This document shows, one piece after another, positions 1-64,000 of a stretch of 64,000 nucleotides of DNA; the stretch's first letter is position 1, and each line of letters starts with the position of its first letter. The stretch lies in the NCBI GenBank assembly GCA_017461565.1, contig JAFTXQ010000005.1:1-64000 (forward strand). Direction: 5' to 3'. Position numbers and translations under genes: made by a program. The notes under the pieces are model-generated. The model saw only the letters and a list, made by a program, of their open reading frames with translations. It made no database searches and was not told the origin of the DNA. This stretch comes from Oscillospiraceae bacterium (lineage in GTDB: Bacteria; Bacillota; Clostridia; Oscillospirales; Ruminococcaceae).

Positions 1-594
1 ATCATCGAGGATGACTACGACAGCGAATTCCGCTATGCAGGCAGACCGATTCCGACTCTCCAGAGTATGGACAAAAACGGCATAGTCATCTACATGGGGA
101 CATTTACAAAAAGTCTCGCACCATCCATGCGAATCAGCTATATGGTGCTCCCGAAACAGCTTTGCGGAAGATTTACAGCACGTCTTGGCTTTTATTCCTG
201 CACGGTTCCAGTATTTGAGCAGCTGACGCTTGCGAAATTCATGGAAAATGGGCACTTTGACAGGCATATCAGTCGCATGAAGAAAATCTACCGTCAGCGG
301 AGGGATATTCTCTGCAAAAAAATCTCCGAGAGTAAGCTCGGAAACTTTGTGAAGATATCAGGCTGTGATGCAGGTATGCATCTGCTGCTGACGGTCGAGA
401 ATGGTATGAAACAAAACGAGCTTCTTGCCAGTGCCGCCAGAGAGGGCGTAAGAGTTTATGGACTTTCGGAGTATTATTCATTCCCTGTAACGAATATGGC
501 GGAAAACATCGTCGTTGCGGGCTTTTCTGGACTGAATGCCGAACAGCTTGTCAAGGGGTCAGAGGCACTGGAACGGGCGTGGAATGTAAAATAA
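1..594 (+). CDS. MocR/PdxR-type GntR-aminotransferase regulator, C-terminal part (5' truncated by window)
   Basis: The open frame runs from base 1 with no start, so the N-terminal winged helix and half of the aminotransferase-like domain lie outside the window. What remains is the C-terminal part of a fold-type I PLP domain as found in MocR/PdxR regulators: EDDYDSEFRY followed by GTFTKSLAPSMRISYMVLP, where the Lys of TFTKSL is the expected PLP Schiff-base residue. MocR proteins usually control vitamin B6 or amino-acid genes, but the target cannot be read here. A stand-alone class I aminotransferase is the alternative; the EDDYDSEFRY wording strongly favours MocR. Confidence 0.85.
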   Translation: MIEDDYDSEFRYAGRPIPTLQSMDKNGIVIYMGTFTKSLAPSMRISYMVLPKQLCGRFTARLGFYSCTVPVFEQLTLAKFMENGHFDRHISRMKKIYRQRRDILCKKISESKLGNFVKISGCDAGMHLLLTVENGMKQNELLASAAREGVRVYGLSEYYSFPVTNMAENIVVAGFSGLNAEQLVKGSEALERAWNVK

Positions 595-715
595 TTGTAC
601 CACTTATTTTTTGTTACGCTGTATTTTAGAATTCACATTACGAGTTGCAAATATTTCATTACGTGCCTGAATACCCTCGGTAGTTCCGCTTGAGTGTAGC
701 CGTGGGGATGTTTTT

Positions 716-908
716 TACATAACAAGTTCAACAGAAGGTTTGCTGAGTTTTCTTATAGTCTTTTCAACATCTGCAATTCTGCCTGTTTTATCTTTGATGA
801 GATCCACCATATCTCCCTTGTTGGCTGATATAAAGCAGTCAAACAAATTTTCAAGTTGGTCAGCGAGTGTTATTTTGAAGTTCAGTCTTCGAATTTCTTT
901 GGCGGAGC
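716..908 (-). pseudogene. degenerate ORF fragment of unknown origin
   Basis: On the minus strand an open frame of about 63 codons ends in a TAA at 716-718. It reads like a helical protein C-terminus (KEIRRLNFKITLADQLENLF ... IADVEKTIRKLSKP). It has no start codon or ribosome site, and an in-frame TAA lies directly upstream. I do not recognise the family. It lies in a 670-bp stretch without intact genes and is best read as the tail of a decayed gene. Confidence 0.3.
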
Positions 909-979
909 ATTAAACCACATATATACTGGTTACAGTCTTGAAAGTGAAGATCGTCTTACGATGTATCTATAGACAGAAA

Positions 980-1008
980 ACAGGCGTATGCTTTACGCAT
1001 ACGCCTGT
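980..1008 (-). terminator. strong perfect hairpin in gene-free region
   Basis: A 12-bp perfect inverted repeat (acaggcgtatgc / gcatacgcctgt) has a 5-nt loop. Read on the minus strand it is followed by TTTTCTGTCT, so it can act as an intrinsic terminator in that direction. On the plus strand the following bases are not T-rich. No intact gene sits next to it on either strand. Confidence 0.45.
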
Positions 1009-1212
1009 CGTTCGTTTCATTAGCCACCGTTTAGTCAATAACCATTAGTATTTCGAAAACTTCTATATGGTCACCGCCCTAAAGGGAGCCCCTTTGGGCA
1101 ATTCCCGCCTTTTATTGAGAAACAGCTAACCCCGCAGTTGAAAAACGGCGGGGTTAAAAACTTCTATATAGCAACCACACTAATTTCCGTGTGCCTTTTT
1201 TACAATTCTGCG
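1009..1212. other. gene-free stretch with two hairpins and a repeated 13-mer
   Basis: No coding sequence is supported here. A 9-bp perfect inverted repeat (taaccccgc 1127-1135, gcggggtta 1148-1156) and a weaker one around 1075-1098 are present. The 13-mer aaaacttctatat occurs at 1056-1068 and again at 1157-1169, immediately after the second hairpin. No function can be assigned. Confidence 0.3.
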
Positions 1213-1258
1213 AAAATAAAAATTCCGCTGAACCACATTCGCATGGGATTCAGCGGAA
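1213..1258 (-). terminator. intrinsic terminator of tRNA-Lys
   Basis: Just downstream of the tRNA on the minus strand, arms TTCCGCTGAA / TTCAGCGGAA (1223-1258) are followed by TTTTTATTTT. This is a classic rho-independent terminator ending the single-tRNA transcript. Confidence 0.85.
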
Positions 1259-1261
1259 CAC

Positions 1262-1337
1262 TGGTGATCTCGTCGGGATTCGAACCCGAGACACCCGCAT
1301 TAAAAGTGCGATGCTCTACCAGCTGAGCTACGAGACC
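1262..1337 (-). tRNA. tRNA-Lys (anticodon UUU)
   Basis: A 76-nt cloverleaf on the minus strand has a 7-bp acceptor stem (GGTCTCG / CGAGATC, with one G-U), a D arm GCTC...GAGC, an anticodon stem TCGCA/TGCGG with loop CTTTTAA, and a T arm TCGGG TTCGAAT CCCGA. The loop gives anticodon UUU, which reads AAA/AAG lysine codons. The 3' CCA is encoded. It has its own consensus promoter and terminator, so it is a monocistronic tRNA. Confidence 0.97.
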
Positions 1338-1363
1338 AACACTGTAAATTCAACAGCAATAAT

Positions 1364-1392
1364 ATTATATCAGAAAGTTTATCTTTTGTCAA
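1364..1392 (-). promoter_or_regulatory. sigma-A promoter of tRNA-Lys
   Basis: On the minus strand TTGACA (1387-1392), a 17-nt spacer and TATAAT (1364-1369) form a perfect consensus promoter about 27 bp upstream of the tRNA 5' end. Confidence 0.88.
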
Positions 1393-1445
1393 GCGTTTTC
1401 TCAAAAGTTGTACAAAATAAGTGTGACACTGCCACAAAATCAAAC

Positions 1446-1477
1446 GACCGCTCCCGAAACCAGCTTCAGAAGCGGTC
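1446..1477 (-). terminator. terminator after the cotH-like gene
   Basis: Arms gaccgct / agcggtc flank an 18-nt loop. On the minus strand the hairpin is followed by GTTTGATTTTG. It lies 15 bp downstream of the CotH stop codon. Confidence 0.55.
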
Positions 1478-1491
1478 AATAATTATGATAC

Positions 1492-3513
1492 TTATCCTAA
1501 CACACGCTCGCAGAAAGTAACCATCTGCTTTATGTTATTCTGACGTGCATTGATAAAATCTCTGATACATCTTGCAGTCGCATAACCGCCGTTCAGCGCC
1601 TCGTCAGCTGAGCCTGTGCCCTCATAACGGGAGAAGAACTGCTCATACAGCGGTCCGTATACATCTTCAAAATACTCAAGCCTCTCAAGCGCCCTGCCCT
1701 TCTCAAAGCATCCGTCCGAAAGTCCTGTAAGCCTGTTGCAGAACTCGGCACGGAATGTCTCATTAGTCATGAGATACGCAAAGCACAGCACCGCAGGATT
1801 ATCGGTATCCATATCCAGCAGACCATCCTGCTTGTAATTTGCGTTTCTCAGGGTATTATTGCGTGCGTCGCCTTCGCCGCATACACCACCGAACTCGATA
1901 TCGTAGAACATCAGACGCCATCTGCCGTCGGCGTATGGGCTTTCATCGCTCACCGTGGTGGTGCGCCACATAGACCAGTTCTTGCCGGGCCAGTCCCACT
2001 TATTGTCGATCCAGCACTGTACCGCAAAATAGTCCATAACAGAATCGGGATCCACAAGCTTTACAAACTCATCGTAATCTGCCTGAAATGTGAGATCGGA
2101 ATGAGTATCGAAGAAATTAAGGATATCATGGAAATAATATGTTTCATCTGAAACACCGTCGGGGAGATCACCATCATCCAGCTTGTAGCCAAGCTCAAGA
2201 GACTCAGCGTCGCCCTTATAGATCACCACGTCATCCTTATTCACGCCATAGTAGTCCTCAGCATAATCGTTGGTGTAATCCTCCTGGAGGATATAAAGCC
2301 CCCAGTATTCACCGTTGAGATAGACAACACAGGGACGTGAGCGCTGCGTAGCGCAATCCATCTCGGTAATAAGCGACTGCCAGTAGGTATCATTGAGTTT
2401 TGCTGTAAATGCACAGTTTCCGCCGTTTCTAAGTGTGAGGGTATCGAATTTTTTCATTGTCTTCCCCTCAACATTGACGTAATCCTCACCAAAGATAGGG
2501 TACTCGAAATTGTTGTCACCGTATTCCTTGCGTGCATAAAGTCGCAGTCCCTTCTGGAGATCGGAACGGGAATAATTGCCCTGTATACGTATGCCACAGC
2601 CCTGTGTAAGCACCGCTTCGGCTCCGTTTTCGTTGAATTCAAAAAGAGTAATGGCGGCTTCACGCTCCCACTCTCTGCCCTTCTGCTTATAATTGGCATC
2701 AAGAGAACGTGCCGTCTCGGGATCGCGCAGACGCTCATCCTGAAGGAATGTTTCAAGGGCCTCATCAAAAATATCACCCTTTACATATATCCCCTTGTCA
2801 CTGCTGAAGAAATCATCATAGTTCACGGATATACTCATGACTGCAAGATCGGTCCCTGCCGCTTCGCAGCTGGCCTTAAGGCCCTCAATATGCTCCTCGG
2901 GCGTACCAATGAAATATGTTGCATAAGTCTCGCCGCAGAAGCTTCCGTCAGACTTTTTGACAGCTGCACGGATAACAGTACATTTATCCACATCTTCATC
3001 TGATGGCGGATCGATCTTGCACACAAAGCCGTCACGTGACTTGTTCACCTCGTTGAAGGTTCCTGATATAAGAACAGGGTCTACCGCCGCCACGACGTTC
3101 TTATCGCCCTTGCGGTCGGTGATCTCCAAAGCGCCGCTGTAAAGCTGTGCGGAATCACTTTCGGCAGGATCGCTTCCATCCAGAGTATAGTATATCTCGC
3201 CATCTTCAACAGGAGTAAGCTCGAGACTGAAGCTTTCGGGGTATATTCCGCTTTCGTGCGAAAAATACACCGACGGAGGAAGCGCAGGCTGCGCCTCCTC
3301 CTTTTCAACGGGAGGAACCTCAGCAGACTCTATTGTGCCAGTGCCCTCGGTTGTATCCTGCGCAGAAGTGTTGTCGCTGCCCTGCGTTGTAGATGGCGTA
3401 GTGCTGCTGTCAGGTTGGGAAGCCGAGCTTGTGTCGCCGGCACATCCGCTCAACACCGACGAAGCAACGCTGCATATCAGCACTGAAGCAATAATTTTTT
3501 TTGTGAAATTCAT
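1492..3513 (-). CDS. CotH-kinase-family lipoprotein with chitobiase-C-like domain
   Basis: The 673-residue protein starts at the ATG at 3513, preceded by GGAG at a 6-nt spacing; the TTG four codons upstream overlaps that site. Residues 1-24 are a lipoprotein signal ending in VLSGC, then a Ser/Thr-rich linker. At about 85-135 lies a chitobiase/beta-hexosaminidase C-terminal-like module (GEIYYTLDGSDP). The rest matches the CotH kinase fold, with LNGEYWGLYILQEDY and RWRLMFYDIEFG. CotH proteins phosphorylate spore-coat proteins in Bacillus; in ruminococci CotH modules occur on secreted, cell-wall or cellulosome-associated proteins. Surface anchoring here argues for an envelope or fibre-related role rather than spore coat. 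It follows the oxidoreductase by 12 nt, so the two are co-transcribed. Confidence 0.85.
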   Translation of the reverse strand: MNFTKKIIASVLICSVASSVLSGCAGDTSSASQPDSSTTPSTTQGSDNTSAQDTTEGTGTIESAEVPPVEKEEAQPALPPSVYFSHESGIYPESFSLELTPVEDGEIYYTLDGSDPAESDSAQLYSGALEITDRKGDKNVVAAVDPVLISGTFNEVNKSRDGFVCKIDPPSDEDVDKCTVIRAAVKKSDGSFCGETYATYFIGTPEEHIEGLKASCEAAGTDLAVMSISVNYDDFFSSDKGIYVKGDIFDEALETFLQDERLRDPETARSLDANYKQKGREWEREAAITLFEFNENGAEAVLTQGCGIRIQGNYSRSDLQKGLRLYARKEYGDNNFEYPIFGEDYVNVEGKTMKKFDTLTLRNGGNCAFTAKLNDTYWQSLITEMDCATQRSRPCVVYLNGEYWGLYILQEDYTNDYAEDYYGVNKDDVVIYKGDAESLELGYKLDDGDLPDGVSDETYYFHDILNFFDTHSDLTFQADYDEFVKLVDPDSVMDYFAVQCWIDNKWDWPGKNWSMWRTTTVSDESPYADGRWRLMFYDIEFGGVCGEGDARNNTLRNANYKQDGLLDMDTDNPAVLCFAYLMTNETFRAEFCNRLTGLSDGCFEKGRALERLEYFEDVYGPLYEQFFSRYEGTGSADEALNGGYATARCIRDFINARQNNIKQMVTFCERVLG

Positions 3514-3525
3514 GTCGTTCTCCAA

Positions 3526-4491
3526 TCATTCAAATGGATATCGGATGCCCCATTCTGCTCTCAGTCCATCCATTATTTCCATAACACGCAGTATCTCAGT
3601 ATGTGGCATTTCATCACACTCTGTCCTGCCTTCAGCGATCGCCTTGACAGAAGCACTCACCTGATACTCAAAGCCTGATATCTGCTGAGGTGTCCGGTAC
3701 TCGGTTACAGTACCGTCATTGAGTATCACCTTTATTCCCTCGCAGTTATTGATATTGTCAAATTCTATCCTTCCCTTGTCGCCGTAGACCATTCCCCTCC
3801 TGTCGGTGTTGGAGGTCATATTGCTGTGCAGGAGCGCAGTTTTTCCATCAGCATAATCAATGATCACGGAATTGTGCAGATCGACGCCGTTTTCATTCTT
3901 GACGCAGCTTGACCTGATATCCTTAATATCATTTCCGAATGTCATCAATGCAAAATTTATTGCATAAACACCGAGGTCAAGCAGGGCTCCACCTGCAAGC
4001 TCAGGCTTTACCATGCGCTCGACATCACCCAGTGCATAACCGAGGTTTGCAGTAAGATAGGACACTTTTCCGATCACTCCGCTGCTTATCAGTTCATCCA
4101 GCTTGAAACGCATAGGAAGATATCTCGTCCATATTGCTTCGCCCAGATACAGTCCCTTGGTGTGAGATATTTCAATAAGCTCACGTGCCTGTTTTGCATT
4201 GGCGGTGAACGCCTTTTCACACAGCACATTTCTGCCATTCTCAAGGCAAAGCTTTGCATGGGCATAATGGTGGGAATGAGGAGTCGCTACATAAACAAGA
4301 TCGACAGAGCTGTCGCAGGCAAGCTCCTCATAGCTCCCGTAGGCGGTAGGAATACTAAATTCACGTGCAAATTCCTGTGCCTTTTCAAGGCTGCGTGATG
4401 CTATGGCGGCAAGCGTTACGCCATCCATATTGTTAACTGTATAAGCCATTTTCCGTGCGATATTGCCCGCACCGATTATTCCGATATTCAT
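3526..4491 (-). CDS. Gfo/Idh/MocA-family NAD(P)-dependent oxidoreductase
   Basis: A 321-residue cytoplasmic protein. The start at 4491 is chosen because GGAGG lies 6 nt upstream and the N-terminus then begins with the Rossmann signature MNIGIIGAGNIARKM. The usual EKP motif appears as CEKAFTANAKQA. Members oxidise or epimerise sugars, inositols and dihydrodiols; the overall pattern (YVATPHSHHY, GALLDLGVYAINF) resembles the dihydrodiol dehydrogenase/glucose-fructose oxidoreductase branch. The substrate cannot be assigned. It is the first gene of a two-gene unit with the CotH lipoprotein. Confidence 0.88.
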   Translation of the reverse strand: MNIGIIGAGNIARKMAYTVNNMDGVTLAAIASRSLEKAQEFAREFSIPTAYGSYEELACDSSVDLVYVATPHSHHYAHAKLCLENGRNVLCEKAFTANAKQARELIEISHTKGLYLGEAIWTRYLPMRFKLDELISSGVIGKVSYLTANLGYALGDVERMVKPELAGGALLDLGVYAINFALMTFGNDIKDIRSSCVKNENGVDLHNSVIIDYADGKTALLHSNMTSNTDRRGMVYGDKGRIEFDNINNCEGIKVILNDGTVTEYRTPQQISGFEYQVSASVKAIAEGRTECDEMPHTEILRVMEIMDGLRAEWGIRYPFE

Positions 4492-4602
4492 AACAGACCT
4501 CCAAATTTGAAAACTATATAATAAGTATATCACAATCGTCCGCAGCGTTATATGAAAATTATACAGAAAAATCGTAAAAATCTATCTTAGCATATAAAAC
4601 AT

Positions 4603-4624
4603 ATCCCACCGCACCATGTGGGAT
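4603..4624 (-). terminator. terminator after nhaC-like gene
   Basis: Arms atcccac / gtgggat flank an 8-nt loop. On the minus strand it is followed by ATGTTTTATATG. It lies 19 bp past the antiporter stop codon. Confidence 0.5.
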
Positions 4625-4642
4625 GCGGCAGGATAAGCAATA

Positions 4643-6154
4643 CTATTCTGTTGTCTTTTTAGCACTTCTGTTGCTCAGATACTTTAACGCAAACAGAATG
4701 CCTACGGTAATCACCAGACCTATGGCAAGGGATATGATCGGGTCTTTTACAATGCTTGCAATGAGATACATCACAAATGAGATCCCTGCTACTATAAGAG
4801 CATAAGGCAGCTGCGTGGTTACGTGTTTTACATGGTTACACTTTGCGCCTGCCGAAGCCATGATGGTGGTGTCCGAAATCGGCGAGCAGTGATCGCCGCA
4901 CACCGATCCTGCCATACATGCAGAGATAGCAATGATCATCATGGTATGGTCTGTCTGCTGGAAGATATCAACAACGATCGGGATAAGTATGCCGAATGTT
5001 CCCCAGGATGTACCCGTTGCAAACGAGATAAGCGCAGCTATTACAAAGATTATAGCAGGAAGCAGGAAGCTGAAGCCTGCCGCATACTCTGAAACCACTG
5101 CATCGACGAACTCCGAAGCACCAAGGCTGTCGGTCATATTCTTCAGAGTCCATGCAAAGGTAAGGATAAGTATTGCGGGAACCATTGATTTAAAGCCTTC
5201 GGGTATGGAAGCCATACACTCCTTGAAGGAGATAACACGTCTTATAAGATAAACGATAATGGTGAGAAGCAGTGCAATAGATGAACCGATAACCAGTCCA
5301 AGCGAAGCAGAACAATCAGCAAAAGCAGTGATAAAATCAACACCATCGAAAAATCCGCCTGTGTATATCATACCGAAAATGCAGCACACGATAAGCGAAA
5401 TTATCGGGAACACAAGATCGAACACCTTGCCCCTGCCCCTGATGTTTTCGGGAGTGCTTACTGTATTCTCCTCGTCGCCCGGGTCCTCTCCTGCTGCGGC
5501 AAGAGTCTCGTACTTCTTCATGGGTCCGAAATCTATTTTCATAAGTACCACGCCTACCATGAACACGATAGTCAGCAGCGCATAATAATTATAAGGAATG
5601 GCGTTTACAAACAACGAGAAGCCATCCTCGCCCTCTACAAAACCCGTGACGGCAGCAGCCCACGAGGATATGGGCGCTATTATGCAGACAGGCGCAGCCG
5701 TGGCATCGATAAGATACGCAAGCTTGGATGAAGAAATCTTATGCTTTGCTGCGACAGGCTTCATAACGCTTCCGACAGTAAGACAGTTGAAATAATCATC
5801 AATAAAGATTATCACCCCGAGAAGTATAGTAACTATCTGAGCTCCGACACGGCTTTTTATGTGGGTCTTTGCCCATGCGCCGAAAGCAGCTGAGCCTCCT
5901 GCCTTATTCATAAGGCAGACTACCGTTCCCAGAATGACAAGAAAGATCAGTATTCCCACATTTCCGGGGTTTGAAAGAGATTTAATAAATCCCTCGTTTA
6001 TCATGTGGTTCATAGTGACCTCGGGATCAAATCCCGCAAAAAACAGTGCGCCGATGAGAACGCCTACAAACAGCGAGCTGTAGACCTCCTTAGTGATCAG
6101 TGCCAGTACGATCGCCACAAGCGGCGGTACCAGCGACCAGAACGTTGCATACAT
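4643..6154 (-). CDS. NhaC-family Na+/H+ antiporter
   Basis: A 503-residue integral membrane protein with about 11-12 hydrophobic segments. The N-terminus MYATFWSLVPPLVAIVLALI, the central FIDDYFNCLTVGSVMKPV and the later ATGTSWGTFGILIPIV and GSVCGDHCSPISDTTIMAS are typical of the NhaC ion-transporter superfamily. It should exchange Na+ for H+, or act on a small organic acid or amino acid as some relatives do. The gene is monocistronic with its own promoter and terminator. Confidence 0.88.
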   Translation of the reverse strand: MYATFWSLVPPLVAIVLALITKEVYSSLFVGVLIGALFFAGFDPEVTMNHMINEGFIKSLSNPGNVGILIFLVILGTVVCLMNKAGGSAAFGAWAKTHIKSRVGAQIVTILLGVIIFIDDYFNCLTVGSVMKPVAAKHKISSSKLAYLIDATAAPVCIIAPISSWAAAVTGFVEGEDGFSLFVNAIPYNYYALLTIVFMVGVVLMKIDFGPMKKYETLAAAGEDPGDEENTVSTPENIRGRGKVFDLVFPIISLIVCCIFGMIYTGGFFDGVDFITAFADCSASLGLVIGSSIALLLTIIVYLIRRVISFKECMASIPEGFKSMVPAILILTFAWTLKNMTDSLGASEFVDAVVSEYAAGFSFLLPAIIFVIAALISFATGTSWGTFGILIPIVVDIFQQTDHTMMIIAISACMAGSVCGDHCSPISDTTIMASAGAKCNHVKHVTTQLPYALIVAGISFVMYLIASIVKDPIISLAIGLVITVGILFALKYLSNRSAKKTTE

Positions 6155-6188
6155 GATCTGAACATCCTTTCAGTTATATAATATAAAT

Positions 6189-6217
6189 AGTTTAACAAAT
6201 ACGACAGAATTTGTCAA
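6189..6217 (-). promoter_or_regulatory. promoter of nhaC-like gene
   Basis: On the minus strand TTGACA (6212-6217), a 17-nt spacer and TAAACT (6189-6194) lie about 35 bp upstream of the start. The -10 is weak. Confidence 0.5.
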
Positions 6218-6234
6218 GTTTTTTGCTCAGACTA

Positions 6235-7317
6235 TCAGCAAATACAAGCGGCGATCTTCTCGGGATACAGATCAGCAACATCCCACACTGCATCATACAG
6301 CATCTCAACGTTATCAGCGGAATACTCCACCTGCTTTGAAAAAAGCTTTAAATTGAGTATCCTGTCCCACTCTGAAAGCTCTCCCTTTTCAAGCCACGTA
6401 AGACAATCCATCATCTGCACCGATAGCACCGCAGCGCACATCATGCCTATTCGGCTGACACACTCCCCCTCAAAAACTCCGCTAAGGAAGTACCGATAGC
6501 AGAAATACACGGCAATATGCTCATAGCGCCACATCTCGTCCGCAAACTTTACTGCAAATCCTGGCATAGCTTCTATGATTTCGGCTTTTTTAGCGGTAAT
6601 ATGCGAGAGCCGCTCATCCCACTCAGCGTTTATACTTTCCATATCAGAATATAGCCTTAATACAGCGCTGACTGTTTCGGTGATATCAGCATCTATACTG
6701 GTACTTCGCACGGAAATTCGGTCGGTATCGGTTTCACCGTTGTCCAGAAGCTGCTGAAACTCTCGGACGATATACGCAGTGCTGACCATCCTGTCCCTGA
6801 GAGAGCAGCTTCTGTCCTGCATTACACCGAAAAGCTTTTCACGCACCTCAAGAAACATGTTAAGCATTATTTCATCACAGGTCGGTTCGGACTGCTCCGA
6901 TATTTCATCCGAAACAAATGTCATCGGCGCACTGTCCGAAAACATCAGGCGGCAGACTTCCTCGCAGCAAAGTCCCAGACCTGCTTCTTTCAGACCGTTA
7001 TACCAGCCGAAGAACCTAGGATGCAGCGCACATATATCACACAGGCTGTCCTCTCCCATATTGAGTATCAGCTCACACAGTCCGTCATCACGCAGAAGAG
7101 CACAACGCTCACCCTCTCCAAAAGCAAAAGTGTTAACGCCGTCCTCGCCTTTATGTATCGCAGAACGCAGGCGGTCTCCGAATTCTCCGCAGGCACAGCT
7201 GAAGCGCTTCATCGAAGAAGGATCAATGTCTATCTCCCAGCCGATACAGCAATTATCGGTACACTCAGAAGCAATACATACAAAATCATCGTAAAACCAT
7301 GGTTTATTAAGCTTCAT
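6235..7317 (-). CDS. FliB-family (flagellin lysine-N-methylase-like) protein
   Basis: 360 residues. The cysteine pattern IASECTDNCCIGWEID near the N-terminus and the later CALLRDDGLCEL and SLCDICALHPRFF are characteristic of the FliB family, named for methylation of flagellin lysines in Salmonella and probably an Fe-S protein. Homologues are common in clostridia without flagella, where the substrate is unknown. The start (SD AAAGGATG) lies inside the last codons of the upstream MATE gene, an 11-bp overlap that implies translational coupling. No flagellin gene is in the window. Confidence 0.8.
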   Translation of the reverse strand: MKLNKPWFYDDFVCIASECTDNCCIGWEIDIDPSSMKRFSCACGEFGDRLRSAIHKGEDGVNTFAFGEGERCALLRDDGLCELILNMGEDSLCDICALHPRFFGWYNGLKEAGLGLCCEEVCRLMFSDSAPMTFVSDEISEQSEPTCDEIMLNMFLEVREKLFGVMQDRSCSLRDRMVSTAYIVREFQQLLDNGETDTDRISVRSTSIDADITETVSAVLRLYSDMESINAEWDERLSHITAKKAEIIEAMPGFAVKFADEMWRYEHIAVYFCYRYFLSGVFEGECVSRIGMMCAAVLSVQMMDCLTWLEKGELSEWDRILNLKLFSKQVEYSADNVEMLYDAVWDVADLYPEKIAACIC

Positions 7318-8620
7318 GCTTACACATCCTTTTATTGCATATTATTAATCCCGCAACCGTTAGGAACAGCGTAAAAAGCTCCGCCGCAGGAAAAGCGAGC
7401 CAGACTCCCGTAAATTCCAACATCGACGAGAGCAGAAAAGCAAAGCCAACGATCGCTACAAAGCCTCTGGATATTGCCGCTACAAACGATGCAGCCGCCT
7501 GCTCGGCAGCTCCGAGATATGCCGTTCCGACAATATTGAAGCCTGCAAAAATAAATCCGATAAAATACAATCTCATTCCTGCAACTGCATATTCTGCAAG
7601 CTGCACTGAATTTTCACTATTAAACAAAGACACACACTGCTCGGAAAACAACATGACAATAGATATAACGAATACTGCAAGCAGAGCTGCACAGGACAAC
7701 GCAAGTATCATCACCTTTCTGAGAGCAGCCCTGTCCGACTCGCCGTAAGCCTTGCTGACAAGAGGCTGAGTTCCCTGTGCTATACCATTGAACACAGCAG
7801 TACCTACTATCGCAAAATTTGCAACTACGCCATAAGCTGCAACTCCGACGTTTCCTGCAATTGCAAGAATAAGAAAATTGAACACGGTAGTAGTTACGCC
7901 TGAAGAAATCTCGCCAACGAACGCAGACGCCCCAAGCTGACAGGATGCCCCCAACATTCGCATAGATGGTACCGCAATGCGAAGTGTGATACTGTTTCGT
8001 TTTGAAAAGAAGTGGATACAGCATACTGTGATGCTTATTATCGGAGAAATTCCCGTAGCAAGAGCTGCACCATCCATTCCCATGCCGAGCGGAAACATGA
8101 ACACGTAATCCAGCAGCACATTTGAGAGGCTGCTTACGATCGTCGCAGCCATAGCGATAGCAGGAGCACCGTCATTGCGAACGAATGCCGTGCAGATATG
8201 ATTGAGCATGAAAAATGGCGCAAACAGCATGAACACCTGCGTATACCCTGCACCTACCTCTGTGATATGAGGATCTCCACCGAAAAGGCTTACCACCTGT
8301 TGCGGAAAAATACCGCCAACAAGCATAAACACCGCACCGAATATCACAGCAAATTCCACTGCGTTTGCGAAGTAGCGTTCAGCGCTGCTGTCGCCTTTTG
8401 CACGTAATATGGCAAAGCGTGTTGCAGCTCCCGTTCCAAGCATCGAACCGATAGCGAAAATTATACTGTATACAGGCAGCACAAGATTGAGCGCTGTCAG
8501 TCCGTCAGCGCCCTGCGCAGCCGAAATAAAAAAAGTATCCGCAAGAATATAGCAGGAAATGCCGAGCATTGCAAGTATGTTCAGCGAAACATATTTGGAA
8601 AACTGTTTGACTATCGTCAT
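7307..8620 (-). CDS. MATE-family efflux transporter
   Basis: 437 residues with about 12 membrane segments, matching the multidrug and toxic compound extrusion family (NILAMLGISCYILADTFFIS at the N-terminus, the pseudo-repeat near GEISSGVTTTVFNFLILAI). It exports cationic compounds in exchange for Na+ or H+; the substrate is unknown. SD AGAGG precedes the start. It is the first gene of a coupled pair with the FliB-like gene. A second, divergent MATE lies at 48672. Confidence 0.88.
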   Translation of the reverse strand: MTIVKQFSKYVSLNILAMLGISCYILADTFFISAAQGADGLTALNLVLPVYSIIFAIGSMLGTGAATRFAILRAKGDSSAERYFANAVEFAVIFGAVFMLVGGIFPQQVVSLFGGDPHITEVGAGYTQVFMLFAPFFMLNHICTAFVRNDGAPAIAMAATIVSSLSNVLLDYVFMFPLGMGMDGAALATGISPIISITVCCIHFFSKRNSITLRIAVPSMRMLGASCQLGASAFVGEISSGVTTTVFNFLILAIAGNVGVAAYGVVANFAIVGTAVFNGIAQGTQPLVSKAYGESDRAALRKVMILALSCAALLAVFVISIVMLFSEQCVSLFNSENSVQLAEYAVAGMRLYFIGFIFAGFNIVGTAYLGAAEQAAASFVAAISRGFVAIVGFAFLLSSMLEFTGVWLAFPAAELFTLFLTVAGLIICNKRMCKHEA

Positions 8621-8678
8621 TTTGACCTCTTTGTTATAATCATATTATATATTAATCATCCACTGAAAAACCTATAAT

Positions 8679-8707
8679 ATAATATCACAATTGGTATACA
8701 AAGTCAA
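8679..8707 (-). promoter_or_regulatory. promoter of MATE-fliB pair
   Basis: On the minus strand TTGACT (8702-8707), a 17-nt spacer and TATTAT (8679-8684). The -35 begins 5 bp past the arm of the upstream terminator hairpin, so its T-tract abuts this promoter. Confidence 0.7.
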
Positions 8708-8712
8708 GAAAA

Positions 8713-8734
8713 AAGCCTCCCCGAAGGGAGGTTT
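8713..8734 (-). terminator. terminator upstream of MATE promoter
   Basis: On the minus strand the hairpin AACCTCCC ttcg GGGAGGCTT is followed by TTTT. With the first hairpin at 8922-8947 it should stop transcription from the clostripain gene before the MATE unit. Confidence 0.75.
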
Positions 8735-8947
8735 CAGTCTGTCGAAAAACTAAGTTTTTGCCCGCAAAGCGGGCTTTTTGGATAACTTTTTGGTGTGGCT
8801 TTGCCGCACCAAAAAACACTTCTATCCGCACAACTGTGCGAGTTGGCGGCATCGCCACCAACGAGTGCGGGCAGTACGGATGTTTCGGTGGAAAAGTCCC
8901 AGCGGGACTTTTTCAACGGCCTTAAACCTCCCCGAAGGGAGGTTTAA
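8713..8947. repeat. cluster of consecutive hairpins, non-coding
   Basis: A 235-bp gene-free element is made almost entirely of stem-loops: 8713-8734 (cctccc/gggagg), 8745-8759 (aaaac/gtttt), 8760-8774 (gcccgc/gcgggc), 8787-8815 (tttttggtgtggc/gccgcaccaaaaa), 8827-8840 (cgcac/gtgcg), 8842-8862 (gttggcggc/gccaccaac, one mismatch), 8892-8912 (aaaagtccc/gggactttt), and 8922-8947 (ttaaacctccc/gggaggtttaa). The two end hairpins share CCTCCCcgaaGGGAGG. A 60-codon frame across it has no ribosome site and follows the palindromes, so it is not called as a gene. It could be a REP/MITE-like intergenic repeat or a structured RNA trailing the clostripain mRNA. Confidence 0.6.
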
Positions 8948-8950
8948 ACA

Positions 8951-11374
8951 TCAATAATATTGATCGCAATAGTCACAGCCATAGCCATTGCAATACTCAC
9001 AGGCTATGCATAGATAATTGCCATACCAGTCACATTCCTCACAGCCATATCCGTCGCAAAGGGTGCAATCGATAAGAAGCAGATATCCATAATAACCGCA
9101 ATAATCACAGCCTGCTCCGCTACAATACTCACAGGTGCAATATTCCTCGCCTACAGTGCCGCTGTCAGAAGCTCCGCCTCCCTCGAGGTCTTCGGGATAG
9201 AAGTACAGAGAGCCATCCTCCTCTATCGTGAATATCACCGTGGGAGTGAAGTACCAGTTGCCGTAGATATCGTATAATGTGATACTATAAGAATAGTCAG
9301 CAGCAGGAAGCATCTGATATGTAAGTTCTATTTCACCGTTTATTACATATTCGTCGCCTGCAAAGTAGTCCGTAGCGGACTCATAAATATAATAATATAC
9401 AGGCTGGATAACATCGCCGTCCTGAAGCTGTATGATATCCTTTGCAGCCATACCGGTATCATAATCTATGCCGTCCCATGCGCCAAGGATGTTCCATTCA
9501 GACTTGTTCCAGTCATATTCGATACGCAGGTTTGTATACTCACCGTTCAGTAGTATCGAACATGTATATACACTGTAATCGTCGGTCTTGTCAACGATCT
9601 CGATAGGAAGCGGCTGACCATCGTCAAGAGATACCCATGTACCGTCAAAGTTATCCTGGATTATGCCGTTATCCCAGTCATACAACACCTCATCGTCGGA
9701 ACCGAGATAGATGCTGCTGCCGTCATAGTCCTCCAGGAAAAGGCTGCACGCTGCGTAACTGAAGTTTGAAAAATCAGAAATGGCTACTGAATAGATGCCG
9801 TCATCATCAAAGTAAACATTGCTTACAGGTATGGTGCTGCTTGTATCGATGTCAGCAAAGGTATCGGTATTTGTAGAATAATCGCCGAAATCAAAATCGA
9901 TATCCCAGATATCAAGCCAGTCGCCAAACAGGCTGTCGTTTTCATACTGTGTAACATCAGAGCCTGTAGTTCCATAAGCCACCTTATCAATAAAAGCCAG
10001 ATAATATGTACTGGGACAAACGTCTGCAAAAACAGAAAGCTCAGTAGAACCCTGCACTGCCAGCGGATAATACACTGCAAGTCCGCTTGCATCCTTATGC
10101 TGATAGCCGTTCTTCATATAAGAAACCGTAGACTCAAGTTTTTGTATGGTATCCTCGGCATTTGGACAGTATTCCGACGCTGCCTCAAGTATTCCGCCTA
10201 GATCCACCATATTAGTGTAGCCCTCTGTACGGTTATTTCCGCCGAAATTATCTGCTTCCTTGATACACTTGACTATATCTGTAAACTTATCACTCTCGTA
10301 CATCTGCTGTGCGGTCTCGTTGAAAGACAGCAACAGCTCGTCAAGCTTCGACAGATCAACGACTGAAAGCGTTGCTGAATCCTCAGCCCAAGCTTCCTTG
10401 CAGTGTTCATAATAAGAATCACACAGCTTCATACCAAGCTGTACGCCGTCGGAAGCAGGATCAGCCGCAAGCTGATCCATAAGCGCAGTATAGTCCCAGC
10501 CTCCACCGGGCTCGGTCTCCTGCGACGCATACATATAATTCGCATAAGGAACAAGGATGTTTGCTGTCTCAAGTGTGCTCATAAGGCAGGCGTCAAAGCC
10601 GATAAACTCAAACTTTTCCGTCATGCAGTCAAATGTAGATCTCAGCGCCTTATCGATCTCTGTAAGCGAAAGGCTGTCGTAATCATATCTCTCGTCAAAG
10701 CATACGCCGCTTATACTTCCGCCGCCGTGGTTCCAGAAAACAAGACCCATGTTCTCGGCAGGATAATTCTCCGCTCCCCAGCTGATAAAATCAGCGAGGG
10801 TATCAGGATCGCCCATGCTGGCGATCGGCTGCTCATCGACAAGCATTATATCGCCTTTGATATTCTCATAACGCTGTATTTTGGTGGAGTCGATAATATT
10901 ATCATACCACGCATTAGTGCCGCCTGTCTGATAGATAATATTTACATTATCGCTGTACTCTGCTTCGATAGCTTCAAGCAGATCGGTCGTTGCGGCGTAT
11001 CCCTCCGACTCAAGATCGGTGCCACACATATAGACAAGTACAGTCCAGTCGTCTCCGCCCATGGATGTCTCACTGTCTCTTCCGAGACGGGTTATGCTGA
11101 GCTCATCGTCAACAAGCGAAATAATAGAACCGCTTTCAACAAAATCCGAACGGTCTGTGCTTACTGAAGCACCCTGGTTCTCGGGATGGCTTGAAGTCAC
11201 CTCTTCGGTTTCAGGTGAACTGCTTTCAGGCTCAGGTTTTTCTGTGGAACCCGCAGTGGAGCTACCATCTGAAGAGCTGTCGTCAACACGGGTTATGCCT
11301 CCGCCGGAACAAGCGGAAAACGTCATCGCAGCTGCCAGGCACAAAGCCATAACAGAAATAAGCTTTTTATTCAT
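8951..11374 (-). CDS. clostripain-family (C11) cysteine peptidase lipoprotein with CXXCXGXGCXXC tail
   Basis: 807 residues. The lipoprotein signal ends in TFSAC (Cys22), then a Ser/Glu/Pro linker to about 105. The C11 caspase-like domain spans about 108-470: DDWTVLVYMCGTDLES, catalytic His216 in FWNHGGG and Cys263 in GFDACLMS. Residues about 490-745 are Asp/Tyr-rich beta-type sequence of unknown fold. The last 60 residues contain 14 cysteines, including three copies of C-x2-C-x-G-x-G-C-x2-C (CEYCSGAGCDYC, CTLCDGYGCEEC, CEYCNGYGCDYC), like the DnaJ zinc-finger repeat but outside the cell. C11 peptidases cleave after Arg or Lys and often self-process. SD AAGGAG and a perfect promoter lie upstream. 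Monocistronic. Confidence 0.88.
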   Translation of the reverse strand: MNKKLISVMALCLAAAMTFSACSGGGITRVDDSSSDGSSTAGSTEKPEPESSSPETEEVTSSHPENQGASVSTDRSDFVESGSIISLVDDELSITRLGRDSETSMGGDDWTVLVYMCGTDLESEGYAATTDLLEAIEAEYSDNVNIIYQTGGTNAWYDNIIDSTKIQRYENIKGDIMLVDEQPIASMGDPDTLADFISWGAENYPAENMGLVFWNHGGGSISGVCFDERYDYDSLSLTEIDKALRSTFDCMTEKFEFIGFDACLMSTLETANILVPYANYMYASQETEPGGGWDYTALMDQLAADPASDGVQLGMKLCDSYYEHCKEAWAEDSATLSVVDLSKLDELLLSFNETAQQMYESDKFTDIVKCIKEADNFGGNNRTEGYTNMVDLGGILEAASEYCPNAEDTIQKLESTVSYMKNGYQHKDASGLAVYYPLAVQGSTELSVFADVCPSTYYLAFIDKVAYGTTGSDVTQYENDSLFGDWLDIWDIDFDFGDYSTNTDTFADIDTSSTIPVSNVYFDDDGIYSVAISDFSNFSYAACSLFLEDYDGSSIYLGSDDEVLYDWDNGIIQDNFDGTWVSLDDGQPLPIEIVDKTDDYSVYTCSILLNGEYTNLRIEYDWNKSEWNILGAWDGIDYDTGMAAKDIIQLQDGDVIQPVYYYIYESATDYFAGDEYVINGEIELTYQMLPAADYSYSITLYDIYGNWYFTPTVIFTIEEDGSLYFYPEDLEGGGASDSGTVGEEYCTCEYCSGAGCDYCGYYGYLLLIDCTLCDGYGCEECDWYGNYLCIACEYCNGYGCDYCDQYY

Positions 11375-11419
11375 CTAATCAACTCCTTATCGACGGAATA
11401 ATATTTTTCGTATAAAATT

Positions 11420-11448
11420 ATTATACTCCTTTTTTACAACACTGTCAA
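11420..11448 (-). promoter_or_regulatory. promoter of clostripain-family gene
   Basis: On the minus strand TTGACA (11443-11448), a 17-nt spacer and TATAAT (11420-11425), a perfect consensus, ending 45 bp before the start codon. Confidence 0.85.
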
Positions 11449-11523
11449 CAAAAAACGTGATAATTCATGAAAGTCCCGTAGCACAAAAACTGATACCGAA
11501 GCAAACGAAAATCAGCACGAAAA

Positions 11524-11541
11524 AGCCGCCCGAAGGCGGCT
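11524..11541 (-). terminator. terminator of solute-binding-protein gene
   Basis: Arms agccgcc / ggcggct with a cgaa tetraloop; on the minus strand it is followed by TTTTTCGTG. It lies 134 bp past the stop codon. The stretch between holds two more small hairpins (gacc/ggtc at 11633-11644, and an imperfect one at 11647-11668) and no gene, so the mRNA has a structured 3' tail. Confidence 0.75.
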
Positions 11542-11674
11542 TCAGCAATTTATGAACCGTACATAGTTACAAAAATCAAATATTTTGCGGCTGAGCGAAC
11601 CCTGAAATATGACTATGCTCCTTAGCAGTCACGACCTTTCGGTCATTTATGTGAGCTCGCTCGCATAAGTCAAA

Positions 11675-13189
11675 TTATCGGTATTCGTCAAGTACGCTGT
11701 CAATAAGCGGAATCGTCTGCTGTGAAAGCTGCGACCAGCTCTCACCACCGAAGGTGCTGCTGTAAACTGTGGTGCAGACATTGGTCTTAACATCCTGACC
11801 GAATCCGTAAAGATCGTCTGTAACATACTCAAACTTATCGGATACGCATACCTCTCTCCAGAGATCGTAGACCTTCTCATCCCATGTGATCTGCCACTTC
11901 TGGATACCCTGGTACTTGCCTGCGGTATAGGTGACGATCTCGGGATCAACATGATCCTTTCTCACCTGATCGATGATATTCTGGTCAGTCTCAAACAGAC
12001 GGTTGCAGTAGATGAAATCGATAGCGCCCTTTATATTCTTTGCGCCCTTTGCTACCATGTATCCGAAAGTGCCGTTGTTAAGGTAATAAGCGTCAGCCTG
12101 AGGATCACGAGGGAACGGAACAAATGCGAAATCGGAAGGTGTGTTGAAGATGTCGTTATCAACGCCTGTGGGGTTCTGTATCTCCTCAGTAGCTGCGATA
12201 TAGGTCCACTCAGGCTCCATACCGAGGAAGAGTATCTTATCGGAAACGGGTGCCCAGATCTGGGGAGACACCCAATCGCCGTGCTGTCCTGCGTAAAGCA
12301 GACCGTTTCTTCCAAGGTCAGCCAAAAACTCAACGCCCCTTGTGATATCAGGATCATTCATGTTATTGACGATAGTGCCGTTGTCATAATCGATAACAGC
12401 CTTGCCTGTGGTGTTACAGAATGCAGTTGCGATTGTATCTGTTGCATAGAAGCCGATGTTATCCTCGCTGAGATTACAGAAATCTATCATCATCTGACGC
12501 CATGCGTCCCATGTCCATGTACCTTCCATATAAAGATCATACGGATCATCAAGACCTGCGTCCTCAATAGTCTTACGATTGTAATTGAGTGCAAAGCTTG
12601 TTACGACCCTGTGAGGGAAATAGTAGTGCTTGCCGTTGTATACATTATCCTCGATAAAGGGGAGCATATCAGCCCACAGAGGATCGTTGATATCAAGGTA
12701 TTCGTCCAGCGGTTCAAACATATTCTTACTTACGCCGTAAGGGAAAGCCATAGCTTCGTATGTTAGGATATCGGGAGAATCATCAGCTGCGATCAGCGTT
12801 GCAAGCTTCTCATAATAAGCATAGTCATTGGGAGCGCTTACCCACTCGATAGAGCCGCCGTAAAGGTCAGACTCAAAGATCATGCACTGCTCCTTGCCCT
12901 TCTGGTCGTCGGTGATGTCATAGAAGCCAAGATACTTTACAACACCTGATTTTCCGTCGGGAGTAAATGTGCCGGTATCGAGATCCTTAGCCTCGTCATC
13001 AGTGTCGGCATTTTCGTCAGGGTCAGTAGTCGTCGCCATGGATGTACTGCTTGTACTACCAGGACCGTTTAACGCCGAATCCGCTGTGCTTCCCGCACTT
13101 GAAGCACCACCCTCATCACAGGCGGTCATACCAAACACCATCGCAATTGCCATAGCACAGGCAGCGAGCCTCTTGAACTTGTTCATCAT
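11675..13189 (-). CDS. ABC-transporter extracellular solute-binding lipoprotein (family 1, sugar type)
   Basis: 504 residues. Signal peptide with lipobox FGMTAC, Ser/Thr/Asp-rich linker to about 60, then a large substrate-binding fold with VEFLADLGRNGLL, WDAWRQMMIDFC and FIYCNRLFET as seen in family 1 sugar-binding proteins. It would capture oligosaccharides at the surface for an ABC importer. SD GGAGG precedes ATGATG. No permease or ATPase gene is adjacent, so it is an orphan binding protein or pairs with distant permeases. The adjoining GH43 suggests xylo- or arabino-oligosaccharides, but that is inference. Confidence 0.8.
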   Translation of the reverse strand: MMNKFKRLAACAMAIAMVFGMTACDEGGASSAGSTADSALNGPGSTSSTSMATTTDPDENADTDDEAKDLDTGTFTPDGKSGVVKYLGFYDITDDQKGKEQCMIFESDLYGGSIEWVSAPNDYAYYEKLATLIAADDSPDILTYEAMAFPYGVSKNMFEPLDEYLDINDPLWADMLPFIEDNVYNGKHYYFPHRVVTSFALNYNRKTIEDAGLDDPYDLYMEGTWTWDAWRQMMIDFCNLSEDNIGFYATDTIATAFCNTTGKAVIDYDNGTIVNNMNDPDITRGVEFLADLGRNGLLYAGQHGDWVSPQIWAPVSDKILFLGMEPEWTYIAATEEIQNPTGVDNDIFNTPSDFAFVPFPRDPQADAYYLNNGTFGYMVAKGAKNIKGAIDFIYCNRLFETDQNIIDQVRKDHVDPEIVTYTAGKYQGIQKWQITWDEKVYDLWREVCVSDKFEYVTDDLYGFGQDVKTNVCTTVYSSTFGGESWSQLSQQTIPLIDSVLDEYR

Positions 13190-13260
13190 TTTATCCTCCT
13201 TTGAGTTTTAGTTTTATTCCGCTATATGTATTATAATCTTACAACGCAGTCATTTGAATA

Positions 13261-13291
13261 GATAAATCTCTTGTTTTTATGGAGATTTATC
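13261..13291 (-). terminator. hairpin after GH43 gene
   Basis: Ten-base-pair A/T-rich arms gataaatctc / gagatttatc lie 7 bp past the GH43 stop. On the minus strand it is followed by TATTC, so termination would be weak. Confidence 0.4.
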
Positions 13292-13297
13292 CAAAAT

Positions 13298-14776
13298 TCA
13301 CTTATATTCGCAGACAAATCCCTTGAAGCCCGATGTACCATTGACTGCATACAGTCCAATAAGCACACCTGTGAAGCCCTCAGCCACCTCGCTGGAAAGA
13401 TACTTTGTGCCGCCGCAACCGAGATCGGTGACCTCGCCGCCATCCTCCTGGACAGCAAAGCCATAAGCATAATTATTGGCACGTACCAAGAGCTTAGCCT
13501 TGCCGCTCTTTAAAGGAACTGTTGTCTGTATATGCTTGATTCCGCCGATGTTGAGCTTAAGCACGGCTTCAAAACCGTTCTCACATTCACGTACTGCGAC
13601 CTCGTAATGCTCGTTCTCTGTGATGAACAGCGTAATTCCGCCCTCGCCGTCCGCAACATCAATGTCACAGCTGATATCAGCGTTGAAGTCACGCTGGCGC
13701 AGACCGATAAATGTAGGAGAATCTACCATATCAAGGGTGATATCCGTGCCGCGGAGCACTGCGTAATCCACGCCGAGATCATAGTTCTCCATATCGGGAT
13801 GGCGCATAAAGCACCAATCAATGTTCCAGTCGGTGTTTTCAAAGGTGTACAGCTTCTTTTCGTTCTGTATGGTACCGTATTTGTTTTCGTAGCTGTCTGC
13901 GGTGGTTCCGTCTGTTCCTGCTGTGAACCATCCGTCCTCGTGGAACTGCACGGGAGTAAGGAACACCTCACGTCCCAGGTGATGATAGGGCTGCCATATT
14001 CCTATCTGACGGAAACCGAGACAAAGAATGTGCCAGTTTCCCATCTCATCCTGAATAAGATCGCCGTGGCCTATGCCCTGTATGATATTCGGCGCCTTGT
14101 TGCGGTTTGTGAGAACAGGGTTCTTAGGGTACCCCTCAAACGGTCCCCATACGCTGTCCGCACGGGAGTAGGTTATCATGTGGCCGTATTCTGTGCCGCC
14201 CTCTGCCGCCATAAGGTAGTAGCTGCCGTTTATCTTGTACATGTGCGGACTTTCAAGGTAACGCCCGCCCGAGCCCTGCCACAGGCAGCGACGCGGAGAG
14301 AGCCTTTCGCCTGTTTCAATGTTTATCTCACACTGGATAACACCGCCATTACCCTCGTCATCCTGTCCGTTGCTCATGAAGTAGGTCTTTCCATCCTCAA
14401 AGAACAGCGACGGGTCGATGCCGCCCTGATCCACATAGATAGGGTCGGACCACTCACCATGGATGTCGTCAGTGTAAACATAGAAATTCTGATGGGTGGT
14501 GTCGTTGGTGGTCACCATGTAAAATCTGCCGTCGTGATAGCGGATGGTGGGAGCAAAAACTCCGCCCGAGCTGTTGATCTTCTCCAGCATCACCTGATTT
14601 TTTCTGGTAAGTACATGACCTATCTGCGTCCAGTTTACAAGATCCTCGCTCTCGAACAGAGGAACTCCGGGAAAGTACTGGAACGAACTGTTCACCATGT
14701 AGTATTTACCGTCAGCGAAGCAAACGCTGGGGTCGGGATAGAAGCCCTTAAGCACAGGATTGTTATATGTTGTCAT
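13298..14776 (-). CDS. GH43 beta-xylosidase/alpha-L-arabinofuranosidase, cytoplasmic
   Basis: 492 residues, no signal peptide. N-terminal five-bladed propeller: NPVLKGFYPDPSVCFADGKY carries the catalytic base Asp, GGIDPSLFFEDGKTYF the pKa-modulating Asp, and YLESPHMYKINGSYYLM the acid Glu. The C-terminal 190 residues resemble the beta-sandwich domain of GH43 xylosidases (FIGLRQRDFNADISCDIDV). It should release xylose or arabinose from imported oligosaccharides in the cytoplasm. SD AGAGG and a promoter lie upstream; the orphan sugar-binding lipoprotein is next downstream. Confidence 0.9.
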   Translation of the reverse strand: MTTYNNPVLKGFYPDPSVCFADGKYYMVNSSFQYFPGVPLFESEDLVNWTQIGHVLTRKNQVMLEKINSSGGVFAPTIRYHDGRFYMVTTNDTTHQNFYVYTDDIHGEWSDPIYVDQGGIDPSLFFEDGKTYFMSNGQDDEGNGGVIQCEINIETGERLSPRRCLWQGSGGRYLESPHMYKINGSYYLMAAEGGTEYGHMITYSRADSVWGPFEGYPKNPVLTNRNKAPNIIQGIGHGDLIQDEMGNWHILCLGFRQIGIWQPYHHLGREVFLTPVQFHEDGWFTAGTDGTTADSYENKYGTIQNEKKLYTFENTDWNIDWCFMRHPDMENYDLGVDYAVLRGTDITLDMVDSPTFIGLRQRDFNADISCDIDVADGEGGITLFITENEHYEVAVRECENGFEAVLKLNIGGIKHIQTTVPLKSGKAKLLVRANNYAYGFAVQEDGGEVTDLGCGGTKYLSSEVAEGFTGVLIGLYAVNGTSGFKGFVCEYK

Positions 14777-14800
14777 ATCTTTACCTCTGTATAGTATTTT

Positions 14801-14829
14801 GTTATACTTATTATATCACCTTATATCAA
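14801..14829 (-). promoter_or_regulatory. promoter of GH43 gene
   Basis: On the minus strand TTGATA (14824-14829), 17-nt spacer, TATAAC (14801-14806), 24 bp before the start codon. Confidence 0.6.
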
Positions 14830-14905
14830 GCAATTCCTTACCTTTAGCGCCTTGATATAGCACTTTTCTGCCATCAGATACACAACATCTTATTTACAGT
14901 ATAAA

Positions 14906-14938
14906 ACCGCCGCAGCAACGCAATACACCTACGGCGGT
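14906..14938 (-). terminator. terminator of patatin-like gene
   Basis: Arms accgccg / cggcggt flank a 19-nt loop; on the minus strand followed by TTTATACTG. It begins 11 bp after the stop codon. Confidence 0.6.
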
Positions 14939-14949
14939 CGTATTTGTGT

Positions 14950-15804
14950 TTACACAGGCAGAAGCAGTCTGTGCGAGGAGCTGACAAGCATGAAAAAAGC
15001 CGCAGTCTCCTGCTCTCCCAGCTCTATCCGTGCGGCGGCGTTTGCTCCATTAAAGTCCATCGTGCCATTAGAGAGCATTGAGCGGCTGTTTTCGCCGAGA
15101 TATATCGCCTCTGACGGAAACAGTTCAATAAATTCAGCACCCGGGAAACGGTAATGGTCGATATGTACGCCGTCAAGGTAGGATATGATGAATTTGCGGT
15201 AGCCTATATCGTACAGCGGCTTTACAGGTATATTGTCCGAGATGCCGCCGTCACGGTAGCTGTACCGTCCTATCCGTTCTATCGGGAACGCCCCCGGTAT
15301 CGCAGAGGACGCCGTGAGTATCCTCGTTACAGTCTTAGGTGAAAAAGCACGCATATCGAAATACTCCGCTCTGCCGAGAGTGGAATTGTGACAGCAGGCA
15401 AACACGGGGAACTCCGCCGAGCCAACACTTCGGCTTATCCCGTTATCTTCAATAAGCGATATAATCCCATCACGGGAAAACAGACCCGATTTGACAAACC
15501 TACCAGCCTGCTCCGCTGTAACCTTTTTCTCATCTGACATAGCAAAGCCTATCACCGTTCCAAGCGCCCTGCCGATCGCTTCCGCAGGGTCTGCTATATC
15601 TCGTGGAGAAATGCTGCACCAGATATCACAGGCTCTCTTACTGCTTACTGAGGCAAAAAGCGCCGCATTCAATGCCCCTACTGATGTCCCCGACACAGCC
15701 GTTATGTATTTCCGTAGTCCAAGTCGCTCCAGCGCACGCCACACACCGATCTGATAAGCTCCACGCCCACCGCCGCCGCACAGGACAAGTCCATATTCAT
15801 CCAT
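14950..15804 (-). CDS. patatin-like phospholipase
   Basis: 284 residues. The start at 15804 is chosen because GGGGGTG lies 6 nt upstream and the protein then begins directly with the patatin oxyanion motif (LVLCGGGGRGAYQIGVW). The nucleophile elbow is AVSGTSVGALNAALF (GTSVG) and the catalytic Asp lies in YRDGGISDNIPV. No signal peptide or membrane segment, so a cytosolic or peripheral lipid acyl hydrolase. Monocistronic; divergent from the DUF2975-like operon. Confidence 0.88.
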   Translation of the reverse strand: MDEYGLVLCGGGGRGAYQIGVWRALERLGLRKYITAVSGTSVGALNAALFASVSSKRACDIWCSISPRDIADPAEAIGRALGTVIGFAMSDEKKVTAEQAGRFVKSGLFSRDGIISLIEDNGISRSVGSAEFPVFACCHNSTLGRAEYFDMRAFSPKTVTRILTASSAIPGAFPIERIGRYSYRDGGISDNIPVKPLYDIGYRKFIISYLDGVHIDHYRFPGAEFIELFPSEAIYLGENSRSMLSNGTMDFNGANAAARIELGEQETAAFFMLVSSSHRLLLPV

Positions 15805-15885
15805 AATGTCACCCCCATGATGTATTATATTCATTATGAGTGAAACCGTGATAAGGGGGCTAGATTTACGAAAAAATATAAATAT

Positions 15886-15902
15886 TTAACGTTTTTCGTT
15901 AA
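15886..15902. promoter_or_regulatory. candidate operator upstream of DUF2975-like operon
   Basis: A perfect inverted repeat TTAACG-N5-CGTTAA ends 7 bp before the -35 element. A second inverted pair, GATTTACG (15863-15870) and CGTAAATC (15918-15925, inside the promoter spacer), brackets it. This would suit a dimeric regulator such as the XRE protein encoded third in the operon. Confidence 0.4.
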
Positions 15903-15909
15903 AAAACTA

Positions 15910-15938
15910 TTGACAAACGTAAATCCGTATGCTATAAT
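15910..15938 (+). promoter_or_regulatory. promoter of DUF2975-like/XRE/CPBP operon
   Basis: TTGACA (15910-15915), 17-nt spacer, TATAAT (15933-15938): perfect consensus, 61 bp before the first start codon. Confidence 0.88.
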
Positions 15939-15999
15939 CCAATCATGATAAGCTTATTGATAACTTTGGACAACATCAGATAATTCGGAGGAACAGATA

Positions 16000-16521
16000 A
16001 TGAGCAAGACAAAAACTGTGGACCTTGTTGAAAGGTCACTTGAAAAGGACAAAAAGGATTTTATAACCATGTGCAAGGTGTTTCAAGCTGCCTGCATAGT
16101 GTTTGCGGTATGTGCGGCGGCGCTGGTTGCGATAGTCCTTGTGCCGCTTATACTCATGGGGGCGGATATGCTTGCGACGGTCGTCTTTATTATAAATGCA
16201 TTGCCACTTCTTCTGGGCTTTGTAACTGCATGTAACTTCGGATGGAAGATATTCGGTACGCTAAAAAACGGTGAAAGTCCATTTCGCTATGATATCGCCG
16301 ATAAGGTAAAGGGTGCAGCGTTTGCACTGCTGGGCTCAGGCTTTATCGGAATTATCATTCAGCCGGTATCTTATACGGTATCGGAGCATTTTTCGGATAT
16401 AGGACACTATTTCAGCTTTGCATCATTCGGCTGCTGTGTTATGGGTGCTGGGCTGGGTGTTGCCGCTTATATCATGAACTACGGCTGCAAGCTCCAGCAG
16501 GAATCGGACGAAACATTATAA
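16000..16521 (+). CDS. DUF2975-like membrane protein A
   Basis: 173 residues with a charged N-terminus (about 1-22) and four hydrophobic segments near 27-50, 57-80, 105-125 and 138-158. The topology, a central FGTLKNGESPF loop and the XRE gene two positions downstream fit the DUF2975 (YoaS-like) proteins of Firmicutes, whose function is unknown. It ends in QQESDETL, the same octapeptide as the next protein. SD GGAGG at a suitable spacing. First gene of the operon. Confidence 0.5.
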   Translation: MSKTKTVDLVERSLEKDKKDFITMCKVFQAACIVFAVCAAALVAIVLVPLILMGADMLATVVFIINALPLLLGFVTACNFGWKIFGTLKNGESPFRYDIADKVKGAAFALLGSGFIGIIIQPVSYTVSEHFSDIGHYFSFASFGCCVMGAGLGVAAYIMNYGCKLQQESDETL

Positions 16522-16533
16522 GGAGTGACATCT

Positions 16534-16995
16534 ATGAAAACTGCAACACAAAAAATGAAAGAGACCGCCGTTGCGGCGGCAGTAGTATCTTCAATACTGG
16601 CACTGTTGTCACTTATCACTGCGATATCACAGCTGGCAGAGGCGCTTGGTGCATCATCAACAGATGCTGCAGCTTCATTCGGCAATACGACAGATGGTGT
16701 TCTGACCTGCTGTATGATGGTCATATCAGCTGTGATGTTCGCTGATATGGCAAAGAGCGCAACCCCATTCACACAGAAAAGCGTGTTCTTTATGAGAGGA
16801 ATTGCAGCAATACTAATGTTAAGCTCCGTTGCCGCTCCTTTAACAAGGATGTTAGCGCTTTCACTGATGGGCGAGGCTGTAAGCGGCTTTTCGACAAATC
16901 GTGGTATGCTGTTTCTCGGTGCAATAATGCTGCTACTGGTACAAATATTCTCATACGGCAGACTGCTTCAGCAAGAATCGGACGAAACTCTTTAA
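16534..16995 (+). CDS. DUF2975-like membrane protein B
   Basis: 153 residues with four hydrophobic segments and a short loop KSATPF comparable to the ESPF loop of protein A. The start is set at the ATG at 16534, because AAGGAG precedes it by 8 nt; a GTG at 16525 overlaps that site. The C-terminus LLQQESDETL repeats the end of protein A, while the rest of the two proteins is only distantly alike. It lies 12 bp after protein A and 13 bp before the XRE gene. Family assignment rests on context and topology. Confidence 0.5.
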   Translation: MKTATQKMKETAVAAAVVSSILALLSLITAISQLAEALGASSTDAAASFGNTTDGVLTCCMMVISAVMFADMAKSATPFTQKSVFFMRGIAAILMLSSVAAPLTRMLALSLMGEAVSGFSTNRGMLFLGAIMLLLVQIFSYGRLLQQESDETL

Positions 16996-17008
16996 AGGAC
17001 GGTGTGGC

Positions 17009-17230
17009 ATGGCTATTATTTTAAGACTTGACAGAGTCATGGCGGACAGAAAGATATCCCTTAACGAGCTGTCCGAAAAAGTCGGCGTGGCAAACGTGAA
17101 CCTCTCAAAAATGAAAACAGGAAAGGTCAGTGCTATACGCTTTTCGACCCTCAATGCGATATGCCGTGTGCTGAAATGCCAGCCGGGCGATATCCTTGAA
17201 TACGAAGAAAGCGAGGACGAGGACGAATAA
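17009..17230 (+). CDS. small XRE-family (YozG-like) HTH regulator
   Basis: 73 residues comprising one Cro/C1-type helix-turn-helix: ILRLDRVMADRKISLNELSE, then VGVANVNLSKMKTGK as recognition helix, and CRVLKCQPGDILEYEE, ending in an acidic tail. Proteins of this kind accompany DUF2975 membrane proteins (yoaS-yozG in Bacillus subtilis). It probably controls its own operon through the inverted repeats near 15886. The CPBP gene starts 1 nt after its stop. Confidence 0.85.
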   Translation: MAIILRLDRVMADRKISLNELSEKVGVANVNLSKMKTGKVSAIRFSTLNAICRVLKCQPGDILEYEESEDEDE

Positions 17231-17231
17231 A

Positions 17232-18023
17232 ATGAAACAGATTCTGAAATGTATTCTCTGTGTGCTGCTTAATTTTGCGCTCCAGTTTATCGTGCAGCTC
17301 GGTATGTCGATATCCGCAGTTGCACAGGGCATGGAGGATGAAGCCGTTCTCAATGCCTGGCTGATGGACAATATCCTGCTGACAACGCTTATTTCAAATC
17401 TCATATTTATAGGTATCGTATGCGTGGTTTTTGCGATCAAGAGATCAAAGCTTCTCCCCGAAAACGACAGCATAAAGGCACTGAAAAGCTGCGCTCTTCC
17501 CTGCGCTGCGGCGCTGATGTACTCGATAGGTTTTTCACTGCTTTTCAGCGGAAACACTCCCATGATACAGAACAGCGTAGAGCATTACTCACAAACAGCA
17601 CCGTGGCTTGGTATCGCTATGATGGTGATAAACCTGCTGATACTCGCTCCTGTCGCAGAGGAGCTTCTCTGCCGCCGAATAATGCTTGACGGGCTCAGGC
17701 AAAGGTTTACGGCAAAAACGGCTGTAATAGTCAGCGCTGTGATATTCGGTGCTATGCACCTTCTGGCAGGAGGTCCTGCACTTGCTGTCGGCGCTGCATT
17801 TATGGGACTGCTGCTGGGAATAGTCTATGTCAGAACAGGCTCGCTTGTTGCTGCGACGCTTGTACACCTTACAGCAAACCTGCCGGACTTTATCCTCATG
17901 GCGCTCCCTCCTGCCGACGGAGCTTTAAAGACCATAATTGCTGTGATATGCCTTGCCGCATCTGTGACTTTTATGCTGGTGTGGTGCAGAAATGAAATAA
18001 AAAACAGACGCTCAAGAACATAA
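17232..18023 (+). CDS. CPBP-family intramembrane metalloprotease
   Basis: 263 residues, about 7-8 hydrophobic segments. Start at 17232 directly follows the XRE stop codon; an upstream in-frame ATG at 17196 lies inside that gene. The CAAX/CPBP motifs are present: PVAEELLCRRIML (motif 1 Glu-Glu-x3-Arg), VIFGAMHLLAG (motif 2 His) and AATLVHLTANLP (motif 3 His and Asn). Members process prenylated proteins, bacteriocins or regulatory membrane proteins, and some give bacteriocin self-immunity. The DUF2975-like proteins next to it are possible partners or substrates. Confidence 0.87.
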   Translation: MKQILKCILCVLLNFALQFIVQLGMSISAVAQGMEDEAVLNAWLMDNILLTTLISNLIFIGIVCVVFAIKRSKLLPENDSIKALKSCALPCAAALMYSIGFSLLFSGNTPMIQNSVEHYSQTAPWLGIAMMVINLLILAPVAEELLCRRIMLDGLRQRFTAKTAVIVSAVIFGAMHLLAGGPALAVGAAFMGLLLGIVYVRTGSLVAATLVHLTANLPDFILMALPPADGALKTIIAVICLAASVTFMLVWCRNEIKNRRSRT

Positions 18024-18049
18024 TCACTTATCGACGAAAGGAGCTTTCT

Positions 18050-20245
18050 ATGTCTATATTCCATCGTCTTGCACCGTTTATACAAGATTACATCTATCGC
18101 AACCGCTGGGAGGAGCTTCGTGAAATACAGGTGAAAGCCGCCGAGGCGGTATTCGACACCGACGAGAACCTGCTCCTGTCCTCGGGGACGGCTTCAGGCA
18201 AGACCGAGGCGGCGTTTTTGCCTGTGCTGACCCACCTGTGGGAGAACCCCTCAAAAAGCGTGGGGGTGCTGTATCTCTCGCCGCTGAAAGCGCTGATAAA
18301 CGACCAGTTCGAGCGTCTTGAGGGGCTTCTTGAGGAGGCTGAGATACCCGTCACCAAATGGCACGGCGACGCCTCGCAGGCGGCGAAGAAGCGGCTTATG
18401 AAGCACCCGTCCGGGGTCATCCAGACCACGCCCGAGTCCCTTGAGTCCATGCTGATGCACAACTCAAGCGGTGCTTACAGGCTGTTCTGCGACCTTCGGT
18501 TCGTAATCATAGACGAGGTCCATTACTTTATGGACAATGACAGAGGAACACAGCTACTATCGCTTCTGGAAAGGCTCTCAAGGCTCATCGGATTTCACCC
18601 GAGAAGGATAGGCTTATCCGCAACACTCGGCGACTGTACAAACGCCGAAAAGTGGCTGTGCATGGGCACGGGACGAGGCTGTGTGACTCCCATCGTCCGT
18701 GAAAAAGGCAGGAGCCTGCGCCTTTCAGTGAGGTTCTTCCCAATAAAGCAGAAGATACCCAACTCCGACAGCAAGGTACTGCTTGAAAATTACTACAACT
18801 ACCTGTACGAAAGCACCACGGGCAGGCGATGCATACTGTTTGCCAACAGCAAGGGCGAGGTTGAGGAGAACATAGCGCACCTGCGTCGTATCTCAGAGGA
18901 GAAAAAGGGCGGCGACTGCTATCTCGTTCACCATGCAAACATATCTCCGGCACTGCGTGAGTTCGCCGAACAGCGCATGAAATCCTCGGAGCTTCCCGTG
19001 TGCACGGGTGCCACCGTCACACTGGAGCTTGGAATAGACCTCGGACACCTTGAAAGGATAGTGCAGACAGGCTGTCCGCTTACCGTTTCAGGACTGGTGC
19101 AGAGGCTGGGACGAACAGGCAGGCGTGGCGGCACGGCAGAGATGCGCTTTGCTTTCCGCTGGGATATGAGCTTACCGCCGCAGGAGTTCTACAAGGAGAT
19201 AAACTGGGACTTTGTGATGTGCATAGCAATGATACTGCTGTACACCCGTGAGCGTTGGATAGAACCTATGCACCTGCCGAAGCTCCCGTACTCACTGCTG
19301 TATCACCAGACAATGAGCTACATGGCTTCCTGTGGAAGCGTACAGCCGAGAGAGCTGGCAAAATATATCCTTACCCTTAGCCCGTTCAGCCATGTTTCAA
19401 AGGATGATTATCTGAAGCTTCTAAGGCACATGATAGAGAACGGACAGCTTGAACGTGGCGAGGACGGCGCACTGCTGATCGGAAGCAAGGGCGAAGCGGC
19501 GGTGTCGAATTACGAGTTCCTTGCGGTGTTCTCCGTCCCCGACGAGTACAGCGTCCGCTGTAACGCCGAAGAAATAGGCACAGTGCAGAGTCCCTTTCCC
19601 GAGGGGGCGCAGTTTGCCCTTGCAGGGCAGGCATGGGAGGTGACCGAGCTTGACAAAAAGGAACGGCGCATCTATGTAAAGCACATCCCGGGCATCTCGG
19701 CGAATATGTGGCAGGACACTGGCAACGAGTACGTGCACACAAAGGTGATGAAGCAAATAAGGGATGTACTGCGCTCGGATGAGGAGTACGCTTTTCTTGA
19801 CGAAACAGCAAAAACACGCCTGTCCGAGATACGAAAGGCTTGCCGCAACGGTGGGATTTCAGCAATAGGAAGCGTTGTACCGATCACTGAAACGCTGTAC
19901 GCAGTCTTCCCTTTTATCGGAACAAGGGCGACTGCGGCACTGGTGTTTGCACTGCGTGAGCGTGGATTCGACGCACAGGTATGGCTCAGCCGATACATTC
20001 CCGTATGTATCGAGGTGCGTACCGATATGGGAATTGAGGAGCTGCACGCCACACTTGAGGAGATAGCACGGCACGGAGCCGACAAATATGGTTTCACTAT
20101 CCCTGACAACTGCGAGATATCGGGCAAATACAACGACTTTATCCCCCGTGAACTTCTCAGGAAACAGTACGTAGAAGACTATCTCGATACCGAGGATATG
20201 AGAGAGAACATGGAGCGTGATGAGCAACATCTCATTGATAGGTAA
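18050..20245 (+). CDS. Lhr-type superfamily 2 DEAD/DEAH-box helicase
   Basis: 731 residues. RecA1: Walker A SSGTASGKTEAAFLPVL, Ia LSPLKALINDQF, Ib TTPESLESML, DEVH box IIDEVHYFMDNDRG, motif III LSATLGD. RecA2: ATVTLELGIDLGHLERIVQT and motif VI QRLGRTGRRGG. The C-terminal 350 residues fit the winged-helix and Lhr-core regions. Lhr proteins are 3'-5' helicases of DNA repair. Start has AAGGAG 6 nt upstream and lies 26 bp after the CPBP gene, so it may be the last gene of that operon. GC content is locally higher than in neighbours. Confidence 0.85.
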   Translation: MSIFHRLAPFIQDYIYRNRWEELREIQVKAAEAVFDTDENLLLSSGTASGKTEAAFLPVLTHLWENPSKSVGVLYLSPLKALINDQFERLEGLLEEAEIPVTKWHGDASQAAKKRLMKHPSGVIQTTPESLESMLMHNSSGAYRLFCDLRFVIIDEVHYFMDNDRGTQLLSLLERLSRLIGFHPRRIGLSATLGDCTNAEKWLCMGTGRGCVTPIVREKGRSLRLSVRFFPIKQKIPNSDSKVLLENYYNYLYESTTGRRCILFANSKGEVEENIAHLRRISEEKKGGDCYLVHHANISPALREFAEQRMKSSELPVCTGATVTLELGIDLGHLERIVQTGCPLTVSGLVQRLGRTGRRGGTAEMRFAFRWDMSLPPQEFYKEINWDFVMCIAMILLYTRERWIEPMHLPKLPYSLLYHQTMSYMASCGSVQPRELAKYILTLSPFSHVSKDDYLKLLRHMIENGQLERGEDGALLIGSKGEAAVSNYEFLAVFSVPDEYSVRCNAEEIGTVQSPFPEGAQFALAGQAWEVTELDKKERRIYVKHIPGISANMWQDTGNEYVHTKVMKQIRDVLRSDEEYAFLDETAKTRLSEIRKACRNGGISAIGSVVPITETLYAVFPFIGTRATAALVFALRERGFDAQVWLSRYIPVCIEVRTDMGIEELHATLEEIARHGADKYGFTIPDNCEISGKYNDFIPRELLRKQYVEDYLDTEDMRENMERDEQHLIDR

Positions 20246-20289
20246 TATTATTTACAACATCTTTGCACTATCATCCTACTAACACAGCA

Positions 20290-20324
20290 AAAACCGCTTC
20301 CGACACATCATCGGAAGCGGTTTT
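20290..20324. terminator. bidirectional terminator
   Basis: Fourteen-base-pair arms (aaaaccgcttccga / tcggaagcggtttt) with T-runs on both strands lie between the convergent helicase and MCP genes. Confidence 0.88.
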
Positions 20325-20362
20325 CTTTAACTCTTCATATTGTCACTCAAGCTCTGCGAATA

Positions 20363-22303
20363 TTATGCCTTAAGCTGATCCACCTGATCCTTCAGCATTC
20401 TGGACTGACCGCTAAGCTCCTCACAGGAGGCCGCAGTCTCCTCTGCGGTTGCGGAATTCTGCTGAACGACATCGGATATCTGTGCGATACCAACAGTAAC
20501 CTGACGCACTGCCTCTGCCTGCTCTGCGGCAGCAGTGTATATCTCTCCTACAAGCTCGTCTGTCTTTTCGGAGTACTCCATAACCGCCTTCATGGTTTCT
20601 GCAGTGTTTTCTGCGATCTGTACACCGTTCGTTACGGCTTCTACCGATGCGGAAATAAGCTCGTTTGTATGGCTTGCAGCCTCGGCAGATTTTGCGGCAA
20701 GGTTTCTTACCTCGTCCGCTACAACAGCAAAGCCCTTGCCTGCATCGCCTGCACGTGCGGCCTCAATTGCGGCATTAAGTGCAAGGATATTTGTCTGGAA
20801 TGCAATATCATCAATGGTCTTGATTATCTCGCTTATCTGTACAGACTTGCTGCGGATCTCTTCCATAGCGGCGAGCATGGTCTCCATCTCCTCGTTCTGC
20901 TCGGAGATCTTTTCACGGCTCTCTGCCGCAAGCTTGTTTGCCTGCTCCGCATTGTCTGCGGTGCTCTGTATCTTGTCGGAGATGCTGTCGATGCTTGAAG
21001 ACAGCTCGTCGATAGCGGTAGCCTGCTTTGTTGTACCCTCAGCAAGGATCTGCGCACCAAAAGCGATCTGGTTGCTGCCAGTCATTACATCATCAGCAGA
21101 AGCATTCATGTTGTTAATAACGCCGTGGAGCGTTGAATTGATCTTTTTGAAAGACTCGCTGATCTCTGTAAAATCGCCGATATATTCAACAGAAGTGGTC
21201 TGAGAGAAGTCGCCATCTGCCATGCTTGCAAGGATGCGTGAAATATCGTTTATGTAGCTGCTGAGATCGTGCTTCGTTTTCTCAAGATTAAGCACGAACC
21301 GTCCGATCTCGTCGTTAGCAAATTTGAAATCGGAATCGGGAACATGAAGATTACCGCTGCTCATATTTTCGGCAAGCTGCTCTGCGATAGAGATAGGCTT
21401 TGCAACGGTCTTTTTGATGACGATAGAAAGAACAAAGCTGACGATCAAAGTCGCAGCCGTAGCTATAGCAACTGCAATTATCACCATCATAAGGAAGCTT
21501 GTATCCTCTTCTTCAGAAGGATAACCTGCAAAGTAAGCGCCCACGATATTTCCATAGATATCATACATAGGCTCATAGTCAACAAAGTGATTGTTGCCGA
21601 GGATATCAGCAGTGCCACAGTAAATATTGCCGCCTTCAATTACTCTTGCTGCAACATTTGCTGCCATCTCCGTACCTACAGCACGTGTGCCATCACTGTT
21701 CTGTACTGTTGTAGCATAGCGTGTAGTGCCGCTGAACAGAGTTACCTCTGCTCCGGACAGTTCTTTGAGAGAATCAAGGTAATCTGTCTCGGTAAGGTTC
21801 ATACCAATGATCGCAACGCCTACTGCGGTATCATACATAATGACGGGAGTGATATACTGCAGCGTAAGACCTGCACCCGAGTCTGCAACGACGCCTATTG
21901 TGTACTGCGTTTCTGATACCGATGCAAAATCAACATCAGTCAGGGCATAATTTTCAGAGTTCCATATAATAGTGCCGTCTTTCTTGGCAAGAACTGCAAA
22001 ATCGGACTCGCCGCCTTTGTGAGCATCCCACTCCAGCGCAATATTGTCAACATTCTTGGTAAGGAGTGTGTTACCTGCTACTCCTGAGGATTCAAAATAA
22101 CGATATATCTCGCCAAGACGGCTTCCCTCGCTGATGATCTCGTTTTTCAGCATTGCAAGCGATACCGCAGATTTATCCTGCACCAGCTTGTCGCTGTGGT
22201 TCTTGGAAAGCAGGATCGTCGAAACGAACACAACTGCAATACTTACAACAAGAAGCAAACATACGATCAATGTCAGCTTTTTCTCGATGCTTTTAAATTT
22301 CAT
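20363..22303 (-). CDS. methyl-accepting chemotaxis receptor (Cache-HAMP-MCP)
   Basis: 646 residues. Membrane segment 1 at about 10-30, extracellular Cache-like sensor about 35-270, segment 2 near 275-300, HAMP linker to about 355, then the signalling coiled coil with hairpin tip around [20 protein letters not shown] and [15 protein letters not shown]. The tip binds CheA and CheW. The Cache fold suggests an organic acid or amino acid ligand. SD AAAGGAGA. No che or flagellar genes are in the window, so this is a solitary receptor. Confidence 0.93.
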
Positions 22304-22335
22304 AAAAACGTCTCCTTTTGAGTTTTATATATTTA

Positions 22336-22365
22336 AGTATACACTATTTATATACAATAAGTCAA
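22336..22365 (-). promoter_or_regulatory. promoter of MCP gene
   Basis: On the minus strand TTGACT (22360-22365), 18-nt spacer, TATACT (22336-22341), 32 bp upstream of the start. Confidence 0.6.
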
Positions 22366-22437
22366 TGTACAAAAAGCAGATTTTTCCTCATATATTTCGT
22401 TGATTTAACTAAATTCAAAATGAATGACAGCTCATTA

Positions 22438-22466
22438 TTGACAAAATGCATAATTTTTGATAGAAT
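22438..22466 (+). promoter_or_regulatory. promoter of flavodoxin-like gene
   Basis: TTGACA (22438-22443), 17-nt spacer, TAGAAT (22461-22466), 37 bp before the start. Confidence 0.78.
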
Positions 22467-22503
22467 AAATATCATCAACACAAAGAAAAGAGGATCTGCC
22501 AGA

Positions 22504-22989
22504 ATGACTGCAATCGTGTACGAATCCAACACAGGCTTTACCGAAAGATACGCAAAAATTTTGTCCGAAAAAACAGGTGTTCCCGTTTATCCGCTGAACG
22601 AGGCAAAGAAAAAGATACCAAAAGGCGAGGATATAGTATTCCTAGGCTGGGTGTTCGCAAACAAGATAAAAGGGCTTGACAAGGCAGTAAAGCTATGGAA
22701 GATATCGGCTGTCGGTGCAGTAGGCATGAACCCACGCTCCGATAAGAACACCGAGATACTGCGTGAAGCAAACAAACCCGAATGTCCGCTTTTTTATATG
22801 TGGGGCGGTCTTGACAACAGCAAGCTTAAAGGCATGAACAAGTTTATGCTTAACCTTGTTCGTGACAGTCTCGAAAAAGAAAACAAGCCGGAATACGCCG
22901 ACGCTATCAAGGTGTTCCGTGAGGGCGGCGACTTTGTTTCGGAAGAGTATCTCCAGGAGCTGGTAGCATTCATTCTGATGAAGATGTAA
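22504..22989 (+). CDS. flavodoxin-domain protein
   Basis: 161 residues. The start at 22504 follows the promoter and AGAGGA and yields the flavodoxin signature AIVYESNTGFTERYAKILSE, whose S/T-x-T-G loop binds the FMN phosphate. Later GWVFANKIKGLDK and LFYMWGGLDNSKLKGMNK resemble the flavodoxin domain of the protoporphyrinogen-oxidase HemG type. It is probably an FMN electron carrier or an orphan flavoprotein; partners cannot be read. Monocistronic. Confidence 0.78.
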   Translation: MTAIVYESNTGFTERYAKILSEKTGVPVYPLNEAKKKIPKGEDIVFLGWVFANKIKGLDKAVKLWKISAVGAVGMNPRSDKNTEILREANKPECPLFYMWGGLDNSKLKGMNKFMLNLVRDSLEKENKPEYADAIKVFREGGDFVSEEYLQELVAFILMKM

Positions 22990-23028
22990 AAGTCCCACGA
23001 CATAAGAAACCAACTGAAATCATAAATT

Positions 23029-23069
23029 AAAAAGCTGCTTTTGATACGACTTATCGAAAGCAGCTTTTT
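23029..23069. terminator. bidirectional terminator
   Basis: A 17-bp stem (aaaaagctgcttttgat / atcgaaagcagcttttt, one G-U) with T-tracts on both strands lies between the convergent flavodoxin and GH5 genes. Confidence 0.9.
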
Positions 23070-23085
23070 GTTTAATTGATCGTGA

Positions 23086-24783
23086 TCAATCGTGATACTT
23101 CAGCCAATCCCTCATGAAAATACCGTTTTCTGAAAGATCGCTGTCCTTCCATCCGCCTGTCGGACTTGCTCCCGGCTTGAGCAACGAAGCTGCCTCTGCC
23201 TTATCACAAAGCGACCAGTTCATATAGCTTATATTCAGGCTGTCAAGCAGCTCCAGCCATTTTTTAGCTTCACCGAAATTGTTTGCGCCATTGCCCGAGG
23301 CGTCGCAGTTTCCGAACTCCGTCACCATGACAGGCAGACCGCTGTTATAGCAGTTTTTCAGCCTGTCACGCAGCCAGTCGGTATGGGTCGCCGCATAATA
23401 ATGCAACGCATACATTACATTATCAAAGTCAAGAGGATCAGCAAGCGCCTTGTCAATATCCTGCGACCATGTGGGAGTGCCGACGATCACTACGCTGTCA
23501 GGATCATTATTACGGATGACAGGAATTATCTCCTCAGCATAAGGTTTAACGTCGCCGCTCCAGGATGCGTAGCCGTTAGGTTCGTTACAGATCTCATAAA
23601 TGACATTGGGATAATCTGCATATTTCTCCGACATGTAATCAAAAAAACGAAGTGCGTCAGTCTTTCTCACCTGCGGCGACTGATCCTGAAGTATATGCCA
23701 GTCCACTATTACATACATATCCAGCTCGATGCAGGCGTCAACGGCGTTCTGCACTGTCTGCTCTATCCCTGTCTTTGTGCTGTCTGTATAGCCCTCGCCT
23801 GCTCCCGTGTACATTGCAAGACGGATCACGTTGATATTCCACTCGTCACGCAGATACTTGAACACCGACTTGTTTGCAAATGCAGGGAACCACTGTATTC
23901 CATGCGTGGATATTCCACGAAGCTGAACAGGAGTGCCGTCAGCGCCTACAAGATCAGTACCCTTGACCGAAAGCTGTCCGCAGTCTGACACAAGTCCGTA
24001 TTTTCCTGTAACCTCGATATCGCTTTCAGCGGGCGGCTTCAGAGTGTCCTGAGGTACTGTTGAGGATGTTCCGCTGTTATTATCATTATTACTGCTATTG
24101 CTGCCACCAACAGAAGTGCTGACCTTTTGCCCGTCGGAAGTTATATCGATATTCTGCACCGCATTATTGGTTTTTAATATGCAGCCAAAGGTGGTCTCAG
24201 CTCCGTTTGCGATCTGTCCGTTATACTCGGCATTGCCGATATGCAGCTGCGAGCCGCTGCTTTCTGCAGCAGAAGCGTTCCATATCTGCATTACCTCGAC
24301 ATCCTGTCCGAGATCAAGGCTCAGCTTCCAGTAACCGATATCGCTGCCCGTGGAGTTATTCACAACAAAGTCGATCTGCGTACACTGCTTGCCGCCGTCC
24401 TCCCAAGAAGAACCGATGGTATAGGATACACTCAGCGATGTGCTCTCCTGCGGATCGTCATTTTCGTCAGGGGTGTCAACAGATACAGCAGGTCCTGAAG
24501 TGGAATCAGTATCACCGGGATGTGCATTTTCACCGACAGGTGCAGATGTGCCCGTATCAGACGTGTCTGCCTGCGTTGAGTCATTATCATCAACAGGAGC
24601 AGAGCTTGTACCGCCGTTATCCTGCGGCGTAGAAGCGCCATTCCCCGATACCGTTGCCGATGATGTAGTCTGAGAGCCGTTCTGTTCCGCACCCGAGTGC
24701 ATCTCGCTGTCGGCGCAGCCAAATGAAGTTATCATCAGCGCTGAAGCCATAAATGCAACCATAATATGTTTCAGTTTTTTCAT
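23086..24783 (-). CDS. GH5 endoglucanase lipoprotein with CBM2-like module
   Basis: 565 residues. Lipoprotein signal ending in TSFGC (Cys23); Ser/Thr/Asp/Gly linker 24-115; CBM2-like cellulose-binding beta-sandwich about 118-215 (VSYTIGSSWEDGGKQC, YWKLSLDLGQ, IWNAS, AEYNGQIANG); a second linker 222-252; GH5 (subfamily 2-like) barrel 262-565 with acid/base Glu401 in IYEICNEPNG and nucleophile Glu489 in VMVTEFGNCD. It should cut beta-1,4-glucan at the cell surface. No dockerin is seen, so attachment is by lipid anchor. Divergent from the GH9 gene, with back-to-back promoters. Confidence 0.93.
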   Translation of the reverse strand: MKKLKHIMVAFMASALMITSFGCADSEMHSGAEQNGSQTTSSATVSGNGASTPQDNGGTSSAPVDDNDSTQADTSDTGTSAPVGENAHPGDTDSTSGPAVSVDTPDENDDPQESTSLSVSYTIGSSWEDGGKQCTQIDFVVNNSTGSDIGYWKLSLDLGQDVEVMQIWNASAAESSGSQLHIGNAEYNGQIANGAETTFGCILKTNNAVQNIDITSDGQKVSTSVGGSNSSNNDNNSGTSSTVPQDTLKPPAESDIEVTGKYGLVSDCGQLSVKGTDLVGADGTPVQLRGISTHGIQWFPAFANKSVFKYLRDEWNINVIRLAMYTGAGEGYTDSTKTGIEQTVQNAVDACIELDMYVIVDWHILQDQSPQVRKTDALRFFDYMSEKYADYPNVIYEICNEPNGYASWSGDVKPYAEEIIPVIRNNDPDSVVIVGTPTWSQDIDKALADPLDFDNVMYALHYYAATHTDWLRDRLKNCYNSGLPVMVTEFGNCDASGNGANNFGEAKKWLELLDSLNISYMNWSLCDKAEAASLLKPGASPTGGWKDSDLSENGIFMRDWLKYHD

Positions 24784-24821
24784 TTCTTATTTCCTTTCAG
24801 AATTGATAACGATATAATATT

Positions 24822-24850
24822 ATCATACTACATTTTTCTGATTTTGTAAA
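24822..24850 (-). promoter_or_regulatory. promoter of GH5 gene
   Basis: On the minus strand TTTACA (24845-24850), 17-nt spacer, TATGAT (24822-24827). It lies 18 bp from the divergent GH9 -35, so one regulator could cover both. Confidence 0.6.
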
Positions 24851-24868
24851 TAGTATTTGAAATAACGA

Positions 24869-24897
24869 TTGACAAACTATTACAGTTAATGTATAAT
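24869..24897 (+). promoter_or_regulatory. promoter of GH9 gene
   Basis: TTGACA (24869-24874), 17-nt spacer, TATAAT (24892-24897): perfect consensus. It also excludes the in-frame ATG at 24889 as the translation start. Confidence 0.85.
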
Positions 24898-24936
24898 CAC
24901 TTTAAGAAAATATTACCAGTAAAACGAGGTATCATT

Positions 24937-26553
24937 ATGTGCAAAAAAAATGTATTCTTAGATCAGGCAGGCTACCTTCCTGAAATGACGAAAAAAGCAG
25001 TAATAACAACAAACGCAAAAAGCTTTGTAATTACAGACGAAAACGGTACGGTCGTATTTAAAGGAAATACGACCGAATTCGGCTACGACGAGGCCTCGGG
25101 CGATACTGTGTACATAGCCGATTTTACCGAGCTTACAAAAGTGGGCAGATACCATATTAGCCTAAACAGCGGTGAAAGCTCCTGTTTATTTGAGATACGA
25201 AACGACATCTATGAGCGATGCTTTGATGATGTGTGCAAGGCTTACTATTACCTGCGGTGCGGCTGCGGTCTCGAAGAAAGATATGCAGGGAAATTCACTC
25301 ATGCACCATGCCATACGGAAAAAGCGCTTCTCTGGGACGACAATAGCATTTTGCTTGATGTTTCAGGCGGATGGCACGACGCAGGCGACTACGGACGATA
25401 CTCCACTGCGGCAGCGTGCGCATTGGGGCATCTGCTGTATGCATATAAGTTCTATCCCGACGTCTTCCAAAAGCAGAAGCTCAGCATTCCCGAGAGCGGC
25501 GATGCGCTTCCCGATATGCTTGCTGAATGTAAGGTCGAACTTGAATGGCTTATGAAAATGCAGCGTGAGGACGGCGCAGTTTATCACAAGGCAACTACTG
25601 CACACCATGCGCCTTTCGTTATGCCGGAAGATGATACAGCTCAGATGTTCCTACTGCCGCCATCATCAATGGCGACTGCTGACGCTGCCGCAGTATTTGC
25701 ACTGGCAAGCGGTATATTCCGTGAATTTGACTGCGACTTTGCAGACAAGCTTCTTACCGCTTCGCTGAAGAGCTTCGGATGGCTTGAGCATAATCCAGGT
25801 TTTCTCTTTGAGCATAGTGACGGCTGCACCACGGGAGGCTATGGCGAGATGAGAGACACTGACAACCGCTTCTGGGCAGCGGCCGAGCTTTATTCAGTCA
25901 CTGGTCAAACAAGATTCCGTGATATGCTGGAATCCCTAGTAAAGGAGGATATAAACCTCACAGCGCTTGGGTATGCAGATATTGCAGGATTGGGTGCGCT
26001 TTCATACATAATGTGTACAGATGAAAACGATGCGCTACGGCGCACTTTTATTAGCAATTTTATCCGTAACGCCGAAGCATTGGCGGCTATCAGTGACAAA
26101 TGCGGCTACGGCGCAGCCCTTACTCCCGACATGAGAGGCTATCACTGGGGAAGTAATATGACGCTGCTGAAAAACGGCATGATATTCCTTATTGCAGACA
26201 GGTTTGAAGGCAAAAACAGATTTGAAGGCTATGCTGCGGCTCAGTTACATTATCTTCTCGGCTGCAATGCGCTTGGCTTCAGCTATGTCAGCGGCACGGG
26301 CGAGCACAGTATACAGCATCCGCATCTCAGACCAACCTCTGCCGACGGCATCGACGAATGTATCCCAGGCATGGTCAGCGGCGGCCCTAATGGTCGTCCG
26401 TCGGATGAGGACGCAAGAAGGCTCATTCCCGAAGGAACGCCGCCAATGAAATGCTTCGCCGACGATGAACTGTGCTATTCCCTCAATGAAATAACGATAT
26501 ACTGGAACTCCCCTGCGGTCTTTGTTCTTGCACATTTTAACAGAGAAAAATGA
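24937..26553 (+). CDS. GH9 cellulase/cellodextrinase without signal peptide
   Basis: 538 residues. Start at 24937, with GAGG 8 nt upstream and downstream of the promoter. Residues 1-88 form the Ig-like CelD N-terminal domain (FLDQAGYLPEMTKKAVIT). The (alpha/alpha)6 barrel follows: catalytic Asp148 and Asp151 in GGWHDAGDYGRYS, SGTGEHSIQHPHLRPTSADG around the His motif, and acid Glu518 in YSLNEITIYWNSP. There is no signal peptide, CBM or dockerin, so it is predicted cytoplasmic and likely degrades imported cellodextrins, as described for intracellular GH9 enzymes of rumen bacteria. Pairs functionally with the surface GH5. Confidence 0.92.
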   Translation: MCKKNVFLDQAGYLPEMTKKAVITTNAKSFVITDENGTVVFKGNTTEFGYDEASGDTVYIADFTELTKVGRYHISLNSGESSCLFEIRNDIYERCFDDVCKAYYYLRCGCGLEERYAGKFTHAPCHTEKALLWDDNSILLDVSGGWHDAGDYGRYSTAAACALGHLLYAYKFYPDVFQKQKLSIPESGDALPDMLAECKVELEWLMKMQREDGAVYHKATTAHHAPFVMPEDDTAQMFLLPPSSMATADAAAVFALASGIFREFDCDFADKLLTASLKSFGWLEHNPGFLFEHSDGCTTGGYGEMRDTDNRFWAAAELYSVTGQTRFRDMLESLVKEDINLTALGYADIAGLGALSYIMCTDENDALRRTFISNFIRNAEALAAISDKCGYGAALTPDMRGYHWGSNMTLLKNGMIFLIADRFEGKNRFEGYAAAQLHYLLGCNALGFSYVSGTGEHSIQHPHLRPTSADGIDECIPGMVSGGPNGRPSDEDARRLIPEGTPPMKCFADDELCYSLNEITIYWNSPAVFVLAHFNREK

Positions 26554-26619
26554 CACTTGTTTATAAACTGCATTCTGACAATTTTGATTGTGCATTTTAT
26601 ACAATATAAAAAAAATATA

Positions 26620-26649
26620 TTGACAGCTGTCGCATTTATAATTTATAAT
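26620..26649 (+). promoter_or_regulatory. promoter of EAL-beta-helix gene
   Basis: TTGACA (26620-26625), 18-nt spacer, TATAAT (26644-26649), 34 bp before the start. Confidence 0.7.
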
Positions 26650-26682
26650 ATTAAAATATCAATATTAAAGAAAGAGTGAAAA

Positions 26683-29262
26683 TTGTTGTACTCATCGACA
26701 TGGAACAAAATATTCGGCACTGCTCTGGATAAACTTACAGCGCATTGCACTGATCTCGGTGCCTTTATGCTGGATAACAAAGAAAAGTCCGTAGAAATTG
26801 ACAAAAACGGTCTCAGGCTTCTTGGACTTCGCTCAGTCCCAGCATACAGCGAGCTTTTCGAGATCATAACACAGGCGTCCGACAAGGAGCACGACAGCAC
26901 CGCTGAGATAATAATTGCCGAACAAAACGATGACGTCACCGCAGGCTTTATACATCTCCACAACGCATATCAGGCGGAATATGACGAAAATCTGCCCGTA
27001 TATTCTTACACACAATTTGTTTCCGCAGTGACACAGAGCGCCAAGGACAGCCTGCTTGCACTTTTACAGCTGGAGGAATACGGAAACCCCGACCTCATCG
27101 GCATCGACATTTCCACAGCGCTTACTGCCATTATCGCAGGATGCCCGCACGGCTCTATACTTTCCGCATCTGCCAAAAACCGTTTCTGGCTGTATATACC
27201 CGATTTCACAGGCGATAAGATCGTTTTCCTTGAGCGTCTGCAAAAATCGGTAAGAGAATATGTCCTCAAAAACTGCACGGGTACTCCTCATAACATAACG
27301 TTTTCCGCAGGCTGCGGTGCGGATGTGCCTCTCCCCTCTCAGCGTATGCAGACAGCGGAATTTACACTGTTCGACTCTGCCGCATCGGGAATGGGAACTG
27401 TGCGCATATACTCTGACGAGCGCTACGAGCAGCAAAAGGCTGAATACGAAAATATGCGCCGATTCACAAGGCTTGTAGACGGCAACATGTTCAAATACCA
27501 CTTCCAGCCTATCGTCAGTGCACGCAACGGCGACATAGTTGCTTATGAGGCACTGATGCGTACAGACAGCAGTATCGGCATGAATCCGCTTGAAGTCCTT
27601 GGCGCTGCTACAAAGCTCGGCAGGCTGTACGATATTGAAAAAGCCACCATGCAGAATGCGATGGCTTATATCAGCGCACATCAGGAGGAATTTGCAGGCC
27701 GAAAGCTTTTTGTGAACTCGATACCTGCGCATATACTCTCATATTCCGACTGGGATATGCTGGTGCAGAACTACGGTGAGCTTTTGCAGACTCTTGTAAT
27801 TGAAATGACTGAGCAGACGGAGCTTGACGACGACCGCCTTGCAATAATCCATGACCGTCTCAGGCGCAACGGCATACAGCTCGCAATCGACGACTACGGC
27901 ACAGGCTATTCAAACGCAGCAAATCTGCTTCGATATACGCCAAATTATGTTAAGATCGACCGCTCTCTTATTGACGGAATAAACGCAAATCCCAAGGTAC
28001 AGAAATTTGTATCGGGAATAATCGAATTTATCCACGAAAACGGCTACTCTGCCCTCGCCGAGGGTGTAGAAACCCGTGAAGAGCTTAACACCATGATACA
28101 GCTCGGCGCTGATCTTATCCAGGGATACTATATATCAAAGCCTAAGCCGTTCACGCTTCATCAGATCACACAGGAGCTTAAGGATGAGATAGTCACATTC
28201 AACCTTATCTTCTCCGAAAACATGGCTAAGGTGTATCATCCCGAAGAGGGCGAGACTGTTGATCTCTTGCGTATCGCTTCAGAACGATACGGTTCGGTTT
28301 TCATCGAGACCGAAAACGTGACGATTGAAGGCGTCAAGGACTCCGCAGTCACCTGTCCTATTATCATCAAAGACGGCATCAAGACGAATATAACGCTCAG
28401 GAACGCTTCGCTTCTGACTGAAAAGGACGGTCCTGTTATCACCGTGGGTGTAGGTGCTGACGCTGTGATAAACCTTGAAGGCGACAATCAGGTGTTCAAC
28501 CGTGGAATATGGGTGCCGCAAACAGCGTCTATAAAGCTTATCGGCGGCGGCTCACTTCACGTGCACTGCGAGCTTCTTAACAGCTATGGTATCGGTGTCG
28601 ACAAGGATAACAGCCCAGGCAATATCGTGATAGAGTGCAGCGGAAAGGTACGTGTTGACTCCAACGGCGAAAACTCGATAGCAATAGGCGGAGGAAAAAA
28701 TACAGGCGGCACAGCTATCCGCATACTAAGCGGCGATATCGAGATACACAGCTCAGGCGGAAACTGCGTCGGCATAGGCAATTTTGAAGGCGGCAGCGTT
28801 ATCGACCTTCTCTCGGCTAACTGTGCAATCGAGCTTTCTGCTTCCAACATAGTCGGAATAGGCTCTTTTTCAGGAAACACCGACATTTGCATCGAGAACT
28901 ACTCCCTTAATATAGAAGAATCAGGTGTAAATCTATGCGGAATAGGCGTCCTCAATGAAGGCAGCGGTAATATTTTCATCTCCAGCGGCGGCATGAGCGC
29001 AGATATGCACGGTCGTGCCATCATCTGCACGGGCACAGACAAGGGTAGTCTTGACTGCACGATACGCTCATCAAGGCTCTCATATTACTGCGAGGGCGGT
29101 ACTGTCTGCGGCATAGGAGACATGAGCGGAAGCGGCGACGTCACCTTGCAGAACTGCGGCATAGACATGACCTTCCTTTGTAAGGACGGACAAGGTATCA
29201 GTAGCAAAAAAGGCTCTTTCAATACAGAAAATGTGGCACAAAGTATAAAGATCAACGAATAA
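26683..29262 (+). CDS. EAL-domain c-di-GMP phosphodiesterase fused to a repeat beta-helix domain
   Basis: 859 residues from a TTG start (26683 or 26686; AAAGAG upstream, no better ATG). No signal peptide or membrane segment. Residues 1-250: regulatory region, perhaps a degenerate GGDEF-like domain. EAL domain about 262-500 with the expected catalytic set: Glu289 (YEALMR), Asn345, Glu374 (VIEMTEQ), Asp403-Asp404 (IDDYGTGYS), Lys424 (YVKIDRSLI), Glu460/Glu463 (AEGVET) and Gln480. It should hydrolyse c-di-GMP to pGpG. From about 540 to 850 is beta-rich sequence with GIG-type turns at 636, 667, 697, 725, 753, 782, 810 and about 836, a repeat of 28-31 residues that resembles a right-handed beta-helix. 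I know of no standard domain pairing like this. Monocistronic. Confidence 0.85.
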   Translation: MLYSSTWNKIFGTALDKLTAHCTDLGAFMLDNKEKSVEIDKNGLRLLGLRSVPAYSELFEIITQASDKEHDSTAEIIIAEQNDDVTAGFIHLHNAYQAEYDENLPVYSYTQFVSAVTQSAKDSLLALLQLEEYGNPDLIGIDISTALTAIIAGCPHGSILSASAKNRFWLYIPDFTGDKIVFLERLQKSVREYVLKNCTGTPHNITFSAGCGADVPLPSQRMQTAEFTLFDSAASGMGTVRIYSDERYEQQKAEYENMRRFTRLVDGNMFKYHFQPIVSARNGDIVAYEALMRTDSSIGMNPLEVLGAATKLGRLYDIEKATMQNAMAYISAHQEEFAGRKLFVNSIPAHILSYSDWDMLVQNYGELLQTLVIEMTEQTELDDDRLAIIHDRLRRNGIQLAIDDYGTGYSNAANLLRYTPNYVKIDRSLIDGINANPKVQKFVSGIIEFIHENGYSALAEGVETREELNTMIQLGADLIQGYYISKPKPFTLHQITQELKDEIVTFNLIFSENMAKVYHPEEGETVDLLRIASERYGSVFIETENVTIEGVKDSAVTCPIIIKDGIKTNITLRNASLLTEKDGPVITVGVGADAVINLEGDNQVFNRGIWVPQTASIKLIGGGSLHVHCELLNSYGIGVDKDNSPGNIVIECSGKVRVDSNGENSIAIGGGKNTGGTAIRILSGDIEIHSSGGNCVGIGNFEGGSVIDLLSANCAIELSASNIVGIGSFSGNTDICIENYSLNIEESGVNLCGIGVLNEGSGNIFISSGGMSADMHGRAIICTGTDKGSLDCTIRSSRLSYYCEGGTVCGIGDMSGSGDVTLQNCGIDMTFLCKDGQGISSKKGSFNTENVAQSIKINE

Positions 29263-29306
29263 AAACATCACCCTGAACATTCTTCCTCGGTTCAGGGTGA
29301 TGTTTT
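29262..29306. terminator. bidirectional terminator
   Basis: Seventeen-base-pair arms (aaaacatcaccctgaac / gttcagggtgatgtttt) with T-runs in both directions, between convergent EAL and DUF3006 genes. Confidence 0.9.
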
Positions 29307-29324
29307 TTATTTCGGCGATCACTA

Positions 29325-29543
29325 TTATGTGGATTTCTTTTTGCGGAAAAGTCTTTTTTTCAGCTCTATTGCTGCTTTTCGGCGCTGTTTCTCGCAGTAC
29401 GGGTCAAGAACATAAACCTCTCCGCACCGTATCAGTGCGCTTCCCTCTTTCGCTCCTTCAGGAAGCTCTGAAGCAGACACTTCAATAAATCTACCTTTAT
29501 CCTCTATCACTGCAACACCGTTTTCTATTCTGTCGATGATCAT
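29325..29543 (-). CDS. DUF3006-family small protein
   Basis: 72 residues: MIIDRIENGVAVIED followed by a short acidic stretch, EGSALIRCGEVYVLD and a Lys/Arg-rich tail (KRLFRKKKST). This is the DUF3006 pattern, a small beta-barrel-like family usually encoded right after ComEC-like metallo-hydrolases. Its start overlaps the stop of the hydrolase gene by 4 nt (ATGA), so the two are translationally coupled. Function unknown. Confidence 0.8.
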   Translation of the reverse strand: MIIDRIENGVAVIEDKGRFIEVSASELPEGAKEGSALIRCGEVYVLDPYCEKQRRKAAIELKKRLFRKKKST

Positions 29544-30547
29544 GCCGCATCCTCCGCCGTTACATAATTAAGAGTATTTCCGTCGGTGACGAATACCACC
29601 GAGCCAAGCTCTGATGTCCGCAATATCTCAGCGCCTGTTTTTTGCAGCCTTTTCAGTGCCTCAGGCGTAGGGTGCCCATAAGAATTGTCATCTCCCACGC
29701 TTATCACCGCATAAGTCGGCTGTACACGCTTGAGAAACTCAGTGCTGCTTGACGAAGAGCTGCCGTGATGCCCCACCTTAAGCACATCCGCTCTCAGTTG
29801 TGCAAAAGTATTCACAAGGTCAAGCTCTGCCGGCTTTTCCATATCACCTGTGAACAGAAAACTGTAATTGCCACTGTCAAGGCGTGTTATTACAGAAAAA
29901 TCGTTAAGGTCGTCATAATCGCTGCCGACAGGACCTATGATCTCAAGTACCGTGCCCTCGCAAAGTGTGATATTCATTCCGGGCTCGCTGTATACAGCGT
30001 CGATATCTTTATCGCCGATCACCTTAAGCATATCTATGTAATAGTCGGTAGTCGGTGTGAGACTGTCAGGATGATCTGGCATTATAAACTCACCGACATC
30101 AAATGCGGACAGTATCTGTGCCATACCTCCGATGTGATCGGAGTGAGGATGTGTACCGATAACATGATCCAGTCTGCTTACACCGAAGCTTCTAAGATAA
30201 CGTATCACGCTACCGCTCTCGCTTTTTTCACCGCAATCAATAAGCACCGTCTTGTCGGGAGTGACTATCAAAGTGCAATCCCCCTGCCCTACGTCTATAA
30301 AATGCACAGCGATCTCATCCTGCTGCACCGTGACATTAGGGCGCTTCATCACTCCGGAACGAAGAAGCACCTCTGAAAGGGTTGGTATCTGCGCAATATG
30401 CAGCCAGTGCTCGTTGATGAAAAGCAGCATTGTAAGCAACATGGCAACTATAAAAGTAATATGAAATCCGTATTTAGCTATGTCTGCCCTGCTTATTCCT
30501 TTTCTGCGTTTTTTGCGTTTTGGACTTTGGCGGTGTTTTTCTGCCAT
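29540..30547 (-). CDS. ComEC/Rec2-like metallo-beta-lactamase-fold hydrolase, membrane anchored
   Basis: 335 residues. A Lys/Arg-rich N-terminus (1-20) is followed by one membrane segment (about 29-47) and an extracytoplasmic metallo-hydrolase domain: IDVGQGDCTLIVTPDKTVLI, the metal motif THPHSDHIGG, LFTGDMEKPAE and KVGHHGSSSSSS. This matches the C-terminal hydrolase of ComEC without its channel part; relatives are predicted extracellular nucleases. SD AAGGAG lies 5 nt before the ATG at 30547, which sits inside the 3' end of ygiQ (74-bp overlap). Confidence 0.85.
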   Translation of the reverse strand: MAEKHRQSPKRKKRRKGISRADIAKYGFHITFIVAMLLTMLLFINEHWLHIAQIPTLSEVLLRSGVMKRPNVTVQQDEIAVHFIDVGQGDCTLIVTPDKTVLIDCGEKSESGSVIRYLRSFGVSRLDHVIGTHPHSDHIGGMAQILSAFDVGEFIMPDHPDSLTPTTDYYIDMLKVIGDKDIDAVYSEPGMNITLCEGTVLEIIGPVGSDYDDLNDFSVITRLDSGNYSFLFTGDMEKPAELDLVNTFAQLRADVLKVGHHGSSSSSSTEFLKRVQPTYAVISVGDDNSYGHPTPEALKRLQKTGAEILRTSELGSVVFVTDGNTLNYVTAEDAA

Positions 30548-32372
30548 TGTTTCTCCTTTCGGCGGAGGTGTGCTTTGCGCCGCTATTCTGCTCTGTCGGG
30601 GTTATCAGGCACTCCTTACCGAAGCCGATAAGGTCACGGCGCTTTGCCATGATAAGAGCTTTTTCGACAAGGCGCTTGTTCTCGGGCTTGAAATACTGTA
30701 AAAGCGCACGCTGCATTGCCTTGTCTTCGGCGGTACGTGGAACGAAAACAGGCTCCATAGTGTACGGGTCGAGTCCCGTATAGAACATCGCCGTTGATAT
30801 CGTTCCCGGAGTGGGATAGTAGTCCTGCACCTGCTCGGGACGGATGTTGTGCTTTTTGAGGAACACCGCAAGCTCCACCGCCTCGTTGAGAGTGCAGCCC
30901 GGATGCGAGGACATCAGATACGGCACAAGATACTGCTCCTTGCCGCACTTTTTTGTGGAAGCGTAAAACCGCTTCTGGAACTCCTCGTAAACCTCCACGT
31001 GGGGCTTGCCCATGTAGTCCAGCACCTTGTTGCTGGCATGCTCGGGGGCGACCTTGAGCTGTCCGCTTACGTGATGCTCCACAAGCTCGTCCAGAAACTC
31101 GCTGTTCTTGTCGGCGAGGATGTAGTCGTAACGTATGCCTGAGCGGATGAATATCTTCTTCACCTTTTTTATGGAGCGCAGACGGCGCAGAAGCTTAAGA
31201 TAATCGCTGTGGTCTGCGATAAGGTTCTTGCAGGGCGTAGGCGCAAGACACTTTTTGCCCTTGCACATACCGTGCTGCTCCTGCTTTGCACAGGAGGGCT
31301 GTCGGAAATTTGCCGTAGGGCCTCCCACATCGTGGATGTAGCCCTTGAAGTTCGGCTTCTCGGAGAGCATTACAGCCTCGTTGTAGACCGACTCCTCGCT
31401 CCTTGTCTGGATACGTCTGCCCTGATGTAGTGCGATGGAGCAGAAATTACAGAAGCCATAGCAGCCCCTGTTGTGAGTGATGGAGAACTCCACTTCCTGT
31501 ATCGCAGGAACACCGCCCACCTTGTCATACATAGGATGATAAGCACGCATATAGGGCAGCTCGTAGGCGTAGTCGAACTCGGACTGGGTAACGCTGCGCT
31601 GCGGCGGATTCTGCACCAGCATCATATTTCCGTGACGCTGGACTATCGTCCTGCCGTATACCTCGTCCTGCTCGTCATACTGCTTGCGGCACGCCTTTGC
31701 GTATGCCTTTTTGTTGGTGCTTACTATCTCGTAGGAGTCGCACTGCACCGCGCCTATCGGCGTATTCTCGGGCTTTGTAAGATAACAGGTGCCGCGCAGG
31801 TCGTGCATCTCGGACAGCTTCATGCCTGCCTTGAAGTTGTTAAGCATCTGAGAGAGTGTGACCTCGCCCATGCCGTACATAAGCAGGTCTGCGCCTGTGT
31901 CCACCAGCACGGAGGGCATAACACTGTCGCTCCAGTAGTCGTAGTGTGCAAAGCGGCGCAGCGATGCCTCAAGGCCGCCGACGGATATCTCCACATCGGG
32001 GAAAAGCTGCTTCAGCTTTCGGCAATAAACGGTAAGCGCACGGTCGGGACGCTTTCCGCCCTTTCCACCGGGAGAGTAGGCGTCATCGTATCTCTTTTTG
32101 AGGGCAACGGTGTAATTGGACACCATGCTGTCTATGTTTCCGCCCGACACCATGAAGCAATACTTAGGCCTGCCGAGCTTTTTGTAATCCTCGTCGCTGA
32201 CGGGCTGGGCGATGACTCCCACGGTGAAGCCCGCCGCCTCTATCATACGGGAGATTATAGCAATTCCGAAGGTGGGATGGTCAACGTAAGCGTCACCCGT
32301 GAACACAATGAAATCAAGCTGTTCTATACCACGCTCGGTCATATCCTGCTTTGATACAGGTAAAAATGGCAT
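30474..32372 (-). CDS. YgiQ-family radical SAM protein
   Basis: 632 residues. Start at 32372 (GAGG 9 nt upstream); the GTG five codons earlier overlaps that site. N-terminal cobalamin-binding-like domain (VDHPTFGIAIISRMIEAAGF), radical-SAM cluster ITHNRGCYGFCNFCSIALHQGR (CxxxCxxC), and C-terminal conserved KVAPEHASNKVLDYMGKP and YYPTPGTISTAMFYTG. The reaction of YgiQ proteins is not established. The last 40 residues are Lys/Arg/Thr-rich and overlap the start of the hydrolase gene. Confidence 0.9.
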   Translation of the reverse strand: MPFLPVSKQDMTERGIEQLDFIVFTGDAYVDHPTFGIAIISRMIEAAGFTVGVIAQPVSDEDYKKLGRPKYCFMVSGGNIDSMVSNYTVALKKRYDDAYSPGGKGGKRPDRALTVYCRKLKQLFPDVEISVGGLEASLRRFAHYDYWSDSVMPSVLVDTGADLLMYGMGEVTLSQMLNNFKAGMKLSEMHDLRGTCYLTKPENTPIGAVQCDSYEIVSTNKKAYAKACRKQYDEQDEVYGRTIVQRHGNMMLVQNPPQRSVTQSEFDYAYELPYMRAYHPMYDKVGGVPAIQEVEFSITHNRGCYGFCNFCSIALHQGRRIQTRSEESVYNEAVMLSEKPNFKGYIHDVGGPTANFRQPSCAKQEQHGMCKGKKCLAPTPCKNLIADHSDYLKLLRRLRSIKKVKKIFIRSGIRYDYILADKNSEFLDELVEHHVSGQLKVAPEHASNKVLDYMGKPHVEVYEEFQKRFYASTKKCGKEQYLVPYLMSSHPGCTLNEAVELAVFLKKHNIRPEQVQDYYPTPGTISTAMFYTGLDPYTMEPVFVPRTAEDKAMQRALLQYFKPENKRLVEKALIMAKRRDLIGFGKECLITPTEQNSGAKHTSAERRNNGRKTPPKSKTQKTQKRNKQGRHS

Positions 32373-32394
32373 ATTTAAATTCCTCACTTTTGAT

Positions 32395-32422
32395 AATTCG
32401 CAGCCCTTTCGGACTGCGAATT
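32395..32422 (-). terminator. hairpin between ftsK and ygiQ
   Basis: Nine-base-pair arms aattcgcag / ctgcgaatt, 7 bp after the FtsK stop. On the minus strand it is followed by ATCAAAAG, so it is a poor terminator and may only punctuate the operon. Confidence 0.4.
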
Positions 32423-32429
32423 CTTATAT

Positions 32430-35294
32430 TTATTTCTGCTGGAGCTTGCGCTCGTACCACTCCTGCTTGGTCATAAGCACCTGACGGGGCTTGCTTCCCT
32501 CGAAGGGGCCCACTACGCCCATCTCCTCCATTATGTCGATAAGGCGTGCCGCCCTGCCGTAGCCCAGCTTGAAGCGGCGCTGTAATGCGGAGGTGCTTGC
32601 CTGTCCCGCCTCTACAACGTACTCGATAGCCTCCTCCAGCTTTTCGTCGGAGGTGTCGATATCGCCGCCGACATCCGAACCGCCTGCGGGACCCTTTCCG
32701 TCGCCCGAGGATACCATCTCCGTCTGACGCTCGATCTCCTCCATGATGCTTTCATCATACTCGGCCGCAAAGGTCTGCTTGATGAAGTCAACAACACGCT
32801 CCACTTCCTTGTCGGATACATAACAGCCCTGGATACGCACGGGCTTTGGCATACCTACGGGCATATACAGCATATCGCCGTTGCCGAGGAGCTTTTCCGC
32901 TCCGCCGCCGTCAAGGATGACACGGCTGTCCATCTGGGAAGCAACCATCAGTGCGATACGGCTTGGGATGTTCGCCTTGATAAGACCTGTAACGACGTTT
33001 ACGGTAGGACGCTGTGTTGCGATAACAAGATGCATACCTGCGGCACGTGCCATCTGCGCAAGTCGCACGATGCTGTCCTCAACATCCTTTGGGGACGCCA
33101 TCATCAGGTCGGCAAGCTCGTCTATGAATATAACGATATGGGACATCTTCTTGAGTCCGCTGTTGGGGTCCTTGGCAATCTCGTTGAAGCCGCCGAAGTC
33201 ACGGACGTTGTTCTCGGAGAACAGCTTGTATCTGTTCAGCATCTCGTTTACCGCCCAGGCAAGTGCGCCCGCCGCCTTCTTTGCGTCGGTCACAACGGGG
33301 ATCAGCAGGTGCGGTATGCCGTTATACATCATGAACTCTACCTTCTTGGGGTCGACCATTATAAGGCGGACCTCCTCGGGAGTGGACTTCATGAGGATGC
33401 TCATGATTATGGAGTTTACACAGACGGACTTACCCGATCCTGTAGTACCTGCGATAAGCAGGTGGGGCATCTTCGCCACGTTACAGGTGATGGTCTCGCC
33501 ACTGATATCCTTGCCGAGCACAGTCTCAAGCTTTTTATCAAAGCTCTTTTTGAAGTCGGAAGTATCCACAAGCTCACGGAAATAAACGGTGTCCTTCTGC
33601 TTGTTGGGAACCTCTATACCTACAGCCGCCTTGTTGGGGATAGGCGCCTCTATACGCACGCCTGCCGCCGCAAGATTAAGTGCGATATCGTCCACAAGAT
33701 TAGTTATCTTGGATATCTTCACACCCGGCGCAGGCTGAAGCTCATAACGGGTAACTGATGGGCCACGGCTGACGCCCACTATCTTTGTCTGCACGCCGAA
33801 GCTCTTAAGAGTATCCACAAGTGTGTCGGAGTTCTTCTGTATCTCAGCGTCGATATCATGCTGTGCAAGCTTCTTCTCGACAGGATTAAGCAGAGTAACG
33901 GGCGGCAGTGTATACACATCGCTGAGCTTTAGCTGCTGCTTTTCCTCGGTATACTTAATAGTGGATACAGGCTTTGGTCCTTCGGAAGCGGTTACAGCAG
34001 GCTTTGAGGGTACTGTATCTTTTATCTGCGGTATCTTTCCGCCCATGGGCACAGGATCCTTTACAGGCTGCACCTGAGCCACAACATCCTCTATGTCAAA
34101 GGGAAGCTCCGCTTCATCGGAATTGGAGATATCCGCCTTGGGAGCGTCGATTATCTCCTTTACCTTTACAGGCTTTTCTTCAACAGTCTCGGAATTGAAA
34201 CGGTTTATCGCATCCAGTATCGGAACAAGCTCGCCGTCTGTATCCTCAAGCGGATCTTTCTCCTGCTCCTCCGCCGCGTCAAGCACCGCCTTGTTCTTCT
34301 CCATTATGAAGTCCTGAAGAGCTTTCATGTATTCCTTGCTGTCCTCATTCTGCTCCTGCAGGATGTTCGGAGGCTCAGGCTTTGCAGGAGGCTCGGGCTT
34401 TTTCGCCTCGACATTCTGTCCCGCAGCGTCGGGAGTTATCTCAGCAGCCTTTGCAGCTGCAACATCCTCGTCAACGCTATGTGCGATCCTACTTAAGCGT
34501 TCGGCATTCTCACGCTCGGCTATTTCGTTGTTGATCTCATTGATTATGCGTTCCTGCTCAAGGCGCTCAAACTCCTCTTCAGCGAGGGCACGCTCCTCAA
34601 CGCGGCGCTTGTGATGCTCCACAGCCTTGTTCTTGGTCTTCTTTATCGGATCGGACAGCTTGTGGATGAAATCCACCACGGTCAGCTTTGAAACGATAAG
34701 GAAGAACACCAGCGCAAGCAGGATGATGATGATACCTGCCCCCACCTGTCCCAGAAGCAGCAACGGCGAGCCGAGGAACAGCGCGAACACGCCGCCTCCG
34801 CGGAACTCATAGCCTGCAACGTACAGGTCTGCGAAGAACTCGAAGAAATCGCGGGAGGTGGGAACGCCCACTGCGAATATCTGTACCGCCGCACTTACCA
34901 TAAGGATCAGCAGCGAAAGGAATATAACAGAATTCCTGACACGCTTTCTTATTGCATTCGCCGAAACCAGCACCGCCACATATATCATGGACGGTCCCAC
35001 AAGATACGCCGAATATCCGAACATACCGTGCATGAAGTCAAACAGAGCGTGCCAGCCCTCGCCTTCTGCGCCGGGGATGATCGCACAAAGCGTAAGGAAT
35101 ATTCCCACTGCGAAAAGTATCACTGAGGTTATGTGGTGGCGAACCCTCGCCTTTGCAGCAGCTTCCTCTCGCAGACGCTGCTTCTCCTCCTCTATCGCCT
35201 TTTTGGAGCGTGAGACACTTGAGCTTTGCCTTACTGCACCCTTTGCTTGTGACTTTGTATTTTTATTGGACGTGGTAGTTTTCTTTTCTGCCAT
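32430..35294 (-). CDS. ftsK: DNA translocase FtsK/SpoIIIE
   Basis: 954 residues. Four to five membrane segments in 50-230, a charged Glu/Lys/Pro-rich linker about 235-470, then the motor: alpha domain ([27 protein letters not shown]), Walker [17 protein letters not shown], Walker [13 protein letters not shown], and the C-terminal gamma winged helix that reads KOPS/SRS sites ([20 protein letters not shown]). It pumps chromosome DNA through the division or sporulation septum. The neighbours tepA and ylzJ are the same as those of Bacillus spoIIIE. SD AAGGA about 11 nt upstream. Confidence 0.95.
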
Positions 35295-35331
35295 GATGTC
35301 AGTACTTCCTTTTCTTTAAATAACCCGATCA

Positions 35332-36201
35332 TTAAGCTAACAGTGAAATTATCGGTGTGCCCGTAACATGTTCAAAAACGCCTGCCGCAACGCACGCAAG
35401 TCCGAGCAGCAGCGTGTATATTCCGAATATCTTGAATCTGTCCTTTTTCAGCAGCCATGAAACAAGCTTTATCGCAAGGAATCCAACCACCGCCGAAACA
35501 ACAAAGCCTATGCCGAGAGCCACCCAGTCAAGCTGCATATCGGACTGCAGTGCGTCGCCCAGCTCCAGCACGCTTCCGCCGAGTATCGCAGGAATACCGA
35601 GGATGAATGCAAAGGTCACTGCCGTCTGCTTCTCAAGTCCGCAGAAGAGTCCTGCCGCCGTAGTGGAGCCTGAGCGTGAAACGCCCGGGAAAAGAGCAAT
35701 ACACTGGAAAAGCCCTACGGTAATGCCGTCCTTAAGTGTCATATCCTCGCCATGCTTTACGCCCTTGCTGCACTTATCGGAAAGGAACAGCAGCAGCGCA
35801 GTGAACATAAAGGCTGCACCCTCGAAGATGATGTCACCATCGCCCTGTCTGCCCGTGAAGAACTCCTCGAACAGATACACCGGCACGAGTATCAGTGTTG
35901 CTATGATCACCATGAACATCATGCGGCGGGTGCCGTTCATACCACGCCATGAAAATTTGCCGGTGAACACATCACGGATAGTGAGGAAAAATTCCTTTAT
36001 CATACCCCATATCGTTCCCCAGAATGCCACGAACACTGCCGCCAACGTACCGAGATGCAGCACTATCGAAAGTATCAGCGCTGCCTCGCCGTCAACACCC
36101 GTCAGATGCTGAAGCACCGAAAGGTGTCCGGAGCTTGAAACAGGCAGAAATTCAGTCAGCCCCTGTACTATAGCCTGAACAATCACAGTTATGTAATCCA
36201 T
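35332..36201 (-). CDS. uppP: undecaprenyl-diphosphate phosphatase UppP (BacA)
   Basis: 289 residues, about 8 membrane segments. Signature motifs: QGLTEFLPVSSSGHLSVLQH with the catalytic Glu and Ser, and FPGVSRSGSTTAAGL with the essential Arg. It dephosphorylates undecaprenyl pyrophosphate to recycle the carrier of peptidoglycan precursors and gives bacitracin tolerance. SD AAGGGG. Lies 37 bp before ftsK in the same direction. Confidence 0.95.
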   Translation of the reverse strand: MDYITVIVQAIVQGLTEFLPVSSSGHLSVLQHLTGVDGEAALILSIVLHLGTLAAVFVAFWGTIWGMIKEFFLTIRDVFTGKFSWRGMNGTRRMMFMVIIATLILVPVYLFEEFFTGRQGDGDIIFEGAAFMFTALLLFLSDKCSKGVKHGEDMTLKDGITVGLFQCIALFPGVSRSGSTTAAGLFCGLEKQTAVTFAFILGIPAILGGSVLELGDALQSDMQLDWVALGIGFVVSAVVGFLAIKLVSWLLKKDRFKIFGIYTLLLGLACVAAGVFEHVTGTPIISLLA

Positions 36202-36252
36202 ATTATTCCCCTTTATTTATGTATCCGCACGAGAAGCCCCGAGCGGTAATAT

Positions 36253-36426
36253 TCAAGTTATATCAAGAAAGTCCGCAGGATCTGTTGAAAACCTGCGTGA
36301 AATTCTGCGTACGCCCTCTGTGACTGTATACTCACAAAAGCCGTATTTGGTACGGCGGGTCACGATACTTACGGGCGGCTCCTGCGGAAAGATATCCGCA
36401 AGGCTGACGATGGTGTGCAGTATCAT
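36253..36426 (-). CDS. ylzJ: YlzJ-like small protein
   Basis: A 57-residue frame starting at 36426 and overlapping the tepA stop by 4 nt (ATGA), a sign of coupling. The sequence begins [17 protein letters not shown] and continues with [16 protein letters not shown] and [15 protein letters not shown]. In Bacillus subtilis ylzJ lies between tepA (ymfB) and spoIIIE, matching the order here except for uppP. Family assignment rests on the position and on the overall pattern (VSLADIF, basic middle, aromatic residues). Function is unknown. Confidence 0.7.
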
Positions 36427-37277
36427 CGCTCACCGCTCCAGTCCCCGCTGTTTATCCTGCGGACGGCTGTCGCACTGTGAGGCACTGCCCTTGAGGCGGT
36501 TTTTTTCGCCGTGGTCTTACCCTTTGCAGTGGTCTTTGCCTTTGCTTTTTTCGTTGCCCTTGCAGGCTTCTCCGCTTTTTCAGGAGAGCGTTCCTCGATA
36601 AGCTGATACAGGCACTCCACCGCTTCGGAAAGTCCGCCAAGGCGGTCAATAAGTCCCTCCCTCACGGCGGTCTCGCCGTTCACCGAGGTGCCCACGTCCA
36701 TCACAAGCTCATCCTTTTCCATCATAAGCTCGCTGAAGCGCTGTGAGGATATCCTGCTGTTGTCCGTTACAAAACGTGTTATACGCTCCTGCATCTTCTC
36801 AAAATAGGACATCGTCTGCGGTACGCCCAGCACCATTCCGTTCATCCGCACGGGATGTATCGTCATAGTCGCCGAGGGCACGATGAAGCTCACCTGTGCG
36901 CTCACTGCGAGCGGCACGCCTATGGAATGTCCTCCCCCGACAACGATAGAAACAGTAGGCTTTGACATCCCTGCAATAAGCTCGGAAATGGCAAGTCCTG
37001 CCTCCACGTCGCCGCCGACAGTATTCAGCACGATGAGCAGACCCTCTATGGTGCAATCCTGCTCGATGGCGACCAGTGCAGGGATTATATGCTCGTACTT
37101 TGTCGTCTTGTTCTGGGGCGGCAGAATATAATGCCCTTCTATCTGCCCGATAATGGTCAGACAATGGATATTGTGACGTGCGTTTGCAGCGGCGATTATG
37201 CCGTTGTCATTGCGGTCTTCCTGCTCTTCCTCATAATTTTCGTTGGTGTGTTCGCTGATAATTATCATTCCTTTCAT
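36423..37277 (-). CDS. tepA: TepA-like ClpP-fold serine protease with Lys/Ala-rich tail
   Basis: About 284 residues; the start is unsure (in-frame ATGs at 37295, 37277 and 37268; none has a well-spaced ribosome site). ClpP/crotonase fold: [20 protein letters not shown], nucleophile Ser in [16 protein letters not shown], His in [14 protein letters not shown]. TepA degrades signal peptides or helps sporulation-time secretion and SASP turnover in Bacillus. The last 45 residues are unusual: [19 protein letters not shown], like a histone H1 tail, and could bind DNA or acidic wall polymers. First gene of the tepA-ylzJ-uppP-ftsK run. Confidence 0.85.
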
Positions 37278-37335
37278 GAAACAATATATATCCATATTAT
37301 TTCGTCAGAACAGGCGATTATGCAAACACATTATA

Positions 37336-37364
37336 AGTATAACATATATTGCATTATTTTTCAA
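37336..37364 (-). promoter_or_regulatory. promoter of tepA operon
   Basis: On the minus strand TTGAAA (37359-37364), 17-nt spacer, TATACT (37336-37341). Confidence 0.6.
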
Positions 37365-37413
37365 ATGTTTTTTGACGATTTTTCTGCAAGTCCGAAAAAA
37401 ATTTTATGCTGTA

Positions 37414-37442
37414 TCATAACGCAAAATATACAAGCATATATT
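37414..37442 (+). promoter_or_regulatory. candidate sigma-E promoter of sipL-spoIVA
   Basis: TCATAAC (37414-37420), 14-nt spacer, CATATATT (37435-37442) resembles the mother-cell sigma-E consensus (tcATAtt, then CATACAnT). It ends 48 bp before the SipL-like start. No consensus sigma-A promoter is seen in this direction. Confidence 0.45.
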
Positions 37443-37490
37443 TCACTGAAAGAGCCAAACGAGCCTTTGGACTAAAAGGAGGAACCCAGA

Positions 37491-39041
37491 ATGGAAGAAT
37501 TACGCAGAAACGAGGATATGGTCTGCTTAAACGAGACCGTATTTGACGGACAGGCGGAGCAGGGCGTTGAGCTGGATCACGTACTGCCCGACTATTTTCC
37601 CGAGATATTCAGGATACTAAGCTGCCGACTTACGCCAAAGATAATGTCATACAGCATGGCAGGCGACAACAAGCTTATGCTTGACGGCAAGGTGGAGATA
37701 AAGGTGATGTACCTTGCTGAAAACAGCAGCGAACTTCACTGTATCGAGCAGAATTACACATACACAAAGACAGTGGATCTTGGCAAGAGCCACATCCCTG
37801 CTGACAGTAATGTCACTGTAAAGCTAAGCTCCAAGCCCGATTACTGTAACTGCCGTGCTGTAAGCGGCAGACGCATCGACATCCGTGGCGCTGTAAGCAC
37901 AAAGATCAGCATCTGCGCCGTAAAAAGCTGTACTATGCCGGTGATCCCCAAAAACGTACAGGTAAAAACAAAGGAGATCACCTGCTGCGGCAATGTCAAA
38001 TGCACCGAAAAGCAGTTCAGTATACGTGAGGAGATCGAAACGGGTGCAGGCGGTCTCGGATTTATCGTAAGAAGCACTGCTTCGCCTAAGGTGACAGATA
38101 TACGTGTAATCGCAGACAAAGCTGTGATAAAGGGTGTAGTCACTGTAACAGCAGCGTACGGGCTGCACGACAGCGAGCTTCAGGGCTGCAGGACCATTGA
38201 GCGCATGAGCGCAGATATCCCCGTAAGCCAGATCATTGATATCGACGGTATCGATGAAAGCTTTATCAGTTCGGCATCGCTCGACATACTCAGCTGCGAG
38301 CTGAATTGCAGCAGCGACAGCGGTATCATCGGCTGCAATATACTTGCGGTATGCCGTGTAAGCTGCCATAAGGAAGCGGTTGTAAAGCTTCCGTGTGACG
38401 CTTTCTCAACAGAATACGAGGTAGATCTCACACTCAGGAGAATAAAGCTTATGCAGAACTGCCGAAGCATTGAAAGGCAGCTTAACGTGCGATCCTCCTG
38501 CAGCTATGACGGCGGCGAGATAGAAAGCGTGCTGGACTGCACAGCCGAAGTGTTCAACATGAACTGTACAAGAAACGACGACGGCGGTCTGACACTTGCT
38601 GGCCTTATCTGCTGTCAGGCGCTGTGCAGAAGCTCCGATGGCCTCCCCTGTCACATTGAAAAGCAAGAGGGCTTTGAATGCAGCATACCTGCCGACGACA
38701 TCCCTCAGGATGCTGTTATAAAATTCAATGCCAACTGCACCGAAGCTGACTGCACGATACGCTCTGACGGCACGCTTGACATCACAGCTGAGCTTTCATT
38801 CAATGCAGAGATATGCGGAAGTGTTACGGCCGATCTAGCCGAAAACATCACTGTAATCGAAGATAAACCAAAACACAGTGACACAAACTACGCACTGCGT
38901 ATCTACTATGCAGACGGAACCGAAAGCTGCTGGAACATCGCAAAAAAATACAGTACCTCAGTAGAAGCTATAATGACAGAAAACGAGATAGAGGACGGAG
39001 ATATGCCCCTCAGCGGCATGATACTTATTCCTGCGATCTGA
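37491..39041 (+). CDS. SipL-like SPOCS (DUF3794)-LysM spore morphogenesis protein
   Basis: 516 residues, no signal peptide. N-terminal SPOCS/DUF3794 repeats (DHVLPDYFPEIFRILSC, KVEIKVMYLAENSSELHC) continue to about residue 430; the C-terminus is a LysM domain (ESCWNIAKKYSTSVEAIMTE ... GMILIPAI). This is the architecture of SipL, which in Clostridioides difficile binds SpoIVA through its LysM domain to anchor the coat on the forespore. The next gene is spoIVA, 14 bp downstream, which supports that role. Rich in cysteine (over 30). SD AAAGGAGG. Confidence 0.88.
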   Translation: MEELRRNEDMVCLNETVFDGQAEQGVELDHVLPDYFPEIFRILSCRLTPKIMSYSMAGDNKLMLDGKVEIKVMYLAENSSELHCIEQNYTYTKTVDLGKSHIPADSNVTVKLSSKPDYCNCRAVSGRRIDIRGAVSTKISICAVKSCTMPVIPKNVQVKTKEITCCGNVKCTEKQFSIREEIETGAGGLGFIVRSTASPKVTDIRVIADKAVIKGVVTVTAAYGLHDSELQGCRTIERMSADIPVSQIIDIDGIDESFISSASLDILSCELNCSSDSGIIGCNILAVCRVSCHKEAVVKLPCDAFSTEYEVDLTLRRIKLMQNCRSIERQLNVRSSCSYDGGEIESVLDCTAEVFNMNCTRNDDGGLTLAGLICCQALCRSSDGLPCHIEKQEGFECSIPADDIPQDAVIKFNANCTEADCTIRSDGTLDITAELSFNAEICGSVTADLAENITVIEDKPKHSDTNYALRIYYADGTESCWNIAKKYSTSVEAIMTENEIEDGDMPLSGMILIPAI

Positions 39042-39055
39042 AAAGGAGAACAAAC

Positions 39056-40531
39056 ATGAACAATTCCATCTATTCCGATATCGCCCGTCGCACAGGCGGC
39101 AATATATACCTCGGCATCGTAGGTCCTGTACGCTCGGGAAAATCCACATTCATCAGCAAATTCATGAACACTCTCATCATCCCAAATATCAGCGACGACT
39201 ACCGCAAGGAACGTGCAAATGACGAGCTTCCACAGTCATCTGCGGGAAAGACCATCATGACCACCGAGCCGAAATTCGTCCCCGAGGAGGCGGTGTCCGT
39301 CACCATTGAGGACGGTGTTACAATGAACGTGCGCCTTATCGACTGCGTAGGCTACATAATCCCCAGTGCTATCGGCTATATTGAGAATGAGGCACCGAGG
39401 ATGGTAGCAACGCCCTGGTTTGAGGAGGAGATACCCTTCAATATGGCGGCGGAGGTAGGCACACGAAAGGTAATCACGGAGCACTCTACTATCGGTATCG
39501 TTGTCACCACTGACGGAAGCATCACCGATATTCCACGTGAAGAGTACGAAGTCGCCGAGGAACGCATCATTTCGGAGCTTTCCGAAATAAACAAGCCGTT
39601 TGTGGTGCTTCTCAACTGTCAGGAGCCGTCATCCGACGACAGCACAAAACTCGCCGCAGAACTGACGGAGAAATATGGTACATCGGTCATCCCCGTAAAC
39701 TGCCTTGAGCTTGACGAGGAAAAGATAAAAGCCATCCTCGGCGAGGTGCTGCTGAAATTCCCCGTGTGCGAGGTGGATATCAGTATGCCCAAGTGGATAA
39801 ACGCCCTTGAAAAGGAGCACTGGCTGAAACGCTCGGTATTTGACTGCATCAAGGAGGCAGCCGCTGACATTCACGGCATCAGCGACATCAAAAAAGCCGC
39901 AGAGAAAATGTCGGAGTGCGAATATATCGACAGTGCGTCGCTTTCCTCCCTCGACCTTGGCACGGGCACGGGAGTAATCAGCGTAGGACTAAGGAACGAG
40001 CTGTTCTTTAAGATACTCGGCGAGGCAACAGGGCTGGTGCTTGCAGACGAAGGCGACCTTATGGCGTGCATGATAGAGCTTGCCGCCACCAAACGCAGAT
40101 ACGAGCGTGTACGCACCGCTCTCGATGAGGTGGAAGCAACAGGCTACGGAATCGTACTCCCAACAATGGAAGAAATGAGCCTTGAAGAGCCTGAGATAAT
40201 CAAACAGGGCGGCAAATACGGCGTGCGCCTTAAGGCGAGTGCACCATCCATCCACATGATGTCCGCCAACATTACTACCGAGATCAATCCCATCGTGGGA
40301 AGCGAAAAACAGAGCGAGGAGCTTGTGTCCTATCTCCTCACCGATTTCGAGGAAAATCCCACAAGGATATGGGAGAGCAATATCTTCGGCAAATCCCTGC
40401 ATGACCTTGTCAACGAAGGTCTGCACAACAAGCTTTATCGTATGCCCACAGACGCCCGCATGAAGCTGCAGGAGACCATCCAGCGTATCATCAACGACGG
40501 CTGCGGAGGGCTGATCTGCATTATCCTGTAA
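39056..40531 (+). CDS. spoIVA: stage IV sporulation protein A
   Basis: 491 residues. N-terminal TRAFAC-like ATPase: DIARRTGGNIYLGIVGPVRS with Walker A GPVRSGKST, KTIMTTEPKFVPEEAV around the Sensor region, and VRLIDCVGYIIPSA (Walker B-like). The C-terminus (TDARMKLQETIQRIIN DGCGG) is the conserved membrane-binding end. SpoIVA polymerises with ATP hydrolysis on the forespore surface as the coat basement layer. SD AAAGGAG; co-transcribed with the SipL-like gene. Confidence 0.97.
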   Translation: MNNSIYSDIARRTGGNIYLGIVGPVRSGKSTFISKFMNTLIIPNISDDYRKERANDELPQSSAGKTIMTTEPKFVPEEAVSVTIEDGVTMNVRLIDCVGYIIPSAIGYIENEAPRMVATPWFEEEIPFNMAAEVGTRKVITEHSTIGIVVTTDGSITDIPREEYEVAEERIISELSEINKPFVVLLNCQEPSSDDSTKLAAELTEKYGTSVIPVNCLELDEEKIKAILGEVLLKFPVCEVDISMPKWINALEKEHWLKRSVFDCIKEAAADIHGISDIKKAAEKMSECEYIDSASLSSLDLGTGTGVISVGLRNELFFKILGEATGLVLADEGDLMACMIELAATKRRYERVRTALDEVEATGYGIVLPTMEEMSLEEPEIIKQGGKYGVRLKASAPSIHMMSANITTEINPIVGSEKQSEELVSYLLTDFEENPTRIWESNIFGKSLHDLVNEGLHNKLYRMPTDARMKLQETIQRIINDGCGGLICIIL

Positions 40532-40533
40532 AT

Positions 40534-40565
40534 AAAGACCGCACAGTGTTTCCTGTGCGGTCTTT
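40534..40565 (+). terminator. terminator of sipL-spoIVA
   Basis: Thirteen-base-pair arms aaagaccgcacag / ctgtgcggtcttt, starting 2 bp after the stop codon. The T-run is the stem end (TCTTTCC). Confidence 0.75.
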
Positions 40566-40583
40566 CCAATTTCAGCCATGCTA

Positions 40584-40612
40584 TTGACAAATCTTATCTG
40601 ATATGTTATAAT
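40584..40612 (+). promoter_or_regulatory. promoter of Fur-family gene
   Basis: TTGACA (40584-40589), 17-nt spacer, TATAAT (40607-40612): perfect consensus, 41 bp before the start. Confidence 0.85.
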
Positions 40613-40615
40613 ATC

Positions 40616-40634
40616 GATAACAATTACTATTATG
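40616..40634. promoter_or_regulatory. candidate Fur/PerR box
   Basis: The A/T-rich imperfect palindrome gataacaattactattat lies just after the -10 and agrees with about 12 of 19 positions of the Fur box. Its position fits autoregulation. Confidence 0.35.
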
Positions 40635-40653
40635 CTTATCAGAAAGGGTAGCT

Positions 40654-41040
40654 ATGAAATTCTCAAAACAGCGTGAGCTTATATTGAATCAGGTTAAAAG
40701 CTTTCCCATACATCCTACTGCAGATCAGGTATACTCTGCGCTGAAGCAGAGCAATCCCAGTCTGAGTCTCGGCACAGTGTACCGCAATCTCAATCTTTTA
40801 AGCGAGATGGGTATGCTGCTTAAGATACGAATCGCTGACGGCAGTGACCGATTCGACGGCAGGACGGACTGCCACTATCACATGGTGTGCGACAGATGCA
40901 CTCAGGTGTTCGATGTGGAGCTTTCTGAGCTTGACTCGCTCAATGAAGTGGTCTCACAAAAATACGGGCATGAGCTTACTGTTGTTACGCTAAATCTAAA
41001 CGGTATATGCTGTAATTGCCGCAAGGCTGAGCAGAACTAA
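40654..41040 (+). CDS. Fur-family metalloregulator, PerR-like
   Basis: 128 residues. Winged helix HPTADQVYSALKQSNPSLSLGTVYRNLNLLSE; hinge ADGSDRFDG; metal site DCHYHMVCDRC and GICCNCRKAEQN, the two CxxC pairs that bind structural zinc. The short length and the RFDG-x4-HYH pattern are closer to PerR than to Fur, suggesting peroxide sensing through His oxidation, but Zur or Fur cannot be excluded. SD AAAGGG. Monocistronic, with a shared terminator downstream. Confidence 0.85.
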   Translation: MKFSKQRELILNQVKSFPIHPTADQVYSALKQSNPSLSLGTVYRNLNLLSEMGMLLKIRIADGSDRFDGRTDCHYHMVCDRCTQVFDVELSELDSLNEVVSQKYGHELTVVTLNLNGICCNCRKAEQN

Positions 41041-41047
41041 AAAATTT

Positions 41048-41070
41048 GACCTCCCCGCAGTGGGGAGGTC
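41048..41070. terminator. bidirectional terminator
   Basis: Nine-base-pair arms gacctcccc / ggggaggtc between the convergent Fur-family and SASP genes, with CTTTTGCTTTTT on one side and AAATTTTTT on the other. Confidence 0.85.
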
Positions 41071-41089
41071 CTTTTGCTTTTTAGGAAGA

Positions 41090-41293
41090 TCAGCTGTTAG
41101 AAGAGGATGCTGTACCACCGTTAGCCTGCTTGTAGGAGTTGATCATATCCTTTACCATCTGACCGCCGATGGAGCCTGCCTGCTTGGAGGTGAGGTCGCC
41201 GTTGTAGCCGTTGTTCAGTGCTACGCCTACTTCACTTGCTGCCTGCATCTTGATGCTGTTGAGTGCGGATTTATTCTGCTTGTTGGAAGCCAT
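41090..41293 (-). CDS. alpha/beta-type small acid-soluble spore protein
   Basis: 67 residues. Start at 41293 is set by AAGGAG 9 nt upstream; the longer upstream frame is not coding. The protein begins MASNKQNKSALNSIKMQ and contains ASEVGVALN, the GPR protease cleavage region, and the DNA-binding motif SKQAGSIGGQMVKDMI. It coats forespore DNA as an A-like form, protecting against UV and heat, and is degraded on germination. Expression should depend on sigma-G; no convincing promoter could be placed. A small hairpin (aaggac/gtcctt, 41367-41385) lies upstream. Confidence 0.93.
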   Translation of the reverse strand: MASNKQNKSALNSIKMQAASEVGVALNNGYNGDLTSKQAGSIGGQMVKDMINSYKQANGGTASSSNS

Positions 41294-41442
41294 AATTATA
41301 TTCTCCTTAGATCTGTTCATAATAAGAGCATTTATACAAATCATCTTGTAAAGCTCGTTTTTTCTCAAGGACTTCTTTCGTCCTTGCAGTAGTATTATTA
41401 TCGGCTCAAAAAAAAATATTAAAGGAAATTGTATGAAAAAAC

Positions 41443-41471
41443 AAGGCAGTACGCTGAAAACGTACCGCCTT
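41443..41471 (-). terminator. terminator of mtnA-mtaD operon
   Basis: Eleven-base-pair arms aaggcagtacg / cgtaccgcctt (one mismatch); on the minus strand followed by GTTTTTTC. It starts 22 bp past the deaminase stop. Confidence 0.85.
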
Positions 41472-41492
41472 GATAATTTATTTTGATGATCG

Positions 41493-42761
41493 TCAATCAC
41501 AGATCTCACGGGCGAGCTTATTTGCACGTGCGTAGATCTCGTTTTCATCAACGGTGAGGAACTTGCCATCCTCATACAGTATCTTTCCGTTTACAACTGT
41601 CATGCAGATATTCTGCTTGCTGCCGGCATAGACAAGGTTCTTTGCGATATTGTGTATCGGCTGCATATTAGGCTTGTTAAGATCGATAACCGCAAAGTCT
41701 GCACACTTGCCCTCTGCGAGAACATCGCAATCCTTTAATCCCATAGCAAGCGCACCGCCCTTTGTTGCCATTTCCACAACATCAAAAGCAGGACAAGCGG
41801 ATGCGTCCATCTCTTTAACTTTCTGGAGTGCTGTCACAAGAAACATCTCACGGAACATATCAAGGCAGTTGTTGCTTGCCGCACCGTCTGTACCGATAGC
41901 GAAATTCTTCATACCTGCACGTTTCATCTCGCAGATGGGAGCAATTCCGCTGGCAAGCTTAAGGTTAGAGGAGGGATTTGTAACCATCCACAGACCCTTG
42001 TCACGATAGATCTGCATATCCTTTTCATCGAACCATACACAATGGAAGCCGCCTCCGCCGTATTCAAGCATGCCAAGCTTATCAAAAAGCTGTGTGGGTG
42101 TCATGCCGTATCGCTCGATACATCCGTTTACCTCGGACTTTGTTTCGCTGTTGTGAGTATACATAGGCGCCTTGTACTTCTGAGACAGCGCTGCCATTCC
42201 CTCCAGCGTCTCACGCTTTGTTGTATACTCCGCATGGAAGCCAAGCTGATAAGAAACCAGCTCGTTATAATCATTGAATTTGTTGTACTCCTCCTCAACA
42301 CCCTCGACAGTGCCGCCGAAGTCGTTGATAGAGCCGCACAGAACAGTCCTGTAACCCATATCTACGTTGGCTTTTGCGTAGCTGTCAAGCTTGAAGTACA
42401 TATCAAAGCTGGAAGTGATACCACTGCTGAGGTACTCCATATTGGCAAGCTGGGTGAATACGTAGATAGCTTCCTCGGTGAGCTTTGCCTCGTGCGGGAA
42501 AACCTGATCGTACAGCCACTCATTGAGGGGCAGATCATCCGCAAAGGAGCGCAGGAACGTCATAGCGCCGTGGGTATGGGCATTCTTAAAGCCTGGGATA
42601 ATGAGCTTGCCGTTAAGGTCTATCTCACGATCAAAGCCCCCCTGCTCTGCTTTGGCTTCGCCTACGTAGGTTATTTTGCCGCCGTCAGTGTGAAGCTCGC
42701 CGTCGATGATGCTTTCATCAGCCATCGTCATTATCTTTGCGTTGTAAAATCTGAGTTTCAT
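41493..42761 (-). CDS. amidohydrolase, MTA/SAH deaminase-like
   Basis: 422 residues. Metal-dependent TIM-barrel amidohydrolase: IIPGFKNAHTHGAMTFLRSF (HxH motif and the substrate loop typical of MtaD/SAH deaminases), MYTHNSETKSEVNGC, GFHCVWFDEKDM, and IGTDGAASNNCLDM (metal Asp). It probably deaminates methylthioadenosine or S-adenosylhomocysteine to the inosine form. The neighbour mtnA, acting on methylthioribose-1-phosphate, supports a role in methylthio-nucleoside salvage. SD AAGGAG at 7 nt. Confidence 0.85.
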   Translation of the reverse strand: MKLRFYNAKIMTMADESIIDGELHTDGGKITYVGEAKAEQGGFDREIDLNGKLIIPGFKNAHTHGAMTFLRSFADDLPLNEWLYDQVFPHEAKLTEEAIYVFTQLANMEYLSSGITSSFDMYFKLDSYAKANVDMGYRTVLCGSINDFGGTVEGVEEEYNKFNDYNELVSYQLGFHAEYTTKRETLEGMAALSQKYKAPMYTHNSETKSEVNGCIERYGMTPTQLFDKLGMLEYGGGGFHCVWFDEKDMQIYRDKGLWMVTNPSSNLKLASGIAPICEMKRAGMKNFAIGTDGAASNNCLDMFREMFLVTALQKVKEMDASACPAFDVVEMATKGGALAMGLKDCDVLAEGKCADFAVIDLNKPNMQPIHNIAKNLVYAGSKQNICMTVVNGKILYEDGKFLTVDENEIYARANKLAREICD

Positions 42762-42831
42762 AAAATTACTCCTTAATTATTACTGTTATGTATACATTTT
42801 AACCGATTTTTCACTGTACGTCAAGACATAG

Positions 42832-43884
42832 TTACAGGAAAAGCTTTGCAAGGCTCTCAGTGTAAGGATATCTTGCTATTCCCTTTTCGGTGATTATCGC
42901 AGTGATAAGCTCTGCGTCCGTCACATCAAACGCAGGATTGAAGCACTTCACCTCAGCCTCGGCTACGGGCTTTTCAAAAAACATAGTTTTTATCTCGTCG
43001 CCGCTGCGCTCCTCGATAACGATATCATCTCCGCTTCTGCAACTGAAATCTATCGTAGAAGACGGGCAGAACACATAGAATGGCACGCCGTGGTACTTCG
43101 CATTCACCGCAACGGAGCGTGTGCCGATCTTATTGGCAGTGTCGCCGTTTGCTGCTACCCTGTCGCAGCCCACAAAGCAGGCATTTATCTTACCCTGTTT
43201 CATGAGAAGCGAGGCGGCGTTGTCACAGATGAGCGTCACATCTATACCTGCGTGGTTAAGCTCAAAGGAAGTAAGCCTTGCACCCTGTAAAAGCGGTCTT
43301 GTTTCGTCAGTGAACACCTTGAACTCGTAGCCAAGCTCCTTGCCGAGGAGAAGCGTTCCCAGTCCTGTGCCGTACTCGGTCGCCGCAAGGGCACCTGCAT
43401 TACAATGGGTGAGTATTCCGTCTCCGTTTTTCACAAGGGTCAGTCCGTTTTCAGAAATCGCACGGCACATAGCACGATCCTCGTTATAGACAGCCATGCA
43501 CTCTGCTTTAAGAAGCGGAAGAAGCTGCGACTTTACAAGCCCCGTATGGTTATGAACCACTGCAAGCATACGTTTTACTGCGAAGCTGAGATTCACCGCT
43601 GTGGGACGTGAGGAATCAAGATAAGCACCGATACGCTCCATTTCTCCAAGGAACGCATCATAGTCCTCGTCGGATATCTGTTGCGCAAGTACGTACATTC
43701 CGAAGCCTGCCGCAACGCCTATTGCAGGTGCGCCACGGACACGAAGGCTGAATATCGCCTCCCATATATCTTCTGCTTTTTCAAGGCGGAGATATTTGAT
43801 TGTATTGGGAAGCAGCGTCTGATCTATTATCTCCACTGCACCGCCGTCTTCGGAAAGTCTTACTGTAAAAAGCTTTTCGTTCAT
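42832..43884 (-). CDS. mtnA: S-methyl-5-thioribose-1-phosphate isomerase
   Basis: 350 residues of the eIF2B-like MtnA family: [35 protein letters not shown], the catalytic Cys region [21 protein letters not shown], and [18 protein letters not shown] with the catalytic Asp. It converts methylthioribose-1-phosphate to methylthioribulose-1-phosphate in methionine salvage; no mtnB, C or D genes are here, so in this anaerobe it may act in another shunt. SD GGAG. Upstream of and co-directional with the deaminase. Confidence 0.95.
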
Positions 43885-43901
43885 AGTATGGCTCCTATAA
43901 A

Positions 43902-43930
43902 TATTGCGGCAAGAAAAACTCGCCGCAATA
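43902..43930 (-). terminator. hairpin between cobW-like gene and mtnA
   Basis: A perfect 9-bp stem (tattgcggc / gccgcaata) with an 11-nt loop lies 5 bp after the GTPase stop and 17 bp before mtnA. On the minus strand it is followed by TTTATAGG, so it could be a partial terminator or processing site separating the two halves of the transcript. Confidence 0.5.
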
Positions 43931-43935
43931 GAATT

Positions 43936-44883
43936 TTAGTTGAAATAAACAAGCTCTGTATCAGCCTTTTCGGTGGGTGCAATATCTGTGGCAACAAGCA
44001 CAGGTCCTGTACCCTTGTATGCAGACTGCTTCTCGGAGATTATCTCGCCGCAGACCTCTACCCACTCGCCATCGGCAAACTTCTTGCCCTCGGGAGTCTT
44101 TACAAGTATGCCGATGACTGCGATATCATCCGCACAGCAGGTCATAGCACGGCGTGAGATAACGAAATATCCCTCTGGAATATTGGACGCACGGTACACC
44201 ATTCCCCTTACACGGACATTTTTGCCCTTGTAGCGGGGAGCGTTACTCATGATATCAATATACCACAGACCGAAATCGTCATGGATGATATCGATAGGAT
44301 CAGCCTTTACATCAAAAGGCATATCATCCTCACCCTGGAAGCCCTGCTCCACAGTGCCGTCGTTATACTCAAACATCATCTCTATGCGTGGATTGAGTGC
44401 CTTTGTGGAACGGCGCAGACGCTTCTTATCGATATTGTTCTTATCACAGCGGTTGAATATGAGTATATCCGCAACTGCAATATTATCGGAAAGAAGCTGA
44501 CGCATATTGTTCATATACACGTCATACTTTGAATGATCCATGAACATGAAGATCTGATAGAATATCCAGTTCTTGGGTGCCTTGACAGCCATGTTGCGCA
44601 GACTCCACATACCGTTGAACTCGATAAGTATCTGATCGGGCTTGTGCTTTATAACAAGATTTGTAAGGTACTCCTCGTTGAAGTCCTCCTCATCCTCGAC
44701 AAACTCAACAACAGCTTTAGCGGACTTGAGAAGCTTTTCCTCATACTCCACCTCGCCGTCCTCACAAGCGATCACAAGGGTCTTCTTGCCCCTGCTGAAC
44801 TGCTTGTCGCTGATGGTATCAAGAATAAATGAGGTCTTTCCGCTCTCAAGAAAGCCTGTTATAAGATATACGGGTAATTCCAT
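43936..44883 (-). CDS. CobW-type GTPase fused to a YcgQ/TIGR03943-like C-terminal domain
   Basis: 315 residues. N-terminal P-loop GTPase: VYLITGFLESGKTSFILDTI (Walker A), LVIACEDGEVEYEE, FNRCDKNNIDKKRLRRSTKA (NKxD-like). It lacks the CxCC motif of its neighbour. Residues about 205-315 (APRYKGKNVRVRGMVYRASN, SRRAMTCCADDIAVIGILVK, GEWVEVCGEIISE) resemble the C-terminal OB-like domain of YcgQ/TIGR03943 proteins, which normally pair with YcgR-type permeases. A metal-delivery or metal-sensing role is likely. Starts 20 bp after the His-rich GTPase gene. Confidence 0.75.
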   Translation of the reverse strand: MELPVYLITGFLESGKTSFILDTISDKQFSRGKKTLVIACEDGEVEYEEKLLKSAKAVVEFVEDEEDFNEEYLTNLVIKHKPDQILIEFNGMWSLRNMAVKAPKNWIFYQIFMFMDHSKYDVYMNNMRQLLSDNIAVADILIFNRCDKNNIDKKRLRRSTKALNPRIEMMFEYNDGTVEQGFQGEDDMPFDVKADPIDIIHDDFGLWYIDIMSNAPRYKGKNVRVRGMVYRASNIPEGYFVISRRAMTCCADDIAVIGILVKTPEGKKFADGEWVEVCGEIISEKQSAYKGTGPVLVATDIAPTEKADTELVYFN

Positions 44884-44903
44884 GATAATGCTACCTCACT
44901 TTA

Positions 44904-46076
44904 TCAGACACCGAACAGTGCCTTGATCTTTTCTTCCTCAAGCTTAGCGCCGATCACGCACATTCTGCCTGTGATATCCGCAGAGCCAGTGCGAACCTCG
45001 TACTCCTCGGGAACAAAATCAAAGTGATACCATACGCCGTCGCCTGCAACGATTCCCTTTGCACGCAGTACAGTACCGTACTGCTCGTCCGAAAGCTTAG
45101 CAAGAGCGTTCTCAAGCTCTTCCTTTGTGAACTTCTTTGCAGTCTCGATACCGAATGTGGAGAACACCTCATCAGCGTGGTGGTGATGATGGTGATGGTC
45201 GTGGTCGTGACAGCCGCAGGTGCACTCTTCGTCATGGTCGTGATGGTGGTGATGCTCGTGGTCGTGATCGTGGCAGTGGCACTCCTCGCCATCCTCGTGA
45301 TGGTGGTGATGCTCATGGTCGTGATCGTGGCAGTGGCACTCCTCGCCATCCTCGTGATGGTGGTGATGCTCGTGGTCGTGATCGTGGCAGCAGCACTCCT
45401 CGCCATCTTCATGATGGTGGTGATGCTCGTGAGAATGACCGCATACAGGGCATACATCCTTGAGAAGCTCCTCTGCGAACTTGTTCTCACTCTCCATAGC
45501 GGAAAGGATCTGCTTGCCGTCGATATCATCCCAGGGAGTGGTAACGATGGTAGCCTTGTCGTTAAGCTCCTTTATCATTGCCACAGCAGCTGCAAGCTTT
45601 TCCTCGGAAAGCTTCTGGGAACGGCTGAGAATGATGGTCTTTGCGCTTTCGATCTGGTTCTTGTAGAACTCGCCGAAATTCTTCATATACATTTTGATCT
45701 TGGATGCATCGGCAACAGTAGTATAGCTGTTGAGGCTGATCTCAGCGCAATCAACATCCATCACAGCCTTGATGACATCGGAAAGCTTGCCAACGCCCGA
45801 GGGCTCGATAAGGATACGGTCAGGGCTGAACTGCTCCAGCACCTGCTTCAGAGCCTTGCCGAAATCACCTACAAGAGAACAGCATATACAGCCCTGGTTC
45901 ATCTCGGTGACTTCGATACCTGCGTCCTTCATAAATCCGCCGTCAATGCCGATCTCGCCGAACTCGTTCTCGATAAGCACGAGCTTCTCACCGGTGTATG
46001 CTTCCTTGAGCAGCTTCTTTATGAGAGTGGTCTTACCTGCTCCGAGAAAGCCTGAAAAAACATCTATCTTTGTCAT
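44904..46076 (-). CDS. CobW/COG0523-family GTPase with His-rich metal-binding insert
   Basis: 390 residues. Walker A VFSGFLGAGKTTLIKKLL, ENEFGEIGIDGG, metal motif GCICCSLVGDF, guanine region near LNDKATIVTTPWDDIDG. Residues about 215-305 are an insert of His-Asp-Glu-Cys repeats with more than 40 His. The C-terminal CobW_C domain follows (GIVAGDGVWYHFDFVPEEY). COG0523 proteins are GTP-dependent metallochaperones for zinc, cobalt or nickel; the His insert likely stores or senses metal. SD AGAGG; first gene of the unit. Confidence 0.9.
   Translation of the reverse strand: MTKIDVFSGFLGAGKTTLIKKLLKEAYTGEKLVLIENEFGEIGIDGGFMKDAGIEVTEMNQGCICCSLVGDFGKALKQVLEQFSPDRILIEPSGVGKLSDVIKAVMDVDCAEISLNSYTTVADASKIKMYMKNFGEFYKNQIESAKTIILSRSQKLSEEKLAAAVAMIKELNDKATIVTTPWDDIDGKQILSAMESENKFAEELLKDVCPVCGHSHEHHHHHEDGEECCCHDHDHEHHHHHEDGEECHCHDHDHEHHHHHEDGEECHCHDHDHEHHHHHDHDEECTCGCHDHDHHHHHHHADEVFSTFGIETAKKFTKEELENALAKLSDEQYGTVLRAKGIVAGDGVWYHFDFVPEEYEVRTGSADITGRMCVIGAKLEEEKIKALFGV
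45242..45432. repeat. 57-bp tandem repeat inside the His-rich GTPase gene
   Basis: Three full 57-bp units (45242-45298, 45299-45355, 45356-45412) and a partial fourth encode HEHHHHHEDGEECHCHDHD on the minus strand. Units 1 and 2 differ by a single base in most of their length, so the array is young or kept uniform by recombination and its copy number may vary between strains. Confidence 0.9.
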
Positions 46077-46113
46077 AACTTTACCTCTTTCTGAAATTTA
46101 TCGTACAGAATTT

Positions 46114-46142
46114 ATTGTATCACATTTTCTTTTACTAGTCAA
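46114..46142 (-). promoter_or_regulatory. promoter of cobW-cobW-mtnA-mtaD run
   Basis: On the minus strand TTGACT (46137-46142), 17-nt spacer, TACAAT (46114-46119), 37 bp upstream of the start. A second TTGAC lies just upstream in a short direct repeat (TTGACTTGACT). Confidence 0.65.
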
Positions 46143-46201
46143 GTCAAATCATAAAACTTGAGCTTATCAGCAATATTAAGAACAGTATATTATTATTTTA
46201 C

Positions 46202-46230
46202 TTGACAGATGGATAAAATTAGTATATAAT
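46202..46230 (+). promoter_or_regulatory. promoter of TetR-family gene
   Basis: TTGACA (46202-46207), 17-nt spacer, TATAAT (46225-46230): perfect consensus. Confidence 0.85.
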
Positions 46231-46260
46231 AATACCAAACAGCTTCAAGGGGTGAACATT

Positions 46261-46851
46261 TTGACTACAACGCCCAAGCACAACTCCGACAAACGTGTTA
46301 TTCGTACAAAAAAAGCGATCAAAAATGCGCTTTTTGAAATAATGAACAACAAAGATATCGCAGAAATCAGCATAAGCGAACTGACGGCCTGCGCCAACAT
46401 CAACCGACGCACTTTTTACACCCACTACCGTAATATAACAGATATCCTGGACGAAATAGAGAGCGATCTTGTTGCTTCACTCGCTCAGCTCCTTAGCTCA
46501 AACGATCGTAACGATATAAAAAACAGCACCAAAAAGATCTTTCTCGGTTTTCACAAGCTTATCTCAGAGGAATTTGAATACTATTTCAAGCACATGAGGA
46601 TGGATGTAAGAGGCAGACTCACGTCAAGACTGAGAAATGCCATTAAGGCTTCAACTGCCTCGCTTTATAAAAACACCTTCCCCGAAAGCGACGAAAACGG
46701 AAATATAATTTCTGCTTTTGTAGCGGGTGGCTTTCTTGCCTGTTACATGGAATGGTACTACTCTGAAGAACGCATTCCTATCGAAAAGGCTGCAGAGATG
46801 GTAGGCATAATGACTGAAGTATGCTCCGGAGCACGGAGCGAATCTTTATAA
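46261..46851 (+). CDS. TetR/AcrR-family transcriptional regulator
   Basis: 196 residues from a TTG start (AGGGG about 8 nt upstream; a GTG at 46252 overlaps that site). The N-terminal helix-turn-helix is TKKAIKNALFEIMNNKDIAE followed by ISELTACANINRRTFYTHYR; the C-terminal ligand domain includes FVAGGFLACYMEWYYSEERI. The C-terminal type resembles the TetR_C_7-like regulators near transporters and GTPases. It is divergent from the cobW unit and may control it or itself; no clear palindromic operator was found. Confidence 0.88.
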   Translation: MTTTPKHNSDKRVIRTKKAIKNALFEIMNNKDIAEISISELTACANINRRTFYTHYRNITDILDEIESDLVASLAQLLSSNDRNDIKNSTKKIFLGFHKLISEEFEYYFKHMRMDVRGRLTSRLRNAIKASTASLYKNTFPESDENGNIISAFVAGGFLACYMEWYYSEERIPIEKAAEMVGIMTEVCSGARSESL

Positions 46852-46862
46852 ACAACATAGCA

Positions 46863-46890
46863 AAGAGCGGCTGCAAGGCTGCTCTTTTTT
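46863..46890 (+). terminator. terminator of TetR gene
   Basis: Arms agagcggc / gctgctct (imperfect) followed by TTTTTTT, 12 bp past the stop codon. Confidence 0.75.
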
Positions 46891-46969
46891 TGCCTCAAGA
46901 TGAGAGTTTTTATGGAGCCATTCGTCTAATATATGAAGGTACCTTACAATCCTACAAAGGAGTGACAGA

Positions 46970-47527
46970 ATGGAACATGGTTCAAAACAGTACAAACGCT
47001 TTCTAACAGGAGATGACGAAGGTATAGTCGAGATAATACGTCTTTACAAGGATGGTCTGATACTGTATCTGTGCTCCTTTGCAGGCGATATCCACACCGC
47101 AGAGGACATAACGGAAGAGGTTTTCGTAAAGCTTGTGACAAAAAAACCACATTTTTCGGGTAAGAGCAGCTTCAAAACATGGCTGTATACCATTGCCAGA
47201 AACGCTGCATTCGACTTTTTTCGCAAAAACGCAAAGATCTCTGACAAGCCAATTGAGGATTATGCGGAGCTGGCAACCGAGCAAGCTGATTTCGAGCGGC
47301 AGTATTTGCAAAAGGAACGTGAGCTCATGCTCCACAATGCTTTAAAAAAGCTAAAACCCGAATACAGACAGGTGTTGTATCTTATCTATTTTGAGGGATT
47401 TACAAACTCGGATACCGCAGTTATCATGAAAAAAAGCAAGCGCCAGATCGAAAACCTTATGTACCGTGCAAAGAAGTCGCTTAAGGCACAGCTTGAAAAG
47501 GAGGGCTTTGTATATGAAGAGCTATAA
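46970..47527 (+). CDS. ECF-type RNA polymerase sigma factor
   Basis: 185 residues. Region 2: DGLILYLCSFAGDIHTAEDI TEEVFVKLV and FKTWLYTIARNAAFDFFRK; region 4: LKPEYRQVLYLIYFEGFTNS with the helix-turn-helix IMKKSKRQIENLMYRAKKSL. No region 3, as in the extracytoplasmic-function group. SD AAAGGAG. The following membrane protein overlaps by 14 nt and is the probable anti-sigma partner. A target promoter sequence was not identified. Confidence 0.9.
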   Translation: MEHGSKQYKRFLTGDDEGIVEIIRLYKDGLILYLCSFAGDIHTAEDITEEVFVKLVTKKPHFSGKSSFKTWLYTIARNAAFDFFRKNAKISDKPIEDYAELATEQADFERQYLQKERELMLHNALKKLKPEYRQVLYLIYFEGFTNSDTAVIMKKSKRQIENLMYRAKKSLKAQLEKEGFVYEEL

Positions 47528-48518
47528 AGAAATGGCTGAAAACGTATTACGCCGCAGAAATGAATATAATACTGCAAAGAAAAAAAGAACGAAAAAGCTT
47601 CTTATAAGCATCACCGCCGCTACGCTCACGCTGATAGCAGGCACCATCGGTGTTGGCGCAGCCGTAGGCAGCCTCAGGCTGCTTTCTGACAAAGGCGAAA
47701 GTAAGATCACATCGGAGATCAGAACTGATGTTCACACCGAAGCCGTTGCAGGAATAGAAATGAATATTGCCGAATTTTTGTCCGACGGACATTGTGTTCA
47801 GATGACGGTGCATTACACAGCAACAGACAATAACGGAAAAAAGTGGCTAGCTGGAACTCAATTCAGCGCTGATACTTGCAGTATCAAGCCCGACATCAAG
47901 GATGGCAACAGCATAGAGTACGGCGTTAATTACGGTTACAGCTGTTATGAATATGAGAATTATCGTACCGAAACCGACCGATATTTTTATTTAGGCTTCT
48001 ATGCAAGCTCGGGAGAATACGGCACAGGGCAAGCAAAATTCACCTATCCCATGCCGGACGGAGAAAAAACAATGCTGATGAACACGCAGGACAATGTAGG
48101 CACGAAATGGTATAGGCTTGTAAGTGATAAGCAGCCCTGCGATGATTTCAATGTGAAATACCTCACGTTATCAAAGCTGTCCTTTGCCATCTATGGCGAC
48201 AATATCAACATTTACGAGATAACCGAATCAGACAGCCGTATGACAGATGACCACACTCCACTTGAAGATATTCCGATATATGCCGTAATGGAAAGCGGAA
48301 ACCGAATAAGGCTTAAATGGTCAAGTGGATATACCGAGACCACCGCAAAGTTAGAGAACAGATATACCGATCTTGTTATCGCAAGCGGAAGCGTCATAGA
48401 GTTTGTACCTGATTCCACAGAAGAGATAAATTATATCAGACAATATGTCAATACCGATAAGATACAAAAGATCAGAATAGGCGACTGCTGTTTCGAACTT
48501 GAGCCTATCGAGGAATAA
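47514..48518 (+). CDS. membrane-anchored partner (probable anti-sigma factor)
   Basis: 334 residues. Start at 47514 is chosen for AAGGAGG 9 nt upstream, inside the end of the sigma gene. A 27-residue basic cytoplasmic head (MAENVLRRRNEYNTAKKKRT) precedes one membrane segment (about 30-48); the rest is an extracellular beta-rich domain resembling the DUF4179-type proteins paired with ECF sigma factors. No zinc-binding anti-sigma motif is seen, so the cytoplasmic head would have to hold the sigma factor. Confidence 0.6.
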   Translation: MKSYKEMAENVLRRRNEYNTAKKKRTKKLLISITAATLTLIAGTIGVGAAVGSLRLLSDKGESKITSEIRTDVHTEAVAGIEMNIAEFLSDGHCVQMTVHYTATDNNGKKWLAGTQFSADTCSIKPDIKDGNSIEYGVNYGYSCYEYENYRTETDRYFYLGFYASSGEYGTGQAKFTYPMPDGEKTMLMNTQDNVGTKWYRLVSDKQPCDDFNVKYLTLSKLSFAIYGDNINIYEITESDSRMTDDHTPLEDIPIYAVMESGNRIRLKWSSGYTETTAKLENRYTDLVIASGSVIEFVPDSTEEINYIRQYVNTDKIQKIRIGDCCFELEPIEE

Positions 48519-48567
48519 CACAAAAGCTTTGTCGGAGTTTTACCGTCAACGGCATTTCCATAAACTG

Positions 48568-48595
48568 AGAGCAGCTTTATTAAGCTGCTCTTTTT
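48568..48595 (+). terminator. terminator of sigma/anti-sigma pair
   Basis: Arms gagcagctt / aagctgctc followed by TTTTTC, 50 bp past the stop codon. Confidence 0.85.
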
Positions 48596-48611
48596 CACTG
48601 CAATTTCTGCA

Positions 48612-48640
48612 TTGACTTTTCGGAGAAAAAGGAGTAGAAT
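48612..48640 (+). promoter_or_regulatory. promoter of second MATE gene
   Basis: TTGACT (48612-48617), 17-nt spacer, TAGAAT (48635-48640), 31 bp before the start. Confidence 0.7.
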
Positions 48641-48671
48641 TATATCATAATTAAAAAGAAAAGAGATAGAA

Positions 48672-50036
48672 ATGAACACAGCAGACGCATATTACAAAAA
48701 AATGACTGAGACCCCTGTCTCACAACTGATAATCAAATTGGGCATCCCGACAACCATATCGATGCTTGTCACAAGCATATACAATATGGCAGACACATAT
48801 TTTGTCGGCAGTCTCGGTGAAAGTCCTCAGGCTGCAACGGGAATTTTATTTACACTTCAGGCTATTATCCAGGCGCTGTCCTTTATGCTTGGGCAAGGCT
48901 CCGGCACACTGGTCTCAAAAAGCCTTGCTGAAAAAAATATCCATGAAGCTTCGCAATATGTTTCCACAGCGTTTTTTACCGGCGCTGCGGCAGGAGCAGT
49001 GCTTATGGTTCTGGGACTTGTTTTCCTCGACCCGCTGCTGTATATTCTTGGAAGCACAGATACCATTCTCCCGTATGCAAGGGACTACGGAATGTGGGTG
49101 CTTATTGCCTGCCCTTTCATGGTGTGCTCGTTTGTGCTCAATAACAATCTAAGATACGAGGGTAAGGCTTTCTTTGCCATGATAGGGCTTGTCACGGGCG
49201 GTCTTATTAACATCTTCGGTGACTGGCTGCTTATCGGAGTATTTGAGATGGGTGTATTCGGTGCCGGTCTTTCCACTGCCGCCTCACAGTTCATAAGCTT
49301 TACGATACTGCTTGTTGCACATTTCAGGATGGCACAGGGCAGCATACATCCAAAATATATCAGCAGGAAGCTTAAAATGTACCTTTCTATAATGAAGATA
49401 GGTTTCCCTGCACTGATACGCCAGGGACTTACCTCGATCTCAAACGGTCTGCTCAATAACCTTACAAAGCCCTTCGGCGACGCCGCTATCGCAGCTATGA
49501 GCGTTGTTGGACGATACTCTATGTTGGTGATGTGCGTGGGTCTCGGAATAGGTCAGGGATTTCAGCCTGTCGCATCGTTCAACTATCAGGCTAAGAAGTA
49601 TCTGCGTGTAAAAAAAGGACTGCTGTTCACAATGGGTGTTGGATTTGTACTTGTGCTTATAATGGCACTCCCAGGACTTATCATTCCCGAATTTATCGTG
49701 AGCCTTTTTCAGGAAAACAGTCAGGTACAGCAGATCGGCGGCTTTGCACTTCGCTGTGCAAGTATAGGAGTCCTTTTCCTGCCGCTATCCATCCCCGTGA
49801 ATATGCTGTATCAGAGCATCCGCAAGGCAGGCGTTTCCTCTTTTCTTTCAATGATACGCTCGGGTCTTATGCTGATCCCGACGCTGCTTATCACGACGCA
49901 TTTCTTTCAGCTTACAGGTATACAGATATCACAGCCGATAGCAGATATCGGCACAGGTCTGATAAGCATACCGTTTATCATCCATTTTCTGGTCAAGACT
50001 CCAAATACGGACTTTGAAGAAAAAACTAAGGCATAA
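48672..50036 (+). CDS. MATE-family efflux transporter (NorM/DinF-like)
   Basis: 454 residues, 12 predicted membrane segments. N-terminus PVSQLIIKLGIPTTISMLVT then YNMADTYFVGSLGESPQAAT is typical of the MepA/NorM group; pseudo-repeat at GFPALIRQGLTSISNGLLNN. Exports cationic drugs or metabolites driven by Na+ or H+. AGAGA in front of the ATG is a weak ribosome site. Monocistronic. More typical of the family than the MATE at 7307, which lacks the full N-terminal PVxxL motif. Confidence 0.92.
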   Translation: MNTADAYYKKMTETPVSQLIIKLGIPTTISMLVTSIYNMADTYFVGSLGESPQAATGILFTLQAIIQALSFMLGQGSGTLVSKSLAEKNIHEASQYVSTAFFTGAAAGAVLMVLGLVFLDPLLYILGSTDTILPYARDYGMWVLIACPFMVCSFVLNNNLRYEGKAFFAMIGLVTGGLINIFGDWLLIGVFEMGVFGAGLSTAASQFISFTILLVAHFRMAQGSIHPKYISRKLKMYLSIMKIGFPALIRQGLTSISNGLLNNLTKPFGDAAIAAMSVVGRYSMLVMCVGLGIGQGFQPVASFNYQAKKYLRVKKGLLFTMGVGFVLVLIMALPGLIIPEFIVSLFQENSQVQQIGGFALRCASIGVLFLPLSIPVNMLYQSIRKAGVSSFLSMIRSGLMLIPTLLITTHFFQLTGIQISQPIADIGTGLISIPFIIHFLVKTPNTDFEEKTKA

Positions 50037-50044
50037 ACAAAAAA

Positions 50045-50081
50045 CTCCGTGCGATAAGGATCATATCCCCACCGCACGGAG
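50045..50081. terminator. bidirectional terminator
   Basis: Nine-base-pair arms ctccgtgcg / cgcacggag, followed on the plus strand by CTTTTATTTT; on the minus strand the flank is TTTTTTG. It separates the convergent MATE and carboxypeptidase genes. Confidence 0.85.
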
Positions 50082-50084
50082 CTT

Positions 50085-50996
50085 TTATTTTATCATATCA
50101 TACAATTCGATCACAGCCTGATAACGTTCATCATCCGTACGGCAACCTGCCGCAATTACGATATATTCCTTTCCGTCACGCTCAAACACTGCCGAAAGGC
50201 AGTTCCCTGCTCTCGACGTTGTGCCTGTCTTAAGTCCCAGCGCCGAAGGACAGTAATAAGGACTTTCCTTCTGCAAAAGCTTGTTGGTGTTGACCCACGT
50301 AACATTCTCGCCAGTTTCAAACACCCTGTATGTGTCTGTAAGCGCCACGCAGTCCCTTATCTCGGGATGCTTCATGGCACAGGCGGAAAGGCGTGCTATA
50401 TCGGTAACCGTGGTGTAGTGCCGCTCGTCGTCCCATCCGTCCGGATCAATAAAATGGCTGTCAGTTGCGCCGACATCATACGCAAAGCCGTTCATCAGGT
50501 CGGCAAAAAACCTGACAGCCTCGGTATCCGACAAAGGCTCGGCACAAACGAGTCTTGCCGTATTGACCGCAACGGTATATGCTGCGTCATTTCCCGACGC
50601 CAGCATCATACCTGCTATCAGATCACGCAGCGTCAGCCGCTGTCCCTGTGAGATATAACACAGGCTTGAGCCCTCGTGTACAAGCTGAAGCTCTGTGCCA
50701 ACCTCGAACACCGTATCTGCCGAAGCGTATTTCAGCGCCGTACAGGCGGTAACGATCTTGGTAAGGCTTGCAGGCGCTATCCGCTCAGTGGCATTGTGTG
50801 CGCTGATACACTCAAGCGTCGACAGCTCATACACACCATAATACGGTGCGGATACAACGTTGCTTCCGCCGGATACAGGCACGCCGTAGCTGCCACGAAC
50901 AATGACTGCCACTGCCGTAATCGCCGCAGCAAGTACCAACACTATAACTGCAATAGTATAGTTTCGCTTTTTAACTTTATCATACTTCCTGAACAT
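50085..50996 (-). CDS. S11-family D-alanyl-D-alanine carboxypeptidase
   Basis: 303 residues. One N-terminal membrane segment (about 13-33), no cleavable signal. Penicillin-binding motifs: APASLTKIVTACTALK (SxxK), MLASGNDAAY (SxN) and LGLKTGTTSRAG (KTG). It trims the terminal D-Ala from peptidoglycan pentapeptides and lacks the usual C-terminal PBP5-type tail. SD AGAGGA before the ATG. It follows a leader region with its own promoter, behind a two-component operon, so it is probably a regulated envelope-response gene. Confidence 0.9.
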   Translation of the reverse strand: MFRKYDKVKKRNYTIAVIVLVLAAAITAVAVIVRGSYGVPVSGGSNVVSAPYYGVYELSTLECISAHNATERIAPASLTKIVTACTALKYASADTVFEVGTELQLVHEGSSLCYISQGQRLTLRDLIAGMMLASGNDAAYTVAVNTARLVCAEPLSDTEAVRFFADLMNGFAYDVGATDSHFIDPDGWDDERHYTTVTDIARLSACAMKHPEIRDCVALTDTYRVFETGENVTWVNTNKLLQKESPYYCPSALGLKTGTTSRAGNCLSAVFERDGKEYIVIAAGCRTDDERYQAVIELYDMIK

Positions 50997-51014
50997 GGTA
51001 TATTATTCCTCTCT

Positions 51015-51107
51015 TTATTGAATAAATATACCATCCATCCCCTGTCTCAAACAAAAAAGACAGCTCGCAGGAGCGGCTCTGATACAGCCGAAATATTCGT
51101 TATTCAT
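51015..51107 (-). CDS. short leader ORF before carboxypeptidase
   Basis: A 30-codon frame (MNNEYFGCIRAAPASCLFCL then RQGMDGIFIQ) starts at an ATG preceded by a good ribosome site GAGGTGA 5 nt upstream, and ends 18 nt before the carboxypeptidase start. It has no known relatives that I recognise. The frame runs through a hairpin and T6 tract that look like an intrinsic terminator, as in attenuation leaders. It may be a regulatory leader peptide or a small membrane-active peptide. Confidence 0.5.
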   Translation of the reverse strand: MNNEYFGCIRAAPASCLFCLRQGMDGIFIQ

Positions 51108-51155
51108 GGTACATCACCTCACTTTGAAGAGATATACCATCCATCCTCTCAAATC
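51015..51155 (-). promoter_or_regulatory. duplicated leader with candidate attenuator
   Basis: Two related blocks sit in tandem upstream of ATG codons: GGATGGATGGTATATCTCTTC (51126-51146, before the leader ORF) and GGATGGATGGTATATTTATTC (51020-51040, before the carboxypeptidase). Both are preceded by TTTGAGA and followed by a GAGG ribosome site and ACCATG. Between them lie stem cggct/agccg (51074-51090) and stem gctc/gagc (51063-51074) followed on the minus strand by TGTCTTTTTTG. The first copy also encodes MDGISLQ, the second MDGIFIQ. Confidence 0.5.
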
Positions 51156-51161
51156 AGATAT

Positions 51162-51190
51162 ATCATAACACCTTTTTTCGGATATGTCAA
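51162..51190 (-). promoter_or_regulatory. promoter of leader-carboxypeptidase unit
   Basis: On the minus strand TTGACA (51185-51190), 17-nt spacer, TATGAT (51162-51167). The -35 lies 3 bp after the stop codon of the preceding membrane-protein gene, so the unit can be expressed separately from the two-component operon. Confidence 0.72.
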
Positions 51191-51192
51191 GG

Positions 51193-51735
51193 CTAAAGCC
51201 TGCGTGTACGGCTTCCGAGAGACCTGAGCACCGTATTGCGACGCTCCTCGCCCTTATCTGCCGACAACGTATCGAGCTTTACACGAAACATAAAATACGA
51301 CAGCTGCCGCAGGCTGACCGACACCGCAGGCACTATACCAAGCACACTGTAATGCGCAGCACCGCAAAGCTCGCAGGCACTTGCACATATAAAGCCAGCC
51401 GATGCAATTATCACCATAACGATATTGAACGACCGCTCTGCGGTAGCCCTGTCATAGTCGGTCAGACGGCTTCCCCTCAGCCGTTTTGCAGGTGCAGCAA
51501 GTTCCAGCGCCATCACAAGCAATGAAGTAATACCGACGCCCACTGCCACAGGCAGCATAGCAGAAAGGTGAACCGTGAGATCGGCACAGCATGAAAAATA
51601 CATCACAGCGGCTATGACCGAAGCGATTGCGGAGAATGTCCAGCACACAAGTCCGCAGACAGTCTCAGAGGAGAGACGTTTCAGTGCCGTGAACAGTACA
51701 GCAGCCGCACCAACAGCCAGAACAAAAGTAATCAT
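51193..51735 (-). CDS. membrane protein of unknown function (4-5 segments)
   Basis: 180 residues with hydrophobic segments near 2-18, 27-48, 57-80, 103-122 and about 128-145, and a basic tail (KGEERRNTVLRSLGSRTRR). No family recognised. Its start overlaps the stop of the 543-residue membrane-protein gene by 4 nt, so it belongs to the response-regulator/kinase operon. Possibly a subunit or stabiliser of that larger protein. Confidence 0.7.
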   Translation of the reverse strand: MITFVLAVGAAAVLFTALKRLSSETVCGLVCWTFSAIASVIAAVMYFSCCADLTVHLSAMLPVAVGVGITSLLVMALELAAPAKRLRGSRLTDYDRATAERSFNIVMVIIASAGFICASACELCGAAHYSVLGIVPAVSVSLRQLSYFMFRVKLDTLSADKGEERRNTVLRSLGSRTRRL

Positions 51736-53363
51736 GCTGTCACCGCCTTTTCAGAAGCGTCGAGGCATATCTTTCTGTCGGCGCAGCATTTTTCACTGAA
51801 CCAGAGGATGAATTTTGTCTTCAGCAACACCGTCTCTGGCGACTCCCTGCCTGTCAGCAGCGACATTTCCTCAGACGACATCAGCTTTGCCAGTCCGAAC
51901 TGGCACAGAAATGCTGTCAACGCCTCAAATCCACCGAGACTGTCCCTGTCCGCAGCGAGCGTATAACCCTTATCGGCAGCCGCATCAACGGCACGGAAGC
52001 AGCCTATAAACTCCGAAAGCCTGTCCGTAACATCGTCCAGGTCGGAGCGTTCAGAGAAACGGCTTTCGTTCTCAGCGCTCATTCCAAGTCTTACTGCGGT
52101 GAGGATATTCTGCTCAAACAGCATCGGATCTGAAATGATCGCCTGCTCGGTATTGCGCACCGCCAGCACGCTTTTACCACGCACATATATCATGGCAAAT
52201 ATCAGCGAAAGTGTATCGACAAGTACGGCAAGTATAAGCGAAACAAGCGCATCTGCTCCAAAGCTTCCGCTTGTGACTGCATATATCGGGAGAGTATAGA
52301 TATTTTCAAAAGGATAGCTTTCCTCGCTGACGTCACAGCCTGCCGCTTTCAGCTCATCACAGGCTGCTGCTATAACTGAAATAAGCTTTTCACGTACTAC
52401 TCCATCAGGGCTGTCCTGTGCTATCTCTTCATAAGACGGAACCGCAAGACTTATATCAGTAGCCGAAATAAATTCAGGTATATCAAACGGCTTGCCGCTC
52501 AGCGATCTGTACAATGCGGATATCTTCGCCGAAGCATTTCCATCTCCGCTCTGCGCCTTGCTGCGCATTATCTCGGCAGCCATGTAAAAATTATCGCCGC
52601 CGTAGGAAAGCAACGTGCCCTCGATAAGTGAAATATCCGCCGTCATTTCAGCAATGCGCTCGCTTATCTGCGAGATATCATCAATGCCATATTTGTTGAG
52701 CAACGCCTGCAGTTTTCCCTGCTGCTCCGCAGTGCTTCCCTGTGAGAATGCAGTCAGATACGCCGTATAAGCTTCGGCGTAATCCTCGTATTCCTCATAG
52801 TCATCCCTGCGGGGCGGCTTCATACCCTGCACACTCTCGCTCTCTGTATTGTTTATCTCCTCGGACAGCTTTTCAAGGGTCGCTTTCTCGGTGGTGAGCA
52901 TGGTGTACTCGGATATGATGTAATTAACACCCTCGTCCACAGCAGCGGAATATGCGCCGCTGTCCTCACCGAGAAGTCCGTCACGCAGGCTTGTAAGCTC
53001 CTTTGCGTAGCTGTTGTAGGTCTTTTCAAGATACCGTGACGGCGGATTGATGTTGTTGTAGATTCCGACGAATGAAAAGTAGCTTGAACAGCTTACCGCA
53101 AGGATAAGAGCAAGTATCTTCAGGAAAGTAACACGCCTGCGCAGTCCGTTTTCAAGGAAATATACTACCGACTGCACCGCCAGTGCAAACAGAAGCGGCG
53201 CATAGGCGAATGTCGCGCCGAAATACGCCTTTGCGCCGTCAAATGTTGTGAAAAATGAGATTATCTGCAATAAAAGCGACACTATCGCTGCGACAGCCAT
53301 CAGCGACCGTTCCCCAAAAAGGAACAGGTCGCCGCCACTGCCGAAATAATGTTTTTTATCCAT
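51732..53363 (-). CDS. membrane protein with coiled-coil ectodomain, unknown function
   Basis: 543 residues. Three or four N-terminal membrane segments within 20-125, a long Glu/Ala/Ser-rich alpha-helical, largely charged region about 130-350 (LEKLSEEINNTESESVQG, ISERIAEMTADISLIEG), a further segment near 368-395 (DALVSLILAVLVDTLSLIFAM), then a cytoplasmic region about 150 long. The layout recalls DUF4407-like proteins but I cannot assign a family. SD AAGGTG; overlaps the kinase gene by 8 nt. Likely an envelope device controlled by the two-component system. Confidence 0.75.
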   Translation of the reverse strand: MDKKHYFGSGGDLFLFGERSLMAVAAIVSLLLQIISFFTTFDGAKAYFGATFAYAPLLFALAVQSVVYFLENGLRRRVTFLKILALILAVSCSSYFSFVGIYNNINPPSRYLEKTYNSYAKELTSLRDGLLGEDSGAYSAAVDEGVNYIISEYTMLTTEKATLEKLSEEINNTESESVQGMKPPRRDDYEEYEDYAEAYTAYLTAFSQGSTAEQQGKLQALLNKYGIDDISQISERIAEMTADISLIEGTLLSYGGDNFYMAAEIMRSKAQSGDGNASAKISALYRSLSGKPFDIPEFISATDISLAVPSYEEIAQDSPDGVVREKLISVIAAACDELKAAGCDVSEESYPFENIYTLPIYAVTSGSFGADALVSLILAVLVDTLSLIFAMIYVRGKSVLAVRNTEQAIISDPMLFEQNILTAVRLGMSAENESRFSERSDLDDVTDRLSEFIGCFRAVDAAADKGYTLAADRDSLGGFEALTAFLCQFGLAKLMSSEEMSLLTGRESPETVLLKTKFILWFSEKCCADRKICLDASEKAVTA

Positions 53364-55422
53364 CCGTATTCACCTTTGTATTTTCTGACAGAGGGAAGCT
53401 TAAAATAGCCTTGAACATATCGCCGTCGATATCAATATCGAACATACCGCCGCAGGCAAGAGTGAAGCCCTGTGCAATAGACAGTCCGAGTCCCGTGCCC
53501 TCGGTGCTTCTTGCCTTGTCGCCACGGGTGAAGCGTTCCATTATCTCGTCCTTGGTAAAGGTCATTTCATAAGCGGAGATATTCTTGATGATTATGTAAG
53601 CCCTGCTGTCACGCTTCTCAAGCGAATAGTATATCCTTGTACCCTTGAGTGAATACTTGAGCGCATTGTCAAGCAGATTCTGTATCACCCTGTAAAGGCG
53701 CTTTCCGTCGCTTATTATCGTCACGGGCGGCTCACAGATATTTGCCTTTACTTCAAGCCCTGAGTCTGTTATCTTGTCCTCCATCTCGCCGAGAGTCTGG
53801 TAAGACAGCTTTGCGAGGTCTATCGGCTCTTTTTCCACGGTTATCTCGCCGCTGGTGGTCTTTGCAAGCTCAAACACATCCGAAACGATGTTCTTAAGAC
53901 GCTCGGATTTACTCTGCAGTATTTCCACATATTCAGCCGCATCGCCTGTAAGCTCCTCCTTTGACAGAAGCTCGATATAGCCGATTATCGAGGTAAGCGG
54001 AGTTTTCAGATCATGGGATACGTTTGTTACAAGCTCCAGCTTCATGCGCTCAGCCTTGAGGCTCTCCTCGATGCTGCGGCGGTACTGCTCTGAAAGCTCG
54101 GTAAGGCGCACTGAGGACTCCTTATAAGGAGAGTTCTTTGACATATTGTGGAGCGGATTTGCCGCATAAGTTCCGCTGTGCATACGCTTTATCTGCGCCT
54201 CGAGTATGGCGCCGTCCCTGAGGATGAGGTATCTTCCGTAAAGAAGGGCTGCAAGTGCTAAAGCTTCGAGAATGATCCACAGAATCGCCATATCACGATT
54301 TACATACGAGTCAAGACAAAGTACAATAAGTGTTACCATAAACACGGTAAACAGAGCGAATACCACATCCATTATCAGCAGCTTTCTTGCCGCTGTCTTG
54401 GTTGTGTAAAGCTCGCCTGTGAATATCTCTTTTACAAAGCCGACAAAAAGCTTCAAGCCTGCCCAAAGCTTTTTCAGCAAGAACCAGGTAAAGCGAACGA
54501 CATGATACAGCAGGCAGTATTTCAGCGCACAGCTGTTCTTTCTTCTGACAGCATGAGATACGCAGAGATACCACAGCAGCATGAATGTGATGAGCGTCGC
54601 AACGCCGCACAACACCATATACAACACACGTCCGTTAAAGCTGAGGTGAAATGCCGTTGAACCGTCTATCACTCCGAACAGCGGATATACAGCGAACATT
54701 CCGCATAAAACGAACAGTGCTGCCGCTATCTCGACAGGAAGCTTCCAGATATTCCTCATTCCCGAAGCACCCTCAGAGTTCTCGCCCATTACCGCACAGG
54801 AAAGTGCAAGCAAAGCGATTCCGACGATCATCAGAACAGCCTCAGTAACCACTACGATGAACATATTGCGGCGCATCTCATACCAGTAGTCGGACATCTG
54901 TCCGATCATCTCATCTGAATAGCCTATCTCTACATAGTTATTCAAGGAGGCTTTATAACTGAGATAACTCTGATGATATTCCAGATAATCATAGATCAGT
55001 TCAGCACGCTCGGCTATCCTGCCATAGTTAAGATTGCCGCTGACGCCATTCTTGTCAAAACGAAGTCTGTAATCACGCACGCAATAGTCATTGCTGAATA
55101 CCAGGCTGTCCTGACGACCCTCGCAGAAATAATCAAGCATCTCCACGTTGTAGGTTATCTTCCAGTCAGGCATAGAATCATCAAAAATATCGTCTGCCAT
55201 ATCCATATCAGCCATAACGATATCTGCAAGATATTCGGAATTTCTGAAATCATCCGAAAGCAGTGCGTCAAAGCCATAGGTCTTATGCGACAGGCTGACG
55301 TAATCATAAGCCACTGTGTAGCCCCACACTATTCCCGCAGCGCCGAAGCAGATTATGTACAGCACCACCAGAAGCACCTTTACAGCACGGCTTCTGCTAA
55401 ATCTTCTCCATTTTGTATCCAA
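53356..55422 (-). CDS. sensor histidine kinase (VanS/PhoR-like)
   Basis: 688 residues from a TTG at 55422 (AAGGTGG 10 nt upstream; no ATG fits before the first membrane segment). One membrane segment at 15-36, an extracellular sensor region about 40-185, further segments between about 190 and 400, then HisKA with phospho-acceptor His in TNVSHDLKTPLTSIIGYIEL, N box NLLDNALKYSL and G box TEGTGLGLSIAQG. Overlaps the response regulator by 26 bp. The large multi-segment sensor region suggests a signal in or near the membrane, such as envelope stress. Confidence 0.92.
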   Translation of the reverse strand: MDTKWRRFSRSRAVKVLLVVLYIICFGAAGIVWGYTVAYDYVSLSHKTYGFDALLSDDFRNSEYLADIVMADMDMADDIFDDSMPDWKITYNVEMLDYFCEGRQDSLVFSNDYCVRDYRLRFDKNGVSGNLNYGRIAERAELIYDYLEYHQSYLSYKASLNNYVEIGYSDEMIGQMSDYWYEMRRNMFIVVVTEAVLMIVGIALLALSCAVMGENSEGASGMRNIWKLPVEIAAALFVLCGMFAVYPLFGVIDGSTAFHLSFNGRVLYMVLCGVATLITFMLLWYLCVSHAVRRKNSCALKYCLLYHVVRFTWFLLKKLWAGLKLFVGFVKEIFTGELYTTKTAARKLLIMDVVFALFTVFMVTLIVLCLDSYVNRDMAILWIILEALALAALLYGRYLILRDGAILEAQIKRMHSGTYAANPLHNMSKNSPYKESSVRLTELSEQYRRSIEESLKAERMKLELVTNVSHDLKTPLTSIIGYIELLSKEELTGDAAEYVEILQSKSERLKNIVSDVFELAKTTSGEITVEKEPIDLAKLSYQTLGEMEDKITDSGLEVKANICEPPVTIISDGKRLYRVIQNLLDNALKYSLKGTRIYYSLEKRDSRAYIIIKNISAYEMTFTKDEIMERFTRGDKARSTEGTGLGLSIAQGFTLACGGMFDIDIDGDMFKAILSFPLSENTKVNTDG

Positions 55423-56098
55423 CGCCCCACACCACCTTTAAATATTTTGGTTCCCTAGGATTGATCTCGATCTTTTCACGGATACGGCGGATATGCACCA
55501 TCACCGTATTTTCGACCGCATACGCCGTTTCATGCCAGACCTTTTCGTATATCTGCTCAGCAGAGAATACCCTGCCCGCATTCGACATCAGAAGCTCCAG
55601 TATACTGTATTCCTTTGCGGTGAGCTTCACTGTTTCGCCCTCGACTACGACACTGCGCTCATCCGATTTCAGCAGAAGTCCGCCCATCCTTATATCGCCG
55701 CCAACAAGACGATTGGAATAATCGCCGAGGGACATATATCTTCTGAGCTGGGACTTCACCCTTGCTATAAGCTCGGGCGGCGAAAACGGCTTTGTTATGT
55801 AATCATCCGCTCCGATGGAAAGTCCAAGCACCTTGTCGCTCTCCTCGGTCTTTGCCGAGAGCAGGATTATCGGAATGTTGCGTCCGTTGCGTATGTTTAT
55901 GGTGGCGGATATTCCGTCCATCTCGGGCATCATGATATCTAAAATGATAAGATGTATCTCCTCGTCCGACAGCTTCTCGACTGCCTCTTTTCCGTTGTAG
56001 GCGCAGACAGTTTCTATCCCCTCGTGCTGTAAAAGCTTTGAAACAGCGCCGACTATCGCACGGTCATCATCCACGACGAGCACCTTTTGCTGCGACAT
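55397..56098 (-). CDS. OmpR/PhoB-family response regulator
   Basis: 233 residues. Receiver: KVLVVDDDRAIVGAVSKLLQ with the acidic pocket, phospho-acceptor Asp in LIILDIMMPEMDG, LLSAKTEESDKVLGLSIGADDYITKPFSP. C-terminal winged helix: VKLTAKEYSILELLMSNAGR and VMVHIRRIREKIE. First gene of an operon of four overlapping genes. Upstream direct repeats (TTCTTA) are a likely binding site. Close in sequence type to VanR. Confidence 0.95.
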   Translation of the reverse strand: MSQQKVLVVDDDRAIVGAVSKLLQHEGIETVCAYNGKEAVEKLSDEEIHLIILDIMMPEMDGISATINIRNGRNIPIILLSAKTEESDKVLGLSIGADDYITKPFSPPELIARVKSQLRRYMSLGDYSNRLVGGDIRMGGLLLKSDERSVVVEGETVKLTAKEYSILELLMSNAGRVFSAEQIYEKVWHETAYAVENTVMVHIRRIREKIEINPREPKYLKVVWGVGYKMEKI

Positions 56099-56131
56099 AA
56101 TTTCCCCTCTTTCTGTTTATATATTAAACAT

Positions 56132-56185
56132 ATTGTAGCATTACTTTCTTATAAAAAACACAACAAAATTCTTACAAATTTCTTA
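56132..56185 (-). promoter_or_regulatory. activator-type promoter region of the two-component operon
   Basis: On the minus strand TACAAT (56132-56137) serves as -10 but the position 17 bp upstream holds TGTTTT, a poor -35. Further upstream are TAAGAA direct repeats at 56180-56185, 56169-56174 and 56146-56151 (starts 11 and 23 bp apart). OmpR-type regulators bind 11-bp-spaced direct repeats, so autoactivation is likely. Confidence 0.45.
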
Positions 56186-56186
56186 A

Positions 56187-56216
56187 GGAATATCTTTCTT
56201 CGTCGTGTACAGACTA
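56187..56216 (+). promoter_or_regulatory. candidate sigma-G/F promoter of pdaA-like gene
   Basis: GGAATA (56187-56192), 17-nt spacer, CAGACTA (56210-56216) matches the forespore sigma-G consensus (TGAATA, CATACTA) at most positions, and ends 30 bp before the start codon. Confidence 0.4.
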
Positions 56217-56246
56217 ATTCTGCATCACAAAAACGGAGATGATAAA

Positions 56247-57011
56247 ATGAACAGATTTCTTTGCGCCTCTGCCGCAATAATGATGAGCGTTTCTGCGGCG
56301 GGAGCTTCGGAATACTCCTACCTGTATGATTTCAGCGAGGAAAAGATAGCCTACGGCATGGGCAACGAAACAGATGCGCAGAACCGCCCTCTAGGAGCGA
56401 TAAGCGCACAGCGCCAATACGGCGACAAGGGTGCGCTGTTTATCGGGGAGGAGCAGGACAAGCGCCTTTGGCTCACCTTTGACGAGGGCTACGAAAACGG
56501 CTACACGCCTAAAATACTGGATACTCTTAAGGAAAAGAACGTCCGAGCGGTGTTCTTTGTGACCTACGACTACTGTGAGAAGAACCCTGAGCTGATCCGC
56601 CGCATGATAGACGAGGGACACACCGTGGGAAACCACACCTGGAGCCACCCCTCACTGCCTGAATGTTCTCCCGACGAGCTTTATGCAGAGCTTTCGCTGC
56701 TGCACAAGTATGTAAAGGAGAACTTTGACTACGAAATGTACGTCATGCGACCTCCGATGGGCGAATTTTCGGAAAGAGTCCTCGCCTGTGCAAGAGAGCT
56801 TGGATATACCACCGTTCTGTGGAGCTTCGCCTATCCCGACTGGGATGTAAACTCACAGCCGGAAAAAAACGCAGCCTACGAAAAGATAACCTCTAAAACT
56901 CATAACGGTGCGGTTTATCTGCTTCACGCAGTTTCAAAGACAAACACCGAGATACTCGGTGATGTTATCGACTACTGGAAGAACGAGGGATACCTCATAA
57001 CACCTATGTGA
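56247..57011 (+). CDS. PdaA-like polysaccharide deacetylase
   Basis: 254 residues. Start at 56247 has GGAGA 8 nt upstream and gives a signal peptide (MNRFLCASAAIMMSVSAAGA). NodB fold: LWLTFDEGYENGYTPKIL, the FDEGY form of the catalytic Asp motif as in PdaA; GHTVGNHTWSHPSLPE for the metal HxxxH; MRPPMGEFSERVLACA and WSFAYPDWD. PdaA N-deacetylates muramic acid to make the delta-lactam of the spore cortex, needed for germination. Monocistronic between a candidate forespore promoter and a strong terminator. Confidence 0.85.
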   Translation: MNRFLCASAAIMMSVSAAGASEYSYLYDFSEEKIAYGMGNETDAQNRPLGAISAQRQYGDKGALFIGEEQDKRLWLTFDEGYENGYTPKILDTLKEKNVRAVFFVTYDYCEKNPELIRRMIDEGHTVGNHTWSHPSLPECSPDELYAELSLLHKYVKENFDYEMYVMRPPMGEFSERVLACARELGYTTVLWSFAYPDWDVNSQPEKNAAYEKITSKTHNGAVYLLHAVSKTNTEILGDVIDYWKNEGYLITPM

Positions 57012-57017
57012 TATACC

Positions 57018-57060
57018 CAAAACGGGAGAACAGGCTTATCATACCTGCACTCCCGTTTTG
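57018..57060. terminator. bidirectional terminator
   Basis: Ten-base-pair arms caaaacggga / tcccgttttg with an inner cagg/cctg pair, 6 bp past the pdaA stop and directly at the stop of the convergent binding-protein gene. Confidence 0.8.
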
Positions 57061-57061
57061 T

Positions 57062-57955
57062 TCATTCTGCATCGGGAGCAAGCTGCTCCGATATCTGATC
57101 ATAGATGTCAAATGTGCGTGTAGACGGACGCTCAAAGCCTGCCGCCGATACAAACACCACCTTTGCGCCGTTATCAGCAAAAGCAGACAGCACGGCGTTA
57201 TTATTTATATCGCTCATCGACAGGCTGTCGCAGGCAACTATGAAAGACGGTGACGCATCGCCAAGCTCTGAAAGCTCACAATAGCCCTCGGAAGTGCAGA
57301 TGTTGGTTCCGCAAAGCGACAGTACCCCGTTCTCAAAAGTGCTGCCTCCTGCGGCGGTAAGCTTGCCCGTAACGTATACAAAACTGTCAAGCTTTACGCT
57401 CTCAGCAGCTGCCCTCATTTCAGCGGTATACTTTTCCCCCTTTGCCGCCGCAGCTTGTGTTCCGACAAAAGCGGAAGCTATATCACTGTAAAGCCTGCCG
57501 TAATCCTCAGCTGATACCGGAGGCGCCAGTCTTACAACTGCAATATCCGCATCCTGAAGCGTATACATATCCCTCTCGGACAATTCTGTCAGAGTAAACA
57601 GCACATCAGGCGACATCCCTGTAATTATCTCAAGCTCGGGGTTTTCAGCGCTTCCCACTCTCTGAAGCGAAAGCTCGGGATAATCGCAGTAGCTGCTTAT
57701 TCCACAAAGCCTGTCAGTGTATCCCATCTCTGCAATGATCTCTGTTATTGCTGGAGAAAGGCTGACAACCCTGTCCGCTTCCTCATGTATCTGAACGCCC
57801 TGTATCTCAACGGGGAAAACAGACGCTTCAGCAGTATCTGTGCTTTCCGTACCTGATATGATTATCTCCGTAGGCACAGAAGAGGACTCCTGCGGCTGTG
57901 TATCACACGCCGAAAGCAATATAAGCATCGGAAAAAGTATCAATAAACGTTTCAT
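57062..57955 (-). CDS. BtuF/FepB-like substrate-binding lipoprotein
   Basis: 297 residues. Start at 57955 (AAGGAG, 7-nt spacing) gives a lipoprotein signal with lipobox LLSAC; the longer upstream frame lies in the neighbouring gene. ADRVVSLSPAITEIIAEMGY followed by GISSYCDYPE and a long connecting helix is the periplasmic-binding fold for cobalamin, haem or siderophores. Compared with typical family members it is short of an obvious ligand motif. No permease is adjacent. Third gene after dusB and DUF815, 16 bp downstream. Confidence 0.78.
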   Translation of the reverse strand: MKRLLILFPMLILLSACDTQPQESSSVPTEIIISGTESTDTAEASVFPVEIQGVQIHEEADRVVSLSPAITEIIAEMGYTDRLCGISSYCDYPELSLQRVGSAENPELEIITGMSPDVLFTLTELSERDMYTLQDADIAVVRLAPPVSAEDYGRLYSDIASAFVGTQAAAAKGEKYTAEMRAAAESVKLDSFVYVTGKLTAAGGSTFENGVLSLCGTNICTSEGYCELSELGDASPSFIVACDSLSMSDINNNAVLSAFADNGAKVVFVSAAGFERPSTRTFDIYDQISEQLAPDAE

Positions 57956-57971
57956 GTAAACGCTCCTTAGT

Positions 57972-59156
57972 TCAATAATCCATACCCAGCTCGATACGAC
58001 CCACAAGATGATCGATGAACTGGCGTGCAACACGTGGCGAACGTCCGCTCCTGCGCAGCGCAAAGCGCTCAGCCGCAGCAAACAGCTCCTCATCGGGAAG
58101 CGAGAGCTGCCTGTCATCGGCAAGCTGCTTTACAATATCAAGATAGACCTCTTTGTTCGGCTTGCTGAACGTAACAAACAGTCCGAAGCGATCTGCAAGC
58201 GACATACTCTCGTCAATTGCATCGGAACGGCTGATATCATCGCCCGAGCGTTCTGCCGAGGTCTCCTTTACGATCTTGCGGCGGTTTGTTGTGGCATAGA
58301 TCAGGATATTTTCGGGACGTGCCGAAAGAGAACCCTCAAGCGCCGCCTTTAAAATACCGAAGCGGTCATCGCTTTCGGCAAAGGTGAGATCATCGATGGT
58401 GATGATAAAACGGAGAGGATTGTTTTTAAGTATTCTGAAAAGCTTAGGAAGCCCCGCAACATCGTTCTTTGACACTTCCACCATACGCAGTCCGTCAAAC
58501 TCATTCAGAAGCGCCTTTACCGTGCTGGATTTTCCTGTGCCACGGTCGCCGTAAAGCAGAACATTCTGCGCAGGCTTTCTGTTGAGGAAGCAAACGGTGT
58601 TTTCAACCACCTGATCACGCTGTACCTTGTAATTCTTGAGGTCCGAAAGTCGGATGGGATCGGTGTTCTCTACGGGAAAAAGCTCGTTCCCATCAAAGGA
58701 GAAGGCCTTGTACCTTGCAAACATTCCGCTGCCGTGCTTTGCCGCAAAGCTGAGGAAATAATCGGCGGTGTAACTGAACTCGCCCTGCTCGAAATCAGGA
58801 AGGCTATGGAAAAGCAGGTTATCAAACCTATCGGAAAGCATGGCTTTCAGCTTTTCCGCACTATACCGCGACAGAAACTCTATCGTATGAAGATCACACT
58901 CTATCGCTTTTTTCTGTAACTCCGTAGGCGCAGCGGCGCATTTTGCAATAAACTCAGACTCGGAATACACCAGCATATCATGAAGATACTCTCCTAAAGT
59001 CCTGCCGCTTATCAGAAGCTGACGGCATATCTCTCCATAGGCTTCAAAGCATTCCACCTCACCGCTGCCGCTGAATTTTGCAAACGCCTTAAGAACCACA
59101 TCATCCTTTACATCAAAGGTGCATATCGCAGCGACCGCATTTTTTATTTTATCCAT
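57972..59156 (-). CDS. DUF815-family AAA+ ATPase
   Basis: 394 residues. N-terminal helical region to about 180; P-loop NVLLYGDRGTGKSSTVKALL, Walker B FIITIDDLTFAESDDRFG, sensor 1 ENILIYATTNRRKIV, and conserved Arg-rich end RRSGRSPRVARQFIDHLV. This is the DUF815 (COG2607) family, of unknown target, resembling a remote ClpB/RuvB-like ATPase. Overlaps dusB by 8 bp. Confidence 0.85.
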   Translation of the reverse strand: MDKIKNAVAAICTFDVKDDVVLKAFAKFSGSGEVECFEAYGEICRQLLISGRTLGEYLHDMLVYSESEFIAKCAAAPTELQKKAIECDLHTIEFLSRYSAEKLKAMLSDRFDNLLFHSLPDFEQGEFSYTADYFLSFAAKHGSGMFARYKAFSFDGNELFPVENTDPIRLSDLKNYKVQRDQVVENTVCFLNRKPAQNVLLYGDRGTGKSSTVKALLNEFDGLRMVEVSKNDVAGLPKLFRILKNNPLRFIITIDDLTFAESDDRFGILKAALEGSLSARPENILIYATTNRRKIVKETSAERSGDDISRSDAIDESMSLADRFGLFVTFSKPNKEVYLDIVKQLADDRQLSLPDEELFAAAERFALRRSGRSPRVARQFIDHLVGRIELGMDY

Positions 59157-60138
59157 TGTTTTCTCCAGTCTGTTGTTCTGCTATCATTTCTATAAGTCTT
59201 TCAAGGTCATCAAGGGTGTTAAGCGTTCCACAAAGGTTTCTGAACCTTGCTGCGCCATTCATCCCCTTAAGATACCACGAGGCGTGACGTCTTGCCTCTT
59301 TCATGCCAACCTTTTCGCCTTTATCATCCACTAAAAGTTCGATGTGACGGCGCATTATCTTAAGCTTTTCCTCAAAGGACGGCTCGGGACGGACAGGCTT
59401 ACCCTCAAAATAATCCTTTATCTGTCCGAAGAGCCAGGGTCTGCCGTAGCTGCCCCTGCCTATCATGACAAGATCACAGCCTGTGTATTCGTACATTTTT
59501 TTGCAGAGCTCAGGAGAAGAAACATCACCGTTTCCGATCACGGGGATGCCCACCGCCTGCTTCACATCCCGGATGATGTCCCAGTCTGCCGTACCGGAAT
59601 AAAGCTGCGCCTTAGTCCTGCCGTGGACTGCAACAGCCGCAGCTCCGTTCTCCTCCGCTATCTTCGCCATCTCAACGGCATTGACCGAGCTTTCATCCCA
59701 GCCCTTGCGTATCTTTACAGTAACGGGGATATCCGTAGCGGATACAGCCGCCTTTACAAGCTCGCCGAAAAGCTTCGGGGTCTTCATAAGTGCGCTTCCC
59801 GCACCGCCGCCTACTATCTTGGGCATAGGACAACCAGCATTGATATCGATTATATCAGGCTTGTATTTCTCTGTTATCTTGACCGCTGCCGCCATGAACT
59901 CAGGTTCTGCACCAAAAAGCTGCACTGCCATAGGGTGCTCTGCTTCGGTCGATGTCAACAGCTCAGCAGTCTTGCGGTCACTGTAACAAAGTCCCTTGCA
60001 GCTTGCCATCTCGCCTACCACATACGCTGCACCGTATTCCTTTGCCATAAGGCGGTACGCCCTGTCGGCAACGCTCGCCATAGGAGCAAGTGCGGCGGTC
60101 TTTTCTATCTGTACACCACCGATGTTGATATATTCCAT
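59149..60138 (-). CDS. dusB: tRNA-dihydrouridine synthase DusB
   Basis: 329 residues. FMN-dependent TIM barrel: TAALAPMASVADRAYRLMAK, IIDINAGCPMPKIVGGGAGS with the catalytic Cys loop, AAVAVHGRTKAQLYSG, VIGNGDVSSPELCKKMYEYT and MIGRGSYGRPWLF. Reduces uridine in the tRNA D-loop with NADPH. SD AGGGAG. First gene of a three-gene unit. Confidence 0.95.
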   Translation of the reverse strand: MEYINIGGVQIEKTAALAPMASVADRAYRLMAKEYGAAYVVGEMASCKGLCYSDRKTAELLTSTEAEHPMAVQLFGAEPEFMAAAVKITEKYKPDIIDINAGCPMPKIVGGGAGSALMKTPKLFGELVKAAVSATDIPVTVKIRKGWDESSVNAVEMAKIAEENGAAAVAVHGRTKAQLYSGTADWDIIRDVKQAVGIPVIGNGDVSSPELCKKMYEYTGCDLVMIGRGSYGRPWLFGQIKDYFEGKPVRPEPSFEEKLKIMRRHIELLVDDKGEKVGMKEARRHASWYLKGMNGAARFRNLCGTLNTLDDLERLIEMIAEQQTGENNG

Positions 60139-60186
60139 CAGGTATTCTCCCTTTTAAACAACAAATTTCATAATAACTCAGTTTAT

Positions 60187-60215
60187 ATTTTACCACAAAA
60201 TCTCCGAGTGTTCAA
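60187..60215 (-). promoter_or_regulatory. promoter of dusB-DUF815-btuF-like operon
   Basis: On the minus strand TTGAAC (60210-60215), 17-nt spacer, TAAAAT (60187-60192). The divergent promoter of the next gene begins 7 bp further on. Confidence 0.65.
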
Positions 60216-60222
60216 GTTCATA

Positions 60223-60251
60223 TTGTAATTTTTATAAAAATATGATAGAAT
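60223..60251 (+). promoter_or_regulatory. promoter of DUF1624 gene
   Basis: TTGTAA (60223-60228), 17-nt spacer, TAGAAT (60246-60251), 32 bp before the start. Confidence 0.6.
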
Positions 60252-60283
60252 ATAAAGATAAGAGCAATTTCAAGGGGGACATT

Positions 60284-61030
60284 ATGGCTAAATCAGGAAA
60301 TTCTTCAAGAGTCGGACTGTTCGACGAATTACGAGGCTTTGCTATCATCTGCATGGTTATTTATCATGCGATGTATGATCTTAAATATCTTCACGGCATC
60401 GATGTCCCTATCTTCTTCGAGAGCTGGTTCGATGTTATCCGTGATATCTTTGCAGGTATGTTCATGTTCATCTCGGGAACGGTGTGCAAATATTCCTCAA
60501 ATAATATAAAGCGTGGCGCACAGTGCTTCTTCATCGGAATGATGATGACTTTCATAATGCCATTTTTCATGAACGGAACTGTTCTGTTCGGTATACTGCA
60601 TTTCATGGGAATCAGCATGATGATCTACGGTCTGTGCGAGGGTATCCTCAACAAGATCCCCTCCATTGTGGGAATTATTATATGCGTGTTCCTCTTTATC
60701 TTCACTATGAACGTACAGAACGGCTATCTCGGCTTCGGAGGCTTCGCTATCATCGATATCCCCTCCAAGGCTTATGAAGTAGGCGTGCTTTTCCCATTAG
60801 GTATCGCAGGAAACGGCTTCTATTCCGCTGACTGGTTCCCGCTGCTGCCGTGGCTGTTCGTGTTCATCGCAGGAAGCTACTTCGGAACCTACGCCAAGAA
60901 TGGCGATCTGCCAAAGTGGGTATACCCCGTACACATCAAGTGGCTCGCAACAGTGGGAAGATACACGATATGGGTATATATCCTGCACCAGCCGATACTG
61001 TATTTCCTGTTTAACCTTATTTTCTCATAA
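60284..61030 (+). CDS. DUF1624/HGSNAT-type membrane acyltransferase-like protein
   Basis: 248 residues, about seven membrane segments. Start at 60284 (AGGGGG, 5 nt upstream). Conserved DELRGFAIICMVIYHAMYDL, FMFISGTVC and LHFMGISMMIYGL, plus PWLFVFIAGSYFG, match the heparan-alpha-glucosaminide N-acetyltransferase catalytic domain (DUF1624). Members probably transfer acyl groups across the membrane onto glycans. Substrate unknown. Monocistronic between dusB and lon. Confidence 0.85.
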   Translation: MAKSGNSSRVGLFDELRGFAIICMVIYHAMYDLKYLHGIDVPIFFESWFDVIRDIFAGMFMFISGTVCKYSSNNIKRGAQCFFIGMMMTFIMPFFMNGTVLFGILHFMGISMMIYGLCEGILNKIPSIVGIIICVFLFIFTMNVQNGYLGFGGFAIIDIPSKAYEVGVLFPLGIAGNGFYSADWFPLLPWLFVFIAGSYFGTYAKNGDLPKWVYPVHIKWLATVGRYTIWVYILHQPILYFLFNLIFS

Positions 61031-61068
61031 CATCGGAAAAGTGGGCATAAATTGGCTTTACAAAACAC

Positions 61069-61097
61069 TTGCAAAATCCGATAAAATGATATATAAT
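61069..61097 (+). promoter_or_regulatory. promoter of lon
   Basis: TTGCAA (61069-61074), 17-nt spacer, TATAAT (61092-61097), 94 bp before the start. The leader contains a small stem (ggcgg/ccgcc, about 61143-61157). No CtsR or CIRCE operator is seen. Confidence 0.75.
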
Positions 61098-61191
61098 AGT
61101 ATTTGTGTCTGTATAACACAGCACCGACACAAGATCACCGGAAGGCGGACTTCCCGCCAGCATATAGATAGAAAAAGAAAGGAAGATATCA

Positions 61192-63603
61192 ATGAGCAAA
61201 AACGAAATGTTACCTACAATATCGCTACGTGGACTGGTAGTGTTTCCTTCTATGGTACTGCACTTCGATGTTGGCAGAGAACGCAGCGTCAATGCGCTTA
61301 AGGCAGCCACAGAAAACGACCAGCATATATTTTTAGTGGCACAGCAGGACCCTGCCGCTACTGACCCCGATGTAAAGGACCTTTACGAGATCGGTGTAGT
61401 TGCCGAGATAAGACAGCTTCTCTCCACACCTGACGGCTCAACAAGGGTTCTTGTTGAAGGTCTGTACCGTGCTAAGCGTGTAAAGACGCTCGGTCGCACG
61501 GATTACCTTAAATTCGAGGTGAAGCCTATCGCTTCACGTGGCGGCGAGCTTTCCGAAAACACACAGGCTGCCTGCAAGCGTGCGCTGAAGGACGCTTTCA
61601 TGGAATATGCCCAGGTGACTCCCAAGATGCCCCGTGAGCTGTACGACAGCATCATCGGTGAGGAAGACTGCGCAAAGCTTTTTGAAAAAATAGTTTTCAA
61701 CGTGGTGCTTAAGGTCGAGGACAAGCAGAAGCTGCTTGAAACAAACGGAACTCTTGCAAGGATAAAGCTGCTCATCACAATGCTGAAAAACGAGCTTGAG
61801 ATAATCGAGACAGAGATAGACATACAGGAACAGGTCCGTGAGCAGGTGGATAAAAACCAGCGTGAATACTATCTGCGTGAGCAGATGCGTGTTATTTCAC
61901 GGCAGCTTGGCGACGGCGACAGTCCTCAGGAGGAAGTTGAAAAGTACATAGAAAAGATAATGGCGCTCGAGCTTCCCGAGGAAACTACCGAAAAGCTGAT
62001 CGGAGAGGCTGAAAAGCTTGGCAAGATGTCCTACACCTCGCAGGAGGCGGCAGTTATCCGCACCTATCTCGATACCGTGCTGGAGCTTCCATGGAACGTA
62101 AAGACCAAGGACAAGGTGGATATTGCCAAGGTGCAGAAGCAGCTTGACAAGGACCATTACGGTCTTGTAAAGGTAAAGGATCGTATCACCGAAACTATCG
62201 CAGTGCGTGCCCTTGCTCCCGATGTAAAGGGTCAGATAATCTGCCTTTACGGTCCTCCCGGAGTCGGCAAGACCTCTATCGGAAAGTCCATTGCCAAGGC
62301 GCTCGGAAGAAACTATGCACGCATCTCCCTTGGCGGCGTCCGTGACGAAGCCGAGATAAGAGGTCACAGAAAAACTTATGTAGGCTCAATGCCGGGTAGG
62401 ATCATCGCTGCACTCAAGCAGGCAAAGAGCATGAACCCCGTGATCCTCCTTGACGAGATCGACAAGATGGGTAACGACTACAAGGGAGATCCCTCCTCCG
62501 CTATGCTGGAGGTACTGGACAGCGAGCAGAATACTGCTTTCGTTGACCACTACCTTGAGATCCCCGTTGATCTCAGCGATGTACTGTTCATCACGACAGC
62601 GAATTCACTCGACCCTATTTCTCCCCCTCTGCTGGACAGAATGGAGGTAATAGAGCTCAACAGCTACACCCGCGAGGAAAAGTTCAATATCGCCAAGAAG
62701 CACCTGCTTCCCAAGCAGCTTGCAAAGCACGGCGAAAAGTCTGCTACCCTTAAGGTGAGCGACAAGGCGCTGTATTCCGTCATCGACTTCTACACAAGAG
62801 AAGCAGGCGTGAGAAAGCTTGAACGCAGGATTGCTGATATCTGCCGTAAATCTGCAAAGAAGCTGGTTTCGGGCGAGAAAAAAGTCAATGTGACCGATAC
62901 AAACATCACAGATTTCCTCGGCGTTAAGAAGTATCTCCCCGAGCATCTTGCTGCACAGGATGAGGTGGGTCTCGTAAACGGACTTGCATGGACATCCGTC
63001 GGCGGCACCATGCTTCCGCTCGAAGTGCTTGTGCTTGATGGTACAGGCAAGACCGAGTTCACAGGCAGCCTCGGTGAAGTGATGAAGGAATCTGCAAAGA
63101 TCGCAGTGAGCCTTACAAGGGCACTTGCAGGCAAATATAACATCGATCCTGAGTTCTACAAGAACAAGGATATCCATATCCACGCTCCCGAGGGCGCAGT
63201 CCCCAAGGACGGCCCCTCCGCAGGCGTTACACTGACGACTGCACTGGTTTCTGCACTGAGCGGAATTCCTGTGCGTCGTGACGTTGCCATGACTGGCGAG
63301 ATAACACTCCGTGGCAAGGTGCTTGCCATCGGCGGACTCAAGGAGAAATCAATGGCGGCTTACCGTGCAGGTGTAAAAACTGTGTGCATCCCCAAGGAAA
63401 ACGAGCCTGACATCGCAGAGCTTGATGATGTTGTAAAGCAGAACGTAAAATTCGTAATTGCCGAGGATATCTCCACCGTGCTTGAAGCGGCGCTCGTTAC
63501 TCCCAACTGCACTCCCAAGAAAACAGGAAGCATGAAGAAAAAGAAAATAAATCACGAAGATACAGTAGCAGAGAAGAAGCTGCCTGTTCTTTCGGCAAAC
63601 TGA
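61192..63603 (+). CDS. lon: ATP-dependent protease Lon (LonA)
   Basis: 803 residues. N-terminal LON substrate domain ([20 protein letters not shown]), helical linker to about 310, AAA+ module with Walker [20 protein letters not shown] and Walker [14 protein letters not shown], then the protease domain with catalytic Ser in [11 protein letters not shown] and Lys in [17 protein letters not shown]. Degrades misfolded and regulatory proteins. SD AAAGGAAG. Followed 45 bp later by engB, the same order as lonA-ysxC in Bacillus. Confidence 0.98.
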
Positions 63604-63612
63604 TAAACAAAT

Positions 63613-63632
63613 GGCGGACATACTTGTCCGCC
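63613..63632 (+). other. hairpin between lon and engB
   Basis: A perfect 8-bp stem (ggcggaca / tgtccgcc) with a 4-nt loop lies 9 bp past the lon stop and ends 16 bp before the engB start. It has no T-run, so it is more likely an mRNA stability or processing element than a terminator. Confidence 0.5.
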
Positions 63633-63648
63633 GAAATATAGGTGAAGC

Positions 63649-64000
63649 ATGAATTTCAACAAAGCTGAGTTTTTTACATCATACGGAAGCTTCAAGCAGA
63701 TACCAAAGTCCACGAAGACAGAGATCGCTTTTGCAGGCCGCTCCAACGTAGGTAAATCCTCGCTGATTAACAAGATATTCAACAGAAAATCCCTTGCGAG
63801 GGTCAGCGCTGTCCCGGGAAAAACTGCGACCATCAACTTCTACTCGCTTGAGGATGTGTTCTTTGTTGACCTGCCCGGCTATGGCTATGCAAAGGTAGCA
63901 AAGTCCGAAAAGGAGCGCTGGGGCGAGCTTATCGAGGGATATCTCAACGATGACAGGAGCCTTGCGCTGGTGTTCCAGCTGGTGGATTTCCGTCACCCTC
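63649..64000 (+). CDS. engB: ribosome-biogenesis GTPase EngB/YsxC (3' truncated by window)
   Basis: The first 117 codons are present. Start at 63649, with AGGTG 5 nt upstream. G1 AFAGRSNVGKSSLINKI, G2 region AVPGKTATINFYS, G3 VDLPGYGYAKVAKSEKERW. EngB binds GTP and assists late assembly of the large ribosomal subunit. It follows lon as in Bacillus. Confidence 0.95.
   Translation, partial: MNFNKAEFFTSYGSFKQIPKSTKTEIAFAGRSNVGKSSLINKIFNRKSLARVSAVPGKTATINFYSLEDVFFVDLPGYGYAKVAKSEKERWGELIEGYLNDDRSLALVFQLVDFRHP

Follow-up and report, generated by a model that had tools for sequence, protein, structure and literature searches.

What could a long, repetitive tail contribute to an apparently cytoplasmic enzyme of c-di-GMP breakdown? 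The question is raised by an 859-residue protein encoded in a 64,000-nucleotide stretch of an Oscillospiraceae bacterium genome (contig JAFTXQ010000005.1; hereafter "the window"), in which a degenerate GGDEF domain and an EAL domain are followed by a predicted beta-solenoid. The features of the locus are:

23086-24783, minus strand: neighboring GH5 gene with CBM2 and a hydrophobic, lipoprotein-like N-terminus
24889-26553, plus strand: neighboring GH9 gene, no signal peptide seen
26620-26649, plus strand: promoter-like site TTGACA-18-TATAAT, 12/12 (consensus scan)
26683-29262, plus strand: complete gene for a degenerate GGDEF-EAL-beta-solenoid protein of 859 aa, starting at TTG
26974-27393, plus strand: degenerate GGDEF-like domain, about residues 98-237 (profile-profile comparison)
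27460-28143, plus strand: EAL domain PF00563, residues 260-487 (Pfam E 4.2e-54)
28300-29259, plus strand: predicted beta-solenoid, about residues 540-859, in some eight rungs of 28-31 residues (periodicity, family alignment, weak model)
29263-29305, plus strand: terminator-like hairpin of 16 pairs, then a T run (-24.6 kcal/mol, z -7.5)

The gene, its domains, and the repeat

The EAL-solenoid gene is probably transcribed alone, because the single 12/12 site among 4 promoter-like sites in the region (4.0 are expected from shuffles) lies ahead of it, and a strong hairpin with a T run comes right after its stop codon. The loop of that hairpin, at 11, is above the limit of 8 in the consensus scan, which hence did not list it. 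The TTG start is supported by same-genus relatives of the same type: alignment begins at residue 3-6 in seven of eight, the eighth being a partial gene.

Is the EAL domain likely to be functional? It was the sole domain found in a Pfam scan of the window protein, which gave no GGDEF match, and it scored 183.8 bits against a gathering score of 31.3. The first-pass annotation had stated that the expected catalytic residues are retained, and all nine residues that we take to be the catalytic set (E289, N345, E374, D403, D404, K424, E460, E463, and Q480) are in place; the set is also complete in all 38 solenoid-bearing proteins compared, the window's counted. The window protein shares the PF00563 match and these nine residues with EAL phosphodiesterases such as Lmo0131 (PDB 4q6j), BlrP1 (3gfx), and FimX but differs from them by its C-terminal beta-solenoid. 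Judged by its full catalytic set, the enzyme is probably an ordinary, active phosphodiesterase whose EAL domain would hydrolyze c-di-GMP. Ahead of it, a GGDEF-like domain emerged when 13 N-termini were compared with seven GGDEF domains encoded in the same genome (profile-profile probability 87.7, E 3.4e-6). The GG(D/E)EF motif is absent and its place is occupied by AKNRF (164-168); by motif, this domain would be unable to make c-di-GMP, and it most likely regulates the EAL domain. A degenerate GGDEF ahead of an EAL is a known arrangement, and the control domains of known c-di-GMP enzymes are mostly N-terminal.

By hydropathy, the window protein has neither a signal peptide nor a membrane segment (maximum KD19 1.41), as had been claimed from the first reading. 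A hydrophobic N-terminus, with a strong segment within the first 100 residues, occurs in seven relatives, one of which (L069) shows an intermediate hydropathy value further along.

The part behind the EAL domain had been described as a solenoid of 28-31-residue repeats at about residues 540-859, and this period is borne out. Self-similarity of the tail peaks at lag 28 (z 5.15, against a top value at any lag of 4.42 in 1000 shuffles), while the protein's own EAL domain has no such peak (2.42). Glycines 638, 669, 699, 727, 755, 784, and 812, which belong to those conserved in 85% or more of 40 family members, are spaced by 31, 30, 28, 28, 29, and 28 residues. The earlier list of eight GIG-type turns is right for GIG at 636, 697, 725, 753, and 810 and CTG at 782, but 667 is AIG, and no turn of this pattern was found near 836. 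Structure prediction, which had been proposed as a check on the solenoid, gave weak single-sequence AlphaFold models (pLDDT 53, and 46 for a shorter construct); the former resembles right-handed beta-helices, and a Foldseek search returned no match at E 0.001 or better. The tail is a candidate right-handed parallel beta-helix.

Distribution and ancestry of the tail

Does the tail correspond to a domain already named? A known C-terminal domain was considered and rejected, with no Pfam or NCBIfam match in the window tail; NCBIfam matches to the window protein were to EAL-bearing families only, each below cut-off and reaching residue 499 at most. A Pfam scan of the 40 family members returned 21 families, one member each, and a PDB sequence search with the window tail gave no match. 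The first-pass annotation would have taken a match to a known domain commonly joined to EAL as a refutation: no named domain matched, but the joining itself is common. In 197 genomes of the same family, the tail query matched 35 (the window's own counted), and an EAL domain lies directly ahead of the tail in 41 of 46 match rows. Of the other five rows, one is a further piece of an open reading frame that was in the count before, L061 and L070 are genes truncated by the end of a contig (the end of an EAL is still present in L061), one is a short fragment, and one is the secreted-looking L060. The tail is a real, recurrent accessory domain that is unnamed in the Pfam and NCBIfam libraries searched. 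Literature listings contained no recognizable paper on an EAL-solenoid fusion; papers with both "EAL domain" and "parallel beta-helix" mention the two apart in the portions available, and full-text searches joining c-di-GMP with Ruminococcus and EAL or GGDEF found little.

Beyond the family, 20 of 391 genomes matched at class level, and all 14 strong matches besides the window, which fall in families f1, f31, and f46, have an EAL ahead of the tail; at phylum level 7 of 398 genomes matched, the strong ones being confined to f1 and f31. Within the window's genus the tail is found in 18 of 43 genomes, half of which (nine) have a protein of the window's type and half another type. A scan of named-genome contigs yielded a single locus, L031, whose EAL protein lacks the tail, and scans of viral contigs and plasmids gave none.

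In the 19 proteins scanned, the tail is constant while the N-terminal modules vary. The architectures seen in the family were EAL-tail (about 700 aa), degenerate or weak GGDEF-EAL-tail (about 860-950 aa), hydrophobic N-terminus-GGDEF-EAL-tail (about 1010-1030 aa), and a sugar-binding-protein-like domain, with or without GGDEF, followed by EAL-tail (about 1110-1310 aa). The tail thus appears to have been retained by one EAL lineage through swaps of its N-terminal modules.

How often was the tail gained? The window EAL matched 60 rows at E 1e-40 or better; the tail is present in 41 of them and missing from 19. Fourteen of these 19 are more distant (34-41% identity), and a profile search too found no tail there; the other five are close (46-52% identity, 893-918 aa; C-terminus inspected in three), which means that certain close kin can do without the tail. 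A tree of 51 EAL rows, drawn from a midpoint root, contains a set of 42 (support 99/98), with some long branches outside it; the set comprises all 38 tail-bearing proteins and four tail-less ones, which nest inside, beside a tail-bearing protein of the same build. This topology would fit one old gain of the tail followed by later loss. One of the four nested rows is a paralogue in the window genome (L109, G000:C8:34532-35227), a 918-aa frame with a sugar-binding-like part, a GGDEF, and an EAL, which stops right behind the EAL, where the tail would start.

Where might such a tail have come from? The family profile matches other proteins more weakly, including a secreted-looking one in the window genome (L097, G000:C9:180075-180539), a 1446-aa open frame that begins like a signal peptide and contains homologous GIG modules. 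Seven secreted GIG beta-helix modules were compared with the tail over 329 columns (profile-profile probability 99.1, E 4.4e-19), and by this measure the EAL-linked tail shares ancestry with them. The window protein differs from these modules in having no export signal, in being Cys-rich, and in lacking a match to PF18889 (Beta_helix_3), which is above cut-off in three of five secreted modules scanned, as well as in L060, and in 0 of 40 EAL-linked members. In the PDB, the best sequence match of the family profile was 4peu, at an E of 0.024 that is not significant, and no stretch of the match was significant by itself. We take 4peu and 4phb to be Cthe_2159, a carbohydrate-binding beta-helix (PF14262); neither the window protein nor the 40 members gave a Pfam match to PF14262. 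PMC6712302 describes Cthe_2159 as binding cellulosic and pectic substrates.

Genes around the EAL-solenoid loci

Do neighboring genes hint at what the protein responds to? The first-pass annotation had placed the gene next to a cellulase pair; the GH9 and GH5 genes do adjoin it, but the pair is not common to the wider family, as five glycoside hydrolase queries against 39 loci outside the genus found one match, which was the source gene of one query. Within the window's genus, a glycoside hydrolase lies at most two genes away in six of seven checkable loci of the same type: GH9 and GH5 in the window and in L175 (its neighbors assigned by BLAST to window genes only), GH5 in L174, GH94 in L176, GH2 in L178, and GH5 with GH2 in L180. 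None was found in L177. These counts refer to the window's protein type, with nine genomes of other types left out, and L179 (too short) and L172 (short contig) stand outside the seven. By rough export calls based on hydropathy and start choice, the GH9, GH94, and GH2 proteins have no clear signal peptide, and a hydrophobic segment is present at the N-terminus of the GH5 proteins. Because no signal peptide is visible, the GH9 of the window is possibly a cytosolic oligosaccharide enzyme.

Across five loci (L174, L176, L177, L178, and L180), Pfam applied to genes of at least 200 aa found them in 5 of 15 genes within two genes vs. 0 of 25 farther away, with a 249-aa near gene of L178 and several far genes left out and a one-sided p of 0.005 that ignores kinship, the species being related and the loci therefore not independent. 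One far gene in this count is a putative esterase. The five-query count gave 9 of 166 near genes vs. 1 of 318 farther genes, a comparison biased by queries that came from genes in or beside the loci counted. Since glycoside hydrolases neighbor six of the seven same-type loci, a link to oligosaccharide use is plausible in the window's genus, where, judging from the neighbors, the gene would probably serve a response to plant-polysaccharide oligomers.

Outside the genus, a GH3 gene lies three genes off in L033, and a CE2 esterase gene adjoins in L036. The adjoining gene is a GGDEF, EAL, or sugar-binding-like gene in 8 of 40 loci (L034, L038, L039, L042, L052, L053, L054, and L056); four of these carry a sugar-binding-like GGDEF neighbor (L038, L039, L042, and L056, by queries cut from the L038 gene), which in L039 overlaps by four bases. 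Besides the GGDEF/EAL group, every gene family recurred in at most 4 of the clustered loci. An 867-aa EAL protein is encoded directly downstream of the EAL-solenoid gene in L054 (L054:2158-4761) and forms a long branch outside the solenoid set of the EAL tree. The window also encodes a chemoreceptor with sCache_3_3 (20363-22303), and an sCache_3_3-GGDEF gene directly adjoins the EAL-solenoid gene in L176.

Possible roles of the solenoid

What, then, might the solenoid do? We favor, at a shade under an even chance, a cytoplasmic c-di-GMP phosphodiesterase with a regulatory degenerate GGDEF, whose solenoid would be a rigid scaffold governing either how the EAL domain oligomerizes or where it docks in the cell. 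A scaffold is preferred to a glycan sensor because the kept tail columns are nearly all glycine or aliphatic: 28 of 355 columns are kept at 85%, namely 19 G, 5 I, and one each of V, P, Y, and N, while the EAL of the same proteins retains 7 E and 4 D columns at that level. A constant tail behind changing N-terminal modules likewise suggests that it serves the EAL itself, for assembly or docking. Bactofilins and other cytoplasmic beta-helix scaffolds resemble it in the scaffold idea only, with no bactofilin Pfam match in the window or the 40 members. If the tail controls assembly or activity, it would represent a new control mode for phosphodiesterases.

A more doubtful alternative makes the solenoid a sensor, which would bind an imported oligosaccharide or intracellular glycan and switch the phosphodiesterase, so that sugar supply would control c-di-GMP. 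The first-pass annotation had suggested an intracellular polymer or glycan sensor, or a scaffold; an intracellular repeat attached to an EAL domain that looks active is supported, but sensing fares less well. No D, E, K, R, H, or Trp column reaches 85% in the tail across the 40 members (two E columns reach 70%), which makes a glycan site common to the entire family unlikely. The low aromatic content (Trp 0.04%, W+Y+F 4.66%) weighs little, as secreted modules are low too (5.59%). A further point against sensing is that the tail is mostly retained even where the protein has a sugar-binding-like domain of its own, though such proteins also occur among the five close tail-less relatives. Sensing is nevertheless favored by the tail's kinship with secreted beta-helix modules, a class that often deals with glycans, and by the hydrolases beside the genus loci, three types of which lack a clear signal peptide. 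Sugar-binding-like domains also speak for it: they occur in adjoining GGDEF genes and within the chain in other relatives. Several polar tail residues are, moreover, invariant among five close orthologues and may mark a subgroup-specific binding surface. A polysaccharide lyase or GH28-type enzyme was also considered and rejected: with no acidic, basic, or Trp column kept at 85%, the marks of a lyase or hydrolase are missing.

It is similarly conceivable, though we lean against it, that an EAL enzyme on one occasion captured a beta-helix of the surface type, possibly one that binds glycans, which now serves as an intracellular oligosaccharide sensor or a self-stacking filament controlling c-di-GMP breakdown; if true, this would couple digestion to attachment or motility in fibre-degrading Clostridia.

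Cysteine makes up 3.04% of the tail vs. 0.21% of the seven secreted homologues, which fits a reducing cytosol. It is phase-locked to the rungs, at about 15% at each of four phases, 7.9% at a fifth, and 0-3% elsewhere, and such ladders could allow the solenoid to sense redox state or metals on behalf of the phosphodiesterase. We consider this improbable, as no cysteine is invariant (the commonest column has C in 28 of 40 rows and A in the window) and small core-facing positions may merely tolerate cysteine in the cytosol. An inert solenoid, acquired a single time and then maintained by drift, would agree with close relatives that keep the EAL without a tail; this reading is quite improbable given that glycines and register are held at 22-45% identity within the family and that the tail occurs in two further families. 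Export of the protein, with the solenoid acting outside like its secreted relatives, among them L097 in the window genome itself, is extremely improbable for a Cys-rich protein with no signal peptide by hydropathy and an EAL domain whose substrate is cytosolic.

The window genome (92.8% complete) contains ten EAL, sixteen GGDEF (fifteen over cut-off), and one PilZ match, and the tail is present on just one of its EAL domains, that of the window protein. The PilZ protein lies together with a pair of GGDEF proteins (G000:C16:88609-94832), one of which includes a sugar-binding-like part.
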